In this document: piece after piece, positions 1 through 64,000 of the stretch | Layout: every line of letters starts with the position of its first letter | How positions within the stretch are numbered: position 1 is the stretch's first letter | Assembly (NCBI GenBank): GCA_019187405.1 | Contig: JABAQZ010000006.1 | Span: 110,445 to 174,444, forward strand | Source: Ignavibacteria bacterium | GTDB lineage: Bacteria; Bacteroidota; Ignavibacteria; Tepidaquicellales; Tepidaquicellaceae | Direction: 5' to 3' | DNA length: 64,000 nucleotides | The notes under the pieces: generated by a model | The model's input: the letters and a program-made list of their open reading frames with translations, nothing else | Database searches by the model: none | What the model was told of the DNA's origin: nothing | Made by a program: the position numbers and the translations under genes

Positions 1-614
1 CTCTCGCAGATACCGCAGACTCTCTCGCAGATTCCGCAGACGCTTCACGCAGATTACGCAGACTCTCTCGCAGATTACTCAGACGCTCTCGCAGATTCCG
101 CAGACGCTCTCTCGCAGATTTCGCAGATGCTTCTCCCAGATTCCGCAGACGCTTCACGCAGATTCCGCAGACACACACGCAGATTCCGCAGAACGCCCTC
201 GCAGATTCCGCAGACGCTTCACACAGATTCCGCAGACGCTTCACACAGATTACGCAGACGCTTCTCGCAGATTCCGCAGACGCTTCTCGCAGATTCCGCA
301 GACACACACGTAGATTCCGCAGAACGCTCTCGCTGATTCCGCTGACACTTTCTCGCTGATTCCGCAGACGCTTCACGCAGATTCCGCAGAACGCCCTCCC
401 AGATTACGCTGACGCTCTCGCAGATTCCGCAGACTCTCTCGCAGATACCGCAGACTCTCTCGCAGATTCCGCAGACGCTTCACGCAGATTACGCAGACTC
501 TCTCGCAGATTACTCAGACGCTCTCGCAGATTCCGCAGACGCTCTCTCGCAGATTTCGCAGATGCTTCTCCCAGATTCCGCAGACGCTTCACGCAGATTC
601 CGCAGACACACACG
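1..614. repeat. Higher-order duplication inside the minisatellite (179 bp, offset 435)
   Basis: Bases 1-179 are reproduced exactly at 436-614, including the rare variants GCAGATTACTCAGA and GCAGATGCTTCTCCCAGA. The copies diverge at 180/615 (C versus T). The match probably extends left of the window. It shows that the array grows by copying blocks of many units, not only single units. Confidence 0.85.
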
Positions 615-1943
615 TAGATTCCGCAGAACGCATCACGCAGATTCCGCAGACACACACGCAGATTCCGCAGACACTCTCTCGCAGATTACGCAGAACGCTT
701 CACGCAGATTGCTTAAACGCTCTCGCAGATTTCGCAGACGCTTCACGCAGATTCCGCAGACGCTTCACGCAGATTGCTTAAACGCACTCGCAGATTCCGC
801 AGACGTTCTCGCAGATTCCGCAGACACTTTCTCGCAGATACCGCAGACGCTCTCGCAGATTCCGCAGACGCTCTCGCAGATTCCGCAGACGCTCTCTCGC
901 AGATTTCGCAGATGCTTCTCCCAGATTCCGCAGACGCTTCACGCAGATTCCGCAGACGCATCACGCAGATTCCGCAGACGCTTTCTCGCAGATTGCTTAA
1001 ACGCTCTCGCAGATTTCGCAGACGCTTCACACAGATTACGCAGACGCTTCATGCAGATTCCGCAGACGCTCTCGCAGATTCCGCAGACGTTCTCGCAGAT
1101 TCCGCAGACACTTTCTCGCAGATACCGCAGACGCTCACGCAGATTACGCAGACGCTTCACGCTGATTCCGCAGACACTTTCGCAGATTACGCAGAACGCT
1201 TCACGCAGATTGCTTAAACGCTCTCGCAGATTTCGCAGACGCTTCTCGCAGATTTCGCAGACTCTCTCGCAGATTACGCAGACTCTCTCGCAGATTACGC
1301 AGAACGCTTCACGCAGATTGCTTAAACGCTCTCGCAGATACCGCAGACTCTCTCGCAGATTCCGCAGAACGCTTCTCGCAGATTCCGCAGACGCATCACG
1401 CAGATTACGCAGACGTTCTCGCAGATTCCGCTGACACTTTCTCGCAGATTCCGCAGAACGCCCTCGCAGATTCCGCTGACACTTTCTCGCAGATTCCGCA
1501 GACGCTTCACGCAGATTACGCAGACGTTCTCGCAGATTCCGCAGACACTTTCTCACAGATTCCGCAGAACGCATCACACAGATTCCGCAGACACACACGC
1601 AGATTCCGCAGACACTCTCTCGCAGATTACGCAGAACGCTTCTCGCAGATTGCTTAAACGCTCTCGCAGATTTCGCAGACGCTTTCTCGCAGATTACGCG
1701 GACACACTCGCAGATTCCGCAGACGCTTCACGCAGATTACGCAGACGCTTCACGCTGATTCCGCAGACGCACTCGCAGATACCGCAGACTCTCTCGCAGA
1801 TTCCGCAGATGCTTCTCGCAGATTCCGCAGACTCTTCTCGCTGATTCCGCTGACGCTCACGCAGATTCCGCAGAACGCATCACGCAGATTCCGCAGAACG
1901 CATCACGCAGATTCCGCAGACACACACGCAGATTCCGCAGACG
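1..1943. repeat. Minisatellite of 21-23 bp units (GCAGATTNCGCAGA core)
   Basis: The whole stretch is one tandem array. A conserved 14-bp core, GCAGATTNCGCAGA (two GCAGA pentamers 9 bp apart), alternates with a 7-9 bp linker drawn from a small set: CGCTTCAC, CTCTCTC, CGCTCTC, CACACAC, CACTTTCTC, CGTTCTC. Units are therefore 21-23 bp, giving roughly 85-90 copies (estimated from length, not counted). A variant unit containing GATTGCTTAAACGC recurs at about 707, 772, 991, 1208, 1316 and 1648. Open frames over the array are by-products of repeats lacking stops: unit length is not a constant multiple of 3, so no single peptide repeat is kept, and none has a ribosome binding site or recognisable domain. 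The array continues past the left edge. Similar TCTGCG-rich repeats occur in Bacteroidota genomes (from memory). Confidence 0.95.
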
Positions 1944-1985
1944 AAATTTATTTACTTATTTTTTTAAAAAGTAACTCAAAGAAAA

Positions 1986-3287
1986 TTATTTCAAATAAAC
2001 CATTTTCTTTATATCTCTTACTTCATTATCGAGATACAATGCATAGAAGTAAACACCTGCAGAGAGTTTAAATTCTTCGGCAGGGAAATCTGCATAAAAT
2101 AAACTTGTAGTGTTTTCAGAGAATTGGATTCTGTTAACAAGAGAAGTAATTTCGTTACCAAGAACATCAAAAATTTTAATTTCGACGAACTTATTGCCTT
2201 TAAAACCATAGCTTATTCTAGTTGATGGATTAAACGGATTGGGGTAATTCTGATTAAGAAAAGCATTTTGAGGAACAAAATTATCCGGTGCTTCAATAGA
2301 AGATGGATTACCTGCATACTTAAGAATCACGCCATTGTTACCGACGGCGCATCCATGCAGCGAGTCTGAAAAATCAACCGAATTCATCAACAAATTGTCT
2401 GTTACCTGTTCGGTAGTCCAGTTATTTCCTCCGTCATAAGAGACAGCCCAGGTTTGAGAAAATCCAAGCGGCATCCAAACTTCATATGATGTTCTGAAGT
2501 CTATTGACAAGCAATGACCGAAAAAACCGAGATTAAAATAATTCCAGCTGCTTCCAATATTTGAAGATCTGACAATTTGAGCGCCATATTCAAAATCACC
2601 TCCGACTGCAAATAAATCAGTACTACTTTTTAGATAAAGTGAATAAAAAGGCTCAGGTGAATATGTATCAGCAGACCAGTTTAGTCCGCCATTTACAGTT
2701 TTCCAAATTACTCCTGCAATGTCAATAATTCCACCGCATGCAAATCCCGTATCGGGAGTCAGAAATCTTATCTTCACAACCGGAAATGACGAAAAAGCAG
2801 AAGTGTCAGTAAACATCCGATTCCAGGTAATTCCGGCATTTGTCGTTCTAAAAAAATTTCCTCCGAGACCTGATGTAAACCCCGTCAATGAGTCGAGAAA
2901 ATAAATAGTCTTAAGAAAAACCGTAGAATCCGGAAAATCTTCTGCTATCCAATTTATACCGCTGTTTGTTGTCTTAAGCAAAGTCGAACCTGTATTAAGA
3001 AATTCATTTGATACAGCCCAGCCAAGACGTTTGTTAATGAAAAAAATATCGTTTATATAATAGTTTACGGGATTACTTTGAATTGTCCAGTAATATCCTC
3101 CATCGGTAGTATGAATAATTACTCCGTCTTCTCCTGCTGCCCAGCCATTAATCGTGTCAGCAAACACACAGTTAAACAAATTAGCAGTAACAGGACTGTT
3201 TATTCTTATCCATGTATTTTCTGCAATACAAACTTGCGATATAATTGATAGACACAGTAATAAGACATTAGATTTAATTAAATTCAT
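1986..3287 (-). CDS. Secreted YCF48-like beta-propeller protein with T9SS sorting domain
   Basis: 433 aa. Residues 1-22 form a signal peptide. The body carries repeated YCF48/BNR-like motifs (GWAAGEDGVI, TTDGGYYW, TTNAGITW, TVNGGLNW, SYDGGNNW) typical of a six- or seven-bladed propeller related to photosystem-stability factor Ycf48/HCF136. About the last 85 residues are a T9SS type-A sorting domain: NQNYPNPFNPSTRI near residue 345, then a beta-rich stretch ending SAGVYFYALYLD and a basic KKMVYLK tail. The protein should be exported, processed and anchored or released at the cell surface; its ligand is unknown. It is transcribed towards the minisatellite, and no convincing terminator lies between. 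Confidence 0.85.
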   Translation of the reverse strand: MNLIKSNVLLLCLSIISQVCIAENTWIRINSPVTANLFNCVFADTINGWAAGEDGVIIHTTDGGYYWTIQSNPVNYYINDIFFINKRLGWAVSNEFLNTGSTLLKTTNSGINWIAEDFPDSTVFLKTIYFLDSLTGFTSGLGGNFFRTTNAGITWNRMFTDTSAFSSFPVVKIRFLTPDTGFACGGIIDIAGVIWKTVNGGLNWSADTYSPEPFYSLYLKSSTDLFAVGGDFEYGAQIVRSSNIGSSWNYFNLGFFGHCLSIDFRTSYEVWMPLGFSQTWAVSYDGGNNWTTEQVTDNLLMNSVDFSDSLHGCAVGNNGVILKYAGNPSSIEAPDNFVPQNAFLNQNYPNPFNPSTRISYGFKGNKFVEIKIFDVLGNEITSLVNRIQFSENTTSLFYADFPAEEFKLSAGVYFYALYLDNEVRDIKKMVYLK

Positions 3288-3375
3288 TGACTCTATAAAG
3301 AATTTTTTTGCAGTTGATAATTTACATCTTCAGTTCTATTTTAACCAAATTAATTTTTTAATAATTTAAATAATA

Positions 3376-5403
3376 ATGAAAAACTTATCCAAATTTAAAA
3401 GGAATGGATTTGTCGGATTATTTATTGCAGTAATTTTTACCGTTATCGGAACTGAAATTTTTCAGGGAACGGGTACTAATTATTTCTTAAATTATGATGA
3501 GAACGATCCATACATTGACAGACCTACAAAAGAAGCATTTCAGCATATTGTAGAAGGCGATGATAACTTTGATATAATTACAGATGCAACCGGTTTTGAT
3601 AACTTTGAGATAGGAACTGATTTTGCGGAGCAAATGCTGGTTTCAAATCCAAGAAATCCATTACAAATGCATTTTGGAGTAAATGCATCTTCAGGACAAA
3701 ATGCATATTACACCATTGACGGTCACAACTGGACATCCAGCAATCCTGCTTATCATTCATCTATTTGCTGCGATCCATGGTCGGCATGGGATAGTCTGGG
3801 AATGCTGCACTATTGTTCAGGAGTCAATGGTCAGTATGTTTATAGTTCTACAAATGCAGGACAAACATACGGACCTGCTATTTTAACCGTATCCGGAAAT
3901 GACCGAAATACAATTGCAGCTGATCAGACTAACGGTCCTTATTCAAATTATCTTTATGCAGCAATTACTCCGGGAAATTTTTCCAGAAGCACAAATCGCG
4001 GTGCAAACTGGACAACTACATTTACATCAAGTAATAACATTCCCGGTGTTATGATTGCCGTTGGTCCAAACGGATCAACACAAGGTGGATGTGTAATTTA
4101 TGTAACAAACACCGGAACTTCTTCAAACGTAACATATAATTTTCATAAATCAACAAACGGCGGTGCAAACTTCACTACCGTGTCTTCTCTGACTGTTGCA
4201 GGTTATGTAGGGACATTAAACTCTGCCGGAAGACTTGTTATTAACAATGGCAGGACAAGACCTTATCCCATGATTGCAATGGATAACAGCTACGGGCCTA
4301 ACAGAGGAAGGCTTTACCTTGTTTATGCATCAAACGTTCCTGCAGGAAACGGAAGCAAACCGGATATAATTCTCCAGTATTCCACAGACCAGGGATCGAC
4401 ATGGTCATCGAGAATTACCGTTAACGATAATCCGAGTCCTGAATTAAGCGATCAGTGGTTCCCCGCAATATGGTGCGAAAAGGAAACAGGAAGATTATAC
4501 ATTAAATGGTATGATACCCGTGAGAGTCCCTCGACATACGGTGTCAATGTTTATGCAACTTATACAGATGACGGCGGTCTGACATTTGCACCAAATCAGA
4601 AACTTACTACTCAGTCATGGGTTTATCCGTCTCCAGCTTGTCCGGCAAACTCAAACTGTTACAGAGGAGATTATGACGGCATGACTGCAAATGAACAGTC
4701 TTCATTTTCAGTTTGGTATGACGGCAGACTTGGAACATACAAAAATGTAGGTGCATACTTCCCCGATTTTGCAATGAGATTAAGCGGAAGCAACCTCAGC
4801 ATGGGCGGAAATAATGACAGCGGAATTGTTTACGTGTCTGTCCCTGCTGTAAAATTATTCAGTAGGTCGGCTAAATTTAGTGCAACTGTTACTCCTGCAC
4901 CATCAACTGGATCTTTTACTTTCAGATTTTTAAATAAGCTACTGAATATAAATCAGGATTCACTTACTTCATTTCCGGATTCTTTGAGAGCCGTTGTGAA
5001 AACAACAGGTTTTGTTCCTGTCGGTGTTTATACAGTAACCATACAGGGCAACGGACCAAACGGCACGCCTGTTCACAGAAGGACAATCACTGTGAATGTC
5101 GGACCTTCGGGAATTTCAAACATTTCAGGAGAGGTGCCTTCAAAATACGAACTGTCACAGAATTATCCGAATCCATTTAATCCTGAAACGAAAATCAATT
5201 TCAGCATTCCAAAGAATGATTTTGTAAAATTGAATGTATATGACGTATCAGGTAAGCTTGTTAAGAGTTTTGTTAACAGAAATTTGAATGCAGGTACTTA
5301 TTCTGTCACATTCAACGGTGCAGATTTATCCAGCGGGGTTTATTTTTACAGACTAACTACATCTGATTTCATAGCCACAAAGAGCTTTATGCTGGTGAAA
5401 TAA
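3376..5403 (+). CDS. Secreted BNR/sialidase-fold protein with T9SS sorting domain
   Basis: 675 aa. The N-terminus has a basic stretch and one hydrophobic segment (about residues 12-28), a signal peptide. Several Asp-box motifs are visible: SSTNAGQTYG, STNRGANW, STNGGANF, STDQGSTW, TDDGGLTF. These point to a six-bladed sialidase-like propeller. A beta-sandwich region of about 100 residues follows, then a type-A T9SS domain (QNYPNPFNPETKI to SSGVYFYRLTTSDF). The Arg triad of true sialidases was not verified, so hydrolase activity should not be assumed. It is transcribed divergently from the propeller gene on its left, with about 90 bp between the starts. Confidence 0.85.
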   Translation: MKNLSKFKRNGFVGLFIAVIFTVIGTEIFQGTGTNYFLNYDENDPYIDRPTKEAFQHIVEGDDNFDIITDATGFDNFEIGTDFAEQMLVSNPRNPLQMHFGVNASSGQNAYYTIDGHNWTSSNPAYHSSICCDPWSAWDSLGMLHYCSGVNGQYVYSSTNAGQTYGPAILTVSGNDRNTIAADQTNGPYSNYLYAAITPGNFSRSTNRGANWTTTFTSSNNIPGVMIAVGPNGSTQGGCVIYVTNTGTSSNVTYNFHKSTNGGANFTTVSSLTVAGYVGTLNSAGRLVINNGRTRPYPMIAMDNSYGPNRGRLYLVYASNVPAGNGSKPDIILQYSTDQGSTWSSRITVNDNPSPELSDQWFPAIWCEKETGRLYIKWYDTRESPSTYGVNVYATYTDDGGLTFAPNQKLTTQSWVYPSPACPANSNCYRGDYDGMTANEQSSFSVWYDGRLGTYKNVGAYFPDFAMRLSGSNLSMGGNNDSGIVYVSVPAVKLFSRSAKFSATVTPAPSTGSFTFRFLNKLLNINQDSLTSFPDSLRAVVKTTGFVPVGVYTVTIQGNGPNGTPVHRRTITVNVGPSGISNISGEVPSKYELSQNYPNPFNPETKINFSIPKNDFVKLNVYDVSGKLVKSFVNRNLNAGTYSVTFNGADLSSGVYFYRLTTSDFIATKSFMLVK

Positions 5404-5431
5404 ACTGACGAATAAATATTTTTATATAAAA

Positions 5432-5457
5432 AGCCCTTTCAATCCGAAAGGGTTTTT
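5432..5457. terminator. Rho-independent terminator, probably bidirectional
   Basis: The hairpin CCCTTTC-aatcc-GAAAGGG is followed by T6 on the plus strand and by an A/T-rich tract on the other side. It lies between the convergent BNR gene and the metallo-hydrolase gene. Confidence 0.85.
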
Positions 5458-6476
5458 TATTTATATTCAAAAACAAATTGCCCGCCTTCATCGAGAATAA
5501 TTACTTTGTCTTTGTATATTCCAAAACCATTGGAACTCTGATTTTCGGAATCTTTTGATTTTATAATTTCTTTAAGTACTTCCACCGGATAATCTGAATT
5601 TGATCTGTAGGTTATTGCTCCGTAATGAACAGGCAGCATATATTTCGCCTTTAGATCATCAAACATCATCAGCGCTCCGTAAGACGTTACATGTCTGAAA
5701 TTATCAATTTCATCACAGTCCTTACATGGTCCGATTGGTATAATGGCAAGATCGATATTAAATTTTTTTCCAAGGTATTTAAATGCTTTATCATCAAAAA
5801 TAGTGTCTCCTGCATAAAAAACCGTAATGTCTTTGTATTCAATAATATATCCTGTACATCCTTCTTCATACCAGAGATAACTGTCAAAACCAAATCTTCC
5901 GCCAAAATGCGAAGCAAATACAGAAGTTACCTTTACGCTGTCAATTACTTTTGACTGGCCGGTATAATTATATTTAAAAGAGTTTCCGGTCTTAAGTCTT
6001 ATAATGTTTAAATCATAACCGGGCATAAACTCTTCTGCCCCGAAAGGAATAATAAGATCGGTTCCGGGAAATTTAGCTTCAATATCATCAAGCGTAGAAA
6101 TGCTTAAATGGTCGGCATGCGCGTGGGATACAAGTATCATATCAAGTCTGCTTAACTTATTAATATCGATAGCTGCTTTCTGAGAGCGCAGCATAACGCC
6201 GCTTATTACATCATTAAATACAGGATCAAGAAGAAAAACTTTATCATAAATCTGAATTAAAGTTGTCGAATGCCCTGCCCAGTGAACTGCATATTTTACA
6301 TTATCTTTTACCGGATCATTGAGTTTCATTTTTAAGGGTTCAGGCGAGCCAAATATAACCCGGCTTGAATTTTCAAGACCAATCATCATTATTCCGCATC
6401 CTGAAAAAATTAATGACAAAGCAAGTATCAAGGATTTGAATATCTGTTTATTGAATGACAGGATTAATTTCATCAC
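5457..6476 (-). CDS. Lipoprotein MBL-fold metallo-hydrolase (UlaG / NAPE-PLD-like)
   Basis: 339 aa. The N-terminus has a lipoprotein signal with lipobox IFSGC, Cys about residue 27. Metallo-beta-lactamase motifs appear in order: AGHSTTLIQI, the metal site SHAHADHLS (HxHxDH, about residue 117), FASHFGGRFG, FYAGDTIFDD (metal-bridging Asp) and LPVHYGA (final His). The order and the long WYEEGCTGYIIEY segment resemble the UlaG/NAPE-phospholipase D-like branch (PF12706). The substrate is unknown; phospholipid-type and cyclic phosphodiester hydrolases both occur in this branch. The stop codon overlaps the terminator region, and the next gene upstream is 10 bp away, so the two are probably co-transcribed. 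Confidence 0.8.
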   Translation of the reverse strand: MMKLILSFNKQIFKSLILALSLIFSGCGIMMIGLENSSRVIFGSPEPLKMKLNDPVKDNVKYAVHWAGHSTTLIQIYDKVFLLDPVFNDVISGVMLRSQKAAIDINKLSRLDMILVSHAHADHLSISTLDDIEAKFPGTDLIIPFGAEEFMPGYDLNIIRLKTGNSFKYNYTGQSKVIDSVKVTSVFASHFGGRFGFDSYLWYEEGCTGYIIEYKDITVFYAGDTIFDDKAFKYLGKKFNIDLAIIPIGPCKDCDEIDNFRHVTSYGALMMFDDLKAKYMLPVHYGAITYRSNSDYPVEVLKEIIKSKDSENQSSNGFGIYKDKVIILDEGGQFVFEYK

Positions 6477-6486
6477 AATAAATTAA

Positions 6487-7116
6487 CTACCAGTATTTCA
6501 GATAAATTCCAAAATTATATTTATAGTTTTCGTCAAAATTATAATTGAACTGAAAACCAAGGATACCGAACAATGCATAAACGCCGGCTTCCAATCCGTA
6601 ATATCCTTCTTTAGATTCGACCTGATTCTTTCTGAAATTGTATTTCCCGCCAAGCGACATATACAAATGCTCGCCCATGTTCTTTAAGGGAATGTTGACA
6701 CGGGAACCGACTCCAAGCCCGAATCTTTCGTAACCTGAATTTTCCATTGAACTTAATACCCATTCTGGCTGAACAAAAAATTCAAGCGAACCTGTATAAC
6801 GTCTCATGGGATTAACCATAATAAACTGAACCGGTGATACATATTTGTTTGTACTGAATGAGATGTTTAAAGGAGTGATTTGCCATCTTAAAGCAAACTT
6901 CAGCGAACTGCTGCTTTCATTTCTGTCATCGATCCATGTAACTGAAGGAACTGTCTGCAGCATTGTCCATGTCAGATATTTTACTACCGGCCTTTCGACG
7001 TCTGTCTCAGTAATTTCACTAAGCGATTTTTGTGAAAATGAATAACTTTGTGTTAATAAAAGTAAAATGGAAACGTAAATTATTTTCAAGGATTTATAAA
7101 TATTTAATTTCAACAC
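6487..7116 (-). CDS. Outer-membrane beta-barrel-like protein, unknown function
   Basis: 209 aa. A signal peptide ends near SQSYSFSQ. The rest is rich in alternating aromatic/polar residues (FALRWQITPLNISF, GLGVGSRVNIPL, MSLGGKYNF) and ends with an aromatic residue (YLKYW), as expected for a small outer-membrane barrel. No family was recognised. It lies 10 bp upstream of the metallo-hydrolase in the same orientation. The 270 bp to the divergent asnS gene should hold the promoters for both directions. Confidence 0.6.
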   Translation of the reverse strand: MLKLNIYKSLKIIYVSILLLLTQSYSFSQKSLSEITETDVERPVVKYLTWTMLQTVPSVTWIDDRNESSSSLKFALRWQITPLNISFSTNKYVSPVQFIMVNPMRRYTGSLEFFVQPEWVLSSMENSGYERFGLGVGSRVNIPLKNMGEHLYMSLGGKYNFRKNQVESKEGYYGLEAGVYALFGILGFQFNYNFDENYKYNFGIYLKYW

Positions 7117-7386
7117 ATAATAATTTTAGAAAGTTGATTTTACCGGACAACATTTCATTTGAGCTGATAATTATATAAGCAAATTAATTAACCGGTTTTA
7201 TTTTTTACAGCTTTTCTGCATTATATAAATAAATCTATGATAAATAAATTTCATTTTTTTTCTTAGCCCAGAATATTCAGTGAATCAAAGCTCTATTATT
7301 TCATTTATCATTGTTCATATTACAAATAGCATATTAAAAGAGCTTCAAAATTGTTAAATTGTATTCCTCAAAAATTAAATTCATAT

Positions 7387-8724
7387 ATGCAAAGAGTATA
7401 TATTAACAAAATATCCGATTTTGTTGACAAAGATGTCACTATAAAAGGCTGGCTGTATAACATAAGATCATCAGGGAAACTGATGTTTCCGGAAATCAGA
7501 GATGGTTCGGGAATTATACAGGGTGTTGTAGCTAAGAGCACTGTTCCTGAATCTGTTTGGGAAGATTTTTCAAAACTGACACAGGAATCTTCGATAATAG
7601 TCAAGGGTAAAGTATCTAAACATCCGAAAAAGGAAAATGTATTTGAACTTCAGATTAACGATCTTGAAATAATTAGTTTAGCTGAGCCGTATCCGATAAC
7701 TCCCAAAGAGCACGGTGTAGAGTTTTTAATGGACAGAAGACATTTATGGCTGAGGACTCCGAGACAGGTAGCCATATTGCGGATAAGAAACGAAATCATT
7801 CAGTCTATCCGTGATTATATGTATATCAACGGTTTTATTCTTTTTGATGCTCCGATTTTTACTCCAAATGCTTGTGAAGGAACTACGACATTATTTGCAA
7901 CAGAATATTTTGATTTAGGTAAAGCATATTTATCTCAATCCGGACAGCTTTATGCTGAAGCCGGAGCGTTGGCTTTGGGAAAAGTTTATACACTTGGACC
8001 GACGTTCAGAGCTGAAAATTCTATGACAAGAAAACACATCACGGAATTCTGGATGATGGAACCTGAAATGGCATATTACGACATTGACGACAATATGGAT
8101 CTGATAGAGGATTTTCTCGAATATGTTGTAAGCAGAGTTTTAAAAAATTGTGCAGTTGAACTTCAGACTCTCGGAAGAGATGTGAGCAAGCTCGAGAAAG
8201 TTAAGAAACCATTTCCCAGAATTACTTATGACGAGGCCGTGGAAATATTAAGGAAGAAAGATATTCCTTTGATCAGGAAAACCGAATCCGGAGAAGAGCA
8301 AATCAGACCGTTTCCATGGGGTGAGGATTTTGGAGCTCCGCATGAAGAGGCAATTGTAGAGGATTTTGAAAAACCGGTTATGGTTCATCGCTGGCCAGCC
8401 GAAGCAAAATCATTTTATATGAAACGGGATCCGAAGAATCCGGACATTGCGCTGGGAGTGGATGTGCTCGCTCCTGAGGGTTTTGGAGAAATCATTGGAG
8501 GTTCACAGCGGGAAGATAGTCTTGCAGAACTTGAGAAAAGAATAAAGGAGCATAAACTCCCGTTTGATGATTTCCAATGGTATCTTGATCTGAGAAGATT
8601 TGGCAGTGTGCCTCATTCAGGTTTCGGACTTGGCATCGAGAGAATGGTAACATGGATATGCAATCTCGAACACATTAGAGAAGCAATTCCTTTTCCAAGA
8701 CGTCCGAACAGAATTAAACCGTAA
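7387..8724 (+). CDS. asnS: Asparagine--tRNA ligase
   Basis: Charges tRNA-Asn with asparagine in the cytoplasm. The first ATG in frame, at 7387, gives 445 aa; an upstream TTG at 7351 would add 12 residues that do not look like the family. An N-terminal OB-fold anticodon domain ([18 protein letters not shown]) is followed by the class II catalytic core: motif 2 around [21 protein letters not shown] and motif 3 [12 protein letters not shown]. The EFWMMEPEM sequence fits AsnRS rather than AspRS. It is the first gene of a five-gene plus-strand run; the next gene starts 9 bp after its stop. Confidence 0.95.
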
Positions 8725-8733
8725 TTTATTATC

Positions 8734-9210
8734 ATGAAAACGTTATTGATTGACGGTAATAATTTGATTCATAAAGATGCTGTGTTGAAAAAACAGTTTA
8801 GCTCTGATAAAACACTTGCGCAAAGAACTTTATTGGAAAAATTAAGAAGTTTGCCTGGAAGATATAAAGCAATTTTAGTTGTGTTTGACGGATACGGCAG
8901 TTTTAATGAAAAAAATGTTTTCTTTGCCGAAGATAGAACTGCAGACGAATTAATAAAAACGAAAATCGGAAATTTTGCCAATGCTAAACTTCTTACGGTT
9001 GTTAGTTCAGATCGTGAAATAATGAATTTTTCGATGAAATGCAGCTGTGATGTTATTAAGTCAGATGACTTTTTTAAATCAATGAATAAATCGCAGTCTG
9101 TTACAGCAGGAAAGGATATAAATGAAAATTTTGATAGAGATTCTCATGGAGAAAAGCCTAAAAGATCGGGTAAGAAAGACATTGATTATTTCAAGAATTT
9201 GTTTTCATAA
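8734..9210 (+). CDS. NYN-domain (YacP-like) predicted RNase
   Basis: 158 aa. The sequence shows the PIN-like NYN fold: LLIDGNNLIHKD at the N-terminus (catalytic Asp), LVVFDGYGS, EDRTADELIK (acidic residues for metal) and VVSSDREI (last Asp). YacP/Rae1-type proteins of this fold are ribosome-associated endoribonucleases. The C-terminal 40 residues are charged and probably disordered. It sits 9 bp after asnS, so a translation-related job is plausible, but this is inference. Confidence 0.75.
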   Translation: MKTLLIDGNNLIHKDAVLKKQFSSDKTLAQRTLLEKLRSLPGRYKAILVVFDGYGSFNEKNVFFAEDRTADELIKTKIGNFANAKLLTVVSSDREIMNFSMKCSCDVIKSDDFFKSMNKSQSVTAGKDINENFDRDSHGEKPKRSGKKDIDYFKNLFS

Positions 9211-9273
9211 GTATTAAATATCGTATTCCGCTTTTTTCAAATCTCAGAATATAGAATTAAATTTCAAAGCAAT

Positions 9274-9597
9274 ATGAACCATAAAGACATTGACACAAAA
9301 TCATTCAAAGCAATGATTGACGGGGAAGAACATTTTCTGCTGGATGTGAGAACGCCGGAAGAGTTTGATGCTGGACATCTGAAGAATGCAGTAAACATTG
9401 ATTTTTATAAAGAAACTTTTTCGGATGAAATAGATGAACTTGATAAAAGAAAAAAATATCTGATATACTGCCGATCGGGAAACAGAAGCAGACAGACAAT
9501 GTTTCTCATGAGAGATATGGGTTTTGAAGAAGTTTACAATCTCGATAAGGGAATTATTTCATGGCATGATCATGGCTTTCATATTGAAAAGAAATAA
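9274..9597 (+). CDS. Single-domain rhodanese sulfurtransferase
   Basis: 107 aa, one rhodanese domain. Visible signatures: LLDVRTPEEFDAGHLKNAVNI and the active-site loop YCRSGNRSRQ, whose Cys (about residue 66) would carry the persulfide. No signal peptide, so cytoplasmic. It ends 11 bp before a persulfide-dioxygenase/rhodanese fusion, which suggests the pair works together in sulfide/persulfide handling. Confidence 0.9.
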   Translation: MNHKDIDTKSFKAMIDGEEHFLLDVRTPEEFDAGHLKNAVNIDFYKETFSDEIDELDKRKKYLIYCRSGNRSRQTMFLMRDMGFEEVYNLDKGIISWHDHGFHIEKK

Positions 9598-9608
9598 AAA
9601 AATTTTTA

Positions 9609-10943
9609 ATGGAAATAAAACAGTTTTATGACAAGTGTCTGGCGCATGCTTCTTATGCAATTTTAAGCGGAAAAGAAATAGCTCTCATTGACCCTGCCAG
9701 AGATCCACGGCAATATTATGATTTTGCACAATCGAATAAAGCTGTGATCAAAGCTGTAATTGAAACTCATCCACATGCGGATTTTGTCAGCTCACATCTC
9801 GAGATTCATCTTTCTACCGGAGCGGATATTTTTGTCAGCAAGCTCGTAAATGCATTATACAAACATATTCCTTTTGATGAAGGAGACGAGCTGAGAATTG
9901 GAAATATAACTCTAATACCTTACAACACACCTGGGCATTCTCCCGACAGCATCAGCATACTGATAAGAGATGAAGATGGCAAGGATTACGCTCTTGCATC
10001 GGGTGATACTTTGTTTGTCGGTGATGTAGGAAGACCTGATTTAAGGGAATCGGCTGGCGCAATCAATAAATCCAAGACCGAACTTGCCAGAATGATGTAC
10101 AGGACAATCAACGAAAGATTGTTGAAATTCAGTGATGATGTGATTGTCTATCCTGCACACGGCGCCGGTTCTCTTTGCGGTAAAGCGACCAGTGCGGATA
10201 CTTTTTCTACAATCGGAAGAGAGAGAAAAGAAAATTACGCGCTTCAGAATATGTCAGAAGATGAATTTATCGGAGTATTACTTAAAGACCAGTCTTTCGT
10301 TCCCAAATATTTCGGATATGATGTGGAGCTTAACAGAAGAGGCGCTCCAGATTTCTTAGAAAGCGTTAGCAAAGTAAAAAGAATAGATTCTTATTTAGAT
10401 ATTAAGAAGAATTCGGTTGTAATTGATACCAGACAAAAACGAGAATTTTCTTCCGGTCATTTTGCCGGAGCAATTAATCTCATGGAAGATTCGAAGTTTG
10501 AAACATGGCTCGGCACAATTGTTTCTCCCGAAGAAAAATTTTACCTGATTTCGGAAAGCGAAACCAAGCTTAATGAATTTATAAAAAGAGCGGCAAAAAT
10601 CGGATATGAGTTTTTAATAGAAGGAGCGCTTGTTCATCATGATCATTCGGAGCTTAAATCTTCAAAAACTCTCGATACAGAATTTTTCAAATCAAACAAA
10701 CATAAATTCACTATTCTTGACATCAGGGATAATAATGAAAAGGAAACTATTGAAATTTTCAGAGACTCGATACACATTCCTTTAAACCAGCTAAAGGAAA
10801 GATTAGGTGAAATACCTGTTGATAAACCGGTCGTAGTGCATTGTGCAGCAGGATTTAGATCTGCGGTGGGAAGCAGTTTACTTGAAAACCTTCTCAGCGC
10901 CGAAGTATTTGATTTAAGCGATAATGTAAAACAATTTTTATAA
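9609..10943 (+). CDS. Persulfide dioxygenase-like MBL protein with two rhodanese domains
   Basis: 444 aa. Residues 1-230 form an ETHE1-like metallo-beta-lactamase domain: THPHADFVSSH (iron/metal ligands), YNTPGHSPDS, SGDTLFVGDVGRPDL and VYPAHGAGS. Two rhodanese modules follow. The first (about 260-350) has IDTRQKREFSSGHFAGA but no active-site Cys where the loop should be (FYLISESE), so it is probably non-catalytic. The second (about 360-444) keeps the loop VVHCAAGFRSA with Cys. Family role: oxidation of glutathione- or other thiol-persulfides to sulfite coupled to sulfur transfer. The single-domain rhodanese upstream could supply or accept sulfane sulfur. Confidence 0.85.
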   Translation: MEIKQFYDKCLAHASYAILSGKEIALIDPARDPRQYYDFAQSNKAVIKAVIETHPHADFVSSHLEIHLSTGADIFVSKLVNALYKHIPFDEGDELRIGNITLIPYNTPGHSPDSISILIRDEDGKDYALASGDTLFVGDVGRPDLRESAGAINKSKTELARMMYRTINERLLKFSDDVIVYPAHGAGSLCGKATSADTFSTIGRERKENYALQNMSEDEFIGVLLKDQSFVPKYFGYDVELNRRGAPDFLESVSKVKRIDSYLDIKKNSVVIDTRQKREFSSGHFAGAINLMEDSKFETWLGTIVSPEEKFYLISESETKLNEFIKRAAKIGYEFLIEGALVHHDHSELKSSKTLDTEFFKSNKHKFTILDIRDNNEKETIEIFRDSIHIPLNQLKERLGEIPVDKPVVVHCAAGFRSAVGSSLLENLLSAEVFDLSDNVKQFL

Positions 10944-10961
10944 TTCTATATAAATATCGAA

Positions 10962-11981
10962 ATGGTAAATAAATTTAAAACTTTCTACAGACATATTATT
11001 GAAGAAGAAAGAAAATATCCCGAAGCCACCGGACAGCTTTCGGATCTGCTTGCAGATATCGCATTGGCATGCAAAGTAATTTCACTCGAAGTGAACAGAG
11101 CGGGATTAATTGACATTCTCGGATTTACAGGCGAAGAAAATATACAAGGCGAGCAGGTAAAGAAGCTTGATGTATTTGCTAATGACATATTGACGCACGT
11201 AATGAAACAGGGAGGGCACATTTGCGCCGTATGTTCTGAAGAGGAAGAAAATTTTATTCCGATAGAGGAACAGTTTACCGACAATAAGTTTATGAGCAAT
11301 AAATACGTCTGTCACTTTGATCCGCTCGACGGCTCGTCAAACATTGAAGCAAATGTCTCCATAGGAACAATCTTTTCGGTTTACAAGAGGATTTCAAAAT
11401 CCGGTCCCGGATCGCTTGAAGACTGTCTTCAAAGAGGCGTAAGTCAGGTAGCAGCAGGATATGTAATATATGGATCCAGCTCGATGCTTGCTTATACTAC
11501 AGGAAACGGGGTTCATCTGTTTACTCTCGATCCATCTGTTGGAGAATTTCTGCTGTCAAATGAAAACATAAAGATACCGAAGAAATCTAAAATATATTCC
11601 GTTAACGAGGGAAACCAATCAAAGTGGTCAAAAGGAATAAATAATTTCGTTTCATACATTAAACAAAATGACAAAGATTCCGGACGACCTTATTCATCGA
11701 GATACATTGGCTCTTTAGTTGCAGACTTTCACAGAAATCTGCTTTATGGAGGAGTGTTTTTATATCCTGCAGACAGTAAGAATACAAGCGGTAAACTCCG
11801 GCTGATGTATGAAGCCAATCCGTTAAGTTTTATAGTTGAGCAGGCAGGCGGCAGAAGTTCTGACGGCAAGCAGAGGATACTTGAAGTAACTCCGGAAAAT
11901 CTTCATCAGAGAACTCCGCTTTTCATCGGCAGTGAAGATGATGTTAAGCTTATAGAAAAATTTCTTTCTGAAGAAAAGTAA
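10962..11981 (+). CDS. fbp: Fructose-1,6-bisphosphatase class I
   Basis: 339 aa, the usual length. Dephosphorylates fructose-1,6-bisphosphate to fructose-6-phosphate in gluconeogenesis. The metal/phosphate signature [13 protein letters not shown] is present near residue 120 with the acidic CSEEEE segment before it, and the substrate-binding region [25 protein letters not shown] follows (positions about 260-285). It is the last gene of the plus-strand run and meets a minus-strand gene 20 bp downstream. Confidence 0.95.
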
Positions 11982-12000
11982 ACAGTCGAAAATTCCGAAA

Positions 12001-13065
12001 TCAATTAATGATGTTAAGTTTATTCATCTCTTTAATATTATCATCATCCACATCGAGTTCTATGTAAACAGAATTATCATATCTGTTTAGTTTCAGATTT
12101 TCGAGAATTCTGTTAATATTATCATTGCTGCTTTTGATGGAGTTCAGTTTAGATACGGTTAGAAATCCGTTGAGAAGACTCTTTAAATGTCTGGAGGAAT
12201 TATCATCAATACATTCGCTTTGAATCAGAAGTTTAAGATTTTTATCCATTTGCGAGCAGAATGAAACGGTCTCAATATTTTTATACAGATTTTCGATACT
12301 TCTGAGATTCTCTTCAGCTTTCGATTCATTGGGAAGCGAGTCGATTTGGGCTATAGATGTATCCTCATCGGGCAATTCAATGCCTGTGTTTGACTCGATA
12401 AAATTAAGAAGAATCCCTCTGATGAACAGCTTTTCAGTTGACACCATCCATATATCTTTTTTATAAATAACATTTTCAACGGCTTTATAAACTTTCTGAT
12501 TCGATAAAACACCGCCTTCGGCTGTATCGCTTGCATTCATCATTGCATCGAGCTGTTTGAGATAATTGCTTGCGCATATTGTATTATCATCCCGGAAATA
12601 AAAATATAGTCCGTTGTCATTTTTAATATAAACTGTTTTGCCAATGGAATTTGTCGCAATCGAAAAAATACTGTCGCTGAGCAGATAATCATTAAGTTTT
12701 TTCTTATCGAGAACACCTTTCAAAATAATTGCATTTTCACCGAACCATGAATTTGAATAATACAATTCATCTATTCCGTCTGTTATTGAAGCTCCGGTAG
12801 CAAGCTTAAATGTATTTAAAAGACTGCCAAAGGTTTTCTCGGCATTTAAAAGCGAATCGGAAATATTTTTTTCCCAGAACTCCGTCCGGCGCATATTTTT
12901 AAAGTTTATATACATCACAAACTGCGGATTATTCTGAAGAAGATTTAAAGAAGATTTAACTGAAAGCGGTAATGGATCGGGTTCCGGTTTTTGATTACAC
13001 TGAATAAAAATTAATGTAAGCAATAAAATCCAAGATTGCTTTGAATTTCTAATCAGTGATTTCAT
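12001..13065 (-). CDS. Predicted lipoprotein, unknown function
   Basis: 354 aa. The N-terminus is a lipoprotein signal with lipobox LIFIQC (Cys about residue 23). The mature part is mixed alpha/beta with segments such as QFVMYINFKNMRRTEFW and ENAIILKGVLDKKKLNDYL, which resemble uncharacterised Bacteroidota proteins that look like two repeats of one domain. No catalytic motif was recognised. It follows the ABC-2 permease gene by 27 bp in the same orientation, so it may be part of that transport operon. Confidence 0.55.
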   Translation of the reverse strand: MKSLIRNSKQSWILLLTLIFIQCNQKPEPDPLPLSVKSSLNLLQNNPQFVMYINFKNMRRTEFWEKNISDSLLNAEKTFGSLLNTFKLATGASITDGIDELYYSNSWFGENAIILKGVLDKKKLNDYLLSDSIFSIATNSIGKTVYIKNDNGLYFYFRDDNTICASNYLKQLDAMMNASDTAEGGVLSNQKVYKAVENVIYKKDIWMVSTEKLFIRGILLNFIESNTGIELPDEDTSIAQIDSLPNESKAEENLRSIENLYKNIETVSFCSQMDKNLKLLIQSECIDDNSSRHLKSLLNGFLTVSKLNSIKSSNDNINRILENLKLNRYDNSVYIELDVDDDNIKEMNKLNIIN

Positions 13066-13092
13066 AAAAATAAACTCTGAATGTTTATTATT

Positions 13093-13905
13093 TCAATAAT
13101 CTTTTTTTCTGAAAATATATATCGAAACAGAAAGCATGACAAGCATGAATAAGACTGACGAATACACCGGCATGTAAGACACAACCGGCTGTCCGGTAAT
13201 TATATCTGAAGATATTTTATTTATGTCGGAAGTTTTTGGTAAAATGTAATAAAGAAAATTTACTACAAACCTTACACTCGCATTTTCAATAAAGCTGAAA
13301 ATCACCATTTCTCTTGCTGCAAGTACAGGACAAACAATAAAAACAAGAAAAAGGCTTATGATAATCGAAAGTATCGTACTTTGAGAAAATAATCCGATTA
13401 ATATAATCAGCGAATATATTACTGCAAAAGATAAAGTCAGCCAGAATATCGAATACAAAAAAGGCACATGCCAAAACCCAGATTTTGAAGAAAGTATTAG
13501 CCATACAAATCCAATAAGATATACAAGACTGACAAAAATCAACAATACTCCGCCAATAAATTTTGCTAAGATGATGTTGCTCCTTGAAATCGGCTTTGAC
13601 AATAACAGATCGATGTTTCCCTTTTCAAGCATTGAAGGAATGAATGAAGATACCGAAATAAAACAGAATGTAATTATAAGCAAATAAGAAATGTCTATCA
13701 TTGCAACCTGAAATCCTATTACGAGATTTTTTACGCCTTCCTGTCCTGATGATTCCATTAAATCCACCATGCCTTCGATTGAATCAACATTTATCAAAAA
13801 AAGAAAAATCAGAATGATGAGTGTAGAAATGGCAAAAAAACCTATGAATATTTTTTTTGCAATGGCTTCTCGAAATGTGCTTAAAACAAGCGTTAAAAAT
13901 ATCAT
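13093..13905 (-). CDS. ABC-2 type transporter permease
   Basis: 270 aa with about six hydrophobic segments: one near the N-terminus (FFAISTLIILIFLFLI), four between about 70 and 200, and one at the C-terminus before a KKDY tail. The loop LEKGNIDLLLSKPISRSNII is typical of NosY/ABC-2 permeases. It should form the membrane part of an exporter with the ATPase encoded immediately upstream (one base between the two genes). The substrate is unknown. Confidence 0.85.
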   Translation of the reverse strand: MIFLTLVLSTFREAIAKKIFIGFFAISTLIILIFLFLINVDSIEGMVDLMESSGQEGVKNLVIGFQVAMIDISYLLIITFCFISVSSFIPSMLEKGNIDLLLSKPISRSNIILAKFIGGVLLIFVSLVYLIGFVWLILSSKSGFWHVPFLYSIFWLTLSFAVIYSLIILIGLFSQSTILSIIISLFLVFIVCPVLAAREMVIFSFIENASVRFVVNFLYYILPKTSDINKISSDIITGQPVVSYMPVYSSVLFMLVMLSVSIYIFRKKDY

Positions 13906-13906
13906 G

Positions 13907-14833
13907 TCAGTTCTGGCTCCCTATTAAACTAATAAACATGTTTTCGAGAGTATCTTTTTCCCTGACAATACCGTGAATCAGTATTTTCCTGTTTCTTAGA
14001 TAATCAATAAAGTCATTTAGTTCGGTTACGGTATTGGCATTAAACTGAAATTCATTTTTACTTTTTATAACCGCTTTATACTCGGAAAGCAAAGTATTAA
14101 TAAAATCATCGGGAATATCTGATGTATGAAATATGTAATTATTGGACAATGCGGTAATATCATCAACTCTTCCCGATTTGACAAGCGATCCTTTATTCAA
14201 TATAGCTATCCTATCGCACACAAGCTCTACTTCACTAAGCAGATGAGAATTAAGAAAAATTGTTCTGCCTCGCAGCTTTAATTCTTTGAGCAGGTCCCTG
14301 ATTTCTTTTCTGCCGATCGGATCAACACCGTCAGTGGGCTCGTCAAGAAATATAATCTCGGGATTGTTAAGCAGTGCTTGAGCAAGACCGAGTCTCTGAA
14401 GCATTCCCTTTGAGTACTTTTTGATTTTTGTTTTTCTCCATTTTTCCATACCCGTCAAGCTAAGATACTCGTTTGTTTTTTTCTTAACTTCATTTGCCGG
14501 CAGTCCGCTTAACTTTCCAAAATAATGAAGCGTTTGTTCACCCGTCAGATAATTAGGGAACTTATGGTTTTCGGGCAGATATCCGACCTTGCGTTTATAA
14601 GTATAATCTGATATATCCTTGTCAAAGACTTTCACTTCACCGGAAGTCGGAAATGTAATCCCAAGAATGATCTTAATCAGCGTTGTTTTTCCCGCGCCGT
14701 TTGGACCCAGCAATCCGAATATTTCACTGTCCTGAACATCAAACGAAAAATTACTCAATGCAGTAATTTTCTTTTCAGCAAAATTACGGGAAGGATAATC
14801 CTTATTAAGATTTTTTGTACTTATGATAGACAT
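13907..14833 (-). CDS. ABC transporter ATP-binding protein
   Basis: 308 aa. Walker A GPNGAGKTT (about residue 44), signature YSKGMLQRLGLAQ, Walker B IIFLDEPTDGVDP and the switch His in FLNSHLLSE are all present. About 90 C-terminal residues form the extra domain common in the DrrA/NatA/CcmA-like branch. It powers the ABC-2 permease downstream. The gene starts 7 bp after the HD-domain gene. Confidence 0.9.
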   Translation of the reverse strand: MSIISTKNLNKDYPSRNFAEKKITALSNFSFDVQDSEIFGLLGPNGAGKTTLIKIILGITFPTSGEVKVFDKDISDYTYKRKVGYLPENHKFPNYLTGEQTLHYFGKLSGLPANEVKKKTNEYLSLTGMEKWRKTKIKKYSKGMLQRLGLAQALLNNPEIIFLDEPTDGVDPIGRKEIRDLLKELKLRGRTIFLNSHLLSEVELVCDRIAILNKGSLVKSGRVDDITALSNNYIFHTSDIPDDFINTLLSEYKAVIKSKNEFQFNANTVTELNDFIDYLRNRKILIHGIVREKDTLENMFISLIGSQN

Positions 14834-14840
14834 AAATAAA

Positions 14841-15389
14841 TCATCTGTTTACGCGTTTATCATTTTTCATTGCCGAAATAACATTTGTAATATGCACATC
14901 GAGATCAATATTAATTTCCTCGGCACCTTTTAATATGTCTTCTCTGTTCACATTTCTTGCAAATGCCTTGTCTTTCATTTTCTTTTTAACGCTTTTTGTT
15001 TCGACTTCATTCAGTCCGCCCGGTTTCATTAGTGAATAAGCCATGATAAATCCTGTTATCTCGTCACAAGCAAAAAGATATTTAGCCAGCAAGGTTTCTC
15101 GCGGCACGTTTGTCCTTTCAGGATATGCATGTCCAAGAATCGCGTCTATAACAAACTTTTCGTATCCGTTTTCTTCAAGTACAGGAACGCTTGTATTCGG
15201 ATGCGTGTCGGGATACATTTCCCAGTCAAGGTCATGGAGCAAACCGGTAACAGCCCAAATTTCGCAGTCCTCGTTAAGTCTTTCGGCATAAAATCTCATG
15301 GCAGATTCGACTGCATAACAATGCTTAATTAAATTTTCATTTTTAATAAACTTATGCAGCAGTTCAATCGAAGAATTATAATCAGGCAT
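14841..15389 (-). CDS. HD-domain hydrolase
   Basis: 182 aa. The HD signature is visible: HCYAVESAMRFYA, then LLHDLDWEMYPDTHPN (metal-binding His-Asp), VIDAILGHAYPERT, and KYLFACDEITGFI with the last Asp. This matches the small stand-alone HDIG-like hydrolases of unknown substrate (nucleotides are usual for the fold). Seven bp separate it from the ABC ATPase gene, so it belongs to the same transcript. Confidence 0.8.
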   Translation of the reverse strand: MPDYNSSIELLHKFIKNENLIKHCYAVESAMRFYAERLNEDCEIWAVTGLLHDLDWEMYPDTHPNTSVPVLEENGYEKFVIDAILGHAYPERTNVPRETLLAKYLFACDEITGFIMAYSLMKPGGLNEVETKSVKKKMKDKAFARNVNREDILKGAEEINIDLDVHITNVISAMKNDKRVNR

Positions 15390-15420
15390 AATTAAAATGA
15401 ATAGTAAAAAATCATTAAAG

Positions 15421-15882
15421 TCAGCTTATTAGAATATCATCTGACAATTCATTTACATCACCTTCTTTCACCGGAAATTCTTTTATCAATACATCGCCGA
15501 CAGAGTTTATCATGTAAATTATTCCTTCTTTGTATTTATTTTCAGAAAAATTTTTTGCTATTTCATCAGACAAATCCTGCCATTCTTTTTCGGGAATTTT
15601 TTTATTAATTCCTTTATCGGCAACAATTTCAAACTTATGCTCATCAAAGAGAATAAAAAACAGTATACCGGTTCTGTCAGCAGTTTCATTCATGCCGAGT
15701 TTATAAAATTCATTCACGGCAAGTTCACGCGGAGTCAGTCCGGTTTCGAGATAACCTCTTTTCTTTTTTAAACATAATCGCAGCTCGCCGGATGTTTTTA
15801 ATTCCACATCCATCAATACATTCTCAATTTGTTTCAGATCTTCATCAGACAAAAATTCAGATATTATATTTTTTTTCGACAT
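15421..15882 (-). CDS. TPM-domain protein, cytoplasmic form
   Basis: 153 aa. Matches the TPM (TLP18.3/Psb32/MOLO-1) domain in pattern: LSDEDLKQIENVLMDVELKTSGE, ADRTGILFFI and FEIVADKGINKKIPEKEW. There is no signal peptide and no membrane segment. It pairs with the larger secreted TPM protein encoded 37 bp upstream, the common two-TPM arrangement in Bacteroidota. Function unknown. Confidence 0.75.
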   Translation of the reverse strand: MSKKNIISEFLSDEDLKQIENVLMDVELKTSGELRLCLKKKRGYLETGLTPRELAVNEFYKLGMNETADRTGILFFILFDEHKFEIVADKGINKKIPEKEWQDLSDEIAKNFSENKYKEGIIYMINSVGDVLIKEFPVKEGDVNELSDDILIS

Positions 15883-15919
15883 TGAATAAAATAAAAAATA
15901 ATTTCAATAAAAATAAATC

Positions 15920-16744
15920 TTACCAGCTGCCGCTTGCTCCGCCGCCTCCAAACGAACCTCCGCCGCCCGAAAATCCGCCGCTGCTAAATCCGCCGCTGCT
16001 TCCACTGCTCCATGAACCTCCACTCCATCCTTTGCTCCAGTTTCCTTTACTGCCGGTACTAATAGATTTTCCGAATCCAAACAAATTCCTTATAAATGAA
16101 GTAATTATGAAAAAGAAAATAAACATAAAAATTATCGCAACGAAAATCGGTATCCCGAAACAGCATTCACCTCTTCCGCCGGATTTTTTTTCTTCTTCCG
16201 TATCAGCTGTGTATTCACCTTTTGTAACTTTGATAATTGCATCAACTCCTGCATTTATGCCTTCAAAGAATTTTCCTTTCTTAAACGAAGGCGTAATATC
16301 ATTCCTGATAATCTTTGAGCATATTGCATCAGTGAGCGCGCCTTCGAGTCCGTATCCAACTTCAATTCTGATTTTTCTGTCATCTTTGACAATCAGCATT
16401 AGCACGCCGTTGTTCTTATCTTTCTTCCCAATCTTATTTTTTTCGGCAAGTTGTATGGAAACGTCTTCAAGAGATTCTCCATCGAGTGAAGAAATTATGT
16501 AAACAACAAGCTGATTGCTGGTAATCTTTTCAAAGCCGGACAACTTCAGATTCAATGCGGAAATTTCGGATGATGTAAGAGTGCCGGTTTCATCCGTAAC
16601 ATGCTGCTTAAATACGGTCGGATTGTCCGCCATGGATTTCTCTTTTGGAGCTTGGGCGTCTGCCGCTCCTCTTAAAATAAACAAAAAGAGAAAAACACAG
16701 ATAAATTTAATTCCGGTAATGTAAATTCTGAAATTCAATAACAA
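15920..16744 (-). CDS. YgcG-type TPM-domain membrane protein with Gly/Ser tail
   Basis: 274 aa. A signal peptide (to about residue 30) is followed by a TPM domain (about 40-180: VTDETGTLTSSEISAL, NGVLMLIVKDDRKIRIEVGYG). Next come a short charged linker, one strong transmembrane helix (about 190-215), and a C-terminus built of Gly/Ser/Trp repeats ending GGASGSW. This is the standard layout of the YgcG family, membrane proteins of unknown role. A terminator for the upstream exb operon sits right before its start, so it probably has its own promoter. Confidence 0.8.
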   Translation of the reverse strand: MLLNFRIYITGIKFICVFLFLFILRGAADAQAPKEKSMADNPTVFKQHVTDETGTLTSSEISALNLKLSGFEKITSNQLVVYIISSLDGESLEDVSIQLAEKNKIGKKDKNNGVLMLIVKDDRKIRIEVGYGLEGALTDAICSKIIRNDITPSFKKGKFFEGINAGVDAIIKVTKGEYTADTEEEKKSGGRGECCFGIPIFVAIIFMFIFFFIITSFIRNLFGFGKSISTGSKGNWSKGWSGGSWSSGSSGGFSSGGFSGGGGSFGGGGASGSW

Positions 16745-16745
16745 T

Positions 16746-16783
16746 AATAAAAAAAGCGATCAGAACATAATTCAGACCGCTTA
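16746..16783 (-). terminator. Rho-independent terminator of the exbBDD operon
   Basis: On the minus strand the stem AAGCGGTCTGAAT / GTTCTGATCGCTT with a short loop is followed by a run of T. It lies 22 bp beyond the stop of the last exbD gene. Confidence 0.75.
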
Positions 16784-16804
16784 TGAAAATTCTAATTTAT
16801 ATAA

Positions 16805-17335
16805 TTAACCGCCGGCATTTTTTACGATTTCTTTATCCGGATCTTCCATCTTCATGAAACTGTATCTCTTTTCTATAGCAGCTTTATTTATCTCATCGAG
16901 TATGTCAACCATTGTATTGTACTTCATTTTTCTGTCAAACTTCAGCAATATCAGAAGTTTTGGATTCTGTGCATAATAAGATTCTATTTTAGTTTTAATG
17001 TCATTGAAGTTATGCTTTTCCGGAGGAGCTTCAGATCCATCCGAAAGTCCTTTCGAAAAATATATGTTTCCTGTTTCAGAAACTCTGATATACAGTACGT
17101 CGCCCATATCCACTTTCACTTTATCAGATTCATCTCCTTTGGGAAGATTTATCTGCATAATCTGAGGAGTGTTAAGCGTAGTGGTAAGGATAAAGAACGT
17201 AAGCAACAGCATAATTACGTCAACCATCGGAGTCATGTCAATTCTGACACCGACTTTTTTTCCTTTTTTGTATTTTTTCTGTTTATGTAGTCCCGATCCG
17301 GTTTCCGGGGCATCAAATCCGCCGCCACCTGCCAT
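16805..17335 (-). CDS. exbD: ExbD/TolR-type biopolymer transport protein (second copy)
   Basis: 176 aa. A basic cytoplasmic N-terminus precedes one transmembrane helix with the conserved Asp in DMTPMVDVIMLLLTFFIL (about residues 33-50), followed by a periplasmic domain. ExbD proteins couple the proton motive force to outer-membrane transporters or Tol-like machines together with ExbB. Here two different exbD genes follow one exbB-like gene, an arrangement frequent in Bacteroidota. Last gene of the operon. Confidence 0.85.
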   Translation of the reverse strand: MAGGGGFDAPETGSGLHKQKKYKKGKKVGVRIDMTPMVDVIMLLLTFFILTTTLNTPQIMQINLPKGDESDKVKVDMGDVLYIRVSETGNIYFSKGLSDGSEAPPEKHNFNDIKTKIESYYAQNPKLLILLKFDRKMKYNTMVDILDEINKAAIEKRYSFMKMEDPDKEIVKNAGG

Positions 17336-17371
17336 AATTTAATTTCCTTTTTAAAAAATTTAGTTTATTGA

Positions 17372-17956
17372 TTATTCCGGTTTATCAGATCTTATATCAG
17401 TAACAAGAGCAAATCTTGTATTTCTGGTCGCTTTGAATATATCCATCAGATCTTCGACAATTCCGTAATCAGTATCAGTATCGCCTTTGATTACTATTCT
17501 GAAATCCGACTTTCCGCCGGTTTCATTCTTTAATGCGACTCTAAGATCTGTTAAAGCTTTTTCAAACTGCGCTTTATTTAATATGCTGACTTTCCTGTTA
17601 AGGTTTTTTCCTCCGATCTTACCGGTTAATTCATATTCGCTTTTTGATGTACTATCAGGGTGAAATAAGCCGATACCGTTTGCATTTCCGAATACTATTT
17701 CTTTTACTCTATAATTATCAACATCGAGGAAAACATCTCCGCTTTTTGTAAGAGTCATGGTCATAATATCCTTTTCGGGTAATCTTGTTGTATCGGTTAC
17801 GGCAGATTCGGGAAGCTTTACTTCGATCGCTTCTGTCGATTCTACCTTGAATGTGGCAACAAGCATGAAAAACGTAAGTAAAAGCATGATTACGTCAACA
17901 AGAGGAGTCATGTCAATGTTAACACCGGGTTTCTTAATGGACCTTGCTTTCTTCAT
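17372..17956 (-). CDS. exbD: ExbD/TolR-type biopolymer transport protein (first copy)
   Basis: 194 aa. One transmembrane helix with the proton-path Asp lies in NIDMTPLVDVIMLLLTFFML (about residues 13-32); the periplasmic domain is longer than in the second copy and includes FRIVIKGDTDTDYGIVEDL, the usual C-terminal ExbD fold. It lies between the exbB-like gene (36 bp) and the second exbD (36 bp). The two ExbD proteins may form a heterodimer in the complex. Confidence 0.85.
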   Translation of the reverse strand: MKKARSIKKPGVNIDMTPLVDVIMLLLTFFMLVATFKVESTEAIEVKLPESAVTDTTRLPEKDIMTMTLTKSGDVFLDVDNYRVKEIVFGNANGIGLFHPDSTSKSEYELTGKIGGKNLNRKVSILNKAQFEKALTDLRVALKNETGGKSDFRIVIKGDTDTDYGIVEDLMDIFKATRNTRFALVTDIRSDKPE

Positions 17957-17992
17957 TAGTTATCTGAATGAAAATTTATTTTACTTTTTTAA

Positions 17993-18775
17993 TTATGCTT
18001 TTTTTTCTGATTTCATTGTAAGTATCTGAAGCATGTTGTATGTAGCTTCATCAATCATGTAAGTAATATTTCCTACCTTTGTTACAAAATAGTTATATGA
18101 AATCGTACCTACAATTGCTCCAAATAATCCGCCCGCTGTATTAATAAGAGCCTCTGAAATACCTGCTGAAAGCTCTGCTGCATTAGGTGTTCCTGCCGTT
18201 GCAAGCGCCTGGAATGATCTGATCATACCGACAACCGTTCCGAACAAACCTATAAGCACCGAAACTGAAGCTATTGTTGAAAGCACCACCAGATTCTTTT
18301 CAAGCAACGGTACTTCAAGCATCATAGCTTCTTCAATTGCTGCCTGAACTTCCTGGATTTTATTTTCTGCATCCAGTTTATTTTCTGCAGACAGCATTTT
18401 ATATCTGTCTAAACCCTGTTTTATAATATTTGCTATCGACCCTCTCTGCTTGTCGCATTCGGCAATTGCATCATCAATGTTTCCTTCAAGTAAACTGCTT
18501 TGTACTTTTTTCAAGAATGGCTCGATCGGACCTCTTCCTTTTGCTTTTGTCAGCGATAATTGTCTTTCTATCGTGAACGTGATAACCATGATACTTAATG
18601 CCATCAAAGCAATTACAATCGGACCTCCAAGATAAATTGCTCCAAGAATGTTTGATGGAGTGAGTTTTTCCGGCGTCTTGAAATTATTTACGTTACCGAA
18701 AACAGAATAATATATAATCGCCGATACCACAATTGCGACTACGATTACTACAGTCATAAAGACAGATTGTTTCAT
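17993..18775 (-). CDS. exbB: MotA/TolQ/ExbB proton channel family protein
   Basis: 260 aa. An N-terminal helix, a second helix (about 45-70), a cytoplasmic helical region (DAENKIQEVQAAIEEAMMLE) and the two conserved C-terminal helices of the MotA/TolQ/ExbB fold (TIASVSVLIGLFGTVVGMI and EALINTAGGLFGAIVGTI). It forms the channel core of the ExbBD motor. A strong ribosome binding site, GGAGG, is 9 bp before the ATG, marking this as the first gene of the exbB-exbD-exbD operon. Confidence 0.9.
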   Translation of the reverse strand: MKQSVFMTVVIVVAIVVSAIIYYSVFGNVNNFKTPEKLTPSNILGAIYLGGPIVIALMALSIMVITFTIERQLSLTKAKGRGPIEPFLKKVQSSLLEGNIDDAIAECDKQRGSIANIIKQGLDRYKMLSAENKLDAENKIQEVQAAIEEAMMLEVPLLEKNLVVLSTIASVSVLIGLFGTVVGMIRSFQALATAGTPNAAELSAGISEALINTAGGLFGAIVGTISYNYFVTKVGNITYMIDEATYNMLQILTMKSEKKA

Positions 18776-18848
18776 TAATTTTTAACCTCCAAATAACCCC
18801 TGATAGAGTTTATTTTTTATTAAATTTATAGATTATGTTTTAAAATTT

Positions 18849-19196
18849 TTACCCAAAACTTTTAATTGCTTCTTCTTGTGTGGGATAAGAATCGAAAATC
18901 AATGCAAGCTTGGTGATTACAAACAGGTTTTCAAGATTCTTATTTAGTTGACAAAGCTTTATTTTTCCTTCTCTTTTTGAATAGTTTGCATGAGCAGAAA
19001 TCAATACTCCCAATGCTGTACTGTTTAAATATAACACATCTCCCAAATCTATCAATAGATTTTTATTCCCTTCTTCCGAATATTTTTTAATAACTTCCCT
19101 CAACTCGTCCGTTTCGTCTCCTCCGACAAAATTTCCTTTTGGCGATAAAATAATTATCCCTTTATCTGCAATTTCGTTTACTTTAATAGATGCCAT
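18849..19196 (-). CDS. STAS-domain anti-sigma-factor antagonist
   Basis: 115 aa, a single STAS domain. The segment DLGDVLYLNSTALGVLISAH carries the conserved Ser/Thr (NSTALG) that partner kinases phosphorylate in SpoIIAA/RsbV-type proteins. No kinase or phosphatase partner is encoded nearby, so its pathway is not visible here. It has clear intergenic spacing on both sides (73 and 105 bp) and may be a single-gene unit. Confidence 0.85.
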   Translation of the reverse strand: MASIKVNEIADKGIIILSPKGNFVGGDETDELREVIKKYSEEGNKNLLIDLGDVLYLNSTALGVLISAHANYSKREGKIKLCQLNKNLENLFVITKLALIFDSYPTQEEAIKSFG

Positions 19197-19301
19197 TATT
19201 GAATTTTTTGAGTTACAAAATATACGAATAAATTTAAAATAGCAATTAACAAAATCCCTGTTTTCCGTAACTTTTTTAAAAACTTAGTTTAAATTATAAA
19301 T

Positions 19302-19850
19302 CTAAGAAATTAAGCTTAAAATTTTTTTATTTATGTCTTCGATTTCTCCGATTCCGTTTATGTCAATGGTTAACCCAAGGTCATCATAATATTTTTTGAC
19401 GGGGGCAGTAGAATCGTAATATACTTTGATCCTGTTTGCTATTGTCTCTTCGGTATCATCGCTTCTTCCTCTCAGCAAAAGTCTTTTTGTAATTTCATTA
19501 TCGTCGGCAATGATATTTATCACTTTGACGTGCGTATAATCAAGCTCTGCAAAAATCTCAGAAAGAGCTTTTGCCTGCTTTAATGTCCGCGGATATCCGT
19601 CGAGTATAAATCCTCCGGAGTTAATATTCCTCATGCACTCTTTTACAATTCCGTTCATAATCTCGTCCGGGACCAGTTCCCCTTTGTCCATGATTTCCTT
19701 TGCTTTTATACCGAGTTCGGTTTTATCCTCAAATGCTTTTCTCAAAATAGCTCCGGTAGAAATGTGTTCAAGTTTCAGTTTAGAAGCAATTAATTCTGCT
19801 TGCGTCCCTTTGCCTACTCCCGGAGGTCCGTAAATTATCAGCTGATACAT
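19302..19850 (-). CDS. adk: Adenylate kinase, short-lid type
   Basis: 182 aa. Interconverts ATP + AMP and 2 ADP. P-loop GPPGVGKGTQ at residue 8, AMP site STGAILRKA, and GFILDGYPRTLKQAKAL are clear. The lid after LLLRGRSDDTEETI is short and lacks the four-Cys zinc motif of long-lid enzymes, which explains the length. It starts 15 bp after rlmN, so the two are probably co-transcribed. Confidence 0.9.
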   Translation of the reverse strand: MYQLIIYGPPGVGKGTQAELIASKLKLEHISTGAILRKAFEDKTELGIKAKEIMDKGELVPDEIMNGIVKECMRNINSGGFILDGYPRTLKQAKALSEIFAELDYTHVKVINIIADDNEITKRLLLRGRSDDTEETIANRIKVYYDSTAPVKKYYDDLGLTIDINGIGEIEDINKKILSLIS

Positions 19851-19865
19851 TAAGTTCTGTTTTTT

Positions 19866-20957
19866 TTATTTGTTTAAAACCGCAAGTTGTCCGCATGCTG
19901 CATCGATGTCAACACCGCTGCTGTTTCTGAGATTGACAACTACTTTTTCTGCTTTTAATTTTTTTATAAACCCGGACAGATTTTTGTCCGAATGTAATTT
20001 ATCTATATCTTTTTTATTTTTAAATACATTTAATGGTTCATTTAATTCAAATCCGATGGGATGAAATGGAATTATATTTATATTCGAAGGTATCATTTTT
20101 GACAATCGAGTCAGTCGTTTAATGTCACTGTCTGTATCATTCAAACCTTCGAAATAAATGTATTCATAAGTAACTTTGTTCCCGGTTGTTTTGTAAAAAT
20201 ATGCCAACTCGGAATAAATATCAGGCAGTCTGTTTTTTACCGACGAAGGAATGAGCTTTTCCCTGAGACCATTATCGGTAGTGTGAAGTGATAATGCGAG
20301 CTTAACGTTTTTTACGGACTTATTTTCAGGATTGAGAATGTCATCTGCAAATCTTTTTATTTTATCTTTAAATCCAACTGTCGAAACTGTAATCCTTCTT
20401 GAAGGAATTGCTATGCCTTTTTCATTTGTAAGAATCTTCAGCGACTTCAGCATGTTATCATAATTCAAAAACGGCTCGCCCATTCCCATATAAACTATGT
20501 TTGTCGGCTCTTCTCCGGAAAGTCTTTTTACTTCATAAACCTGCGATACGATTTCCCCAGCTTCAAGATTTTTATTGAATCCCATTTTACCCGTAGCGCA
20601 AAATTCACATCCTACATTACATCCCGCCTGTGTTGATATGCAGACGGTGTTTCTTCCTTTTTCCGAAATCAATACTGATTCAATTCTTTGCTTATCTTCA
20701 GTTTCAAACAAGTATTTCTTTGTATTGAAATTTAATGAATCCGTTACTTTTAAATTCCTTACAGAGTTTATACAATAGCTTGCTTCAAGCATTTTTATAA
20801 GCGCGAATGGAATACCCTTTATATCTTCTATTCTCTTTGCATTCTTTCCGTGAACGGAAACGAAAATCTGCTCTGCCCTGTATTTTGGTTCATGCAGAAA
20901 TACCATCTCCTCTTCCAGATCATTTAATGTAAAATTAAGCAGACTCTTTGTTCTCAA
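19866..20957 (-). CDS. rlmN: 23S rRNA (adenine-2503-C2) methyltransferase, radical SAM
   Basis: 363 aa, the family's usual length. The radical-SAM cluster motif CNVGCEFCATG (CxxxCxxC, about residue 112), GEPTNIVYMGMGEPFLNYDN (GGE-like and SAM site), RITVSTVG, LALSLH and the C-terminal mechanistic Cys in SGVDIDAACGQL are present. It methylates A2503 of 23S rRNA and A37 of some tRNAs. It lies between adk (15 bp) and a small YCF48-like fragment (6 bp). Confidence 0.93.
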   Translation of the reverse strand: MRTKSLLNFTLNDLEEEMVFLHEPKYRAEQIFVSVHGKNAKRIEDIKGIPFALIKMLEASYCINSVRNLKVTDSLNFNTKKYLFETEDKQRIESVLISEKGRNTVCISTQAGCNVGCEFCATGKMGFNKNLEAGEIVSQVYEVKRLSGEEPTNIVYMGMGEPFLNYDNMLKSLKILTNEKGIAIPSRRITVSTVGFKDKIKRFADDILNPENKSVKNVKLALSLHTTDNGLREKLIPSSVKNRLPDIYSELAYFYKTTGNKVTYEYIYFEGLNDTDSDIKRLTRLSKMIPSNINIIPFHPIGFELNEPLNVFKNKKDIDKLHSDKNLSGFIKKLKAEKVVVNLRNSSGVDIDAACGQLAVLNK

Positions 20958-20963
20958 AATAAT

Positions 20964-21359
20964 TTATTTTATTATCTCCGTTCGTTTCACCATTTGTAGT
21001 TTGTAAAGTCCTCCACAGCCGGTTTCATAATCTGTACAGGCAAATCCTCTATTCACATTCAAAATTTCTACATCATTAATTTCTCTTCCGTAGCTATCAA
21101 TTAGTTCAAAATTCAATTTATCACCTTCGTTCGTAGTTTTAATAACGTAAGATTTATTTTCTGAACTGGCTGTAGTAACTGCATATCCTGTTAAGCTGTC
21201 TTTAAATGTTGTTTGATTATTAGAAGGAAGATTTTGCGGCAAAACTTGCTGATACCACCCGGCAGGAGGATTATGTATATAGTTAAATGCAATGATGAAT
21301 TTGAGAAAACTGAAATTAAAAAATAAAGTGGAAAGCTTATTTAAAAACTTATTATCCAT
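20964..21359 (-). CDS. Short YCF48-like fragment, unknown function
   Basis: 131 aa. A hydrophobic segment near residue 20 precedes the sequence DSLTGYAVTTASSENKSYVI and TTNEGDKLNFELID, which resemble a single blade of the YCF48-like propellers encoded elsewhere in this window, and then CTDYETGCGGLYKL. A full propeller needs several blades, so this is either a remnant or a stand-alone small protein. It directly precedes rlmN by 6 bp, so it may be translated from the same transcript. Confidence 0.45.
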   Translation of the reverse strand: MDNKFLNKLSTLFFNFSFLKFIIAFNYIHNPPAGWYQQVLPQNLPSNNQTTFKDSLTGYAVTTASSENKSYVIKTTNEGDKLNFELIDSYGREINDVEILNVNRGFACTDYETGCGGLYKLQMVKRTEIIK

Positions 21360-21460
21360 TCCGGAAAAGTTTTATTTTAAATTACGGAAGAAGCTTAGGA
21401 GATTCAATTTAAAATTGTAATCACAATTCACAATAGATTCAACATGTTTTAATTCACAAA

Positions 21461-21491
21461 AAAAACCCGAAAGTAAATTATCTTTCGGGTT
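21461..21491 (-). terminator. Rho-independent terminator of the carboxypeptidase gene
   Basis: On the minus strand the hairpin ACCCGAAAG...CTTTCGGGT is followed by a run of T. It lies 22 bp after the stop codon of the M14 carboxypeptidase. Confidence 0.88.
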
Positions 21492-21512
21492 CTATAATAG
21501 AATTTACTCAAT

Positions 21513-23906
21513 TTATTTTATTAACATCATTTTTCTTGTTTCCGAGTAACTTCCGCTTTCAAGCTTATAATAATACATGCCGCTTGACAAATTGTTTGCA
21601 TTGAAATTTACGGTATAATTACCTGGAGTTTTGTGTTCGTTTACAATTACGGATACTTCTTTTCCAAGCATATTGTAAATCGTAAGCTTTACATTGCCGG
21701 CTGCGGCAATAGAATAATTTATCGAAGTAACCGGATTGAAAGGATTTGGATAATTTTGAGAGAGCATGTATTCCGATGGAGTATTTATCTCAGAATTAAT
21801 TCCGGTCGGAGTAAGGTTGTATCCGGCAAGTCTGATATTGTCAATATATATGCCGTCGGCAGTTACAGTTCCGTTGCTGACCATTGAGAATCTGATTTTC
21901 ATAGCAGTGGAGCCCGATGCTAAGGTTGTAATATCGAGATAATCCTTTGTCCATGCTGATTTTGTAAGATTGAAAAATTTCGAAGATCTCCAGGTGGTTC
22001 CATTATCTCCTGAAACATCTATATAAGCATTGTCAACCGTATCGATCGTATGTTTATAATAATAACTTAAAAATAAAACCGGAGTTGTTGAGACATTCAA
22101 TGCTGTCGTCAATGTAAGAGTTCTGTTTGTACTGTTGGAGTAATTTCCTGTCGGACTATCGGCAAAAGAGTTGCCCGGAGAATAATACTGCGAAGAAGTC
22201 AATCCCCATCCTCCTGATGCAGTCCATCTTGAAATTCCATTTTCAGCGCTGTCTAAAATCAGCACGTTACCTGCGCCTACAGGAATATAAACGTCCTGTG
22301 TGTAAACAAGCTCGGAAGTGTTTTGCTTTATCCTTAAAACTGCTTTAAGCGCGCCGTTTAGCGGAGCAGCTGATGACACTGAAAAATTAAATATTACGCT
22401 GTCTTTGACAAACGATGCAAAGCTTGAATAAGAAAACGCGGATGTTTGTATTGTCAGATATGAATTTTGTGATACCAGCTCGATTGAAACATTCGATGCA
22501 TTCATCAGACCTTTATTCTTCAGATTGACTTTAAGATTTCCTGTTTCACCCTGATTGTAATATTCATTATTCATGGTCAATTTTTCAGGAGCTACGTAAT
22601 CACCGCATGCAAGCGCAAAATACATATTCTGTCTTAATGTTGACTGCGCAAGCGGAAGTATCCTTGCCGGCGTGGGCCAAAATCCATCGGATCCGGTTCC
22701 TACTTCAGGTGTCATTGCAATCGCTCTCGCATGTCCGGAATCATTGTAATACCAATCATCAGTAACACCTCTAACGCCGTAAGCAACTGTCTGATTTGAT
22801 CTTCCAAGCGTGTAATGATTGTCTAGCACCATGTCCTGCGAAAAACTCTGAAATATATATTCGTGCGGAGTCGGAGAATCCACCCATCCCCAGGGTCTGA
22901 TAAGATAACTTCCGTAAGTATGATAGCTTAATATTCCCTTAAAATTTCTCGAGTTGACAAAGTCTCTTGCATTTTGTGTTTCTGCTTCAGAAAACGGCGA
23001 CAATCCTCTGTAAGTATCGCTTGAAGGACTTGTAGATGAACCGTTGTTTGATGAATTCCAAAAAGAATATATGCCGTAATTTCTGTTTAAATCAATTCCG
23101 TATGTAGTTCCGGAATTCAACTTTCTGTTTTTTCTCCACATACCTCCGCCGTTGGGATTCGTGCTTCTGTTGTATTCATATCCGTCTGCATTAAACACAG
23201 GCGTAAAATATAATTCTCTGTTTTTTAAAATATAGGTGGCAACAGGATCTATGTTGTAATTTTCAAAAAGCCAGTACATAAAGTAAATATTCTGCTCCAT
23301 ACTCAATGGCTCCCGGGCATGTATCAGCGAATGAAACCATACTTCAGGTCTGCCGGTAGTTGTATTTGGATTATCCGAAACTCTTACAGTCCACATGGAT
23401 CTGTTTTCTACGGTATTTCCAATAGAAAACTTTTCCGATATAAGATTTGGATATTCAATTCTCATTGAATCAAGCTTGTTTACCACTTCCGCAAACGTAA
23501 GATAACTACCCATGCTTCCGTAAATCGAATGACTGACATTATAATCATTTATTGATTCCTGAATTGCATCGCTTATTTCCTGACTGCTCATTTTAGGAAG
23601 TTTGTTATAATATTTCATCCAGTCATCTATAGTAATCTGATAAGGGATTCCCGAATGTTTGAGCAAACGAATTTCACTTTCAGAAAGCCATGTCTCGATG
23701 TATTCGCCTGCAACAGATTCCGCATGATCAAAATATAGACCAGCATCGTTTATTTTTTTGAAATCAAATTCGTTTTTGGCAAATATTTTTACCTTTGAAT
23801 ATTTTTCGTTAGAAATTTCTGCTCTGCTTTGCGGAATAAAAAAAGAAAAACTGAATATTGTTAAAATAAAAATAGTAAATAAGTGTAATGAAATTTTGTG
23901 TTTCAT
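21513..23906 (-). CDS. Secreted M14-family zinc carboxypeptidase with T9SS sorting domain
   Basis: 797 aa. A signal peptide (to about residue 29) and a propeptide-like region are followed by an M14 catalytic domain (about 120-420): zinc ligands in HSLIHAREPLS (HxxE), DLNRNYG, the third zinc His in LSYHTYGSYLIRPWGW, and the catalytic Glu in AMTPEVGTGSDGFWP. A beta-sandwich and a MAM/CUB-like jelly-roll region (about 560-700) come next, then a type-A T9SS domain (QNYPNPFNPVTSI to SSGMYYYKLESGSY). It is a secreted peptidase probably used for extracellular protein degradation. It has its own terminator. Confidence 0.92.
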   Translation of the reverse strand: MKHKISLHLFTIFILTIFSFSFFIPQSRAEISNEKYSKVKIFAKNEFDFKKINDAGLYFDHAESVAGEYIETWLSESEIRLLKHSGIPYQITIDDWMKYYNKLPKMSSQEISDAIQESINDYNVSHSIYGSMGSYLTFAEVVNKLDSMRIEYPNLISEKFSIGNTVENRSMWTVRVSDNPNTTTGRPEVWFHSLIHAREPLSMEQNIYFMYWLFENYNIDPVATYILKNRELYFTPVFNADGYEYNRSTNPNGGGMWRKNRKLNSGTTYGIDLNRNYGIYSFWNSSNNGSSTSPSSDTYRGLSPFSEAETQNARDFVNSRNFKGILSYHTYGSYLIRPWGWVDSPTPHEYIFQSFSQDMVLDNHYTLGRSNQTVAYGVRGVTDDWYYNDSGHARAIAMTPEVGTGSDGFWPTPARILPLAQSTLRQNMYFALACGDYVAPEKLTMNNEYYNQGETGNLKVNLKNKGLMNASNVSIELVSQNSYLTIQTSAFSYSSFASFVKDSVIFNFSVSSAAPLNGALKAVLRIKQNTSELVYTQDVYIPVGAGNVLILDSAENGISRWTASGGWGLTSSQYYSPGNSFADSPTGNYSNSTNRTLTLTTALNVSTTPVLFLSYYYKHTIDTVDNAYIDVSGDNGTTWRSSKFFNLTKSAWTKDYLDITTLASGSTAMKIRFSMVSNGTVTADGIYIDNIRLAGYNLTPTGINSEINTPSEYMLSQNYPNPFNPVTSINYSIAAAGNVKLTIYNMLGKEVSVIVNEHKTPGNYTVNFNANNLSSGMYYYKLESGSYSETRKMMLIK

Positions 23907-23978
23907 AAATGTTTGGGTTTATTGTTTTTTTTAACTTATCAAATTTAAATTGGTTTATCAATCTTATTTAGTATACAA

Positions 23979-24956
23979 TCACATGCCCGAAGCTATGACA
24001 GCAGCTCCGAATGTACCTGCTGAAATGTCATTTATTAAATAAACCGGAGCAGCTTCCGGCATATATCCAAGCTTACCCTTATCGAGATATGATTTCAGAA
24101 AAATTTTTCCTTTAAACATTTCAGGTATTTTTATAGGTATGCCGCCGCCGATATATACTCCTGACACTGCATTGTAGTTTAAGACCATATTCCCCGTCTG
24201 TCTGCCGAGTACAGAAATAAAAATATCAAGCGCTTTCTTACAGACCGGATTGAAGTTATTAACAGCTTCATCAGTTATTACTTTTGCCTTATCTTCAATC
24301 AAAAATCTCTGTTCAATAGAGTCATCAGATTTACCGAAGCCTGATTCAATTAAAAAATCATAGATTGAAAGTAGTCCAATGCCTGATGCAACTTTTTCAT
24401 AGCTTACATGATCATATTTTTTCAAAAGATATTTCAGCATTTCAATTTCAATTTCATTTACCGGCGCAAAATCGGTATGACCTCCTTCGGTTGTTAATGT
24501 AATGTATTTCTTCCCGTTAAAAATCAATGCCGCCTGCCCAAGCCCCGTACCAGGTGCTAATATTGCCTTATTGCATAATTCCCTTTTGTCTTTACCATTA
24601 TAAACGGCAAAGAATTTATCCTCCGGCATTTTAATCACATAAGCAGACAATGCTTCGAGATCATTTACAATTTTCAAATTATTTATGCCTGCTATCTTAG
24701 AAATTTTTTCAGCATCAATATCCCAATTGATGTTTGTCGCTTTTGCTTTACCGTCTATTACCGGAGCTGGAATGCCTATGCAGGCTTTTTCTAAGTTTAA
24801 TTTATTTTTTCGTACAAACTCATAAACCATTGATTCAAGGCTTTCATACTCCTTACTTTTAAAAATCTCGAAACAAATTTTATTTAATCCGGTATCTTGT
24901 TTTTCAAATACCGCCAATTCAGTTTTTGATGCGCCAGCATCACCGGCTAAAATCAT
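23979..24956 (-). CDS. glk: Glucokinase (Glk family)
   Basis: 325 aa. Phosphorylates glucose to glucose-6-phosphate. The phosphate-1 motif LAGDAGASKTELAVFE at the N-terminus, the sugar-binding segment NDLEALSAY, LAPGTGLGQA, TEGGHTDFAP and YIGGGIPIKI place it in the PF02685 Glk branch rather than the ROK family, whose zinc Cys motif is absent. It is the last gene of the pentose-phosphate cluster, 33 bp after pgl, and supplies the substrate for zwf upstream. Confidence 0.85.
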   Translation of the reverse strand: MILAGDAGASKTELAVFEKQDTGLNKICFEIFKSKEYESLESMVYEFVRKNKLNLEKACIGIPAPVIDGKAKATNINWDIDAEKISKIAGINNLKIVNDLEALSAYVIKMPEDKFFAVYNGKDKRELCNKAILAPGTGLGQAALIFNGKKYITLTTEGGHTDFAPVNEIEIEMLKYLLKKYDHVSYEKVASGIGLLSIYDFLIESGFGKSDDSIEQRFLIEDKAKVITDEAVNNFNPVCKKALDIFISVLGRQTGNMVLNYNAVSGVYIGGGIPIKIPEMFKGKIFLKSYLDKGKLGYMPEAAPVYLINDISAGTFGAAVIASGM

Positions 24957-24989
24957 TCTGATTTCATTTTTTAAAATTCTAAATGCAAA

Positions 24990-25709
24990 TTACAAAAGAG
25001 AAGTGGCTTCTTTATCTAAAAACCAAATTACAGTATCATCATCTTTAATATAAGAAACCGGGAATTCAAAACTTTTTTCCGTTTTTTTGAATACATCCCC
25101 GATGATCGCCGATTTGCTTTTACCTGTTACAAGAAAAAAAATATTTGCTGCATTATTGATTACTTTTCCTGTAAGCGTAAGTCTCTTTTGCAAATTTATA
25201 GGATTAAACGAAACGGCGCAAATACTGTTTGAACTCATTAACTCAAGCTGACCGGGAAAAATAGATGCAGTATGCCCGTCATCACCCATCCCAAGCATGA
25301 TAAGATCAAATTCCGGGAATCCGTTTTTATCAGGTAAGTTTTTTTTCAGAAGGTTTCCGTATCTTAATGCTTCCTTTTCAGGATCGTCTTCACCTTTCAT
25401 TCTGTATTTGTCAATTGAGATTTTAAGACGACAAAAAAGAATTCTATCGGCTTCGCCGAAATTGCTTTCACTGCTTGACGGCGGAACACACCTTTCATCT
25501 ACCCAGTAAAAAATATATTTGCTCCATTCAGCATCGCCAGAATATTTCTCCAGCAAAATTCTAAACAATAACTTTGGAGTGTTTCCTCCAGATAGTGCTA
25601 TACTCACATTTTTTTTAACGGCTGAAATTTTTTTAGTCAGGCTTATGAAATTTTTTGCAGTTTCTTCTGCAAGTGTTTCAGGAGAATCGAATATTTTTAT
25701 ACTTGCCAA
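24990..25709 (-). CDS. pgl: 6-phosphogluconolactonase
   Basis: 239 aa. Hydrolyses 6-phosphogluconolactone between the Zwf and Gnd reactions. SIALSGGNTPKLLFRILL (phosphate loop), YWVDERCVPPSSSESNFGEA and LIMLGMGDDGHTASIFPG are diagnostic of the SugarP_isomerase/DevB family. It starts 28 bp after zwf and ends 33 bp before glk. Confidence 0.93.
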   Translation of the reverse strand: MASIKIFDSPETLAEETAKNFISLTKKISAVKKNVSIALSGGNTPKLLFRILLEKYSGDAEWSKYIFYWVDERCVPPSSSESNFGEADRILFCRLKISIDKYRMKGEDDPEKEALRYGNLLKKNLPDKNGFPEFDLIMLGMGDDGHTASIFPGQLELMSSNSICAVSFNPINLQKRLTLTGKVINNAANIFFLVTGKSKSAIIGDVFKKTEKSFEFPVSYIKDDDTVIWFLDKEATSLL

Positions 25710-25737
25710 TGTCTGTCTGGGAAATAATCAGTTATAA

Positions 25738-27291
25738 TTATAGTTCACAATATAATCCGTCATTTGACTTATTTTTGCAAGGGTATCTCCATTGAAGCTC
25801 TTTCTCGACTATAAGGTCATCCGAGCATTCAGGACCCCAAGTGCCTGCCGGATATCCATAAATTTTTATTTCCGGATATTTTTTCCACGCATCTAATATT
25901 GGCTGAACGAATTTCCAACACGCTTCGACTGCGTCCGCTCGTAAAAACAATGTAGAGTCTCCCTGTATACAGTCAAGAAGAAGCTTTTCATAAGCGCTGG
26001 GAAGCTTTACGTTCAAAAGATCGGAATAATGGAAATCCATATTTACATTCTGCAGCTTAAAGTCTGTTCCCGGTACTTTCATGGCAAATTTTATTAATAT
26101 TCCTTCATCAGGCTGTATTCTGATCACAAGCATATTATAAGATTCAGCAATGTCAGTCTTTCTTTTGAATAAATAATGCGGCGTAGGTTTGAAATGAATT
26201 ACAATCTCTGTAACTCTCGTAGGCATTCTCTTACCTGTCCTTATATAAAACGGAACTCCTCCCCACCGCCAGTTGTCTATAAAAAACTTCATGGCTACAA
26301 ATGTCTCGGTTCTGGAAACGGGAGAAACATTTGCTTCCTCTCTATAACCGGCTATTGTCTTGCCATTTACATGTGATGCCGTATATTGACCTCTTATTAC
26401 GTTTGATTCTACTTCCTCTGCTTTCAAAAATCTAAGAGACTGAAAAACTTTCATAGATTCGTCTCTAATGGAATTTGAATCAAATGTTGACGGGGGCTCC
26501 ATAGATATGTATGCAACAATCTGCATCAAATGATTCTGTACAACGTCCCTCAGTGCTCCTGAACTTTCATAATATCCGCCGCGGTTTTCTATACCAATGC
26601 TTTCGGCTGAAGTAATTTCTACGCGGTCAATGTAATTTCTGTTCCATAGCGGCTCAAAAATCATATTTGAAAATCTCGTAACGAGAATATTCTGCACGGA
26701 TTCTTTACCAAGATAATGATCTATCCTGTAAATCTGCTTCTCGCTGAAATATTTTTCGGTTAATTTATTTAGTTTAATAGCGGATTCAAGATCATGACCA
26801 AATGGCTTTTCAAGGATTATCCTCGTCCATGAACCTTCATTTAATGGTTTATTCAATCCTATCTTTCCGGTTTTTTCAATAATATCAGGAAGATTATCGG
26901 GCGGAACTGCCATGTATAAAAGAATATTACCGGATAGATTTTTTTTCTTATCAATTTCTTCGATATGACTCTTAAGATTTTTATACGATTCAATGTCGTC
27001 GTATCCTGCTCTCACATAATAAAGATTTTTGCAAAATTCCTCCAAGTGATCCATTTGCAAAGATTTATCTTCGTTATACTCCATAACGCTTTCAAACATT
27101 TTTTTTCTGAATTCGTTGTCATCCATTTCTTTTCTGGAAAAACCAAGAATTGAAAAATTATTTTTCAGATTATTCTCAATATACAGTTTATACAAAGACG
27201 GGATGAGCATCCTTTTTGTAAGATCACCGCTTGCTCCGTAAATTACAATGAGACAAGAGTCGGGTATTTTTTCTGCCGATGACTCAAACAT
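25738..27291 (-). CDS. zwf: Glucose-6-phosphate 1-dehydrogenase
   Basis: 517 aa, full length. Oxidises glucose-6-phosphate to the lactone, making NADPH. N-terminal nucleotide-binding loop IVIYGASGDLTKRMLIPSLY; the active-site signature RIDHYLGKESVQN with the catalytic His; ILEKPFGHD and YIRTGKRMPTRVTEIVIHF are conserved. Placed between gnd (106 bp) and pgl (28 bp). The wider gap towards gnd leaves room for an internal promoter, which was not identified. Confidence 0.95.
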   Translation of the reverse strand: MFESSAEKIPDSCLIVIYGASGDLTKRMLIPSLYKLYIENNLKNNFSILGFSRKEMDDNEFRKKMFESVMEYNEDKSLQMDHLEEFCKNLYYVRAGYDDIESYKNLKSHIEEIDKKKNLSGNILLYMAVPPDNLPDIIEKTGKIGLNKPLNEGSWTRIILEKPFGHDLESAIKLNKLTEKYFSEKQIYRIDHYLGKESVQNILVTRFSNMIFEPLWNRNYIDRVEITSAESIGIENRGGYYESSGALRDVVQNHLMQIVAYISMEPPSTFDSNSIRDESMKVFQSLRFLKAEEVESNVIRGQYTASHVNGKTIAGYREEANVSPVSRTETFVAMKFFIDNWRWGGVPFYIRTGKRMPTRVTEIVIHFKPTPHYLFKRKTDIAESYNMLVIRIQPDEGILIKFAMKVPGTDFKLQNVNMDFHYSDLLNVKLPSAYEKLLLDCIQGDSTLFLRADAVEACWKFVQPILDAWKKYPEIKIYGYPAGTWGPECSDDLIVEKELQWRYPCKNKSNDGLYCEL

Positions 27292-27397
27292 ATTTTTAAA
27301 TTTAATCTATTATTTTTAAATGTATTCTTTATGAATGTTATTTACAAAAATTATTTGCGTTAAATCATCTTTAATACAAAAGTTTATATTAAACAAA

Positions 27398-28294
27398 TTA
27401 TTTATGTTTTATGCTGTGTCCGCCGAATTCATTTCTTAATGCCGCAAGTATCTTAGCGCCAAATGATTCCTCCTGTCTTGATCTGAATCTTGCAAACAAT
27501 GAATCTGTAATCACATTAAGAGGTATGCTTTTTTCAATGCCATCAAGCACTGTCCATCTTCCTTCTCCGGAATCCTCAACATAATCCGCTATCCCGCTTA
27601 AGTTTTGATCTTGTTTTAATGCATTTGCAAGCAGTTCAAGCAGCCATGATCGGACGACGCTCCCCTTTCCCCATAATTCCGCTACACCAGGCAGATCTAT
27701 ATTGTAATCCGATTTATGCATGAGCTCAAACCCTTCGGCAAAAGCCTGCATCATTCCGTATTCGATACCGTTATGAATCATTTTCACATAATGCCCAGAA
27801 CCGGACGCGCCTATATACTTGTATCCGTTTTCAGGAGCCAAACTTTTAAACAGCGGTTCGCAATGGATGAAAATTCTTTTTTCACCGCCGACCATAATAC
27901 AATAACCGTTTTTCAATCCCCATATTCCTCCGCTCGTACCTGCATCTAAATAATGTATTTCATGGTTCTTTAATTTTTCATACCTAATTATCGTATCTTT
28001 ATAATATGAATTTCCGCCGTCAATGATAATGTCGCCTTTTGATAAAAGAGGTATAAGCTTGTCAATCGTATCTTCTACAGGTTTTCCGGAAGGTATCATC
28101 AGCCAGACAACTTTGGGTTTATCCAGTTTACTTGTTAGATCCTCAATTGAATATGTCGCAACAGCTCCTTTGGATTCTATCTCTTTTGTTTTAGCTGTTG
28201 ACCTATTGTAAACTACAACTTCATGTCCGCTGTTTAAAAGCCTTTCAACCATAAATGAACCCATTTTGCCAAGTCCGATAAAGCCAATTTTCAT
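27398..28294 (-). CDS. gnd: 6-phosphogluconate dehydrogenase, short YqeC/GndA type
   Basis: 298 aa, clearly shorter than the roughly 470-aa classical enzyme. Rossmann start MKIGFIGLGKMGSFMVERLL, then VVVYNRSTAKTKEI (the Arg after the Asn favours NADP-like binding but short forms often use NAD), DGGNSYYKDT, DAGTSGGIWGLKNGYCIMVGG and KMIHNGIEYGMMQAFAEG. Decarboxylates 6-phosphogluconate to ribulose-5-phosphate. It lies 21 bp downstream of pgi. Confidence 0.9.
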   Translation of the reverse strand: MKIGFIGLGKMGSFMVERLLNSGHEVVVYNRSTAKTKEIESKGAVATYSIEDLTSKLDKPKVVWLMIPSGKPVEDTIDKLIPLLSKGDIIIDGGNSYYKDTIIRYEKLKNHEIHYLDAGTSGGIWGLKNGYCIMVGGEKRIFIHCEPLFKSLAPENGYKYIGASGSGHYVKMIHNGIEYGMMQAFAEGFELMHKSDYNIDLPGVAELWGKGSVVRSWLLELLANALKQDQNLSGIADYVEDSGEGRWTVLDGIEKSIPLNVITDSLFARFRSRQEESFGAKILAALRNEFGGHSIKHK

Positions 28295-28315
28295 TTTATA
28301 CTCCTGTTTTATTTA

Positions 28316-30049
28316 TCAATTTTTTTTTAAAACTTCTTCTGTCATGTCTTTAAAATTTTTCAAACCTTTCAGATAATTTTTACCGAGATAAATTCTTATT
28401 GCACGTCTTCCGTGCTTTTCAAGTGATTCAAAATCTCCAATTGCCTGCGACTGCTTTAATATTCCAAATGAATACATCTTTCCCGGGGTTGCAATATCTT
28501 TCTTATCGTCACAAACAAACTGAATGAACATCCCGTTGTTCTTTCCTCCTTTATGCAGCTGTCCGGTGGAATGAAGAAACCTCGGTCCATATCCCGAAGT
28601 TGTAGCAATGCACAATTTTTCCTTTAGAATTTCCCTTATCTCATTTAACAGTTTATTGGTCTTTCTTGAATTGTGCAGATATGCCATCAGAGAAATATAA
28701 TCATTTTTCTTCTTTTGTCTGAAGAAAGTTTTAAGATATTCTTCGAAACTCTTTTTACCGGTTTTATTTTTCTTTTTAATGTTCTTTGATGACAATTTTA
28801 TGGATGTATCAATTTTAAGTTTTTTCCATTCTGCCGAATTTTTCTGAAGAGGCAGTTTGTTTTCTGTTTCAAAATATTTTAAAACTTTCCCCGTATTCTC
28901 TTTGCTTTCGCTCACGTTTGGTTCGTCAAAAGGATTTATCTTCAGAGAATATCCCATTATCGAAGTGGCATATTCCCACAAATAAAACAATCCTCCGATG
29001 GAATATATATTTTTTATGCAAATATCTATCACGGGAAATTTTTTATTGCTCAATGAACTATATAATCTTTGAGCTTTCTTGGAATTCTTTTGTGTATAAA
29101 TATTTACAAATAATCTGTCAGTGCCGTAACGAGATAATGATTTTGTACTTTCTCCTTCAACAGGCAATATTCCTTTTCCTTCTTTGCCTGTACTTTCGGC
29201 TATCAGCTGTTCCACCCAATATCCAAAAGAACTTATGTCTTCAGACAATATAAATGTAATTTTATCAATTCCTTTTTTAGCAAGCTCGCCTGCGGTTATT
29301 CCAAGTTTTAATCCATAATTTTTACGAGCTGATTTTATTTTACAAATGTTCATCATCTTTTCGGCATCTGCAAGCAGTCTTTGAATATCGATTCCAGTAA
29401 GCGCTGCAGGCACCAGCCCGAAATAAGACAAAGCAGAATACCTTCCGCCTATGTCGGGAGGGTTTATGAATATTTTTCTGAATTTGTTTTCTCTTGCTCT
29501 GTCTTCCAATACGGTAGAAGGGTCTGTGATGGCGATGAAATGGTTTCCGGCTTCCTCTCCTTTGACTTCTTTTATCTTCTCAAAAAAATATCTGAAAAAA
29601 GAATCTACTTCTATTGTTCCTCCCGATTTGCTTGATACAATGAAAAGAGTTTTTTCGAGCTTTATGGATTTTTCAATTGACAATACAGTTTCAGGATCTG
29701 TACTGTCAAGGACAAATAATTTAAGATAATTTTTTTTGCTCCCGAATGTTTCTTTGAAAACTTCAGGACACATACTGCTTCCGCCCATTCCCAATACTAC
29801 TGCAGATTCAAATCCTTCGTTTCTTATATCGCTGACAAATGAATCTATCTCGCTGCAGTTTTCCTTGAATAAAACGGGAAGGTCTAACCAGCCTAACCGG
29901 TTTTTTATTTTGTCATAATATTTTATGTCAGTTTTCCATGCCGAAGGATTTTTATCGTTTATCAATTCCGGTAAATTTATTTTCTTTGTCTTGGAAATTG
30001 AATTATCAATTCTATCTTTGAATTTTCTTACTTCAAACTTAATTCTCAT
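28316..30049 (-). CDS. pgi: Glucose-6-phosphate isomerase, stand-alone form of the transaldolase-fused type
   Basis: 577 aa. SIS-domain features: VVLGMGGSSMCPEVFKETFG, LDSTDPETVL, FIVSSKSGGTIEVDSFFRYF and the C-terminal TSGYGPRFLHSTGQLHKGG. These match the isomerase half of the bifunctional transaldolase/phosphoglucose isomerase known in several Bacteroidota/Chlorobi-group bacteria, but no transaldolase domain precedes it. Interconverts glucose-6-phosphate and fructose-6-phosphate. 18 bp separate it from tkt and 21 bp from gnd, so the cluster is one transcript. Confidence 0.85.
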   Translation of the reverse strand: MRIKFEVRKFKDRIDNSISKTKKINLPELINDKNPSAWKTDIKYYDKIKNRLGWLDLPVLFKENCSEIDSFVSDIRNEGFESAVVLGMGGSSMCPEVFKETFGSKKNYLKLFVLDSTDPETVLSIEKSIKLEKTLFIVSSKSGGTIEVDSFFRYFFEKIKEVKGEEAGNHFIAITDPSTVLEDRARENKFRKIFINPPDIGGRYSALSYFGLVPAALTGIDIQRLLADAEKMMNICKIKSARKNYGLKLGITAGELAKKGIDKITFILSEDISSFGYWVEQLIAESTGKEGKGILPVEGESTKSLSRYGTDRLFVNIYTQKNSKKAQRLYSSLSNKKFPVIDICIKNIYSIGGLFYLWEYATSIMGYSLKINPFDEPNVSESKENTGKVLKYFETENKLPLQKNSAEWKKLKIDTSIKLSSKNIKKKNKTGKKSFEEYLKTFFRQKKKNDYISLMAYLHNSRKTNKLLNEIREILKEKLCIATTSGYGPRFLHSTGQLHKGGKNNGMFIQFVCDDKKDIATPGKMYSFGILKQSQAIGDFESLEKHGRRAIRIYLGKNYLKGLKNFKDMTEEVLKKN

Positions 30050-30067
30050 CTTAAATTTTTAATTTTT

Positions 30068-32074
30068 TTATTTAAATAATAATTTCGCCTTCGAAACAAT
30101 ATTGTCCGCAGTAAATCCGAATTCTTTCATAAGCTCATTCCCCGGCGCAGATTTACCGAATTTATCAATTCCTATTGATATTCCTTCTTCGGTTACATAT
30201 TTCATCCACCCAATAACTGAACCGGCTTCAACGGAAATTCTCTTTCTAACTTTTGAAGGAAGCACCTCTTCTTTGTATTCTTCACTTTGCATTTCAAATA
30301 ATTCCCATGAAGGCATACTAACAACTCTCGCAGCTATATTTTCCTTATCAAGAATATTTTGAGCTTCAAGTGCAATATAAACTTCCGAGCCCGATGCAAT
30401 AATTATCAGTTCGGGAAATTTTTTGCTGTCACTTAATATGTATGCACCCTTTAAAAGATTTCTTGCCGATGCAAATTTGCTTCTGTCAATTACCGGAAGC
30501 TTCTGACGGGTTAAAATCAACGCAACCGGACCGTGAAATGTTTCTAATGCACATTTCCATGCCTGCGCCGTTTCGTTTGCGTCTGCCGGTCTTATTACTG
30601 TCATATTAGGAATCGAACGAAGTGATATCAGCTGCTCAATTGGCTGATGCGTGGTGCCGTCTTCTCCCAATGCAATGCTGTCATGCGTAAATACGTAAAC
30701 GGGATTTATTCCCATTATGGCAGCAAGTCTGATGGATGGTTTCATGTAATCCGAGAATATCAAAAATGTCGATCCGAATGCTCTCAGAGGTTTGGTCAGA
30801 TTAATTCCGTTTAAAACGCCGGCCATTGAATGCTCTCTTACGCCGAAGTGAAAATTTCTTCCTGCATAATTTCCTGCCTGAAAACTTCCGAATCCTTTGA
30901 GAAAAGTATCGGTTGAAGGCTCAAGATCGGCTGAGCCTCCGATTAAATCAGGGAAAAACGGAGCAAGAGAATTAAGAACCTTACCCGAAGCAGTTCTTGT
31001 TGCCACTGCTCCGTCTTTATCTTGAAATAACGGAAGCATATTTTCAATATCTCTTACCGGCTTCCCACTGATTGAATTCCGAAGTTCATCGGACAGCTCA
31101 GAAAATTCTCTTCCGTATTTTTCAAACAGATTCGTCCAGTTTTTAAAATAATTTTTTCCTTTTTCAACCGAAGCTTTAAAATAATTTATTGCTTCTTCAG
31201 GCACATAAAATGTTTTCTCTTTATCACAGCCGAGATTTTCTTTTGTAAGCTTAACTTCATCAGCTCCAAGAGGAGAGCCGTGAGCGCCTGCCGTATTGAC
31301 TTTGTTGGGACTGCCATAAGCAATGTAAGTTCTTACTTTAATAAGGGTTGGTTTTTCTTTTTCGTCAATCCCTGATTTAATCGCTTCCGAAATTGCATCT
31401 ATATCGTTTCCGTCTTTTACTTCAATAACCTGCCAACCGAATGCCTCAAACCGCAGTTTAACATTTTCAGTAAATGCAATTTCAGTATTACCTTCAATTG
31501 AAATATGATTGTCATCATAAAGATAAATCATGTTGCCCAGTTTAAGATGACCTGCAAGAGACGCTGCCTCGGATGAAATACCTTCCATCAGATCGCCGTC
31601 GCTGCAAATTGCAAAAATTCTATAATCGAAAATATCAAATCCGGGTTTGTTATATCGCGCCGATAAATACTTTTGCGCTATCGCCATGCCAACTCCGTTT
31701 GCAAAACCTTGACCTAATGGACCTGTCGTTGTTTCCACGCCGGGAGTATGACGGTATTCTGGATGACCGGGGGTTTTGCTGTCAAGTTGTCTGAATTTTT
31801 TTAAATCATCGAGTGAAATATCATAACCGGTCAGATACAAAAGACTGTATAAAAGCATGCTTCCGTGACCGGCGGATAAGATGAATCTATCACGGTTTAT
31901 CCAGCCCGATTCATCCGGATTAAATCTTAAAAACTTTGTCCATAATTCAAAAGCCATAGGCGCTGCGCCCATTGGCATGCCGGGATGTCCGCTGTTTGCC
32001 GCTTGAACCGCATCAATTGACAATATGCGAATAGCATCGATACAAACCTGTTGAATAGTTTTATTATTTTTCAT
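30068..32074 (-). CDS. tkt: Transketolase
   Basis: 668 aa from the ATG at 32074; a TTG at 32092 would add six residues and is less likely. Transfers two-carbon units using thiamine diphosphate. [20 protein letters not shown] at the N-terminus, ThDP/metal site [31 protein letters not shown], and the second-domain signatures [15 protein letters not shown] and [18 protein letters not shown] are present. It is the first gene of the tkt-pgi-gnd-zwf-pgl-glk cluster; the promoter should lie in the 290 bp to the divergent regulator remnant. Confidence 0.95.
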
Positions 32075-32363
32075 CGTGTTTTTATAAATCAAAATACTTA
32101 ATTAATAAATTATTTTTAAGAGAATTAAAGAAAATTAGACAAATCCAATTTTATACTTTCGATTCCGGAATTTATTTTTACAACTTTTTACAAGGCATAT
32201 AAGGAGATTGAGTTTTCAATTTTCAAACTATTTCGGCACATCAGTATTTATTGAGAGTTTGAATTTTTAAAATGCATGTAAAGTAATTCATTGATTAACA
32301 TTCAAATCAAATTTAATTTTAATCGAAAAACAAATCGTTACATTAAACCTAACAATAATCTTC

Positions 32364-33335
32364 ATGAAAAAATCCAACTTTAACATGTTTGAAAGATTAA
32401 ATCATATCTGTAATTTATTGAACAAAGGTAATTATCATAATGCTGATTCGCTTTCCGATAAATGTAATGTCAGTATAAAAACAATATACAGAGACATACA
32501 ATCGCTAAAAGATAATTACAATGCACCGGTTGAGTATGATAATTTCCGAAAAGGATTTTATTTTTCAAAGCCTTTCAAGCTGAGTAAATTTGATTTATCA
32601 ACTGAAGATCTGTATCAACTTGCAGTAATCCTTGTTTTAATTAAGAGTTAAAAGTCAAATCCATTTAAGAAGGGACAGATATCGCTTTTCGGCAAGATAA
32701 AGCGGAATTACGGAGAAGAGATAACCCGCCTTATAGAAGATATGAAAGATAAAATAAGTTTTAATCAAAACCCGGCAAAGAGATTCAGTACAGACTTGAT
32801 TAAAAAAATTCTTGAGTCCCTTTTTCAGGAAAAAACGATTTACATTAAATATCATAAATCGGAATTTGAAAAAACCGATGAAAGGACACTCGACGCATAC
32901 CACTTAAGATATTTTGAAGGTAACTGGTATCTTATCGCTTATGCTCACAATAGGAAAAAAATCAGGGTAATTTCGGTAAACAGAATTGAATCCGTAAAAT
33001 TAAGCAAAAGGGATTTTTATGTTCCGGAAGGATTTAATGCTGAAGATTATTTCGCATACAGTTTCGGAAAAAAACGCACGTCAAAAATTATCGAAATAAA
33101 ACTGGAAATTAATAAAAATTCAGTTCGCCGAATTCTGGAAAAAAGCATTCATCATACTCAGCAAACCAAATTACTTAAAAACGGAAATGTTCTGGTTTCT
33201 CTTAAATTAAACGAACTGAGTGAAATTAAGGACTGGCTCATGACCAAAGGCAGCAGCATAAAGGTGAAATCGCCTGGTGAACTAATTGACATGATTAAAA
33301 TAAAATCGTCATCATTGTTGCAATTGTATAAATAA
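32364..33335 (+). pseudogene. YafY-type HTH-WYL transcriptional regulator, split by an in-frame TAA
   Basis: One continuous reading frame of 324 codons is interrupted once, by TAA at 32649-32651. Before the stop: a winged-helix HTH_11 domain (LNKGNYHNADSLSDKCNVS, KTIYRDIQSLKDNYNAP). After it, in the same frame, come a linker and a WYL domain (IYIKYHKSEFEKTDERTLD, YHLRYFEGNWYLIAYAHN with the WYLIAY signature) and a WCX-like tail (NGNVLVSLKLNELSEIKDWL). WYL proteins sense ligands such as nucleic-acid species and often control defence or stress genes. An ATG at 32742 could restart translation of the WYL half. Called a pseudogene, though a single base substitution would restore it. Confidence 0.75.
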
Positions 33336-33393
33336 AACTTCATTTCAAAATTTACCTGCTTTAAAAATAAATGTTTTGAAAATTATTTTCAGT

Positions 33394-33410
33394 CGGACAT
33401 TATTTGTCCG
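33394..33410. promoter_or_regulatory. Palindrome CGGACA-N5-TGTCCG, candidate operator
   Basis: A perfect 6-bp inverted repeat with a 5-bp spacer sits 57 bp upstream of the DUF932 reading frame and 59 bp after the WYL regulator. A TATATTTG box follows at 33422-33429, like the Bacteroidota -7 element. No experimental or comparative support; the link to the WYL protein is inference. Confidence 0.4.
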
Positions 33411-33466
33411 TTCTCATGCTTTATATTTGTATGTAAATAATTCTTAAAACTTTTAAAAAAAATATC

Positions 33467-34343
33467 TTGAGCAGAAATACATATATAGATAAGATTTGTT
33501 TTCCGGTTTATACTAAACCCGTTTTTACAGCAAACAATTTTTACACGCCAATTAAAAATTTCGCCGCTGTTTGCGGTAAATTTGAAAATGAAGAGAAGAT
33601 TTTTTCCTTTGTAAGCAGCAATTATTCTCTCATTACCAACCGAGATGCCATTATGATCGGGAAAAAAATATTCAACAATATATTTCCATCGCTTCCTTCA
33701 GAAAATTTAGAAGTATTCAATATATTATATCCTTTCACCAGATCTTTCTGCAACATAGATCTCGTTGTCAAAGAATATACTCTGAATTTATCAGGTAAAG
33801 AATTATAAATACCATATATAAGAATTACAAACAGCTATAATAAAATCAGAAAACTAAAATTCGAGTTGGGCTTTTGCAGGGAAATATGTTCAAACGGCGT
33901 GATTTTTTAAAAAGAAATTGTAAAACTGGATTTCACTCATTACAAAATTTCAACAGAAGATATTTTTACAATAATAAAATCTCAAATGAACAATGAAAAA
34001 CTTGAAGAATATGAAAGAATATTTGTGAAATATCTGAATAAATTAAAAAACATCTCTGTAAAAGAAAAATATTTTACCGGCATGACATTACTGGCATTCG
34101 TAATTTCATACAATACAGATCAGGCATCGGATAAATTCAAGAAGCAAGTTATTCCAAGTTATTCAAAGAAAAAGGGAATTTAATCTTTATGTTAAAAAAC
34201 TAACGTCAAAATATGTAAAAGAAATGAGAGAAAATGCTTACAGCTTGTTTAACGTTCTTATCGAATTTGCAAACAATAGGGTATTTGTAAAAGAATACAG
34301 AGTCAACGATTATCAGGTAAAAGCCGGTAATTGGCTGAAATAA
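33467..34343 (+). pseudogene. DUF932-family (phage/plasmid-like) protein, degenerate
   Basis: The reading frame begins at TTG 33467 and shows an N-terminal part (FSFVSSNYSLITNRDAI), an in-frame TAA at 33806, then the family core RITNSYNKIRKLKFELGF followed by CREICSNGVIF, a second in-frame TAA at 33908, a helical part, and near 34170 a frameshift in an A-rich run. The other frame then carries MRENAYSLFNVLIEFANN, the family's C-terminal helix, and stops at 34343. The NSY...GF.R..CSNG pattern is characteristic of DUF932 (PF06067). Such genes sit on plasmids and phages and near defence genes; their function is unsettled. Not functional as a single protein. Confidence 0.75.
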
Positions 34344-34419
34344 ATTGCAAATTCAAACCAAATTCCGATAAACAATTTTATTGAACAATCATTAAATAAA
34401 TTTAACCTGAAAGGATAAA

Positions 34420-34851
34420 ATGTACGACATCATAGGAGACATTCACGGACATGCATATCATCTTGAAAAACTACTCTTGAAAATGGGATATCGTAAAAAA
34501 AACGGCTGCTATTTTCATTCGGAAAGGAAGGTTGTATTCGTCGGTGATTTTATTGACAGAGGACCAATGATCAGAGAAGCTCTTAAAATTGCCAGAAGTA
34601 TGACAGAAAACGGAAATGCTTTAGCTGTAATAGGCAATCACGAATACAATGCTCTTTGCTATCATACTAAAAACGAGCGCGGAGAATGGATGAGGGATCA
34701 TTCCGAAAGGAAAATGCTTCAGCATTCAGAAACATTGAAACAGTTTAAACATCACGTAAAAGAGAAGATTTGCCTCCTCATCTGTAGATTTCAAGTTTCT
34801 ATGACTTCTGAAGTCTTAAACTACAGAAGTCTTAAACTACAGAAGTCTTAG
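34420..34851 (+). pseudogene. Calcineurin-like metallophosphoesterase, 3'-truncated by a tandem repeat
   Basis: 143-aa frame. Residues 1-120 are a normal metallophosphoesterase start: DIIGDIHGHAYHLEKLL (DxH), VVFVGDFIDRGP (GDxxDRG) and AVIGNHEYNAL (GNHE), close to bis(5'-nucleosyl)-tetraphosphatase/PrpE-like proteins. The remaining metal-binding His residues, expected over the next 100-200 residues, are missing. From about 34770 the sequence is unrelated, and from 34810 it is the 16-bp repeat array, where the frame ends. It is almost certainly inactive. Confidence 0.75.
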
Positions 34852-35097
34852 ACTACAGAAGTCTTAAAATATAGAAGTCTTAGACTACAGAAGTCTTAGA
34901 CTACAGAAGTCTTAAAATATAGAAGTCTTAAAATATAGAAGTCTTAGACTACAGAAGTCTTAAAATATAGAAGTCTTAGACTACAGAAGTCTTAAAATAT
35001 AGAAGTCTTAGACTACAGAAGTCTTAAAATATAGAAGTCTTAGACTACAGAAGTCTTAAAATATAGAAGTCTTAGACTACAGAAGTCTTTGACTTTA
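34810..35097. repeat. Tandem array of 18 16-bp units in two main versions
   Basis: Exact 16-bp period. Version A is GAAGTCTTAGACTACA (with GAAGTCTTAAACTACA in the first two units) and version B is GAAGTCTTAAAATATA. The order is A'A'A B A A B B A B A B A B A B A, then one diverged unit (GAAGTCTTTGACTTTA). The right half strictly alternates A and B, so the unit copied there was a 32-bp AB dimer. The period is not a multiple of 3, so it is not a coding repeat. Confidence 0.93.
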
Positions 35098-35492
35098 GAA
35101 GTTCGAAAAGTTTGATTTTAAACCCTTTTTCAATTTTTCTCTATTCACCACAAATTAAAGTTTTCTTTAAAATACCCAAAATGCGTAGGTTTCAAATCTC
35201 CAAAAATCAGGTTATGATTTTATGATTGTATTTGTATAATTGTAAGACAACACTTTTTTCCCTAATACATTTTCATAATGGTTTTCTCCAGATATTCTGA
35301 GATTTTTAATGAATAATTTCAAATGAAAACTATCTTTATTTTTTTTCCGTTAAGATCAGCAATTGCTTCAGTGAAAATCCGAGATGAAAAAAATGACTTT
35401 TTTGTAAAACATCACCCAACAGATACAAATTGACTTTGCACTTTGAAGATGATATTGATAATTTGATTTGAATAAATTTTTTCATATTAAAG
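35098..35492. other. Intergenic, no feature recognised
   Basis: AT-rich sequence between the 16-bp array and the transhydrogenase gene. Both strands were read; no open frame with a recognisable domain, no strong hairpin and no repeat were seen. The promoter for the following gene should lie at its right end. Confidence 0.6.
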
Positions 35493-36923
35493 ATGCAGAA
35501 AAACAATTCATATGATCTGATCGTTATCGGATCTGGTCCTGCCGGAGAAAAAGCTGCTGTTAAAGCTGCATATTTCGGAAAGAAAGTTGCGCTCATTGAA
35601 AAATCACCAAATGCAGGCGGAGCTGGAGTCCAGACGGGAACTCTTCCTTCCAAAGCTTTAAAAGAAACCGCTTTATATTTTTCAAGAGTTTATGAAAAGC
35701 AGATATTTGAGCAGTCGGAAAAACGTCTTCATAATACAAAATATGAACAATTCATCTACAGAAGAGACATTGCCAAAAAAGATATGCAGACTGAAGTCGA
35801 ATTTAATTTACAAAGACATAAAGTAGATGTTTATACGGGTTTCGGATCTTTTATCGATAGTCATCACATTCATATTAAAGGAGACAAAGACAGTACAATC
35901 AATGGAGAATACATTCTAATAGCTACTGGATCTTATCCCGCAAACCCGCCGGAAATTCCTTTTGACGGAATACGGATACATGATTCAGACACTATTCTTA
36001 AAATAAAAAGATTTCCAAAATCTCTTTGTGTCATAGGAGCGGGAGTGATCGGTTGTGAGTATGCTACAATATACGCTGCTATGGGAGTTAAGGTATTTCT
36101 TATAAATAACAGAGATAAAATACTTCCATTTCTCGATGCTGATATTGCAAATGCGCTTATTTCTCAAATGACAGGACAAGGAGTTGAAATTCTTTTCAAT
36201 ACTTCCATTTTAAAGTATGTCACTCCTAAAAATAAAACTGAATTACTAAAACTCAGTCTTAGAACAGGCGAAGAGCTGGAAACTGACATGGTACTTTATG
36301 CTGCAGGAAGAAGCGGTAACATTGCAGGACTTAATTGTGAAAAAGCAGGAGTTCTGACCGGACCAAGAGAAACAATCCTTGTTAACCTAAATTTTCAAAC
36401 TAATATAAATCACATTTATGCAGTTGGTGATGTAATCGGATTCCCAGCGCTTGCCAGCACGAGTATGGATCAAGGAAGAGTTGCCATTGCACACATGTAT
36501 GACACAAAAGATTTTGATTCGGTTCAGAAAATTTTTCCGTATGGGATTTATACAGTTCCTGAAGTTTCAATGGTTGGAATGACTGAAGAAGATGCAAAGA
36601 ATAAAGGAATAACCTGCAATACAGGTATCAGCAAAGTCAAAGATATTGCACGAGGAAAAATTCAGGGCTCTCCCGATAAGGGATTTCTCAAACTTGTATT
36701 CGATAATGAATCAAAAGTAATTCTCGGTGTTCACATAATCGGAAGAATAGCCTCTGAGCTTATTCATTATGGAATGACATTGGTTCAGGATAAAAAAACT
36801 CTTGATCATATCATCGCCACAGTATTCAATTATCCGACATTTCATGACCTTTATAAATATGCAGCATACGACGGATTGGGGAACAGAAGCGGCAAGAACA
36901 TCAAGAATCCATCCGTCAAATAA
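35493..36923 (+). CDS. sthA: SthA-like soluble pyridine nucleotide transhydrogenase
   Basis: 476 aa flavoprotein of the dihydrolipoamide-dehydrogenase fold. FAD loop LIVIGSGPAGEKAA, second Rossmann loop CVIGAGVIGCEYATIYAAMG, FAD site HIYAVGDVIGFPALAS and the dimerisation domain ending in FNYPTFHDLYKYAA. The redox motif is replaced by GGAGVQTGTLPSK: both cysteines of the CxxxxC pair are absent, which fits Si-specific NAD(P) transhydrogenases rather than disulfide reductases. Role: balancing NADPH and NADH. That is sensible in a cell with the NADPH-producing zwf/gnd cluster 4 kb away. Alternative: another disulfide-independent member of the family. Confidence 0.78.
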   Translation: MQKNNSYDLIVIGSGPAGEKAAVKAAYFGKKVALIEKSPNAGGAGVQTGTLPSKALKETALYFSRVYEKQIFEQSEKRLHNTKYEQFIYRRDIAKKDMQTEVEFNLQRHKVDVYTGFGSFIDSHHIHIKGDKDSTINGEYILIATGSYPANPPEIPFDGIRIHDSDTILKIKRFPKSLCVIGAGVIGCEYATIYAAMGVKVFLINNRDKILPFLDADIANALISQMTGQGVEILFNTSILKYVTPKNKTELLKLSLRTGEELETDMVLYAAGRSGNIAGLNCEKAGVLTGPRETILVNLNFQTNINHIYAVGDVIGFPALASTSMDQGRVAIAHMYDTKDFDSVQKIFPYGIYTVPEVSMVGMTEEDAKNKGITCNTGISKVKDIARGKIQGSPDKGFLKLVFDNESKVILGVHIIGRIASELIHYGMTLVQDKKTLDHIIATVFNYPTFHDLYKYAAYDGLGNRSGKNIKNPSVK

Positions 36924-36979
36924 AAAATATTATGCAAAAAAGAAATTTCTGGCAGAAGAAAATGTGAATATGGATTGTA

Positions 36980-37606
36980 ATGGATCCGCTTGACAGGATT
37001 TCTGAAATACTATTTGGATTAATCATGGTGCTTACATTTACCTGCACAATCAGCATAACTTCTGATTTTGAAAATGAAGTGAGAAACATGCTTTGGGCTG
37101 CATTGGGATGCAATTTTGCCTGGGGAATTGTTGATGCAGTCATGTTTCTAATGAACATTGTTTTAGAAAGAGGTCATAACTTCAGGCAAATTAACAGAAT
37201 TTCTCATGCTGAAAATATTGAAGATTCAAGAAAAATTGCCAGAGACAGCATTAGTCCGCATATGTCGGAACTGAATAGCGATAAATCCATGGATGAAATA
37301 GTCCAAAATCTTAAAAAACTTCCGGAACCGGAACATTCAAAAGTACTTACACTTAGAGATTTTATTTATGCTTTCGAAGTATTTCTGTTGGTATTTATCA
37401 GCACTTTTCCTGTTGTCGTTTCGTTCATTTTTCTATACAATATTTATGCAGCAATGAGAGTTTCAAACGCAGTAGCACTTGTAATGCTTTTTGTGATGGG
37501 ATATTTGATTGTCAGGCATACTGGATTCAAACCCATTACTACTTCTCTTGTCTTTATTTTGCTTGGAATAATATTAGTAGCACGAACAATAGCATTAGGA
37601 GGATGA
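36980..37606 (+). CDS. VIT1-like integral membrane protein
   Basis: 208 aa. Two hydrophobic helices in the first 60 residues (LFGLIMVLTFTCTISI and the segment around GCNFAWGIVDAVMFLMNI), a cytoplasmic stretch (about 65-125), and three C-terminal helices. The opening DRISEILFGLIMVLTFT and NFAWGIVDA are like VIT/CCC1-type iron/manganese transporters, but the metal-binding loop was not confirmed. Its stop overlaps the next start by 4 bp (ATGA), so the two are translationally coupled. Confidence 0.6.
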   Translation: MDPLDRISEILFGLIMVLTFTCTISITSDFENEVRNMLWAALGCNFAWGIVDAVMFLMNIVLERGHNFRQINRISHAENIEDSRKIARDSISPHMSELNSDKSMDEIVQNLKKLPEPEHSKVLTLRDFIYAFEVFLLVFISTFPVVVSFIFLYNIYAAMRVSNAVALVMLFVMGYLIVRHTGFKPITTSLVFILLGIILVARTIALGG

Positions 37607-38229
37607 AAATAAATACATCCATATTTTCAATAATATTTTCTCTTATCATTACGGCTGTCTCATTTTCACAACCTTTTAAAACCGACGCACTTAAAAAATG
37701 GGAGATTAATACCGAAGCAAATTTTTATTTTACTGATCCCTTTTTTATTTCACCTGTTATAACCGCTGACATAAACCGGCTACATTTAGAGTTGAGATAC
37801 AGTTATGAAGAACTGGAAACATTTTCAGGATGGACAGGATTTAATTTTATAGGAGGAAAAGATTTTTATTATGAGATTACCCCGATGGCAGGATTTATTA
37901 CCGGAAGATTAAAGGGTATTGCGCCCGGACTTCGGCTTACTCTCGGTTATTCGGGAATTGAATTCAGCAGTGAATCAGAGTATGTATTTGATACGGAAGA
38001 TAATGAAAGTAATTATTTTTATAACTTTTCGGATTTATCATATTCACCGGCAGAATGGATTTATTTCGGATTCAGTTTTCAGAGAACTAAAGTGATAAAT
38101 ACAGACTCTGATTTTCAACCCGGCATTATGGCGGGAGTAAGTTATAAAAATCTTGATATTACCGGATACTTTTTTATGCCTGAAGAGGAAGATAAATATT
38201 TTATTCTGAATATGAGTTGCGAATTCTGA
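37603..38229 (+). CDS. Outer-membrane barrel-like protein coupled to the VIT-like gene
   Basis: 208 aa. A signal peptide ends near SFSQ. The mature part has repeated amphipathic strands (LHLELRYSYEELE, GLRLTLGYSGIEF, WIYFGFSFQRTK) and an aromatic C-terminus (CEF), the layout of an eight-stranded barrel. No family recognised. The 4-bp overlap with the upstream membrane-protein gene indicates one operon. Confidence 0.6.
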   Translation: MKINTSIFSIIFSLIITAVSFSQPFKTDALKKWEINTEANFYFTDPFFISPVITADINRLHLELRYSYEELETFSGWTGFNFIGGKDFYYEITPMAGFITGRLKGIAPGLRLTLGYSGIEFSSESEYVFDTEDNESNYFYNFSDLSYSPAEWIYFGFSFQRTKVINTDSDFQPGIMAGVSYKNLDITGYFFMPEEEDKYFILNMSCEF

Positions 38230-38389
38230 ATATTACAAATTTATTGAATAAAAGATTTAAAATTATCCGTATTATATTTATCTAATAAAAAATACAGACA
38301 TAAAACAGCATGAAAAAAATATTTTAAAAAATTTCGGGTTATGAAATCCGAATTAACAATAGCAACAGAAGTTTAAATAAATCTGCATA

Positions 38390-40825
38390 TCACGGACTGA
38401 TAACGGTTACAAACGCCGATGAATTGTTGTCGGCAATCGCATAATCTGAAGCATCTACTAAGTCATCACCGGTTAAATCTGTCACTACATAGCCGGCTTC
38501 AAATTCAGATGCATCATTATCAATTTCCGAAAGGTCAGATGCATCAACACTTCCGTCTTTATTTACATCCCCTCCGAACATAGCAAACCTTAATGGCGCA
38601 TCATCCACTTCGACCTGATTTGAGCCGTATGCCGAATCGGCGCTTACAGTAAAGTCATATACAAAACTTCCGCTTAACAAATCAAACTCAATTGGATTAG
38701 CGCTCCATATATTAATGGAATTTCTATGATCAACTTCAAGATAGTAGCTCGTTCCGAAAACTGCATCAGGATATGAATAATGTCCGATATAATTATTATC
38801 CGGAGTTTCTCCCTTTACACCGACTTCCAAATACGGCGCTTCGCTCTCGTTTAAGTGTACCTTAATAGTATCAACAACACAAGAATCTTCAGGTCTGTAA
38901 AATCCTTCCATGAAAACTCTCAGACATAAACCGGAAGTTCTCATTGCCACGTTATTAAACTGAACTCCCCACGCATATAATCTTCCGATACCCGGACCTG
39001 TATTATCATTTATGGTTAATTTCCATTTACCGGCAGTTCTCTTTCCGGCAAAAACAGAATTAAGCGGATTCTTTGGCTTTATTGAAGGAGAAAAAGAAAC
39101 CAATCTCGCCGAAGAATTCAGACTTGTATCTGAATTGTCATCAAATATCGTTATCAGATTATCTGAATTTCCTGCAAGTGCATGGTTTGCAAAAAGTGTA
39201 ACTGTTTGTCCTTGTGGTCCGGTAATGGACACGCTTAGTTCTTCTTCGTTTGTATGATTCAGCGCAAGGAATACATTCATCTCCGATATTAAAGTATCAA
39301 AACATATTTCAATGGAATCCGAAATAATTCCCGAAATGCCAGTTGAAGGTATTCTTGCATCTGCTGATTTAAGAGAAAATCCATTCTGATAATTCAAACC
39401 ATCCTGTCTGTTTAAAGGTGATACGGGCTGGTTATTGACAGTTGACGGGTGACTGAATGAAGCAGCATCCATAAACATCAGTATCGGTCCGCTGTCAGCA
39501 TTGTCGTATGAATATCCGTCTAAATTGTAAACTACATTATTCATTCCGGAATTTGGTTCATTCGACTGATCAATTGAACGGTAAAGAAAACTGTTTATCA
39601 TAGCCTGACTTTTTACATAATTTGAAATTCTGATTTCATCAATAAAGCCGTTAAAAGTAATTGAAACTGTGGTATTTCCTCCGATAAACAAATTTTCAGT
39701 TCCGTTATCAATCATGCCGAGAGATAAAATACTTTGTAAAGTTTTTCTACCGTTTTTATAAAAGACATACTGCCCCGAACTTCCTGAATAAGAAAATGCA
39801 ACATGAGTCCATTTATAAATATCAATAGGCGCATTAGATAACATTATAGAAGTATTATTAATTATGGCAAAAAGCATGCCCGCATTTACGCCAAGTGCAT
39901 AATTTATTCCCGTACCTATTGTTCCTTTTTGAATAATCATTCTTGCTCCACTAACATCTCTTGGAAAAATCCAGGCTTCAAGAGTAACTGCCGATATCGG
40001 ACTTATAAAAGCATTATCCGATCCGTAAAGAATATCATTTATTCCGTCAAGCTCGACGCATTCATTAGGATCGATGGTAACCGAAGGTCTGTTGCTTAAA
40101 TCAGTTTCCGTTATACCGTTATCAAGACCGTTATTCGAATTACCGCTCCAATCTGAAAGACTAAAGGCAGACGCTGAAAAGTTTTTATTTTGAAATGTAA
40201 AAGATAGAATCAGCGAATCATAAATTCCTGATGAAGCGCCCAGGGATGTTCTCATATATTTTGATATTTCAGATGAATTCTGTTGTCCTCTCCATATTCT
40301 GAATTCATCTATATATCCTGCAAAAGGGCTGTTAATATTTCCTTTTCCGATCCTAAGTGAATCTGAATTTGCAACCGGCGCAGCTGCGTTAATTACAACG
40401 GAAGTGTCAAGGATACCGTTAATGTAAATACTGAATAAATTATTTTGGGAATTATATGTACCTGCAACATGAGTCCAAGTATAATTCGGCAGAACAGTTT
40501 GTCCAATCAGTCTTGTGGAATTGTTAGTTCTTATGGCGACTCTTCCATTGTTTAAATACAGAGTATAACCGTTAGATAACGTACCTGCCCTTTTTTCCGA
40601 AATAATCTGAAACAATGGAGATGTACTGTTAAAAGGATGAAGCCATGCTTCAATCGTGAAACTTCCCGTAATATTCAGAGAAGCAGAGCTTGGAGTTGCT
40701 ATATAACTCGATGTGCTTCCGTTAAAGCCGCATGCTTTGTTCCAGAACATAAATGCCTCCGAAGAGTTTACTGCACAGGCTGAAAGAAGTGACAAAATTA
40801 TTATGTGGTAGATCAACTTTTTCAT
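38390..40825 (-). CDS. LamG / P-domain / dockerin-like secreted lipoprotein
   Basis: 811 aa. N-terminal lipoprotein-like signal (LSLLSACAV). Two laminin-G (LamG_3) domains at about 40-185 (GSFTIEAWLHPF, YIDEFRIWRG) and 255-400 (VTLEAWIFPRD, FIDEIRISNYV). Then a proprotein-convertase P-domain (about 490-640: NHTNEEELSVSITGPQG, AGKWKLTINDNTG). Near the C-terminus two dockerin-like calcium loops, DVNKDGSVDASDLSEID and DLTGDDLVDASDYAIAD. Unlike its neighbours it lacks a T9SS sorting domain. The combination suggests a surface adhesin or carbohydrate-binding protein; no catalytic domain was seen. A ribosome binding site, AAGGA, precedes the start. Confidence 0.82.
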   Translation of the reverse strand: MKKLIYHIIILSLLSACAVNSSEAFMFWNKACGFNGSTSSYIATPSSASLNITGSFTIEAWLHPFNSTSPLFQIISEKRAGTLSNGYTLYLNNGRVAIRTNNSTRLIGQTVLPNYTWTHVAGTYNSQNNLFSIYINGILDTSVVINAAAPVANSDSLRIGKGNINSPFAGYIDEFRIWRGQQNSSEISKYMRTSLGASSGIYDSLILSFTFQNKNFSASAFSLSDWSGNSNNGLDNGITETDLSNRPSVTIDPNECVELDGINDILYGSDNAFISPISAVTLEAWIFPRDVSGARMIIQKGTIGTGINYALGVNAGMLFAIINNTSIMLSNAPIDIYKWTHVAFSYSGSSGQYVFYKNGRKTLQSILSLGMIDNGTENLFIGGNTTVSITFNGFIDEIRISNYVKSQAMINSFLYRSIDQSNEPNSGMNNVVYNLDGYSYDNADSGPILMFMDAASFSHPSTVNNQPVSPLNRQDGLNYQNGFSLKSADARIPSTGISGIISDSIEICFDTLISEMNVFLALNHTNEEELSVSITGPQGQTVTLFANHALAGNSDNLITIFDDNSDTSLNSSARLVSFSPSIKPKNPLNSVFAGKRTAGKWKLTINDNTGPGIGRLYAWGVQFNNVAMRTSGLCLRVFMEGFYRPEDSCVVDTIKVHLNESEAPYLEVGVKGETPDNNYIGHYSYPDAVFGTSYYLEVDHRNSINIWSANPIEFDLLSGSFVYDFTVSADSAYGSNQVEVDDAPLRFAMFGGDVNKDGSVDASDLSEIDNDASEFEAGYVVTDLTGDDLVDASDYAIADNNSSAFVTVISP

Positions 40826-40954
40826 TTTAATTCCTTGATAATTTTTTCAAATAATATTTCGAATAACCAAATTTGAATTTCATCGACTCCTGCATTAATA
40901 ATTTAAAACTATTTTTATTTTATTGAAATCAAAAAATTTAAATAATAAATAATA

Positions 40955-40983
40955 CAAAAAGGCGGAACTATGTCAGTTCCGCC
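40955..40983 (-). terminator. Rho-independent terminator
   Basis: On the minus strand GGCGGAACT-gacat-AGTTCCGCC followed by TTTTT; perfect 9-bp stem. It ends the T9SS protein gene at 41005-42765. Confidence 0.93.
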
Positions 40984-41004
40984 CTTATTTTAAACAAACT
41001 TCAT

Positions 41005-42765
41005 TTATTTTATTAGTATCATTTTCTTAATGTCCGTAAAACTGCCCGCTGTTAACTTGTAATAATAAACACCGTTTGATAAGCTTCCGGCATTGAAATT
41101 CACTTTATGAATTCCTTTCGGTTTAAATGAATTTACCAGTGTGTAAACTTCCCTGCCTGTTACATCATAAACTTTTATGGAAACATTACCGTCATTCGGC
41201 AAAGCATATTCAATCACGGTGGAGGGATTGAATGGATTCGGATAATTCTGATTTAGCTCAAATTCTTTAACTTCATTTGTCTCTTCCACAACAAAAGTCG
41301 GATCATCTGTTTCGGTTCCCGATGTCATTGCTGCTGTCCCCATACAGTCAGTGTTGGTTACAATTGAAGGAATAGCAACTGCCGGAGTAAATTCTTTACA
41401 TAAAAGTTTTACTCTTTGAAGTGCAAAAGAATCGAGCTTATGAGGATTTGTTTTGTATTCAATGCTTGCAGAATCATTACAGTCTCCGCCGCTGACAATA
41501 CCCATAGTATTGGTTCTCCATAAAAAAGGATTTGTGCTGTTAAAACTGCAATCCCCCGTGATTGCATAACCAGAAGAAGCGCTAATATTTGATCTAACAA
41601 GATCGTATCCAGTTTCGGCCGGATTTGACGGATCCCAAAGTCTAATCCACGAAGCAGCGCCGCCGAAAATTGAAATTTTCATTAATAATGCATCGGGTGA
41701 AGTAACGGATCTTTTTCTTGCACCGGTAATTATGAGCGAACTTCCGTCAAGTATGATTGAATTTCCGCTTTCAAGAAAACTTGTATTTCCATAAGTATAT
41801 GACCACACGATTCCTCCAGCTGAATTTACTCTCAATACTATTATATCAGTTTCATTCTGAACATAAGCATTTGTCGTCCCGACAACGACAAAGCCGCCGT
41901 CTGTCATTGGTATAATTTTTGTGGGAACAGCTGAAGGATAATAATTGGATGAAGGCAGATTAAATCTGTAAACTTTTTTCCATATTACATTACCGGTATA
42001 ACTCAGCTTTACTATCATGATATCATAAATGCCAGCAGTGCCGGAATAATAATTTGTTTTCACGGCAACACCATAGCAGCCGCCAACTGACTGAAAACAC
42101 AGTGAAGTTGCTTCATCGTTTGACTTACTCACTGTAGTAGCAGATGACCATGAATCATATCTGCTTGCCCAGTTAAGTACTCCGGCAGGTGAATACTGGG
42201 AAACAAGAATTTTTCTGGGTTGTCTCGTTCCGATCTTTCTTTCGTTCCAACCGGCATTTGCCACTACATTAGCCGGATCGATTATGTCCTGATTGTAAGA
42301 GCTGTTGAGTGAATCGTTTATCCATCTTGCATATTCAAGCGTTGTTCCGTTTTTCTTCATCTTTACTATTGTTGCTCTGGTTTTTCCCTTTGACAAATCA
42401 TACATGTAGCCTGACATAAAATATCCCGAATCAATTTTGGATTGAACCACTGAATAGCATCTATCGTCTGCAAGTGTTCCTATTAATCTCACAGATTGAT
42501 GATTTCCTGATGGTTTAACTCTTAACAGCATCCAGTCAAAAGGACCGATTCCGCAACCTGAAGCATAAGAAAATCCTGCTATTGCGTAAGCGCTGTCGAT
42601 TCGGTTTATAATTGATCTGCCGAAATCTGCTCCGGATGTTACACCGCATTTCAGATCATAATCTCTGATTTGATACTGAGCATTGGCATTAACTGCAAAT
42701 AAAGTGATAACCGTTAAGATTATCATTAAAGCTTTTAAAGACAAATTTGAATTTAAGTTTTTCAT
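41005..42765 (-). CDS. Large secreted protein with T9SS sorting domain, unknown role
   Basis: 586 aa from the ATG at 42765, which has a perfect AGGAGG 9-10 bp upstream; an upstream start at 42816 would put 17 residues before the signal peptide. After the signal peptide (to NANAQ) the body has repeated blocks typical of periplasmic/secreted propellers (SYASGCGIGPFDWMLLRVK, TDGGFVVVGTTNAY, IVLRVNSAGGIVWSYTYG), as in beta-propeller proteins annotated as PQQ- or delta-60-like repeats. The C-terminus is a type-A T9SS domain (QNYPNPFNPSTVI to SNGVYYYKLTAGSF). Function unknown. Confidence 0.82.
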   Translation of the reverse strand: MKNLNSNLSLKALMIILTVITLFAVNANAQYQIRDYDLKCGVTSGADFGRSIINRIDSAYAIAGFSYASGCGIGPFDWMLLRVKPSGNHQSVRLIGTLADDRCYSVVQSKIDSGYFMSGYMYDLSKGKTRATIVKMKKNGTTLEYARWINDSLNSSYNQDIIDPANVVANAGWNERKIGTRQPRKILVSQYSPAGVLNWASRYDSWSSATTVSKSNDEATSLCFQSVGGCYGVAVKTNYYSGTAGIYDIMIVKLSYTGNVIWKKVYRFNLPSSNYYPSAVPTKIIPMTDGGFVVVGTTNAYVQNETDIIVLRVNSAGGIVWSYTYGNTSFLESGNSIILDGSSLIITGARKRSVTSPDALLMKISIFGGAASWIRLWDPSNPAETGYDLVRSNISASSGYAITGDCSFNSTNPFLWRTNTMGIVSGGDCNDSASIEYKTNPHKLDSFALQRVKLLCKEFTPAVAIPSIVTNTDCMGTAAMTSGTETDDPTFVVEETNEVKEFELNQNYPNPFNPSTVIEYALPNDGNVSIKVYDVTGREVYTLVNSFKPKGIHKVNFNAGSLSNGVYYYKLTAGSFTDIKKMILIK

Positions 42766-43010
42766 TTTTTTAACCCTCCTAATTGGTTTATTTAATTTTG
42801 AAATTATGTTTATCAAATTCTTTTGAACAAAATTACTTCTGAAGGAGATGGTTAATCAAAGTTGAAATTATCAATTTGTTTCATGTTTTATGAGGTGACA
42901 TTTGCTGATAATAAGCAGGAAAGTTTGATTTTTAAATAAAATTAAGACAATTTGTAGTTTTAATTGTAATAAAATATAGTTAGTTTTTTGTGCTTCAAAA
43001 ATTGCATGCA

Positions 43011-44435
43011 ATGATAAATTCAAAAATAATTGAAATACTTAAACACTTATCTGAACATGAAATCAAGAAATTTTCAGATTATTTGAATTCTCCATTTTTT
43101 AATAAAAGAGAAATTATTACAAAGCTTTTCAATTTATATAAAAAATATTATCCCGGTTTTGACGAGAAAAAATTTACTAAGGAAAGGATATTCCATAAAC
43201 TAATGCCCGGTAAGAAGTATAATGACAATATATTTAGAAATTTAAATTCTATACTGCTGAAGTACTCTGAAGAATTTTTATCTTACTTAAATTACTCAAG
43301 GGAGAAGCTTTCCGTTAAAAGGCATCTGTTATCAGAATTAAATTCTAAAAAGTTATTACATATATTCGAATCGAATTTTAAAGAGACAAAAACTTTGCTG
43401 GATGCACCTATACATAAGGATATGAATTTTTTTTATGAAATGCATCTGTTGTATCTTCAGAAAGACTTGTTTAACAGTTATATAAATAAGTTTTCTTCCG
43501 AAGATATATTTCAAGCAGAAAAAAATCTGATTATTTATTTTCTGATGAAGTTCATGGAAATACAAAACTACATACTGTACGAATGCAGAATACTCGGACT
43601 TGAAAAAAAATTTATATTTAAGAAAAATTTTGTAGATGAAATAATGAAAAAAGTTCCGGAGGAAATTTCGGAAATTCCGCAGATAAAAATTTACTATAAT
43701 GCTTTTAAACTTGAGCAGACTTCAAGTGAAAAATATTATAGGAATTTGAGAGATCTTCTCGATAAATACTGGAATATACTAGAGAAAGAAAAGGTATATA
43801 ACAATTATGCCGACATGATTGATTTTATCAAGAGAACTCGACCGCGAGATGAAATAAGTACGGTAAACGAACTTTTTAAAATCAGAAAAGACATCATTGA
43901 AAGAAAATTATATACTGAAAATTTTATCACAAATATGTTTTTTTTGAATCTTGTAAAATCGGGACTAAGGTTAAAAAAGTTTGATTGGGTAAACAGTTTC
44001 ATAAAAGATTTTAATCATTTACTGATAGATAAATACAGAGAAAGTACTGCAGAGCTCAGTTATGCACATTATTATTTTGAATTGAAACAGTATGACAAGT
44101 CCATCATGCATGCATCGGTTGTAAGGTATGAAGATAATTTTTATAACCTCGAAATTAAAAATCTTTATTCCAGAATTTATTATGAGCAGGGATTATTCGA
44201 TGTATTAACCGATTTTCTTAATTCCTACCGGCTTTACATTTCAAAAAACAGAACTTTAAGTAAATCCGACATTCAGAATCACGGATCATTTATCCGAATA
44301 CTTAGCAAACTGATAAGAATAAAAGAGTCAGGCAGGACACACAGGGTATTTTCTCTAACAAAATTAATTGAATCCGAAGAAATAATCAGTAAACTGTGGT
44401 TGTTTGAGAAGATTAATGAACTGAAGGAAATATAG
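43011..44435 (+). CDS. Large helical protein of unknown function
   Basis: 474 aa from ATG 43011; a GTG at 42990 is possible but has no better ribosome binding site. Almost wholly alpha-helical and rich in Lys/Glu/Leu. The start (HEIKKFSDYLNSPFFNKRE) is a pattern seen in uncharacterised Bacteroidota proteins (from memory), and the middle and end look like helical hairpin repeats (IKDFNHLLIDKYRESTAEL, IKNLYSRIYYEQG) that could form a TPR-like solenoid. No signal peptide. Transcribed divergently from the T9SS gene on its left. Function not assigned. Confidence 0.65.
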   Translation: MINSKIIEILKHLSEHEIKKFSDYLNSPFFNKREIITKLFNLYKKYYPGFDEKKFTKERIFHKLMPGKKYNDNIFRNLNSILLKYSEEFLSYLNYSREKLSVKRHLLSELNSKKLLHIFESNFKETKTLLDAPIHKDMNFFYEMHLLYLQKDLFNSYINKFSSEDIFQAEKNLIIYFLMKFMEIQNYILYECRILGLEKKFIFKKNFVDEIMKKVPEEISEIPQIKIYYNAFKLEQTSSEKYYRNLRDLLDKYWNILEKEKVYNNYADMIDFIKRTRPRDEISTVNELFKIRKDIIERKLYTENFITNMFFLNLVKSGLRLKKFDWVNSFIKDFNHLLIDKYRESTAELSYAHYYFELKQYDKSIMHASVVRYEDNFYNLEIKNLYSRIYYEQGLFDVLTDFLNSYRLYISKNRTLSKSDIQNHGSFIRILSKLIRIKESGRTHRVFSLTKLIESEEIISKLWLFEKINELKEI

Positions 44436-44480
44436 TGAGAGGGATTTTTAAATGATGGAATGTGGGAAGTTTTTTGAGGG

Positions 44481-44895
44481 GGAGGGGGAAAACCGTTTAA
44501 ACGGTTTTCCCCCCTCGCTTCACCCACATCAAAAAAAAATTATGTCTTAATCCGGTAACTCTATCGCACTACACAAAACCGCAGTGTAATTTTTTCTCAA
44601 AAAATTGACTTAGGGGAAAACCGTTTAAACGGTTTCCCCTCTCGCTTCACTCACATAAAAAAAATTATGTCTTAATCCGGTAACTCTATCGCACTACGCA
44701 AAACCGCAGTGTAATTTTTTCTCAAAAAATTGACTTGGGGGAAAACCGTTTAAACGGTTTTCCCCCGCTTCACTCACACAAAAAAAAATTATGTCTTAAT
44801 CCGGTAACTCTATCGCACTACGCAAAACCGCAGTGTAATTTTTTCTCAAAAAATTGACTTGGGGGAAAACCGTTTAAACGGTTTCCCCCCCCCCC
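44481..44895. repeat. Four-copy tandem repeat (124-128 bp) built around a perfect 20-bp palindrome
   Basis: The palindrome AAAACCGTTTAAACGGTTTT (one G shorter or a T shorter in copies 2 and 4), flanked by G-runs on the left and C-runs on the right, is centred at 44498, 44626, 44751 and 44875. Between the copies runs a conserved spacer containing TTATGTCTTAATCCGGTAAC, CACTACGCAAAACCGCAGTG (itself a 7-bp inverted repeat) and CTCAAAAAATTGACTT. Three complete units and a decayed fourth tail (44900-44960) are seen. G- and C-run lengths vary between copies. No ORF is conserved. Confidence 0.92.
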
Positions 44896-45043
44896 TCGCT
44901 ATACCCACATCAAAAAAAAATTATATCTTAATTCTGTAACTCTAATTCTCCATTTAGAAAAATTTTTCAGTAATGCAATATTTATTGAAATTGAAAATTT
45001 AGTTAACTATGTTTTAACAAACGATAAAATCAAAGGAGTTAAA

Positions 45044-46843
45044 ATGAACATCAAATACATTTTCCTTTTCCTATTTACACTCGCTTTTACAATCAGCATT
45101 GTAAATGCAGATGAAATAAGACAGAAAAAAGAAAACTGGGGAAATCCCGACGGAGCGCAGATAATTAATCTTGCACCGGTTAAACGTACTCCCGAACCGC
45201 AAATATTTATTCTCTCTCTTGATCCCGGTTATCAAACGGATTCTTATATTATAGGTCCTGAAAGATCAACTGATTTATCGGGATTTTATGATTACAAAAC
45301 CAACGGTGAGGCTAATCATTACATTCAGGTTGATCCGTCAAATCCGTTGTTGCTTCATTCTGTTGACGTAACTGCCGATAGTACTGATCCGACTGGCGCA
45401 ACTTCAAGAAGGACAAAGTATTCAGGATCTACCGACGGCGGCGAAACCTGGGGTACTTTGGCTACAGTTCCCGAAATCCGATCCGGATATCCCGTACTGA
45501 AATTGAAAAACGGTGTTGCCGTTGTTTCAAATCATGCTGTTACTAATGGCGTTGTCAATACAAATTTATACGTTGATGTCGTCCCTCATGGAGGAGGATT
45601 CACAGCATATACAGCAACCGATCCGTTTTCTATTTGGCCTCAAATTGCCGTTCTAAGTAACGGAAATGTGGGAATTCTTAGCAGACCTCAACATCCTTCA
45701 GGCTCTGATTTTGATACTGTGTTTTATCAAACATGGAATGGAACCTCTCTCGGTCCCAAATCAGTAGCTTACATTACGACTCCTCCTTATGCCGGAACTG
45801 TCGGAAGCAACTGCAGATTTAATATAGCGACTAACGGCGCCGGAAGAATTACTCAAGCATTCAATGGTGTTCTTGAAATCGATACACTCGAAAACAGTAA
45901 AGTTTGGTCAAGAACTTCTACTGATAATGGTGTAACATGGGGTCCTCTTGAACTCGTTTTTGCCCCATATACTGAAAATGGAATTGAAGACACCGTAGCT
46001 GTTGCGGGAGGTTCAGATCTCACTTATAAACCAAATTCTAATCTCTGGTTTTATTCATGTGCTGTTACTGTTGACGCATTGTTCGGCAGTGGAAGAATAA
46101 TTGTTATTAGAAGCGACGGACAGAGATCAACTGTTGTTACCGTTCCTCAGGTTGGCGGTGCAACTTCATTTGCACAGACTATGTCTTTTGTATTTACTCT
46201 TGACCAACCTGCTCTTGGATGGTCAGCTGACGGAAGTATTTTGTATTGCGTTTATGCCGTTGTAAAACCTGATCTCGGAGCAAGCGGATATAATTCACGT
46301 GATGTCTATTATCAAAGATCCACTGACGATGGACTTACATGGGGAACACCCGTTCAAATTACTAATACTCCGTTAATTGACGAATGTTATCCTTCTGTTT
46401 CAGACTGGAATAAAGGAGGCGGTTCGGATCAGTATGAACTTAACATAACTTACATGAAAGATGAAGGTGTAGGACCTTCATCGTTCGGCGGCTCTGCTCC
46501 ACCTTCAAGAAATTTTCAAATACATAGAAAAATCAGTCAGGCAAACATTATAGGAATTTCAAATAATGAAATTGACCTGAATAATTTTCAGCTTCAGCAG
46601 AATTATCCGAATCCTTTTAACCCAGTTACAACAATTAAATACAATCTTGTAAAAAATTCATTTGTAACTTTGAAAGTATTTGACATGCTTGGAAAAGAAA
46701 TTAAAACTCTTGTAAGCGAATATCAGTCAACCGGTATTAAAGAAATCAATTTTGATGCATCCGGATTAACAAGCGGTGTTTATTTTTATTCAATATCTGC
46801 CGGCGATTTCTCTGATGTAAAAAAGATGATGCTTTTGAAATAA
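45044..46843 (+). CDS. Secreted BNR/sialidase-like protein with T9SS sorting domain
   Basis: 599 aa. Clear AAAGGAG 6 bp before the ATG. Signal peptide to about residue 22 (SIVNADE). Asp-boxes SGSTDGGETWG, STDNGVTWG and STDDGLTWG indicate a sialidase-type six-bladed propeller. The T9SS type-A domain starts at QNYPNPFNPVTTI and ends with LTSGVYFYSISAGDFSD. It resembles the BNR protein at 3376-5403 in architecture but is not an obvious recent copy. Catalytic residues of sialidases were not verified. Confidence 0.85.
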   Translation: MNIKYIFLFLFTLAFTISIVNADEIRQKKENWGNPDGAQIINLAPVKRTPEPQIFILSLDPGYQTDSYIIGPERSTDLSGFYDYKTNGEANHYIQVDPSNPLLLHSVDVTADSTDPTGATSRRTKYSGSTDGGETWGTLATVPEIRSGYPVLKLKNGVAVVSNHAVTNGVVNTNLYVDVVPHGGGFTAYTATDPFSIWPQIAVLSNGNVGILSRPQHPSGSDFDTVFYQTWNGTSLGPKSVAYITTPPYAGTVGSNCRFNIATNGAGRITQAFNGVLEIDTLENSKVWSRTSTDNGVTWGPLELVFAPYTENGIEDTVAVAGGSDLTYKPNSNLWFYSCAVTVDALFGSGRIIVIRSDGQRSTVVTVPQVGGATSFAQTMSFVFTLDQPALGWSADGSILYCVYAVVKPDLGASGYNSRDVYYQRSTDDGLTWGTPVQITNTPLIDECYPSVSDWNKGGGSDQYELNITYMKDEGVGPSSFGGSAPPSRNFQIHRKISQANIIGISNNEIDLNNFQLQQNYPNPFNPVTTIKYNLVKNSFVTLKVFDMLGKEIKTLVSEYQSTGIKEINFDASGLTSGVYFYSISAGDFSDVKKMMLLK

Positions 46844-46865
46844 ACTTAAGAAATTATTCAATTAT

Positions 46866-46893
46866 AAAACCCCGTTAAAATTTAACGGGGTTT
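46866..46893. terminator. Rho-independent terminator, bidirectional
   Basis: A near-perfect palindrome AAACCCCGTTAAA / TTTAACGGGGTTT lies between the convergent BNR and arsM genes. The T-run is only moderate on each strand. Confidence 0.85.
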
Positions 46894-46930
46894 GTTATTT
46901 ATAGTAAAATATTTGCAGTTTAAATCAACA

Positions 46931-47734
46931 TTACTTTTCGGCATAAACAGTTATGCTGATTATCCTGTTATTGCTTTGCTTGTAATTTTCTATTTCTTCC
47001 GGGTTCAGATAATTTTTCAATATGTCATCAGGAAGGATGATCGCTTTTTCTGATTGAACTCTAAGATTTTTAAATCCGGTAGTTTTAATGATCTCCTTAT
47101 ATGCATCTTTTTCTATCGCGCCGGAAATACATCCTGCATACATTTCACCTGCTTGTCTTATACTTTCTGGTAACTGCCCCTGTAACACTATATCCGAAAT
47201 GCTGAAGTGACCGCCGGTTTTCAAAACCCTGAATATTTCTTTGAAAACTTTTTCTTTATCAGGCACAAGATTTAATACACAATTGCTTATTACCACATCG
47301 GCAGTATTCGTTTCAGCAGGCATGTTTTCTATATCTCCCAGTCTGAATTCAATATTCTTAAGTCCGGACTTTTCAAGATTTCTATTGGCTTTTTCTATCA
47401 TTGATTCAGTAAAATCGATGCCGATTACTTTGCCCGTATCCCCTGTTTCCGATGCTGCTATAAAGCAGTCATTTCCTGCCCCTGAGCCAAGATCTATTAC
47501 AGTATCCCCTTTTTTAATTTCGGCAAATTTTGTAGGAAGTCCGCAGCCTAAACCCAGATCGGCATCAGGGTTGTAACCTTCGATGTCTTTGTATTCATCA
47601 CTCATGATGTTGTATGTTTCATCAGAGCAGCAGCTTGAACCGCAGCATGAAGATTCATTTGTCTCTTTGCTTTGAAGAGCAATTTCGCCGTACTTTTCTT
47701 TAACGACGCTTTTTATTTCATTCTTAGTTTTCAT
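46931..47734 (-). CDS. arsM: Arsenite S-adenosylmethionine methyltransferase
   Basis: 267 aa. Methylates As(III), giving volatile or less toxic forms. SAM loop VIDLGSGAGNDCFIAA, then VISNCVLNLVPDKEKVF and HFSISDIVLQG. Cys residues typical of ArsM: the N-terminal ESSCCGSSCCSDE cluster, LGLGCGLPTKFAEI and YAGCISGAIEKDAY. Starts 31 bp after arsR in the same orientation, so arsenic-controlled expression from the arsR promoter is expected. Confidence 0.9.
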   Translation of the reverse strand: MKTKNEIKSVVKEKYGEIALQSKETNESSCCGSSCCSDETYNIMSDEYKDIEGYNPDADLGLGCGLPTKFAEIKKGDTVIDLGSGAGNDCFIAASETGDTGKVIGIDFTESMIEKANRNLEKSGLKNIEFRLGDIENMPAETNTADVVISNCVLNLVPDKEKVFKEIFRVLKTGGHFSISDIVLQGQLPESIRQAGEMYAGCISGAIEKDAYKEIIKTTGFKNLRVQSEKAIILPDDILKNYLNPEEIENYKQSNNRIISITVYAEK

Positions 47735-47765
47735 TTTTTTGTATTTTTAGATTAATATAAAAATA

Positions 47766-48110
47766 TTAGCAGCAATTTGTTTTACAATTTTCTGATTTTA
47801 ATTTGGCTTTATTAAAAAAATCGTTGAAGCTCCCGGCAAATTTCTCAAAAGTTTTCCAGTTGATGCAGTAACATGATCTTACACCGTCTATTGTACCTGA
47901 AATCAAGCCTGCTTTTTTAAGCTCTTTAAGATGCTGTGAAACCGTTGACTGAGCAAGCGGCAGTACGTCCACTATTTCACCGCAAATACAGTTTTCTTTT
48001 TTTGAAATTGCCTTTAATATTGCAACTCTTGCCGGATGACTGATTGCTTTAGCAAAATCCGCAAGCGCAATTTCGGATTTAATAAATTCCTCTTTTTTAT
48101 TTAAAGCCAT
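47766..48110 (-). CDS. arsR: ArsR/SmtB-family metalloregulator
   Basis: 114 aa. Winged-helix [21 protein letters not shown], then [23 protein letters not shown] with the two Cys that begin the metal site, [14 protein letters not shown] and a Cys-rich tail KTNCC. Represses its own operon until arsenite binds. The upstream region (48111-48180) has AT-rich imperfect palindromes that may hold the operator; none was singled out. Confidence 0.9.
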
Positions 48111-48303
48111 GTTTTTAATTGTTTATCGTAAATATACGATTAAAGTTTCAAATGTCAAATGCATAATTAAATAATTTTTACTTTAAATCCAGATTTATGA
48201 CTGTAGTCATTGGAAGTGCAATTCACCGTGAACATCTATCTGTTGAAAATATTTTTATTAAAATACTTTAATAAATGATGACTGTAACGATTTTCAAAAT
48301 TAC

Positions 48304-48456
48304 CCTCGTAACCAATCGCTGAGACTGTCCGAAAACCTGCTTTTTGTCATTCTGATCGCAGCAAAGAATCCATTATCCGAAAGTTTCGTGAGTTCTTCAT
48401 CGTTTCACTCTCCAGAATGACAAGTTCTCGGACAGTCTGGCCGATTGGTAACGAGG
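48304..48456. mobile_element. MITE-like inverted-repeat element, about 153 bp
   Basis: Outer arms CCTCGTAACCAATCG (48304-48318) and CGATTGGTAACGAGG (48442-48456) pair 14 of 15; inner arms AGACTGTCCGAAAAC and GTTCTCGGACAGTCT pair 14 of 15; further in, TTGTCATTCTG matches CAGAATGACAA. The middle contains CATTCTGATCGCAGCAAAGA, a variant of a palindromic repeat widespread in bacterial genomes. No transposase is present. The element lies between arsR and the Rhs remnant. Confidence 0.75.
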
Positions 48457-48537
48457 AGAAATGACTTAAATTCAGATTTGATCAAAAAAAACAGAACCTG
48501 CATGCAGATTCTGCTCTCAAGCGCTATATTGTGGCTG

Positions 48538-49505
48538 TTACTTTATCAATGCCATTCGCCTTGTTTCGGTAAATTCCCCTGACCTTAGCACATAAAAATA
48601 AACTCCCAAATTGAATTCTCTTCCGCTGAATACATATTCGTTCTCTCCCGGCGTAAGATTTTCACTAACCAGATTAGCAATTTCCTTAATTTATTCGTTC
48701 CGGTATAATATTGATAGGTAAAATTGTCTTTGAGATTTTCATTTCTTCCGAAGCGGTCAAGTGTCAGAATGTTTCCGTCTTTCTCGTAAGTATTGATAAT
48801 ATCAAAACTCGTGCCTTCTGAAGTAGTGAAGTCGGATTTGAGAAGCCGGTTTGATTTATCATAAGTGTATTCAAAGTTCAAATCACTTTTATAAACGAAA
48901 TTATCAAGATAAGTGCCCGAAAGAACCTGTGTCTTGACGTTTACGTTTTTGAAGTAACTGTTTTCGTAACCGAAGACAGATTCATTTGAATTAATGCTTG
49001 CTATCCAGCTTCGTTTATTGTAGGGATATGAATTGGAAATAGTATTATTCTCAAACGATTGTGTTTCTATCTGTGAGTTAGGATTGTAAGCATACTTAAG
49101 CAATCCGAATGTATATTTAAAGCCGCTAATGTTTCTCTGATTTGCATCTTGTGTATATGTCAGATTATTATTCTCGTCATAAATGTAATCGGTTTGTCCC
49201 GCATCGGGAGTATTGCGCTTAGACTGCCTGCCGTAGCCATCGTAGCTGTAGGAAATAATTTTTCCTTCGGCAGTTTTGACCTGTGTAACTCAGTATAAGC
49301 TGTCATAATTATAATCGGTAACAAGCTGTGTAAGATTTTCCAGATTAGGATTTTCTTGAATGTATTTAATTTCACGTCTTAGATTTACTGCGGCGTCTGT
49401 GTATTTATCTAAGAAATTTCCTTCTTCATCAGTGAATCTCTGATGAATTGACACGCCGGGAGTTGTGCCGAAATGATTTGCATAGTTGCCGATATAAGAA
49501 TAGGA
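48538..49505 (-). pseudogene. 3' part of an Rhs/YD-repeat gene carrying a T9SS sorting domain, broken
   Basis: Reading on the minus strand from about 49505: SYSYIGNYANHFGTTPGV, LRREIKYIQENPNLENL, TDYNYDSLY, in-frame TGA (about 49293), VTQVKTAEGKIISYSYDGYG, YDENNNLTYTQDANQ, ... YEKDGNILTLDRFGRN (YD-repeats), a frameshift near 48695, then SENLTPGENEYVFSGREFNL and GVYFYVLRSGEFTETRRMALIK-type ending, which is the C-terminal half of a type-A T9SS domain. YD-repeats form the Rhs shell that encloses toxins. The 5' part of the gene is not in the window; the sequence changes to a restriction-endonuclease remnant at the 5' end. Confidence 0.72.
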
Positions 49506-50190
49506 TCTGTAATCTGTTCAAGTTCGTGTTGAACAACTTCCGAAAGTTTGATGTAAAGAGTTTGACCAAGACCTTGAATGTATTCTCTTGTAATCGGAAG
49601 TCCATCTTTCTTTTTTTGCTTCGCTTGTGTAAAATAAAAATGCTCCCATTCTTCATATTTTGAGGGACCACAAGTCCGTATCAATTCCGATGTTGAACCA
49701 ACGCTGTGAGCTTTGTTTAAGCCCCATCGGTTCTTACCATAGTTTAATAGTGTCTCTCTTTTTAATTTCAGATTGAGTCCATCTAAACCTCTAATCCATT
49801 CTTTTGCCATTAGGTAATTATTAAAGGTTGTCGAGTTGTAGTAGTATTCGCTGGATTGCCACACCAATTGTTTATTAATGCCGTTCTTCTTTCATTACCA
49901 CTCCATGTTCTGCTTTCTAAAGTATCAATATAATTCTCTAATTCGGCTACACTACCAATTAAAAAAAATCCAGCAGGTTGAGCAGTTACAGCACTAATCA
50001 AATCTCCATCAATTTCTATACATTCTTTAATTAAGGAAAGGAATTCTACTTGGTTGCCACCAGTTGGGTAGCCAAGATTTTGAGCTAAAGTGTGTGCATT
50101 GATTGCATTTGGTCTGCCATGTCCTAAGGCATTCAGCAAGTCCTGCCTTTGTTGTTGAGTGAAAAATTTACTGGCTTTATATTGAGTTAA
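49506..50190 (-). pseudogene. MjaI-type restriction endonuclease, frameshifted and truncated
   Basis: The first part (to about 49810) has FFTQQQRQDLLNALGHGRPN, NLGYPTGGNQVEFLSLIKE, AQPAGFFLIGSVAELENYID and ERRTALINNW. After a frameshift near 49810 the second part has KEWIRGLDGLN, WGLNKAHSVGSTSELIRTC, EEWEHFYFTQAKQKKKDGLP and LGQTLYIKLSEVVQHELEQI. This resembles the RE_MjaI family (PF09568) from memory; the archetype is reported to recognise CTAG. The catalytic C-terminal half is missing because the sequence switches to Rhs at about 49505. No clear start codon was found. It lies directly after the methyltransferase remnant. Confidence 0.6.
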
Positions 50191-50221
50191 GTAAGTTTAA
50201 AAATTTGTCTTTGTATTTGAA

Positions 50222-51466
50222 TTAAATATCGCTGTCCATTTGCACCAAACCGTTTTTGATTAAATGAGCAATGATGAATGTTTTGTTTTCGAGATAGAGG
50301 TAGCAAAGCAAGTTGTTTTCATTATCGTGCTTAATGTTATCATATTTCAGAAACACTCGTTTCCCTTTTGTTTTTTCAATTAGACATGATGTTGCTTTGC
50401 CGTTAGTTATCGGATCTTCTTTTACTCCAAGCAGTTTTACTGTAAGGTCGTTGCTTAATCGAATTTTTTCAGTGCTTAAAACTTCTTTTACTGTAAATAA
50501 TTCTTCTCGTTTGCTTGAACTGTCCTTGTCAATCTTAGAGCCGAATTGAAGTTTATTTACATCAATTTTCTTGTCAAGTGTATGCGGGTCTTTGAAAATG
50601 TATGGCAGATTTTGAATTTCCTTTTCAAAGTTGGTTTTCAATTTATTTTGTTCTAAAAACTCGTAAGTCGTTCCGTTCAAATCCTTTTGATGAACTTCCA
50701 ATTTTTCTTTGATGATTGGAATAAACTCGGGATTGATTTCAAAACCAACAGAATTTCTGTCGGTATTCTTTGCTGCCAAAGCTGTTGTGCCTCTACCAGC
50801 AAATGGGTCAAGAACAGTTTCCCCAACAAACGAAAACATTTTGTTTAGTCGTCTTGGTAATTCTTCGGGAAACATTGCAATATGTCCGCTTTATCTTGCT
50901 TCTGCAAAATTCCAATGCCCTGCATAGAATGTGTTCCATTCTTCGGCAGTCATCTTGGAAAGTTCTTTTTTGTTCTTTGGTCGGTTTCGGGCTATCACCT
51001 AATTTTTTGAATACAAGAATGAACTCGTAATCCAATCTCAAAATTCCGTTTCTCGGATATGGATAGGAACCCATTTGAACGCCACCGCCTGTTGTGTTGG
51101 ATGTAGTTATTTTTGCCAAATAATAGCACCCATATAGTCAAAGCCAATATTTTCGCAGAACTTGATAATTTCTTCTCGAATGGGAATGACCTTGTAACGT
51201 CCGTAGTAAACTGCTCGGGCAAATTGGTCGCCTATGTTTACACACAACCTGCAACCGTTGTGAAGAGTACGGTAGCACTCTTTCCAAACCAAATTCAGGT
51301 TGTTAATGTAATTTTCGTAGCTGTCGTGGAAACCGATTTGATTGTCAGTTCCATAGTCCTTTAGCTGTCAATAGGGTGGCGGAGTAATAGCCAAATGCAC
51401 CGAATTGACAGGCAATTCAGCCATTTGTCTGCTGTCTCCGTTTATTATTTTATGATGAGTTTTCAA
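50222..51466 (-). pseudogene. Site-specific DNA methyltransferase (beta class) with two stops and two frameshifts
   Basis: From a TTG start at 51466: HHKIINGDSRQM, then NSVHLAITPPPY, immediately followed by TGA at 51370-51368 where the family has Trp (TPPPYW, motif IV). The frame continues through CRLCVNIGDQFAR to IIWQK (51107). A frameshift leads to GGGVQMGSYPYPRNGIL and LDYEFILVFKKLGDSPKPTK. A second shift near 50965 leads to MTAEEWNTFYAGHWNFAEAR and a TAA (about 50893). Then FPEELPRRLNKMF and motif I LDPFAGRGTTALAAKNTDR. Motif IV before motif I is beta-class order. It is the partner of the MjaI-like gene. Confidence 0.8.
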
Positions 51467-51585
51467 GTCGTTCTATATTAAATTTTTTCTCGCTCAAAGT
51501 TATTCAAAATGTCGGGTTTACTGTCTAAAAGTTATCAAGTTTTCACCTGTCGCTTGATGGTAGTATTGTCGCCCTGCCATTTCCG

Positions 51586-51715
51586 CCAACGGTCGAGTGT
51601 AGCAGCAGTAAGGGATTGCGGGCTACTTCACTGTCCAACGACACCAAAGTTTAAAAGGGATAGAATGCTTGAATTACCTCTAAAACCCTTATTGCTGCTA
51701 CACTTTGTTACATGC
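51586..51715 (-). repeat. attC-like site A (own stem sequence)
   Basis: Left arm GAGTGTAGCAGCAGTAAGGG (51595-51614) pairs 18 of 20 with the right arm at 51686-51705. Ends: CCAAC at 51586 and GTTAC at 51707-51711. It lies 35 bp after the stop of the DUF1254/1214 gene. The stem differs from all other sites. Confidence 0.65.
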
Positions 51716-51750
51716 ATGCTTTTCTTTGCTTTTCTTTCAGTTGTTATTGT

Positions 51751-53217
51751 TTACAATTTTACTTCTTCAATCTCGCCCAGACGCCATGTCTTATCAAACC
51801 AGGGCTCAAGCGGACTGTAGAGGCGGAAAATAGCGTTCCAGCCTTTGTTTGGAATGGTCTGGATATAATTTTTGGCGCCCTCTGGCCTTTTTGGGCCAAA
51901 GTAAACATCTACAGTGCCATCTTCATTGAGCTTGAAATCCTTGTCCTTGCTGGTAACTGAAGGCCATGTTTGGTCAGTCTGCAAAAAGGAACGGGCCTGG
52001 TTATCGTAAGCAATCACCGACCAGAAATTTTTTACCGGCACATTGGCAGGCAAATGGAGTTTATAGGTACGGCTTCCATCGAGTGGTTTACCTTTGGAAT
52101 CAACAAATGCAAGCGCATATTGTGAACCTTCACCCACCATTTTAGACTCCATAGCTGGCGTTACACCGGTAGCGTAGAAGTAATATTGCGAAGCCGAGTT
52201 GAGTAACCTTATGCCATCCTGTTCAAACTTGTAGCCTCCGAGAAATGCAGTCCGCCAGGCACTGCCTTCATAGAAGTAAGCCTCCTTGTCGCGCATACAA
52301 TATGTAAGCGTGCGTGCAGTGGCATCGCCCACCAAAGCAGCTTCAGTCAGAATCTTTTTCATCCGCTCATCCGGAGCAAAAGGCTTTCCGTACTCCATCC
52401 CGATGGACTTTAACATTCCAAGTGTTACCGGGTCTCCGGTAAAAGGTGGCTCTGATTGTACTACAGTGTTGAGCAATTCCCAAAACTGATAGTCGCCTGG
52501 GCCCACGGTAACGAAGGGTTCGGGGGAGATGTTTACAAACTTCATGGTGGGCGGATTATTAATCTGAGAAAGCGAATAAACCTTCGTCACTTTTTTGGTC
52601 AGGTCCACAGCTGGTTTCAGGTTGCCGGTTTTATCAGGGAAGGTGCGCCATGCCAGAAACATCTCGTAGGCCTGCGCCTGTGCAACAATGTATCCTTCGG
52701 GTATATTGCCCTCATACTTTGGTGGGAGGATAAGATACTTACCACCCTGACCTTTATCAGGTCCTGTCATGCCAACATCCACCACCCAACGGTACCAATG
52801 GTCATTGAAAGCACCAAGCACTCCGGGCGGCACTTCGGCCACCAACGGGCCGTTGTGAAGATCGAGCCACATCCAGCAGTATGTGGTACTTGTGTTAAAT
52901 GTCAGTCCAATGGTGCGGGGAAATACGAGGTCTTCCCAAATAGGCATCGTTGTATTAGCGGGTCCCCATTGCAGCAGCGCCTTGCGCATAGCGGCCTGGT
53001 TTACTGCGGGAATAGCCAGCAGATAAGCCTGCACAGCCCTCTGGAAATCGAGATTGTCGTACAGCTTTTCAACAGTGGCATCATCAGGGAAACCATCTTT
53101 AAAGTTCAGGGTTCCAAGACGTGTTTCAACCTTATCGGGTATTGCTATTCCATCAGGAATTTTTGTAACTGTTTTTTTTGTTTGCTCAGTTTGCATAGAA
53201 TTTATTTTCATTTTCAT
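51751..53217 (-). CDS. DUF1254/DUF1214 domain protein
   Basis: 488 aa. The pattern of this family is clear: LNFKDGFPDDATVEKLYDNL and FQRAVQAYLLAIPAVNQAAM at the N-terminus (DUF1254 part), then WMWLDLHNGPLVAEVPPG, and the C-terminal DUF1214 part with SYKLHLPANVPVKNFWSV-like, NQARSFLQTDQ and PKRPEGAKNYIQTIPNKGWN. No signal peptide. Function unknown in the literature I know; such proteins are common in soil and environmental bacteria. It occupies one cassette, with site A after it and half-site B before it. Base and codon use look richer in G/C than the chromosomal genes to the left, fitting transfer. Confidence 0.85.
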   Translation of the reverse strand: MKMKINSMQTEQTKKTVTKIPDGIAIPDKVETRLGTLNFKDGFPDDATVEKLYDNLDFQRAVQAYLLAIPAVNQAAMRKALLQWGPANTTMPIWEDLVFPRTIGLTFNTSTTYCWMWLDLHNGPLVAEVPPGVLGAFNDHWYRWVVDVGMTGPDKGQGGKYLILPPKYEGNIPEGYIVAQAQAYEMFLAWRTFPDKTGNLKPAVDLTKKVTKVYSLSQINNPPTMKFVNISPEPFVTVGPGDYQFWELLNTVVQSEPPFTGDPVTLGMLKSIGMEYGKPFAPDERMKKILTEAALVGDATARTLTYCMRDKEAYFYEGSAWRTAFLGGYKFEQDGIRLLNSASQYYFYATGVTPAMESKMVGEGSQYALAFVDSKGKPLDGSRTYKLHLPANVPVKNFWSVIAYDNQARSFLQTDQTWPSVTSKDKDFKLNEDGTVDVYFGPKRPEGAKNYIQTIPNKGWNAIFRLYSPLEPWFDKTWRLGEIEEVKL

Positions 53218-53261
53218 TATTTATTGTAATTAATGTAATTTATTTTCTCTATAAAACTCGC

Positions 53262-53364
53262 CGGTAACGTTTTGCAGCTTGGCGAAGTGGCGGATTTCGG
53301 AGCATGGTACCTTCCATCTTTAAATTTATTTAATGTAAAAATACAATTTTTTATTTTGTTATCT
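53262..53364 (-). repeat. Degenerate attC-like half-site B
   Basis: The left arm GCTTGGCGAAGTGGCGGAT (53278-53296) follows GTAACGTTTTGCA as in the complete sites, but no matching right arm follows: an AT-rich stretch leads to TTTTGTTAT at about 53354-53362. Site C begins 17 bp further on. Probably a decayed site or the scar of a deleted cassette. Confidence 0.5.
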
Positions 53365-53380
53365 AGCCTCACAAATGACC

Positions 53381-53513
53381 ACTAACAGTTCTCGGCTTGG
53401 CGTAGTGGCGGATTATTAGCACTAAAGTTCAATCGAAAAACAAATGTTGAACCTTGCACAAATGTTCAATCGAAGCCGTTCAGCCCCGCTTTTGGCAATA
53501 CCTTGTTATAGGC
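53381..53513 (-). repeat. attC-like site C, chimeric arms
   Basis: From ACTAACAG to CTTGTTATAGG. Left arm CGGCTTGGCGTAGTGGCGG; right arm CCCCGCTTTTGGCAATACC, whose true partner type is the left arm of sites E-G. The inner part AAAGTTCAATCGAA...CAATCGAAGCCGTTCAG is nearly the same as in site D. It lies 84 bp after the HrgA-like gene's stop. Confidence 0.65.
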
Positions 53514-53596
53514 AGCCATTCTTGTCTGTTCGTTATATTGTCCTGTCCGGTTAAGCACTTGTCTTGCGTTTTAAAGTTTCGATGTCGAGAACTTGG

Positions 53597-54469
53597 TCAT
53601 ATTCCTTGTTTATGAATTTTCTTGCTTGTGATGTCAGTCTTAACTATCGAAATAAATTCTTTAAAGTCAGCGTTCATTGTCAGTTTGTTGATTGTTTCCC
53701 AGTCAAGTGCTTCACGATATTTCGCAGGAAAGATAATTTCAGATGAATGAGGGTCTTCAAGATTTAGTTTTATAACTCCAATACCGAATGAAGTTGAAAG
53801 TCGAGATAACTCACTTCTAAATTCTTCTTCTTCGGAAACTTCTGCTGCAACTAAATAACTTTCGTTCGCCCAACTTGAGTTTGAAACTGTCTGAAAAAAA
53901 CTCTCTCTCAGATTTCCAAAACTTAGTTCTCGTTTGAGTTCAAATGATAAAAGTCGGATTGAAATATTTCCGATTGATGAACTTAACTCATAAACTTCTT
54001 GCTTCAAGTCGTCAAGCGGAAAGTAGCAACCAACTATGTCCGGGTGAACCCACTCGCCAAATTCTTTTTTTGAAGATTGTGAATGGTTAATTGTCTTGGT
54101 GTAGCAATGCAAATGGTAATAAGCGTAATATGTCAAGTATGGATGCAGGTCTTTCTCTAAAAAGTCAAACCGTTTTTTCTTAGCTACTGTCGGTTCTTTT
54201 GAAACTGCGGTGTCAGAAAGGTCAATTTGGTTTGCTTGTGATTTTAAGTAAAACTTTTTCGGTCTGCTGTCTGTCTGTGCAAAAGGTGATTTTGGATTGT
54301 CCTTTGCGTTAACATAAATCTGTGCACCGAGTGTCGCCCAAGGAGTTTTGCCTTCGCTGTTAAGTTGTTTGTCAAAACCTTTTTCTGTCGCCAAAGTCCA
54401 AATTTCGTTGGCGGTCAGCGGTCGCTTTTCTTCACTTAAAACTCTTTCGGCTAATTCTAAAAATGTCAT
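53597..54469 (-). CDS. HrgA-like protein with HARE-HTH domain
   Basis: 290 aa. N-terminal HARE-HTH winged helix (FLELAERVLSEEKRPLTANEI, WTLATEKGFDK, TPWATLGAQIYVNAKDN, about residues 2-75), a linker, and a C-terminal domain with EFGEWVHPDIVGCYFPLDDL and SYLVAAEVSEEEEFRSELSR that matches the COG2958/HrgA pattern, a PD-(D/E)XK-like fold in some descriptions (from memory). HrgA proteins are found beside restriction-modification genes. Here it sits alone in a cassette between sites C and D, without a methyltransferase. Confidence 0.72.
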   Translation of the reverse strand: MTFLELAERVLSEEKRPLTANEIWTLATEKGFDKQLNSEGKTPWATLGAQIYVNAKDNPKSPFAQTDSRPKKFYLKSQANQIDLSDTAVSKEPTVAKKKRFDFLEKDLHPYLTYYAYYHLHCYTKTINHSQSSKKEFGEWVHPDIVGCYFPLDDLKQEVYELSSSIGNISIRLLSFELKRELSFGNLRESFFQTVSNSSWANESYLVAAEVSEEEEFRSELSRLSTSFGIGVIKLNLEDPHSSEIIFPAKYREALDWETINKLTMNADFKEFISIVKTDITSKKIHKQGI

Positions 54470-54515
54470 TCTTTTTTGTCTTTTATGTTTGGTTGCACTG
54501 TCGTCTTATGGTTGC

Positions 54516-54646
54516 CATAACGGTTTTGGGCTTGGCGAAGTGGCGGATTATTAGCACTAAAGTTCAATCGAAGAACGAATGTTGAACCTTTCACAAATGT
54601 CCAATCGAAGCCGTTCAACCCCGCTTTTGGCAATATCTTGTTATGC
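54516..54646 (-). repeat. attC-like site D, chimeric arms
   Basis: CATAACGG at the left and CTTGTTATGC at the right. Left arm GGGCTTGGCGAAGTGGCGG; right arm CCCCGCTTTTGGCAATATC. As in site C, the arms belong to two different families. It starts 9 bp after the stop of the retropepsin gene on the minus strand. Confidence 0.68.
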
Positions 54647-54655
54647 ACAGTGCTT

Positions 54656-55327
54656 TTATTCATATTTTATTTTTCCATTCTTAATGTCAAGACAGACTTT
54701 GAAATTATTAAAGAAGTCAACCCCGATAATTCCATTTGTTCCGCCCAACATCAATGTCATTTGTAATAAATTCGGCAAGTTTCCATACTTAACTTGAAAT
54801 TCTTTACTTCCGAAATTAGTCAATATCTCGTAGCATTTAGTTTCAAACTTTCCAACACCCGGATAAAAGTCTTCTTCTATTCCGATACTCGTATGTTGCG
54901 ATGTCAGTTTACTATCAAGATATGATAGTTTTGCTCCTGTGTCCAAAAAGAATTTTAGTATTTGATTGTCAACTATCAATTCAATAATTGGAATACCCAT
55001 AAAAGATAAAATGGATATTTCATTGCTAAGAGAGTGTGTTTCATCTTTACTAAAAACCACAACTTCGTTTTTGTAGTCAAGCAAAACCTTGAAGTTTGAT
55101 AAAATGTCAGCACCAATTAAAGTTGTTATTTCTGTTCCCAACATTTCTGATATTTTTTGAACTGTCAAACCCATATAATTTGTCGTACAACTGAAATTGT
55201 CTGAACAAAAAAATAAATTATTCGCAAAGTGGATAGTAGAAGGTGCTCCCGTATCAATAAGCATTATATTTTCACCGTCTTTAATAATCGGATGCCCTTT
55301 GAATAGATTTATTTGAAATGTTGTCAT
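54656..55327 (-). CDS. Tandem retropepsin-like aspartic protease domains
   Basis: 223 aa. Two DTG catalytic motifs in retropepsin context: IMLIDTGAPSTIHF (about residue 25) and KFFLDTGAKLSYLD (about residue 128). Each is followed by a second-half hydrophobic-Gly motif (TTLIGADILSNFKVLLDY and GGTNGIIGVDFFNNFKVCLD). The two halves are clearly homologous, so one chain could form a pepsin-like pseudo-dimer. No signal peptide, so an intracellular site is likely. The ATG overlaps the upstream methyltransferase stop by 4 bp (ATGA), making a two-gene cassette before site D. Substrate unknown. Confidence 0.78.
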   Translation of the reverse strand: MTTFQINLFKGHPIIKDGENIMLIDTGAPSTIHFANNLFFCSDNFSCTTNYMGLTVQKISEMLGTEITTLIGADILSNFKVLLDYKNEVVVFSKDETHSLSNEISILSFMGIPIIELIVDNQILKFFLDTGAKLSYLDSKLTSQHTSIGIEEDFYPGVGKFETKCYEILTNFGSKEFQVKYGNLPNLLQMTLMLGGTNGIIGVDFFNNFKVCLDIKNGKIKYE

Positions 55328-56046
55328 TGCTTCTTAAATAAATTGTATGTTGAACCTGTTGAACTGAATAGAGTAAACGCTTTGTTTGTATCCACAAAAC
55401 CGTTGTCTTGCAGTAAATTGTCAAGCATGTTGATCGACCAATATCTGATATTAAACTCGTCTTGATATTCAAATTTTTATCCGTTAAAAATTCCATTACA
55501 AGTTTCTTTGTAAGTAAAAATATCATTGCTACTGTTTGTTAGCTCAACAGAACGATTGAAATTTTCTGACTGTATATTCATTATCCTACCTGCATTAAAG
55601 AAAATCATATTAGGTAAGTCAAAGAAAAAATATTCGTTTGGCTTTATGTGTCTGCAAATGTTGTTTACAGTTTCGGATAGTTCTTGCTCACTTACTAAAT
55701 AACTCAAAACCGTAAAAAGTGCTATTGCTTAATCGGCTTTTCCGTTGTCGTATTCTGCGATTGAGCAATTTTTTATTTGTATGTCAAGGTTGTGTTTAAT
55801 TTGGTTTGCTCTAAATTGTTCAACCATTCCTATGCTTTTTTCTACTGCGACAACAGAATAATTTTGTTCAGTTAATGGAATTGAAAGTCGTCCTGTCCCT
55901 GCACCAAAGTCAAGAATTGTCCCTTTGGGCAAAATTTGGTTAATTACGTTGAGGGTTTCTATTGTCAAGTTGCTGTAAAAACTTCCAAAAGTCTGTTCGT
56001 AAACAAAGTCGTAAAAAGTTGCCCAATTGTCGTGTGGTTGTTTCAT
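55324..56046 (-). pseudogene. Class I SAM-dependent methyltransferase with two in-frame TAA codons
   Basis: One frame from ATG 56046 to TGA 55324. MKQPHDNWATFYDFVYEQ; motif I GTILDFGAGTGRLSIPLTEQ; VVAVEKSIGMVEQFR; IAEYDNGKAD, TAA at 55729; then AIALFTVLSYLVSEQELSE, PNEYFFFDLPNM; CNGIFNG, TAA at about 55485; then KFEYQDEFNIRYWSINML to the end. All parts fit one methyltransferase in order. The substrate is unknown. The upstream frame to 56112 lies in site E and is not coding. Either a recent pseudogene or sequencing errors at two places. Confidence 0.78.
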
Positions 56047-56068
56047 TGTTTGCGGTCTATTAGCATTG

Positions 56069-56203
56069 TGCACAACGGTTTGGGTATTGCCGAAGGCGGG
56101 GCGTTTCAGCACTACGGTACATTTGAAAAACTAAAGTTGAATATAGCACAAAAGTGTCATAGATGTTCGTCACCCCCGCTTTTGGCAATACCTTGTTATG
56201 TGC
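56069..56203 (-). repeat. attC-like site E
   Basis: GCACAACGG at the left and CTTGTTATGTGC at the right. Arms GGTATTGCCGAAGGCGGGG (56084-56102) and CCCCGCTTTTGGCAATACC pair with few mismatches. It is over 115 bp after the SnoaL-like gene's stop and 23 bp before the methyltransferase ATG. Confidence 0.72.
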
Positions 56204-56318
56204 TGCCCTTCTTTCTTTGTTCTTGTCGTTACAAATTTAGTGTCTTTAGCTAATATAAATAGAAAAAACTATGCTACGAAACGCAACATAGATTTTAATT
56301 CTTTAGTTTATGTGTTAG

Positions 56319-57086
56319 TTAAAACTTTCCATTGTTATTTTTCCAATTCTCTTTAGTAGGTATTGGCTCAATCACATCCCAATGCTCGGCAATTTTTCCA
56401 TTCTCAACTCTGAATAAGTCGTAAAATGAATTATGCTTTCCTGCAAGATGTCCTTCGCTTACTGATATAACAAAATTACCTTCGCCTAATACTTTATGAA
56501 TGGTATCGTACTTCATTGTGATACCTTGTTTTCCCCATTCTTCAAGAGCACTTCCAAGTCCTGAAAGTTGGTCAGCAATTAAAGGATTGTGTTGAATATA
56601 ATTATCGCCATCAAAATAGCCTGTAAGTTTTTCCATTCTTCCATTTACTAAAATGTCGTCAACAAAATTTCTTACAAGCGTTTTGTTGGCTTCTGTTTTG
56701 TCAAGGTCTTTAATTTCGGTTGTACCATCAATCATTGTGTGTCCACTTGGGTTTGGCTGGCTTGGTGTTTCCTGCAAGTTGTCCCAATGTTCAACGATTT
56801 TTCCGTCTTCGAAACGGAAGATGTCAAACCCAATTTTTGGACCGAAGAAATTATAATCGGTATGAGTAAAAACATAATCTCCATCCTGAAAAGAACGAAC
56901 AGTATTTACTTTTGCAGAATTTGGTGGCAATGCTTGTAACAATGCTCCAAAACCTGAAAGCCCATCAGCTGCACCTAAATTGTGCTGAATGTATTTGTTT
57001 GGATTAATATAGCCAATAGGCTCTGTTGCTCCTGTTTCAATTGCCTTTAATAGGCTTACTACTTTTTGTTTGTTTGAAATTTCCAT
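56319..57086 (-). CDS. SnoaL-like (NTF2-fold) protein, duplicated domain
   Basis: 255 aa. Two copies of an NTF2/SnoaL-like fold of about 125 residues: first IGYINPNKYIQHNLGAADGL...GPKIGFDIFRFEDGKIVEHWDN, second YFDGDNYIQHNPLIADQLSG...NSFYDLFRVENGKIAEHWDV. The shared NYIQHN and GKI.EHWD motifs are typical of predicted SnoaL-like polyketide-cyclase relatives. The substrate is unknown. It follows an AraC regulator gene in the same cassette, so AraC control is likely. A tiny ORF with a lipoprotein signal lies just upstream. Confidence 0.82.
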   Translation of the reverse strand: MEISNKQKVVSLLKAIETGATEPIGYINPNKYIQHNLGAADGLSGFGALLQALPPNSAKVNTVRSFQDGDYVFTHTDYNFFGPKIGFDIFRFEDGKIVEHWDNLQETPSQPNPSGHTMIDGTTEIKDLDKTEANKTLVRNFVDDILVNGRMEKLTGYFDGDNYIQHNPLIADQLSGLGSALEEWGKQGITMKYDTIHKVLGEGNFVISVSEGHLAGKHNSFYDLFRVENGKIAEHWDVIEPIPTKENWKNNNGKF

Positions 57087-57110
57087 TTTTTTTCTTTTTG
57101 GATTTGTGAA

Positions 57111-57188
57111 TTATAGAGTTGATTGATTGGTGCAAGCTGAAAATCCAACTCCTAAAATTATCGCTGCACTTAGTACCGTCTTGTTCAT
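57111..57188 (-). CDS. 25-aa ORF with a complete lipoprotein signal
   Basis: MNKTVLSAAIILGVGFSACT followed by five residues and TAA. It has a basic start, hydrophobic core and lipobox GFSAC, then ends. It lies 24 bp upstream of the SnoaL-like gene. Either a mini-lipoprotein or the severed signal peptide of an originally secreted SnoaL-like protein. The stop is clear; expression is not shown. Confidence 0.4.
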   Translation of the reverse strand: MNKTVLSAAIILGVGFSACTNQSTL

Positions 57189-57271
57189 TTTGAATTGATT
57201 ACAATGACAATACAAAATTGCAACGATAAACAAAAAGGTAAAAGGTAGAAACAGTCCTTTGAATGATACTT

Positions 57272-58144
57272 TTAAGCCAAAGCAAATTGCTCTCTAAATT
57301 CAACAGGTGTTGAATTGTTGTGTTTGCGAAAGAATTTTATAAAGTTGGTCGGCTCATCAAAGCCCAAGTCAAAACCAATTTCTTTTACACTTTGGTAAGT
57401 GTGAACTAACAGTCGCTTGGCTTCAAGCATAACTCTTTCGTCAATCATTTGCTTTGGCGATTTGCCCAAAATCTTTGATGTTGCTTGGTTCAACCGCTTT
57501 TCGGTTATGCTTATTTTATTAGCGTAGTTGCTTACTTGTTTCAACTTGCGGTAGTTGGATTCTAAAATGTCTTTGAAGAGCATTACATAGTCAAGGTCAG
57601 CACTTTTTTTAATTTCTGTGAAATTTTGTTTCCTTCTTTCTCTTTCAGATAGAAGTAAAAAGTTATGTAATAGATTTTTTAGAATATCGGGCTGTGAAAT
57701 GTCTTTTTCGTTTTCTAATTCAATTTCCATTAGTTGAAACAAATGGGCAAACAACGAAGCAGTTTTGCTCATTTGAATTTGAGAAACTGAAAACAAGTCG
57801 TTGAATAAAATACTGCTCCGTAAATACTTTATGTCTGCTTCTGTCTTGCAGAAAAAACTGTCAGTAAACAGAATTGCTTTGCCGTCAAAACCACCTTTTT
57901 TGTCAAATCGCTGAACCGTGTCCTTGTTCAGAAACAGCAAAGTATCAGGCTTTATTTTAATTGGATTGAAATCAACAATATGTGTCGGGCTGCCTTTTTG
58001 AAACCAAAGAATATGATAAAAACCTGCCCGATGTGGAGTTGTCAATATGGCAGAATGGTTGTTGTATAATTGTCCGATGCCAACCAACTCAAATTCTTGT
58101 GGCAGTCCCTGTTTGAATGAATATTTCTTAATGTTGGACTTCAT
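57272..58144 (-). CDS. AraC-family transcriptional regulator
   Basis: 290 aa from ATG 58144; a GTG at 58156 is an alternative that would add four residues. N-terminal cupin-like sensor domain (FYHILWFQKGSPTHIVDF, LLFLNKDTVQRF), then the two C-terminal HTH motifs (SITEKRLNQATSKILGKSP and SVKEIGFDLGFDEPTNFIKF, then NSTPVEFREQF). It binds DNA as a one-component regulator. Encoded just after site F (30 bp) and upstream of the SnoaL-like gene, probably its target. Confidence 0.88.
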   Translation of the reverse strand: MKSNIKKYSFKQGLPQEFELVGIGQLYNNHSAILTTPHRAGFYHILWFQKGSPTHIVDFNPIKIKPDTLLFLNKDTVQRFDKKGGFDGKAILFTDSFFCKTEADIKYLRSSILFNDLFSVSQIQMSKTASLFAHLFQLMEIELENEKDISQPDILKNLLHNFLLLSERERRKQNFTEIKKSADLDYVMLFKDILESNYRKLKQVSNYANKISITEKRLNQATSKILGKSPKQMIDERVMLEAKRLLVHTYQSVKEIGFDLGFDEPTNFIKFFRKHNNSTPVEFREQFALA

Positions 58145-58173
58145 TTTCTGTTGCACGGTTGTCTTTTAGGGTT

Positions 58174-58308
58174 GCCTATAACGGTTTGGGTATTGCCGAA
58201 GGCGGGGCGTTTCAGCACTACTGTTCATTTGAAAAACTAAAGTTGAATATAGCACAAAAGTTTCATAGAAGTTCGTCACCCCCGCTTTTGGGTAGCTGCT
58301 GTTATGGG
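58174..58308 (-). repeat. attC-like site F, diverged right arm
   Basis: CTATAACGG at the left; right end GCTGTTATGGG. The left arm equals site E, and the inner GAAAAACTAAAGTTGAATAT is shared with E, but the right end reads CGCTTTTGGGTAGCTGCTG instead of the expected TTGGCAATACC, so only the inner stem pairs. Confidence 0.58.
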
Positions 58309-58314
58309 CTGGTT

Positions 58315-58716
58315 TTATTCTAAATTTTCCCAACCTGTAACATTGTCTTTTTTGATTTGCAGAATCCCATATAAGATTGCAATACCAACTAAGCCAAACA
58401 ACGATTGTCCAATGCCTAATCCTATAGTCAAATTGATAACTAAAGCACCAATACTTGTTATAATAAATCCCCAAAACCCCAATTTTTTCCATTGTAAAAG
58501 CAAAACAGAAAAAATTACGTTTCCAATTCCTATTATTCCAAGTAAAATTATCATTGGAGTTGAAACATCTCCTGGTAAATTTTTCGTAATCATTTCGCTT
58601 GCAAAAAGATACAAAATCGCTGTCGCTGAATTAGCAATAATCATTAGAATTAGCCAAGCTGTCACACAGCCGTGTCTTTGTTTTGTAACATTTGAATTTT
58701 CGGTATTCGTTTCCAT
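58315..58716 (-). CDS. Four-helix membrane protein, unknown function
   Basis: 133 aa with four hydrophobic segments: GCVTAWLILMIIANSATAILY, PMIILLGIIGIGNVIFSVLLL-type, GFWGFIITSIGALVINLTI and FGLVGIAILYGILQI. The N-terminal 15 residues are polar (cytoplasmic). This resembles small uncharacterised membrane proteins frequent in Bacteroidota. It stops 7 bp before site F, as cassette genes do. Confidence 0.65.
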   Translation of the reverse strand: METNTENSNVTKQRHGCVTAWLILMIIANSATAILYLFASEMITKNLPGDVSTPMIILLGIIGIGNVIFSVLLLQWKKLGFWGFIITSIGALVINLTIGLGIGQSLFGLVGIAILYGILQIKKDNVTGWENLE

Positions 58717-58897
58717 TTTAATGTTTATATAAATCCCTACTCGTTTGGCTTTTCGGTGTCGCCCCGTTTTTTTAAGTGGTTTCTGGTCTCCTCTTTTTAT
58801 TTTTTTTAGTCAGTCAATACTGTCAATGTCAAGAAGTGCCATACCGATTTGTCGGTGGTTCTTGTGTCTGTTCGTTGTGTCGTTTCTTAAACTTGCC

Positions 58898-59032
58898 CGC
58901 TAACGTTTTGGGTATTGCCGAAGGCAGGGATTTTTAGCACTAAAGTATAATAGAATTACTGCTGTTGAACTTTGCACAAATGTCCAATCGAAGCCGTTCA
59001 GCCCCGCTTTTGGCAATACCTTGTTATGTGTG
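58898..59032 (-). repeat. attC-like site G
   Basis: GCTAACG at the left and CTTGTTATGTG at the right. Arms GGGTATTGCCGAAGGCAGGG and GCCCCGCTTTTGGCAATACC pair; the inner part resembles sites C and D (CAATCGAAGCCGTTCAG). The 58717-58897 stretch before it holds no recognisable gene. Confidence 0.72.
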
Positions 59033-59055
59033 GTTTTTCTTTCTGTCGTCACTGT

Positions 59056-59985
59056 TTATCGTTGTCTAAAGTCCACCAAAAAGTCTTCTAAATCAATGTC
59101 AGTTTGTGAATATGTCAAGTCGGTTGTCCCGTTTGGTTGATATAAACAACTAAAGTTTTTCCCAAACTCTTTGTAAAAGCTTCCTTGTCCGTCTGGGCTA
59201 CTTATGTCAATGGCTGATTTTTCTAAAATTATTTTCCCATAAGTCTTACCGTCTCTACAATGAACAAAGAAACCTACTTCTGAACCTGTCAATTTATAAG
59301 TCGTTACATAACCAGTTGTCGGTGCAAGAGTCTTTTCATAAAGCAATGAAGATTTTATTTCGCTGTCAAGTATTGGTATTACTCCACCGTTTTTAGAAGT
59401 TGCAATAGTTGTCGGCTGTCCTTCTTTGTTTTCAATTCTAAACCAAAGGTCTGTTTGTGTTGTGTCTGAATTTGTTTTAAGGGTTTTAAAGTCAAAACCA
59501 AATGTTATTGCGTTTTTAAAATCAAGGTCATTTCTATTCTTAATTGCTGGAATACGAACTCTTAAAAATGGAAAGTCTTCTTTAAAGTTAAGCATTACTT
59601 TGTCTGTATTGAGTAACGTCACAAGGTCTGGATTTTCTTTTTTCTTAGTGAGCTTTAAGTTCACTTCAATTTCATTGTCTTTAAGTTCATTATAACTTCT
59701 GTTTGGTTGATACCCACTTGCTTTGGAAGCAACGTCTATTTGGTGTCCTTTGTCAAACTTTACTTGATACTTTCCGTCCTTGTCAGTTGCCAAAGTCTGT
59801 TTGTTAAATGAGGCATCGTCAATATTGTGGTTATACCAACAAAGGACTACAACTTCGGCATTTGAAATTGGCTTTCCTGTTGTTTCGTCAACTACTTGTC
59901 CCGTCACAACAATATTTTTCCTGTCCTGACAAGAAGCTAAAGTTGTCAAGGCGATTAGTAATATGTTTAGTAGTGTCGTCTTCAT
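59056..59985 (-). CDS. Lipoprotein with carboxypeptidase-regulatory-like domain
   Basis: 309 aa from ATG 59985, where a lipoprotein signal begins (LLNILLIALTTLASC); 14 residues further upstream belong to the attC-like site. Mature N-terminus: a carboxypeptidase-D regulatory-like beta-sandwich (VTGQVVDETTGKPISNAEVV, ATDKDGKYQVKFDKGHQIDV). The remaining 180 residues have no recognised domain; it includes repeated segments with aromatic strands (FKEDFPFLRVRIPAIKN). Probably anchored in the outer membrane. It stops 23 bp before site G. Confidence 0.68.
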   Translation of the reverse strand: MKTTLLNILLIALTTLASCQDRKNIVVTGQVVDETTGKPISNAEVVVLCWYNHNIDDASFNKQTLATDKDGKYQVKFDKGHQIDVASKASGYQPNRSYNELKDNEIEVNLKLTKKKENPDLVTLLNTDKVMLNFKEDFPFLRVRIPAIKNRNDLDFKNAITFGFDFKTLKTNSDTTQTDLWFRIENKEGQPTTIATSKNGGVIPILDSEIKSSLLYEKTLAPTTGYVTTYKLTGSEVGFFVHCRDGKTYGKIILEKSAIDISSPDGQGSFYKEFGKNFSCLYQPNGTTDLTYSQTDIDLEDFLVDFRQR

Positions 59986-59992
59986 AAAATCA

Positions 59993-60087
59993 CACATAAC
60001 GGTTCGTGGCTTGGCGATGGCGGGCATTTATACACAACACTTCAATTAACAAACGCCGCCCGCTATCGCTAAGCCGATGTTATGCGT
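59993..60087 (-). repeat. attC-like site H, well paired
   Basis: CACATAACGG at the left, GATGTTATGCG at the right. Arms GGCTTGGCGATGGCGGGC and GCCCGCTATCGCTAAGCC pair 16 of 18. At about 95 bp it is the shortest site and the closest in size and stem to a typical attC. A GCGTTCGTGCT tail is shared with site J. Confidence 0.75.
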
Positions 60088-60223
60088 TCGTGCTGATGTC
60101 ACACATGGTAAATTTAAAAAAATAAATTATTCTATAAGTCGGCATTTCTATAAAAATCTGTTTCACAACTTTGCTCGTCAAATATTTTAAATAAAATGTG
60201 CCTGAAAAACTAATTATCAGCAT
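60080..60223 (-). CDS. Candidate 47-aa cassette ORF ending inside site H
   Basis: From ATG at 60223 (4 bp after site I) an open frame reads MLIISFSGTFYLKYLTSKVV and on to CDISTNA, ending in TAA that is part of site H's RYAYAAC box (60080-60082). A stop inside attC is usual for integron cassettes. The segment between sites H and I otherwise has no gene. No homology recognised; could be chance in AT-rich DNA. Confidence 0.3.
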   Translation of the reverse strand: MLIISFSGTFYLKYLTSKVVKQIFIEMPTYRIIYFFKFTMCDISTNA

Positions 60224-60226
60224 GTC

Positions 60227-60420
60227 GCATAACGGACAGGGCTTTATGCAGGTTGGGAATTAGTATTCCGTCTGCCCATAGCCGCTGCGGATTGAAAATA
60301 TGTTGATGAATCAAGTACAAAAGCTGATGGTTATTCGTCTGACCGAGCTGAAGCTGAGATTTGCAAATAGCTGATGTTACAATGTCAACCCCAACTTGCA
60401 TAAAACCCAATGTTGTAGGC
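60227..60420 (-). repeat. attC-like site I, long central segment
   Basis: CGCATAACGG at the left, AATGTTGTAGG at the right. Arms GGGCTTTATGCAGGTTGGG (60239-60257) and CCCAACTTGCATAAAACCC pair 17 of 19. About 130 bp separate the arms, so the loop is much longer than in the other sites. Its frame on the minus strand is a by-product. Confidence 0.65.
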
Positions 60421-60455
60421 ATTTTATCAATTCATGTCTGTAAAGTCATTCTTCC

Positions 60456-61184
60456 CTATTGAGAATGGAGTTTAATCCGTTCTACAAATTCAAGCCAAAG
60501 TGTTGTTTTTGCAATAAAAAATCGAAGTTCAAAAATAACAATCATCAATATGCCTGACCAAAGTGTCACGCGATGAATTTTACGGATGCTCCATAAATCA
60601 TAAAGCACAATCGGAAGCAAGAAAAGATAAGACGCCCGTGCTGCTAGAGGAATATTGTGGTACAGTAAATCAACTGGCCAACGAATGAGCCCTGCAAAAA
60701 CAAGAGCAATATTAGCCATTAGCATAAACCTCTTGTGACTAGCAGGCGTACTTCTCATTTTATATGCCGCTGCTACAAAAGAAGCAAATCCAAGTGTCAT
60801 TGTGATGTTTATAATAAACAACAACTCGTCAACCCCTGGGGCAATAGTTCGCTTTAAGGCGTCCACACTAGCCATAAGGCCCGTGGCAACCATTACAAAT
60901 GTAAACACGAAACTAATCATTCCGAGTTGACGATGAAGATTGACCTTATTTATAAATACGAGTGAAACCTGTGTAATATATAGCAGAATCCAAATGGTGA
61001 AAACAATGGCATGTATATGAATAGTTTTGTCTGGAAGTGGTGCATTTGTCATGCCTGCCAAATAGTAAGAAGGAGCGAAGCCAATGAAAAATGTAACAAG
61101 CAAAATTATAGCCATTGCTAAAAAAAAGTGATGGTCATAACGTAGCTTGTGTTTATTTGAGTCTGTTTTTAGAAGTATTTCCAT
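60456..61184 (-). CDS. Seven-helix membrane protein with conserved histidines
   Basis: 242 aa. Helices at about 21-45, 55-80, 85-112, 118-140, 148-170, 178-200 and 208-230. Conserved His and Arg residues sit at helix ends (HIHAIVFTIWILLYITQV, HRQLGMISFVF, SHKRFMLMANIALVFAGLIR, HRVTLWSGILM), like cytochrome b561-type or uncharacterised membrane families of Bacteroidota. Heme binding is only inferred. It stops 35 bp before site I and starts 85 bp after site J. Confidence 0.6.
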   Translation of the reverse strand: MEILLKTDSNKHKLRYDHHFFLAMAIILLVTFFIGFAPSYYLAGMTNAPLPDKTIHIHAIVFTIWILLYITQVSLVFINKVNLHRQLGMISFVFTFVMVATGLMASVDALKRTIAPGVDELLFIINITMTLGFASFVAAAYKMRSTPASHKRFMLMANIALVFAGLIRWPVDLLYHNIPLAARASYLFLLPIVLYDLWSIRKIHRVTLWSGILMIVIFELRFFIAKTTLWLEFVERIKLHSQ

Positions 61185-61269
61185 ATGAACTATGAGCTAA
61201 TTATTTATGTTGCGATTTATAAGTTAGGAAATCAGGATAAATTTATATCCAGGGGTTATTTTTTAAATT

Positions 61270-61416
61270 GCCTACAACGGTTCGGGGCTTGGCGATGGCG
61301 GGCATTACGAAGCACTAAACTGTCGGCAAGCATCCCGCAGCATTGCGGGATAAAATAGAAGCACAACACATCAATTAACCACTGCCCGCCCGCTATCGCT
61401 AAGCCCTTGTTGTGCG
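61270..61416 (-). repeat. attC-like site J with extra internal hairpin
   Basis: CTACAACGG at the left, CTTGTTGTGCG at the right. Arms GGGCTTGGCGATGGCGGGC and GCCCGCTATCGCTAAGCCC pair almost throughout. The central part contains a second hairpin, ATCCCGCAGCATTGCGGGAT (61332-61351). It lies 17 bp after the stop of the aldo/keto reductase gene. Confidence 0.75.
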
Positions 61417-61433
61417 TTCGTGCTACTCAATCT

Positions 61434-62639
61434 TCATTTCTTGGGCAATGGCGAATTCCCATGTGTTCCTTTTGAACTCGTTCCAAGATTTGCTCCTATG
61501 TCGTGAACGGATGATAGTTGTGCCGTGGTTCTTTCACCATGAACTCCAATCTTTGCAAATTCATTTTCAATTTCATTGAAGTCATCGCCTGTAAACTCCA
61601 CTTGTAGTGTATTGACATTTTCTTCCAGATGTTTAATGGAAGTCGTTCCTGGAATGGGAACAATAAATGGATACTTGGTCATCAGCCATGCAAGTGCAAT
61701 TTGTGTAGGCGTTGCATACTTTTTAGCACCAATGTGTTGCAATAGCGAAACAATTTTCCAGTTTGCTTTTAAGTTCTCCGTTGTAAAACGAGGTGAGTTG
61801 TATCGCACATCAAGCCTTGGGTCAAACTTTGTATTTGGTGTAATGGTGCCTGATAAAAAACCTTTCCCTATTGGACTCCATGGAACAAATCCTATTCCCA
61901 ACTCCTCACAAGTTGAAAGCACTTCGCCTTCAGGGTCTCTTGTCCACACGGCATATTCATTTTGTATAGCAGTAAGCGGTTGCACTTTATGTGCTCTGCG
62001 AATGGTTGCCTCACCGGCTTCTGATAACCCCCAATGGCGCACTTTGCCTTCTTTTATCATATCTTGTATAACACCTGCAACATCTTCAATCGGAACAGTA
62101 GGGTCAACACGATGTTGATAGTAAAGGTCTATGTAATCAGTTTTCAATCGCTTCAAAGAAGCGTCAGTCATTTTCTTGATATAATCAGGTTGGCTGTTAA
62201 GCCCAATGTTTTTCCCATTTTCATCATAACCATACCCAAATTTAGTAGCGAGAATTATCTTATCCCTAAATGGGGCAACAGCTTCGCCAACACTTTCTTC
62301 GCTGAGAAATGGACCGTAGTTTATTGCCGTATCAAAAAATGTTACACCAAGTTCGTATGCTCTCTGAATAACTTTTATTGCTTCCTGTTTGGTAGTTCTT
62401 GGATAGAATGCATGATGGAAATTCATGCAGCCCAGTCCCATTGCTGAAACTTCAAGCGTTCCTAATTTTCGGGTTGGCAATAGGGTAGTATTTTTATCTG
62501 TAATCATTTTTGAATTGTTATACTGAGTTAAAACAAATTGTGCGAATCCGTTGAATGGAGTTACAAATGGGAAAGCCAAAACAGAAGCCGAAGTTTTTAA
62601 GAAGGTTCTGCGGTTCCAGTCTTTATTTTTTAACATCAT
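61434..62639 (-). CDS. Aldo/keto reductase with twin-arginine signal
   Basis: 401 aa. The N-terminus carries a twin-arginine motif (NRRTFLK) followed by a hydrophobic core (ASVLAFPFVTPFNGFA), so export by Tat is likely. Then the (beta/alpha)8 aldo/keto reductase: GLGCMNFHHAFYPRT, the catalytic Asp/Tyr in FFDTAINYGPFLSE, Lys in ILATKFGYG and His in YYQHRVDP, and the NADPH site IPIPGTTSIKHLEENV-type segment. It reduces a carbonyl with NADPH or acts in reverse. Its stop is 17 bp from site J; it shares a cassette with the SDR gene upstream (36 bp). Confidence 0.88.
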   Translation of the reverse strand: MMLKNKDWNRRTFLKTSASVLAFPFVTPFNGFAQFVLTQYNNSKMITDKNTTLLPTRKLGTLEVSAMGLGCMNFHHAFYPRTTKQEAIKVIQRAYELGVTFFDTAINYGPFLSEESVGEAVAPFRDKIILATKFGYGYDENGKNIGLNSQPDYIKKMTDASLKRLKTDYIDLYYQHRVDPTVPIEDVAGVIQDMIKEGKVRHWGLSEAGEATIRRAHKVQPLTAIQNEYAVWTRDPEGEVLSTCEELGIGFVPWSPIGKGFLSGTITPNTKFDPRLDVRYNSPRFTTENLKANWKIVSLLQHIGAKKYATPTQIALAWLMTKYPFIVPIPGTTSIKHLEENVNTLQVEFTGDDFNEIENEFAKIGVHGERTTAQLSSVHDIGANLGTSSKGTHGNSPLPKK

Positions 62640-62675
62640 TTTTTGTGTTTAATTGGACAATGAAATTCTTAATCA

Positions 62676-63443
62676 CTATTTCACAGTGTAACCACCGTCA
62701 GGCGTTACTACCTGACCAACCATAAAGCCTGCACCTTCACTACATAACCAAAGCACAGCACTTGCAATTTCTGCTGCCTTGCCCATCCGAGCCAGTGGAA
62801 TAGCACTAATGATTGCAGCCATGTGTTCCGGTCTGTCCGCTACTGCATTGGAAACCATAGGTGTTTCGGTTGTGCCAGGGCAAATACAATTGATGCGAAT
62901 GCCTTTGCTGGCGTATTCCAATGCGCTTGCTTTTGTTAACCCAACCACACCATGTTTAGCTGCTGTATATGCACCCAAATTTGCTGTGCCTACTAATCCG
63001 CTTTGAGAAGAACAATTAACGATAGCCCCGCTTCCTTGTTTTCGCATCTGCTGCAATTCGTATTTCATACATAGCCAGATACCTTTGAGGTTAACAGCAA
63101 TGGCTTTATCAAAATCTTCTGAAAGTGCATCAGCAGTTTCAACCACAGGAACATGCATACCTGCGTTATTGTAGGCATAATCCAATCTTCCGAAAGCTGC
63201 TACGGTTTGTGCCACCATATTGGCAACGTCTGTTTCATTTGTAACATCACAACGGATGGCTATTGCTTCGCAACCGGCTTCTTTAAATTCTTTTGTTGCT
63301 TCCTTAACTGCACTTTCATTATAATCAGCCAATGCCACGGAAGCACCTTCTTTGGCAAATGCTTTTGCAGTGGCAAGTCCGATTCCTGAACCAGCACCTG
63401 TGACGAGAGCAACTTTATTTTTAAAATCATTTACCATATTCAT
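62676..63443 (-). CDS. Short-chain dehydrogenase/reductase (glucose-1-dehydrogenase-like)
   Basis: 255 aa, classical SDR. Cofactor loop VALVTGAGSGIGLATAKAFA with ALADYNESAV (Asp suggests NAD preference), NNAGMH, catalytic Ser in VNCSSQSG and YTAAKHG (YxxxK), then CPGTTETPM. The substrate cannot be predicted from sequence. It is followed by the aldo/keto reductase gene in the same cassette, which suggests a joint carbonyl/alcohol pathway. Confidence 0.9.
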   Translation of the reverse strand: MNMVNDFKNKVALVTGAGSGIGLATAKAFAKEGASVALADYNESAVKEATKEFKEAGCEAIAIRCDVTNETDVANMVAQTVAAFGRLDYAYNNAGMHVPVVETADALSEDFDKAIAVNLKGIWLCMKYELQQMRKQGSGAIVNCSSQSGLVGTANLGAYTAAKHGVVGLTKASALEYASKGIRINCICPGTTETPMVSNAVADRPEHMAAIISAIPLARMGKAAEIASAVLWLCSEGAGFMVGQVVTPDGGYTVK

Positions 63444-63486
63444 TTATTTTATGTAAAACAAAAGGTAGAACATAAAGTTAGTTTCG

Positions 63487-64000
63487 CTATTTTGATGTTC
63501 GATCTTCACCAGTTTTATAACTTCCGATTCTGTGATTCGGAATGAACCACATCACAGCTTTCAATGCAATGAGCAGAAATGCTGTTTTGGGGAATCCAAT
63601 CAATGAAACAATTGCAGCAGAAGCGTTAACAGCCATTGATGTATAAATTATCTTATGTCCTTTGTATGCCTTATGAAAGGAAGAATCTGAGCTATGCAAA
63701 CTACGCAAACCATTTACTAAAATCAGGTAAGAAACATTTGCTATAAAAAGCACAGCAGCGTATATGGCAACCGGAATAGATGCGAAACTATTTTCTCCCA
63801 TTGATGCAGTTGCAAACGGAATGAGTGAATGGCAAAAAAGAGTTAGCATGTTTAACCAGAGAATTTTGTTATTGACTTTTGAAACAGTTTCAAATAAATG
63901 ATGGTGGCTGCTCCAATAAAGTCCTAACAAAACAAAACTTAAAGCATAGCTGATAAATATGGGATACACATCCAAATAGCTTTGCCACGTTGGATTGTGC
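63487..64000 (-). CDS. TMEM175-family potassium channel-like protein, 5' end outside window
   Basis: At least 170 aa, open at the right edge. The frame runs on through IQRGKAIWMDVYPIFISYAL, FVLLGLYWSSHHHLFETV, and helices at about 40-60, 70-90, 115-135 and 140-155, ending IPNHRIGSYKTGEDRTSK. WSSHHHLF and FISYALSFVLLGLYW match TMEM175/DUF1211 repeats, which form potassium-selective channels. The first complete Met is internal, so the true start lies past 64000. It is transcribed towards the SDR gene, 43 bp away. Confidence 0.78.
   Translation of the reverse strand, partial: HNPTWQSYLDVYPIFISYALSFVLLGLYWSSHHHLFETVSKVNNKILWLNMLTLFCHSLIPFATASMGENSFASIPVAIYAAVLFIANVSYLILVNGLRSLHSSDSSFHKAYKGHKIIYTSMAVNASAAIVSLIGFPKTAFLLIALKAVMWFIPNHRIGSYKTGEDRTSK

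Follow-up and report, generated by a model that had tools for sequence, protein, structure and literature searches.

Integron arrays, such as that of Vibrio cholerae (or CALIN if no integrase is adjacent), are the closest described systems to the cassette arrays analyzed here. Like them, the present arrays consist of co-oriented genes and imperfect palindromes with AAC...GTT ends, the arms are kept as complements more than as sequence, the cassettes are joined at GTTATGC, and one array is headed by an integrase. In canonical attC sites, the bottom strand carries two or three extrahelical bases (PMC2727003, in the portion of the report available), and these bases are docked by the I2 helix of IntI according to the accessible part of a structural account (PMC7790495). 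The present system differs in that its integrase lacks the IntI-specific insertion and some of its sites are chimeric. Complete integrons have been listed by IntegronFinder 2.0 in Chlorobi, Ignavibacteriae, and one Salinibacter (PMC9024848, partial text). The titles and abstract openings of the matches listed, which cover few subscription papers, describe neither chimeric attC arms nor arrays of this kind accompanied by an integrase that lacks the additional domain. The system is an integron-like variant and not a proven integron.

Cassette array in the window

The window is the whole stretch of 64,000 nucleotides analyzed here, from the genome of an Ignavibacteria bacterium (contig JABAQZ010000006.1, positions 110,445 to 174,444). 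On its minus strand, the region from 51.5 to 62.6 kb carries co-oriented genes, each ending in an imperfect palindrome, mostly of 132 nt, that starts with NNNNAAC and ends with GTTNNNN. In cassette orientation, a site reads R'', L'', loop, L', R', and the left and right arms of the original prediction correspond to L' and L'', respectively. The sites, in the listed order B, A (a half site), C, D, E, G, H, I, the long site, and J, and the cassette genes that concern us are as follows.

51584 to 51713, minus strand: site B, arms matched, GTGTAGCAGC family
53263 to 53317, minus strand: site A, only the 3' half recognizable (GGCTTGGCG-family arm), profile positions 78 to 131
53380 to 53511, minus strand: site C, hybrid, GGTATTGCC-family 5' half and loop with a GGCTTGGCG-family 3' arm
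53597 to 54469, minus strand: cassette gene terminating in C, 290 aa, HARE-HTH domain
54515 to 54646, minus strand: site D, C-type hybrid, 92% identical to C over 127 nt
54656 to 55327, minus strand: cassette gene terminating in D, 223 aa, match to retropepsin-like aspartyl protease
56070 to 56201, minus strand: site E, arms matched, GGTATTGCC family
56319 to 58156, minus strand: two-gene cassette between G and E, SnoaL-like (56319 to 57086) and AraC-type regulator (57272 to 58156)
58176 to 58307, minus strand: site G, hybrid in the other arm, GCAGCTACC-family 5' arm with E-type body
58898 to 59029, minus strand: site H, matched, GGTATTGCC family, near kin of the 5' part of C and D
59995 to 60086, minus strand: site I, short (92 nt), matched, GGCTTGGCGA family, terminating the 233-bp cassette
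60227 to 60418, minus strand: long site (192 nt), matched, GGGCTTTATGCAGG family
61272 to 61415, minus strand: site J, matched, GGCTTGGCGA family

The six Phage_integrase (PF00589) hits of the genome are located on contigs C15, C16, and C21, with none at the window array. As a cluster of sites without a nearby integrase, the array fits the description of a CALIN, but its sites differ from canonical attC. The SnoaL-like and AraC-type pair has a homologous copy on contig C33 (L090:3237-5609), with amino acid identities of 94% and 75%, respectively, and the site that comes after that copy has a different loop type. Between D and E (window 55281 to 56112) lies a methyltransferase-like gene (PF13649) that is apparently broken into short ORFs, and just beyond the array (window 50222 to 51450) lies a DNA methylase gene (PF01555), apparently in pieces, with a relative of 65% identity in L174.

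A 233-bp cassette containing no ORF of 60 aa is repeated on contigs C1 and C21, partly in tandem and partly dispersed, at the following positions.

Window 59996 to 60228
L089, 10794 to 12805 and from 17703 onward
L092, 14595 to 15290

This cassette, which behaves as a mobile unit joined at the R-box GTT, follows sites of four different types in this genome and also follows copies of itself. The join is always GTTATGC, which lies outside the arms, after L' of the upstream site.

Anatomy of the sites

In all 87 sites of 132 nt, not selected for pairing, the fraction of the 18 arm positions that pair is 0.67, compared with 0.511 ± 0.013 when the halves are shuffled among sites; the figures for pairing-selected sites are 0.694 and 0.507. 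The AAC/GTT pairs reach at least 0.95 (74 sites). The R and L boxes are complementary overall, with the exception of the L boxes of C and D and, in part, G. The sites differ from those of integron arrays in a conserved A.C pair at positions 22/107 (77 of the 87 sites), which reads G.T on the opposite strand. They also differ in that the asymmetric interruption of the L stem is absent from the opposite strand in 57 of 74 pairing 132-nt sites, a count that omits the unpaired spacer beside the R box and that turns into 64 of 74 interrupted when the spacer is included. The opposite strand is the more stable one in 57 of the 74 pairing sites. Extrahelical bases appear to be lacking in most of the sites examined, which were 132-nt sites with pairing arms.

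Arm families and folding of the hybrid sites

On the forward strand, the left arm of C and D reads GGCTTGGCG(T/A)AGTGGCGGATT and the right arm reads CCCCGCTTTTGGCAATA(C/T)C; in cassette orientation, L'' belongs to the GGTATTGCC family and L' to the GGCTTGGCG family. Both the sequence and a left-by-right matrix of duplex energies confirm the original prediction that these sites combine the left arm of one family with the right arm of another. The duplex of the own arms is −6.8 kcal/mol in C and −7.6 kcal/mol in D, with a median of −18.3 for 103 distinct homologous sites, which were found by a sequence profile with no requirement for pairing and among which C and D are within the six weakest. 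In the matrix computed for the minus strand of the window, the own arms give −9.4 (C), −10.4 (D), −19.8 (E), −16.0 (H), −21.3 (I), and −24.9 (J), and the left arms of C and D give −16.7 to −21.6 with the right arms of I and J. For every arm of C and D, some other site offers a partner at −17.7 or better. Ensemble folding of the plus strand yields 1.7 and 2.4 expected arm pairs in C and D, respectively, versus a median of 17.8 for the corresponding strand of the 103 sites; the hybrid stem is predicted to form only in part, as had been expected. By computation, C and D have lost their fold, and cassettes ending in such hybrids would presumably be locked in place by the loss of the recombining hairpin.

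Sites E and G had been thought to pair their left arm with one and the same right arm. This is true of E, which is matched; G carries GGGTAGCTGC instead of GGCAATACC and is itself a hybrid. In cassette orientation, L'' of G is GCAGCTACC, and its body and L' are E-type. Its own-arm duplex is −10.6. With 14.7 expected arm pairs on one strand, G is damaged less severely than C and D.

Mosaic structure of the hybrids

Positions 1 to 64 of C and D share identities of 0.92 to 0.97 with H and with the site at C33:7166, and their last 34 nt come closest to sites of the GGCTTGGCG family in other genomes (0.88 for C and 0.91 for D). With the C33:7166 site and L069 as parents, one switch fits 57 of the 61 informative positions of C, and with the C33:7166 site and L059, one switch fits 37 of the 38 of D. 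A permutation test (10,000 permutations) gave p ≤ 1e-4 for both C and D, against p = 1 for H and E, the nonhybrid controls, which matter because the parents were selected from the nearest sites and this choice favors a mosaic. The switch in C and D falls at aligned columns 80 to 90 (TTGAACTTTAG, common to both families) in four of five parent choices; in the fifth, D with H and L085, it falls at columns 64 to 68, still in the loop, and fits 39 of 45 positions. The switch in G lies at columns 16 to 24 (p ≤ 1e-4), in the within-arm motif CCAAAAG, which is identical across eight aligned sites, and those in L068 and L057 lie at columns 95 to 103 (p ≤ 1e-4) and 90 to 101 (p = 0.003), respectively. 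The switch points are spread across blocks common to both families, with no single fixed point. Breakpoints within the loop, as suggested at the outset, are supported for C and D but not for G, which switches within the arm.

Frequency of hybrid sites

A search with one arm only, which avoids selecting hybrids, was performed in 391 genomes of the host's class. The L'' bait AACAAGGTATTGCCAAAAGCGGGG, with one mismatch permitted, retrieved 30 sites from 10 genomes, which were read by eye from the letters as 17 matched, 11 with a foreign L' (in L209 and L217 foreign in the outer half only), and 2 with a truncated L'. When the best duplex anywhere downstream is taken, 4 of the 11 foreign sites (L201, L206, L211, and L217) still reach −12.6 to −14.4. 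The L' bait CGCCTTCGGCAATACCCRAA retrieved 25 sites, also from 10 genomes, comprising 18 matched sites, 4 with a foreign L'', of which L227 and L234 still fold (−17.2 and −17.9), 2 without a recognizable L'', and 1 cut by a contig end. The 11 sites with a foreign L' do not represent 11 events: two are C and D, five are in a single genome (G305), and L206 and L211 have their 3' half and downstream sequence in common. Hybrids of the C/D type are also present in five other genera (L163, L164, L167, L168, and L178), with identities of 72% to 93% to D, and could descend from one old recombinant.

With the bait GGCTTGGCGAAGTGGCGGATT (33 matches in 32 stretches), a clear foreign partner was found only in L057 and L068; L071 has no other half, L083 runs off its contig, and L061, L063, and L079 pair weakly yet look like variants of one family. 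The small number of hybrids obtained with this bait indicates that a high share of hybrids is a trait of the GGTATTGCC arm in the host's class and not of all arms. Among the 170 distinct full-length sites in the collected loci, a sample enriched for bait arms, 34 form own-arm duplexes weaker than −11, and for 25 of these 34, other sites offer each of the two arms a partner at −15 or better. Where the genome has an open, close integrase (G000, G542, G555, G059, and G294), 3 of 13 sites are foreign, and where it has none (G305, G132, G587, and G283) the figure is 7 of 14, both being small samples; G550 (1 of 3 foreign) was excluded from this comparison because its integrase copy is at a contig edge.

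A reciprocal pair of hybrids

The genome G132, a single contig of 3,665,746 bases, contains a GGTATTGCC/CGCCAAGCCG hybrid and a CGGCTTGGC/GGCAATACC hybrid that have much of the loop in common and are located 720 kb apart on opposite strands. Their own arms give −6.8 and −9.8, and swapping the arms gives −19.2 and −22.4. A search by energy found six pairs that a swap would restore, of which only this one lies within one genome. A chromosomal inversion as the source of the pair is refuted, since the genes flanking the first array are less than 1 kb apart in G587, G550, G570, and G294. These conserved neighbors are separated in G132 by an array at least 21 kb long (L266 and L267; G132:C1:1083500-1105100), and the empty-site junction is too diverged to read. 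A search of the G132 genome found no close integrase.

Origin of the hybrid sites

C, D, and G are probably recombinant cassette-end (attC-like) sites produced by homology-driven exchange or template switching and not by the integrase. The mosaics, the poor pairing of own arms, the switches in shared blocks, the reciprocal pair in G132, and the recurrence of hybrids are all computed or observed. The constant GTTATGC join indicates that site-specific movement of the 233-bp cassette kept L'' and L' together, and the initial suggestion that recombination exchanges half-sites is not supported for the site-specific reaction; because the joins lie outside the arms and the switches are scattered, the hybrids are credited to homology-driven exchange within the site. 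Two sites of different arm families would pair through conserved blocks of the approximately 132-nt repeat, at the arm motif CCAAAAG or at TTGAACTTTTGTGCTAAAAATCC and the loop surrounding it, and everything on one side would be swapped by homologous recombination or template switching. The product would be one cassette with its 5' arm joined to the 3' arm of another cassette, and the exchange would presumably involve a RecA-type enzyme or replication slippage. On this reading, the sites are broken by ordinary DNA exchange between the repeats, and the genes may be frozen in place as a result.

Alternatively, the cassette integrase itself may swap half-sites inside the repeat, for example, by double-strand exchange. 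The enzyme lacks the insertion that is held to confine IntI to one strand (PMC7790495, in the available sections), and certain hybrids do switch within an arm. However, the scatter of the switches contrasts with the constant GTTATGC join, and hybrids occur in G305, G132, and G587, where mere integrase fragments or distant Xer-like relatives are found; unless the enzyme has since been lost from these genomes, such an exchange would not account for them, and we regard it as quite improbable. Descent of C and D from a single old hybrid lineage that spread as an ordinary cassette end, with no local exchange, would agree with the 92% identity of the two sites and with the recurrence of their arm combination in five other genera. 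Yet other combinations exist (G; L057 and L068; L193, L200, L206, and L217; and the reverse one, L237), and the genes ending in C and D are found, among the collected loci, in this genome alone, which makes such descent unlikely.

The presence of similar hybrids in other genera might also be explained if C and D were a third site family with a fold of its own or were decayed sites. A third family had been proposed for the case that the arms of C and D pair as well as those of H and J, which they do not (−9.4 and −10.4 versus −16.0 and −24.9). A common alternative fold is rejected as well, the consensus fold being −1.5 for seven C/D-type hybrids versus −15.7 for seven matched sites, and decay would not leave each arm of C and D with a good partner elsewhere, so this explanation is very unlikely. 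Assembly chimeras across the repeat deserve mention because the genome is in 38 contigs, and such sites lie at or close to an end of two of them, C21 and C33. However, C, D, and G are internal to a contig of 341 kb, and sites with foreign arms are present in the single-contig genomes G132, G587, and G059; an assembly artifact has hardly any probability. Homology-driven exchange between repeats remains the preferred reading, under which the chimeric sites separate two modes of array change, namely, precise site-specific shuffling and site-destroying exchange driven by repeats.

Integrase of the sister array

On contig C21 of the same genome, a tyrosine recombinase of 290 aa heads an array of like sites with co-oriented cassettes.

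L089:8187-9059 (G000:C21:60186-61058), cassette orientation: integrase; sites follow from L089:10660

This protein passes the profile NF040815 (230.5 versus a cutoff of 220), as do the XerC/XerD-like proteins of the genome, and scores 208 bits against the integron integrase profile TIGR02249, below the cutoff of 265, with profile positions 179 to 239 skipped. Its alignment with the V. cholerae integron integrase (2a3v) extends to either side of the gap and takes in the C-terminal tail, but the C21 protein has 21 residues at query positions 193 to 215, where 2a3v has 64. The IntI-specific additional domain (I2) is absent from the C21 integrase; with a genome completeness of 98.1%, a further IntI elsewhere is conceivable. 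The best solved relatives are XerC-like 4a8e and XerA 5hxy. The spacing between the residues that we take to be the first catalytic Arg and the HxxR His is 89, close to the values for the genome's own XerC-like (93) and XerD-like (95) proteins. In 51 of 51 family members it is 89 to 94, and these too lack the insertion; they had been retrieved by their kinship to an enzyme that has none. The C21 integrase differs from XerA, XerC, and XerD in its tail, SPLDKL, which resembles SPLSRL of V. cholerae IntI, and in its position, which in 10 of the 20 loci retrieved for relatives is directly before a cassette array.

Relatives of the integrase were found in 83 of 296 genomes of the phylum at E ≤ 1e-60. 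In the 10 loci mentioned, a site lies within approximately 2 kb downstream, in L129 beside an integrase fragment; 3 of the other 10 loci end within 0.3 kb. A scan for sites at −14 yielded 39 hits across 21 loci, and one crude shuffle yielded 3. The stretches in named genomes carrying the L' arm GGCTTGGCGAAGTGGCGGATT (32) are titled as Bacteroidota groups in 27 cases, Oscillospiraceae in 4, and WOR-3 in 1, and the integrase was detected at E ≤ 1e-50 in 13 of 19 of these arm-bearing genomes by a whole-genome search at any position.

The integrase and its sites may have changed together. It is a tentative but serious possibility that these Bacteroidota arrays form a distinct class of integron, in which the integrase would be an IntI relative without I2, the sites would lack extrahelical bases, and the strand would be marked by the A.C pair, read as G.T on the recombining strand. 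In such a class, uniform site interiors would lead to frequent general recombination between cassettes, and arrays would be reshuffled continually and then frozen by chimeras that do not fold. If the integrase works without the insertion held necessary for single-strand recombination, this would bear on how integron integrases arose, a history reported to lack intermediates (PMC7790495, partial text). IntegronFinder detects IntIs by PF00589 together with a profile of the IntI-specific domain (PMC9668308, in the part available), and the program would be expected to pass over the C21 integrase. If so, searches that demand the IntI-specific domain overlook such arrays.

A weak integrase match with nine stop codons is located at G587:C1:3216971-3217684 (in L273), approximately 4.5 kb from a cassette-end site. 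By label, the like sites in L064, L065, L070, and L076 (Oscillospiraceae MAGs) and in L069 (a WOR-3 MAG) fall outside Bacteroidota, where they may reflect transfer or a binning error. With regard to an attI site, GTTATGC can be read by eye after the integrase in the C21 array, near L089:9147.
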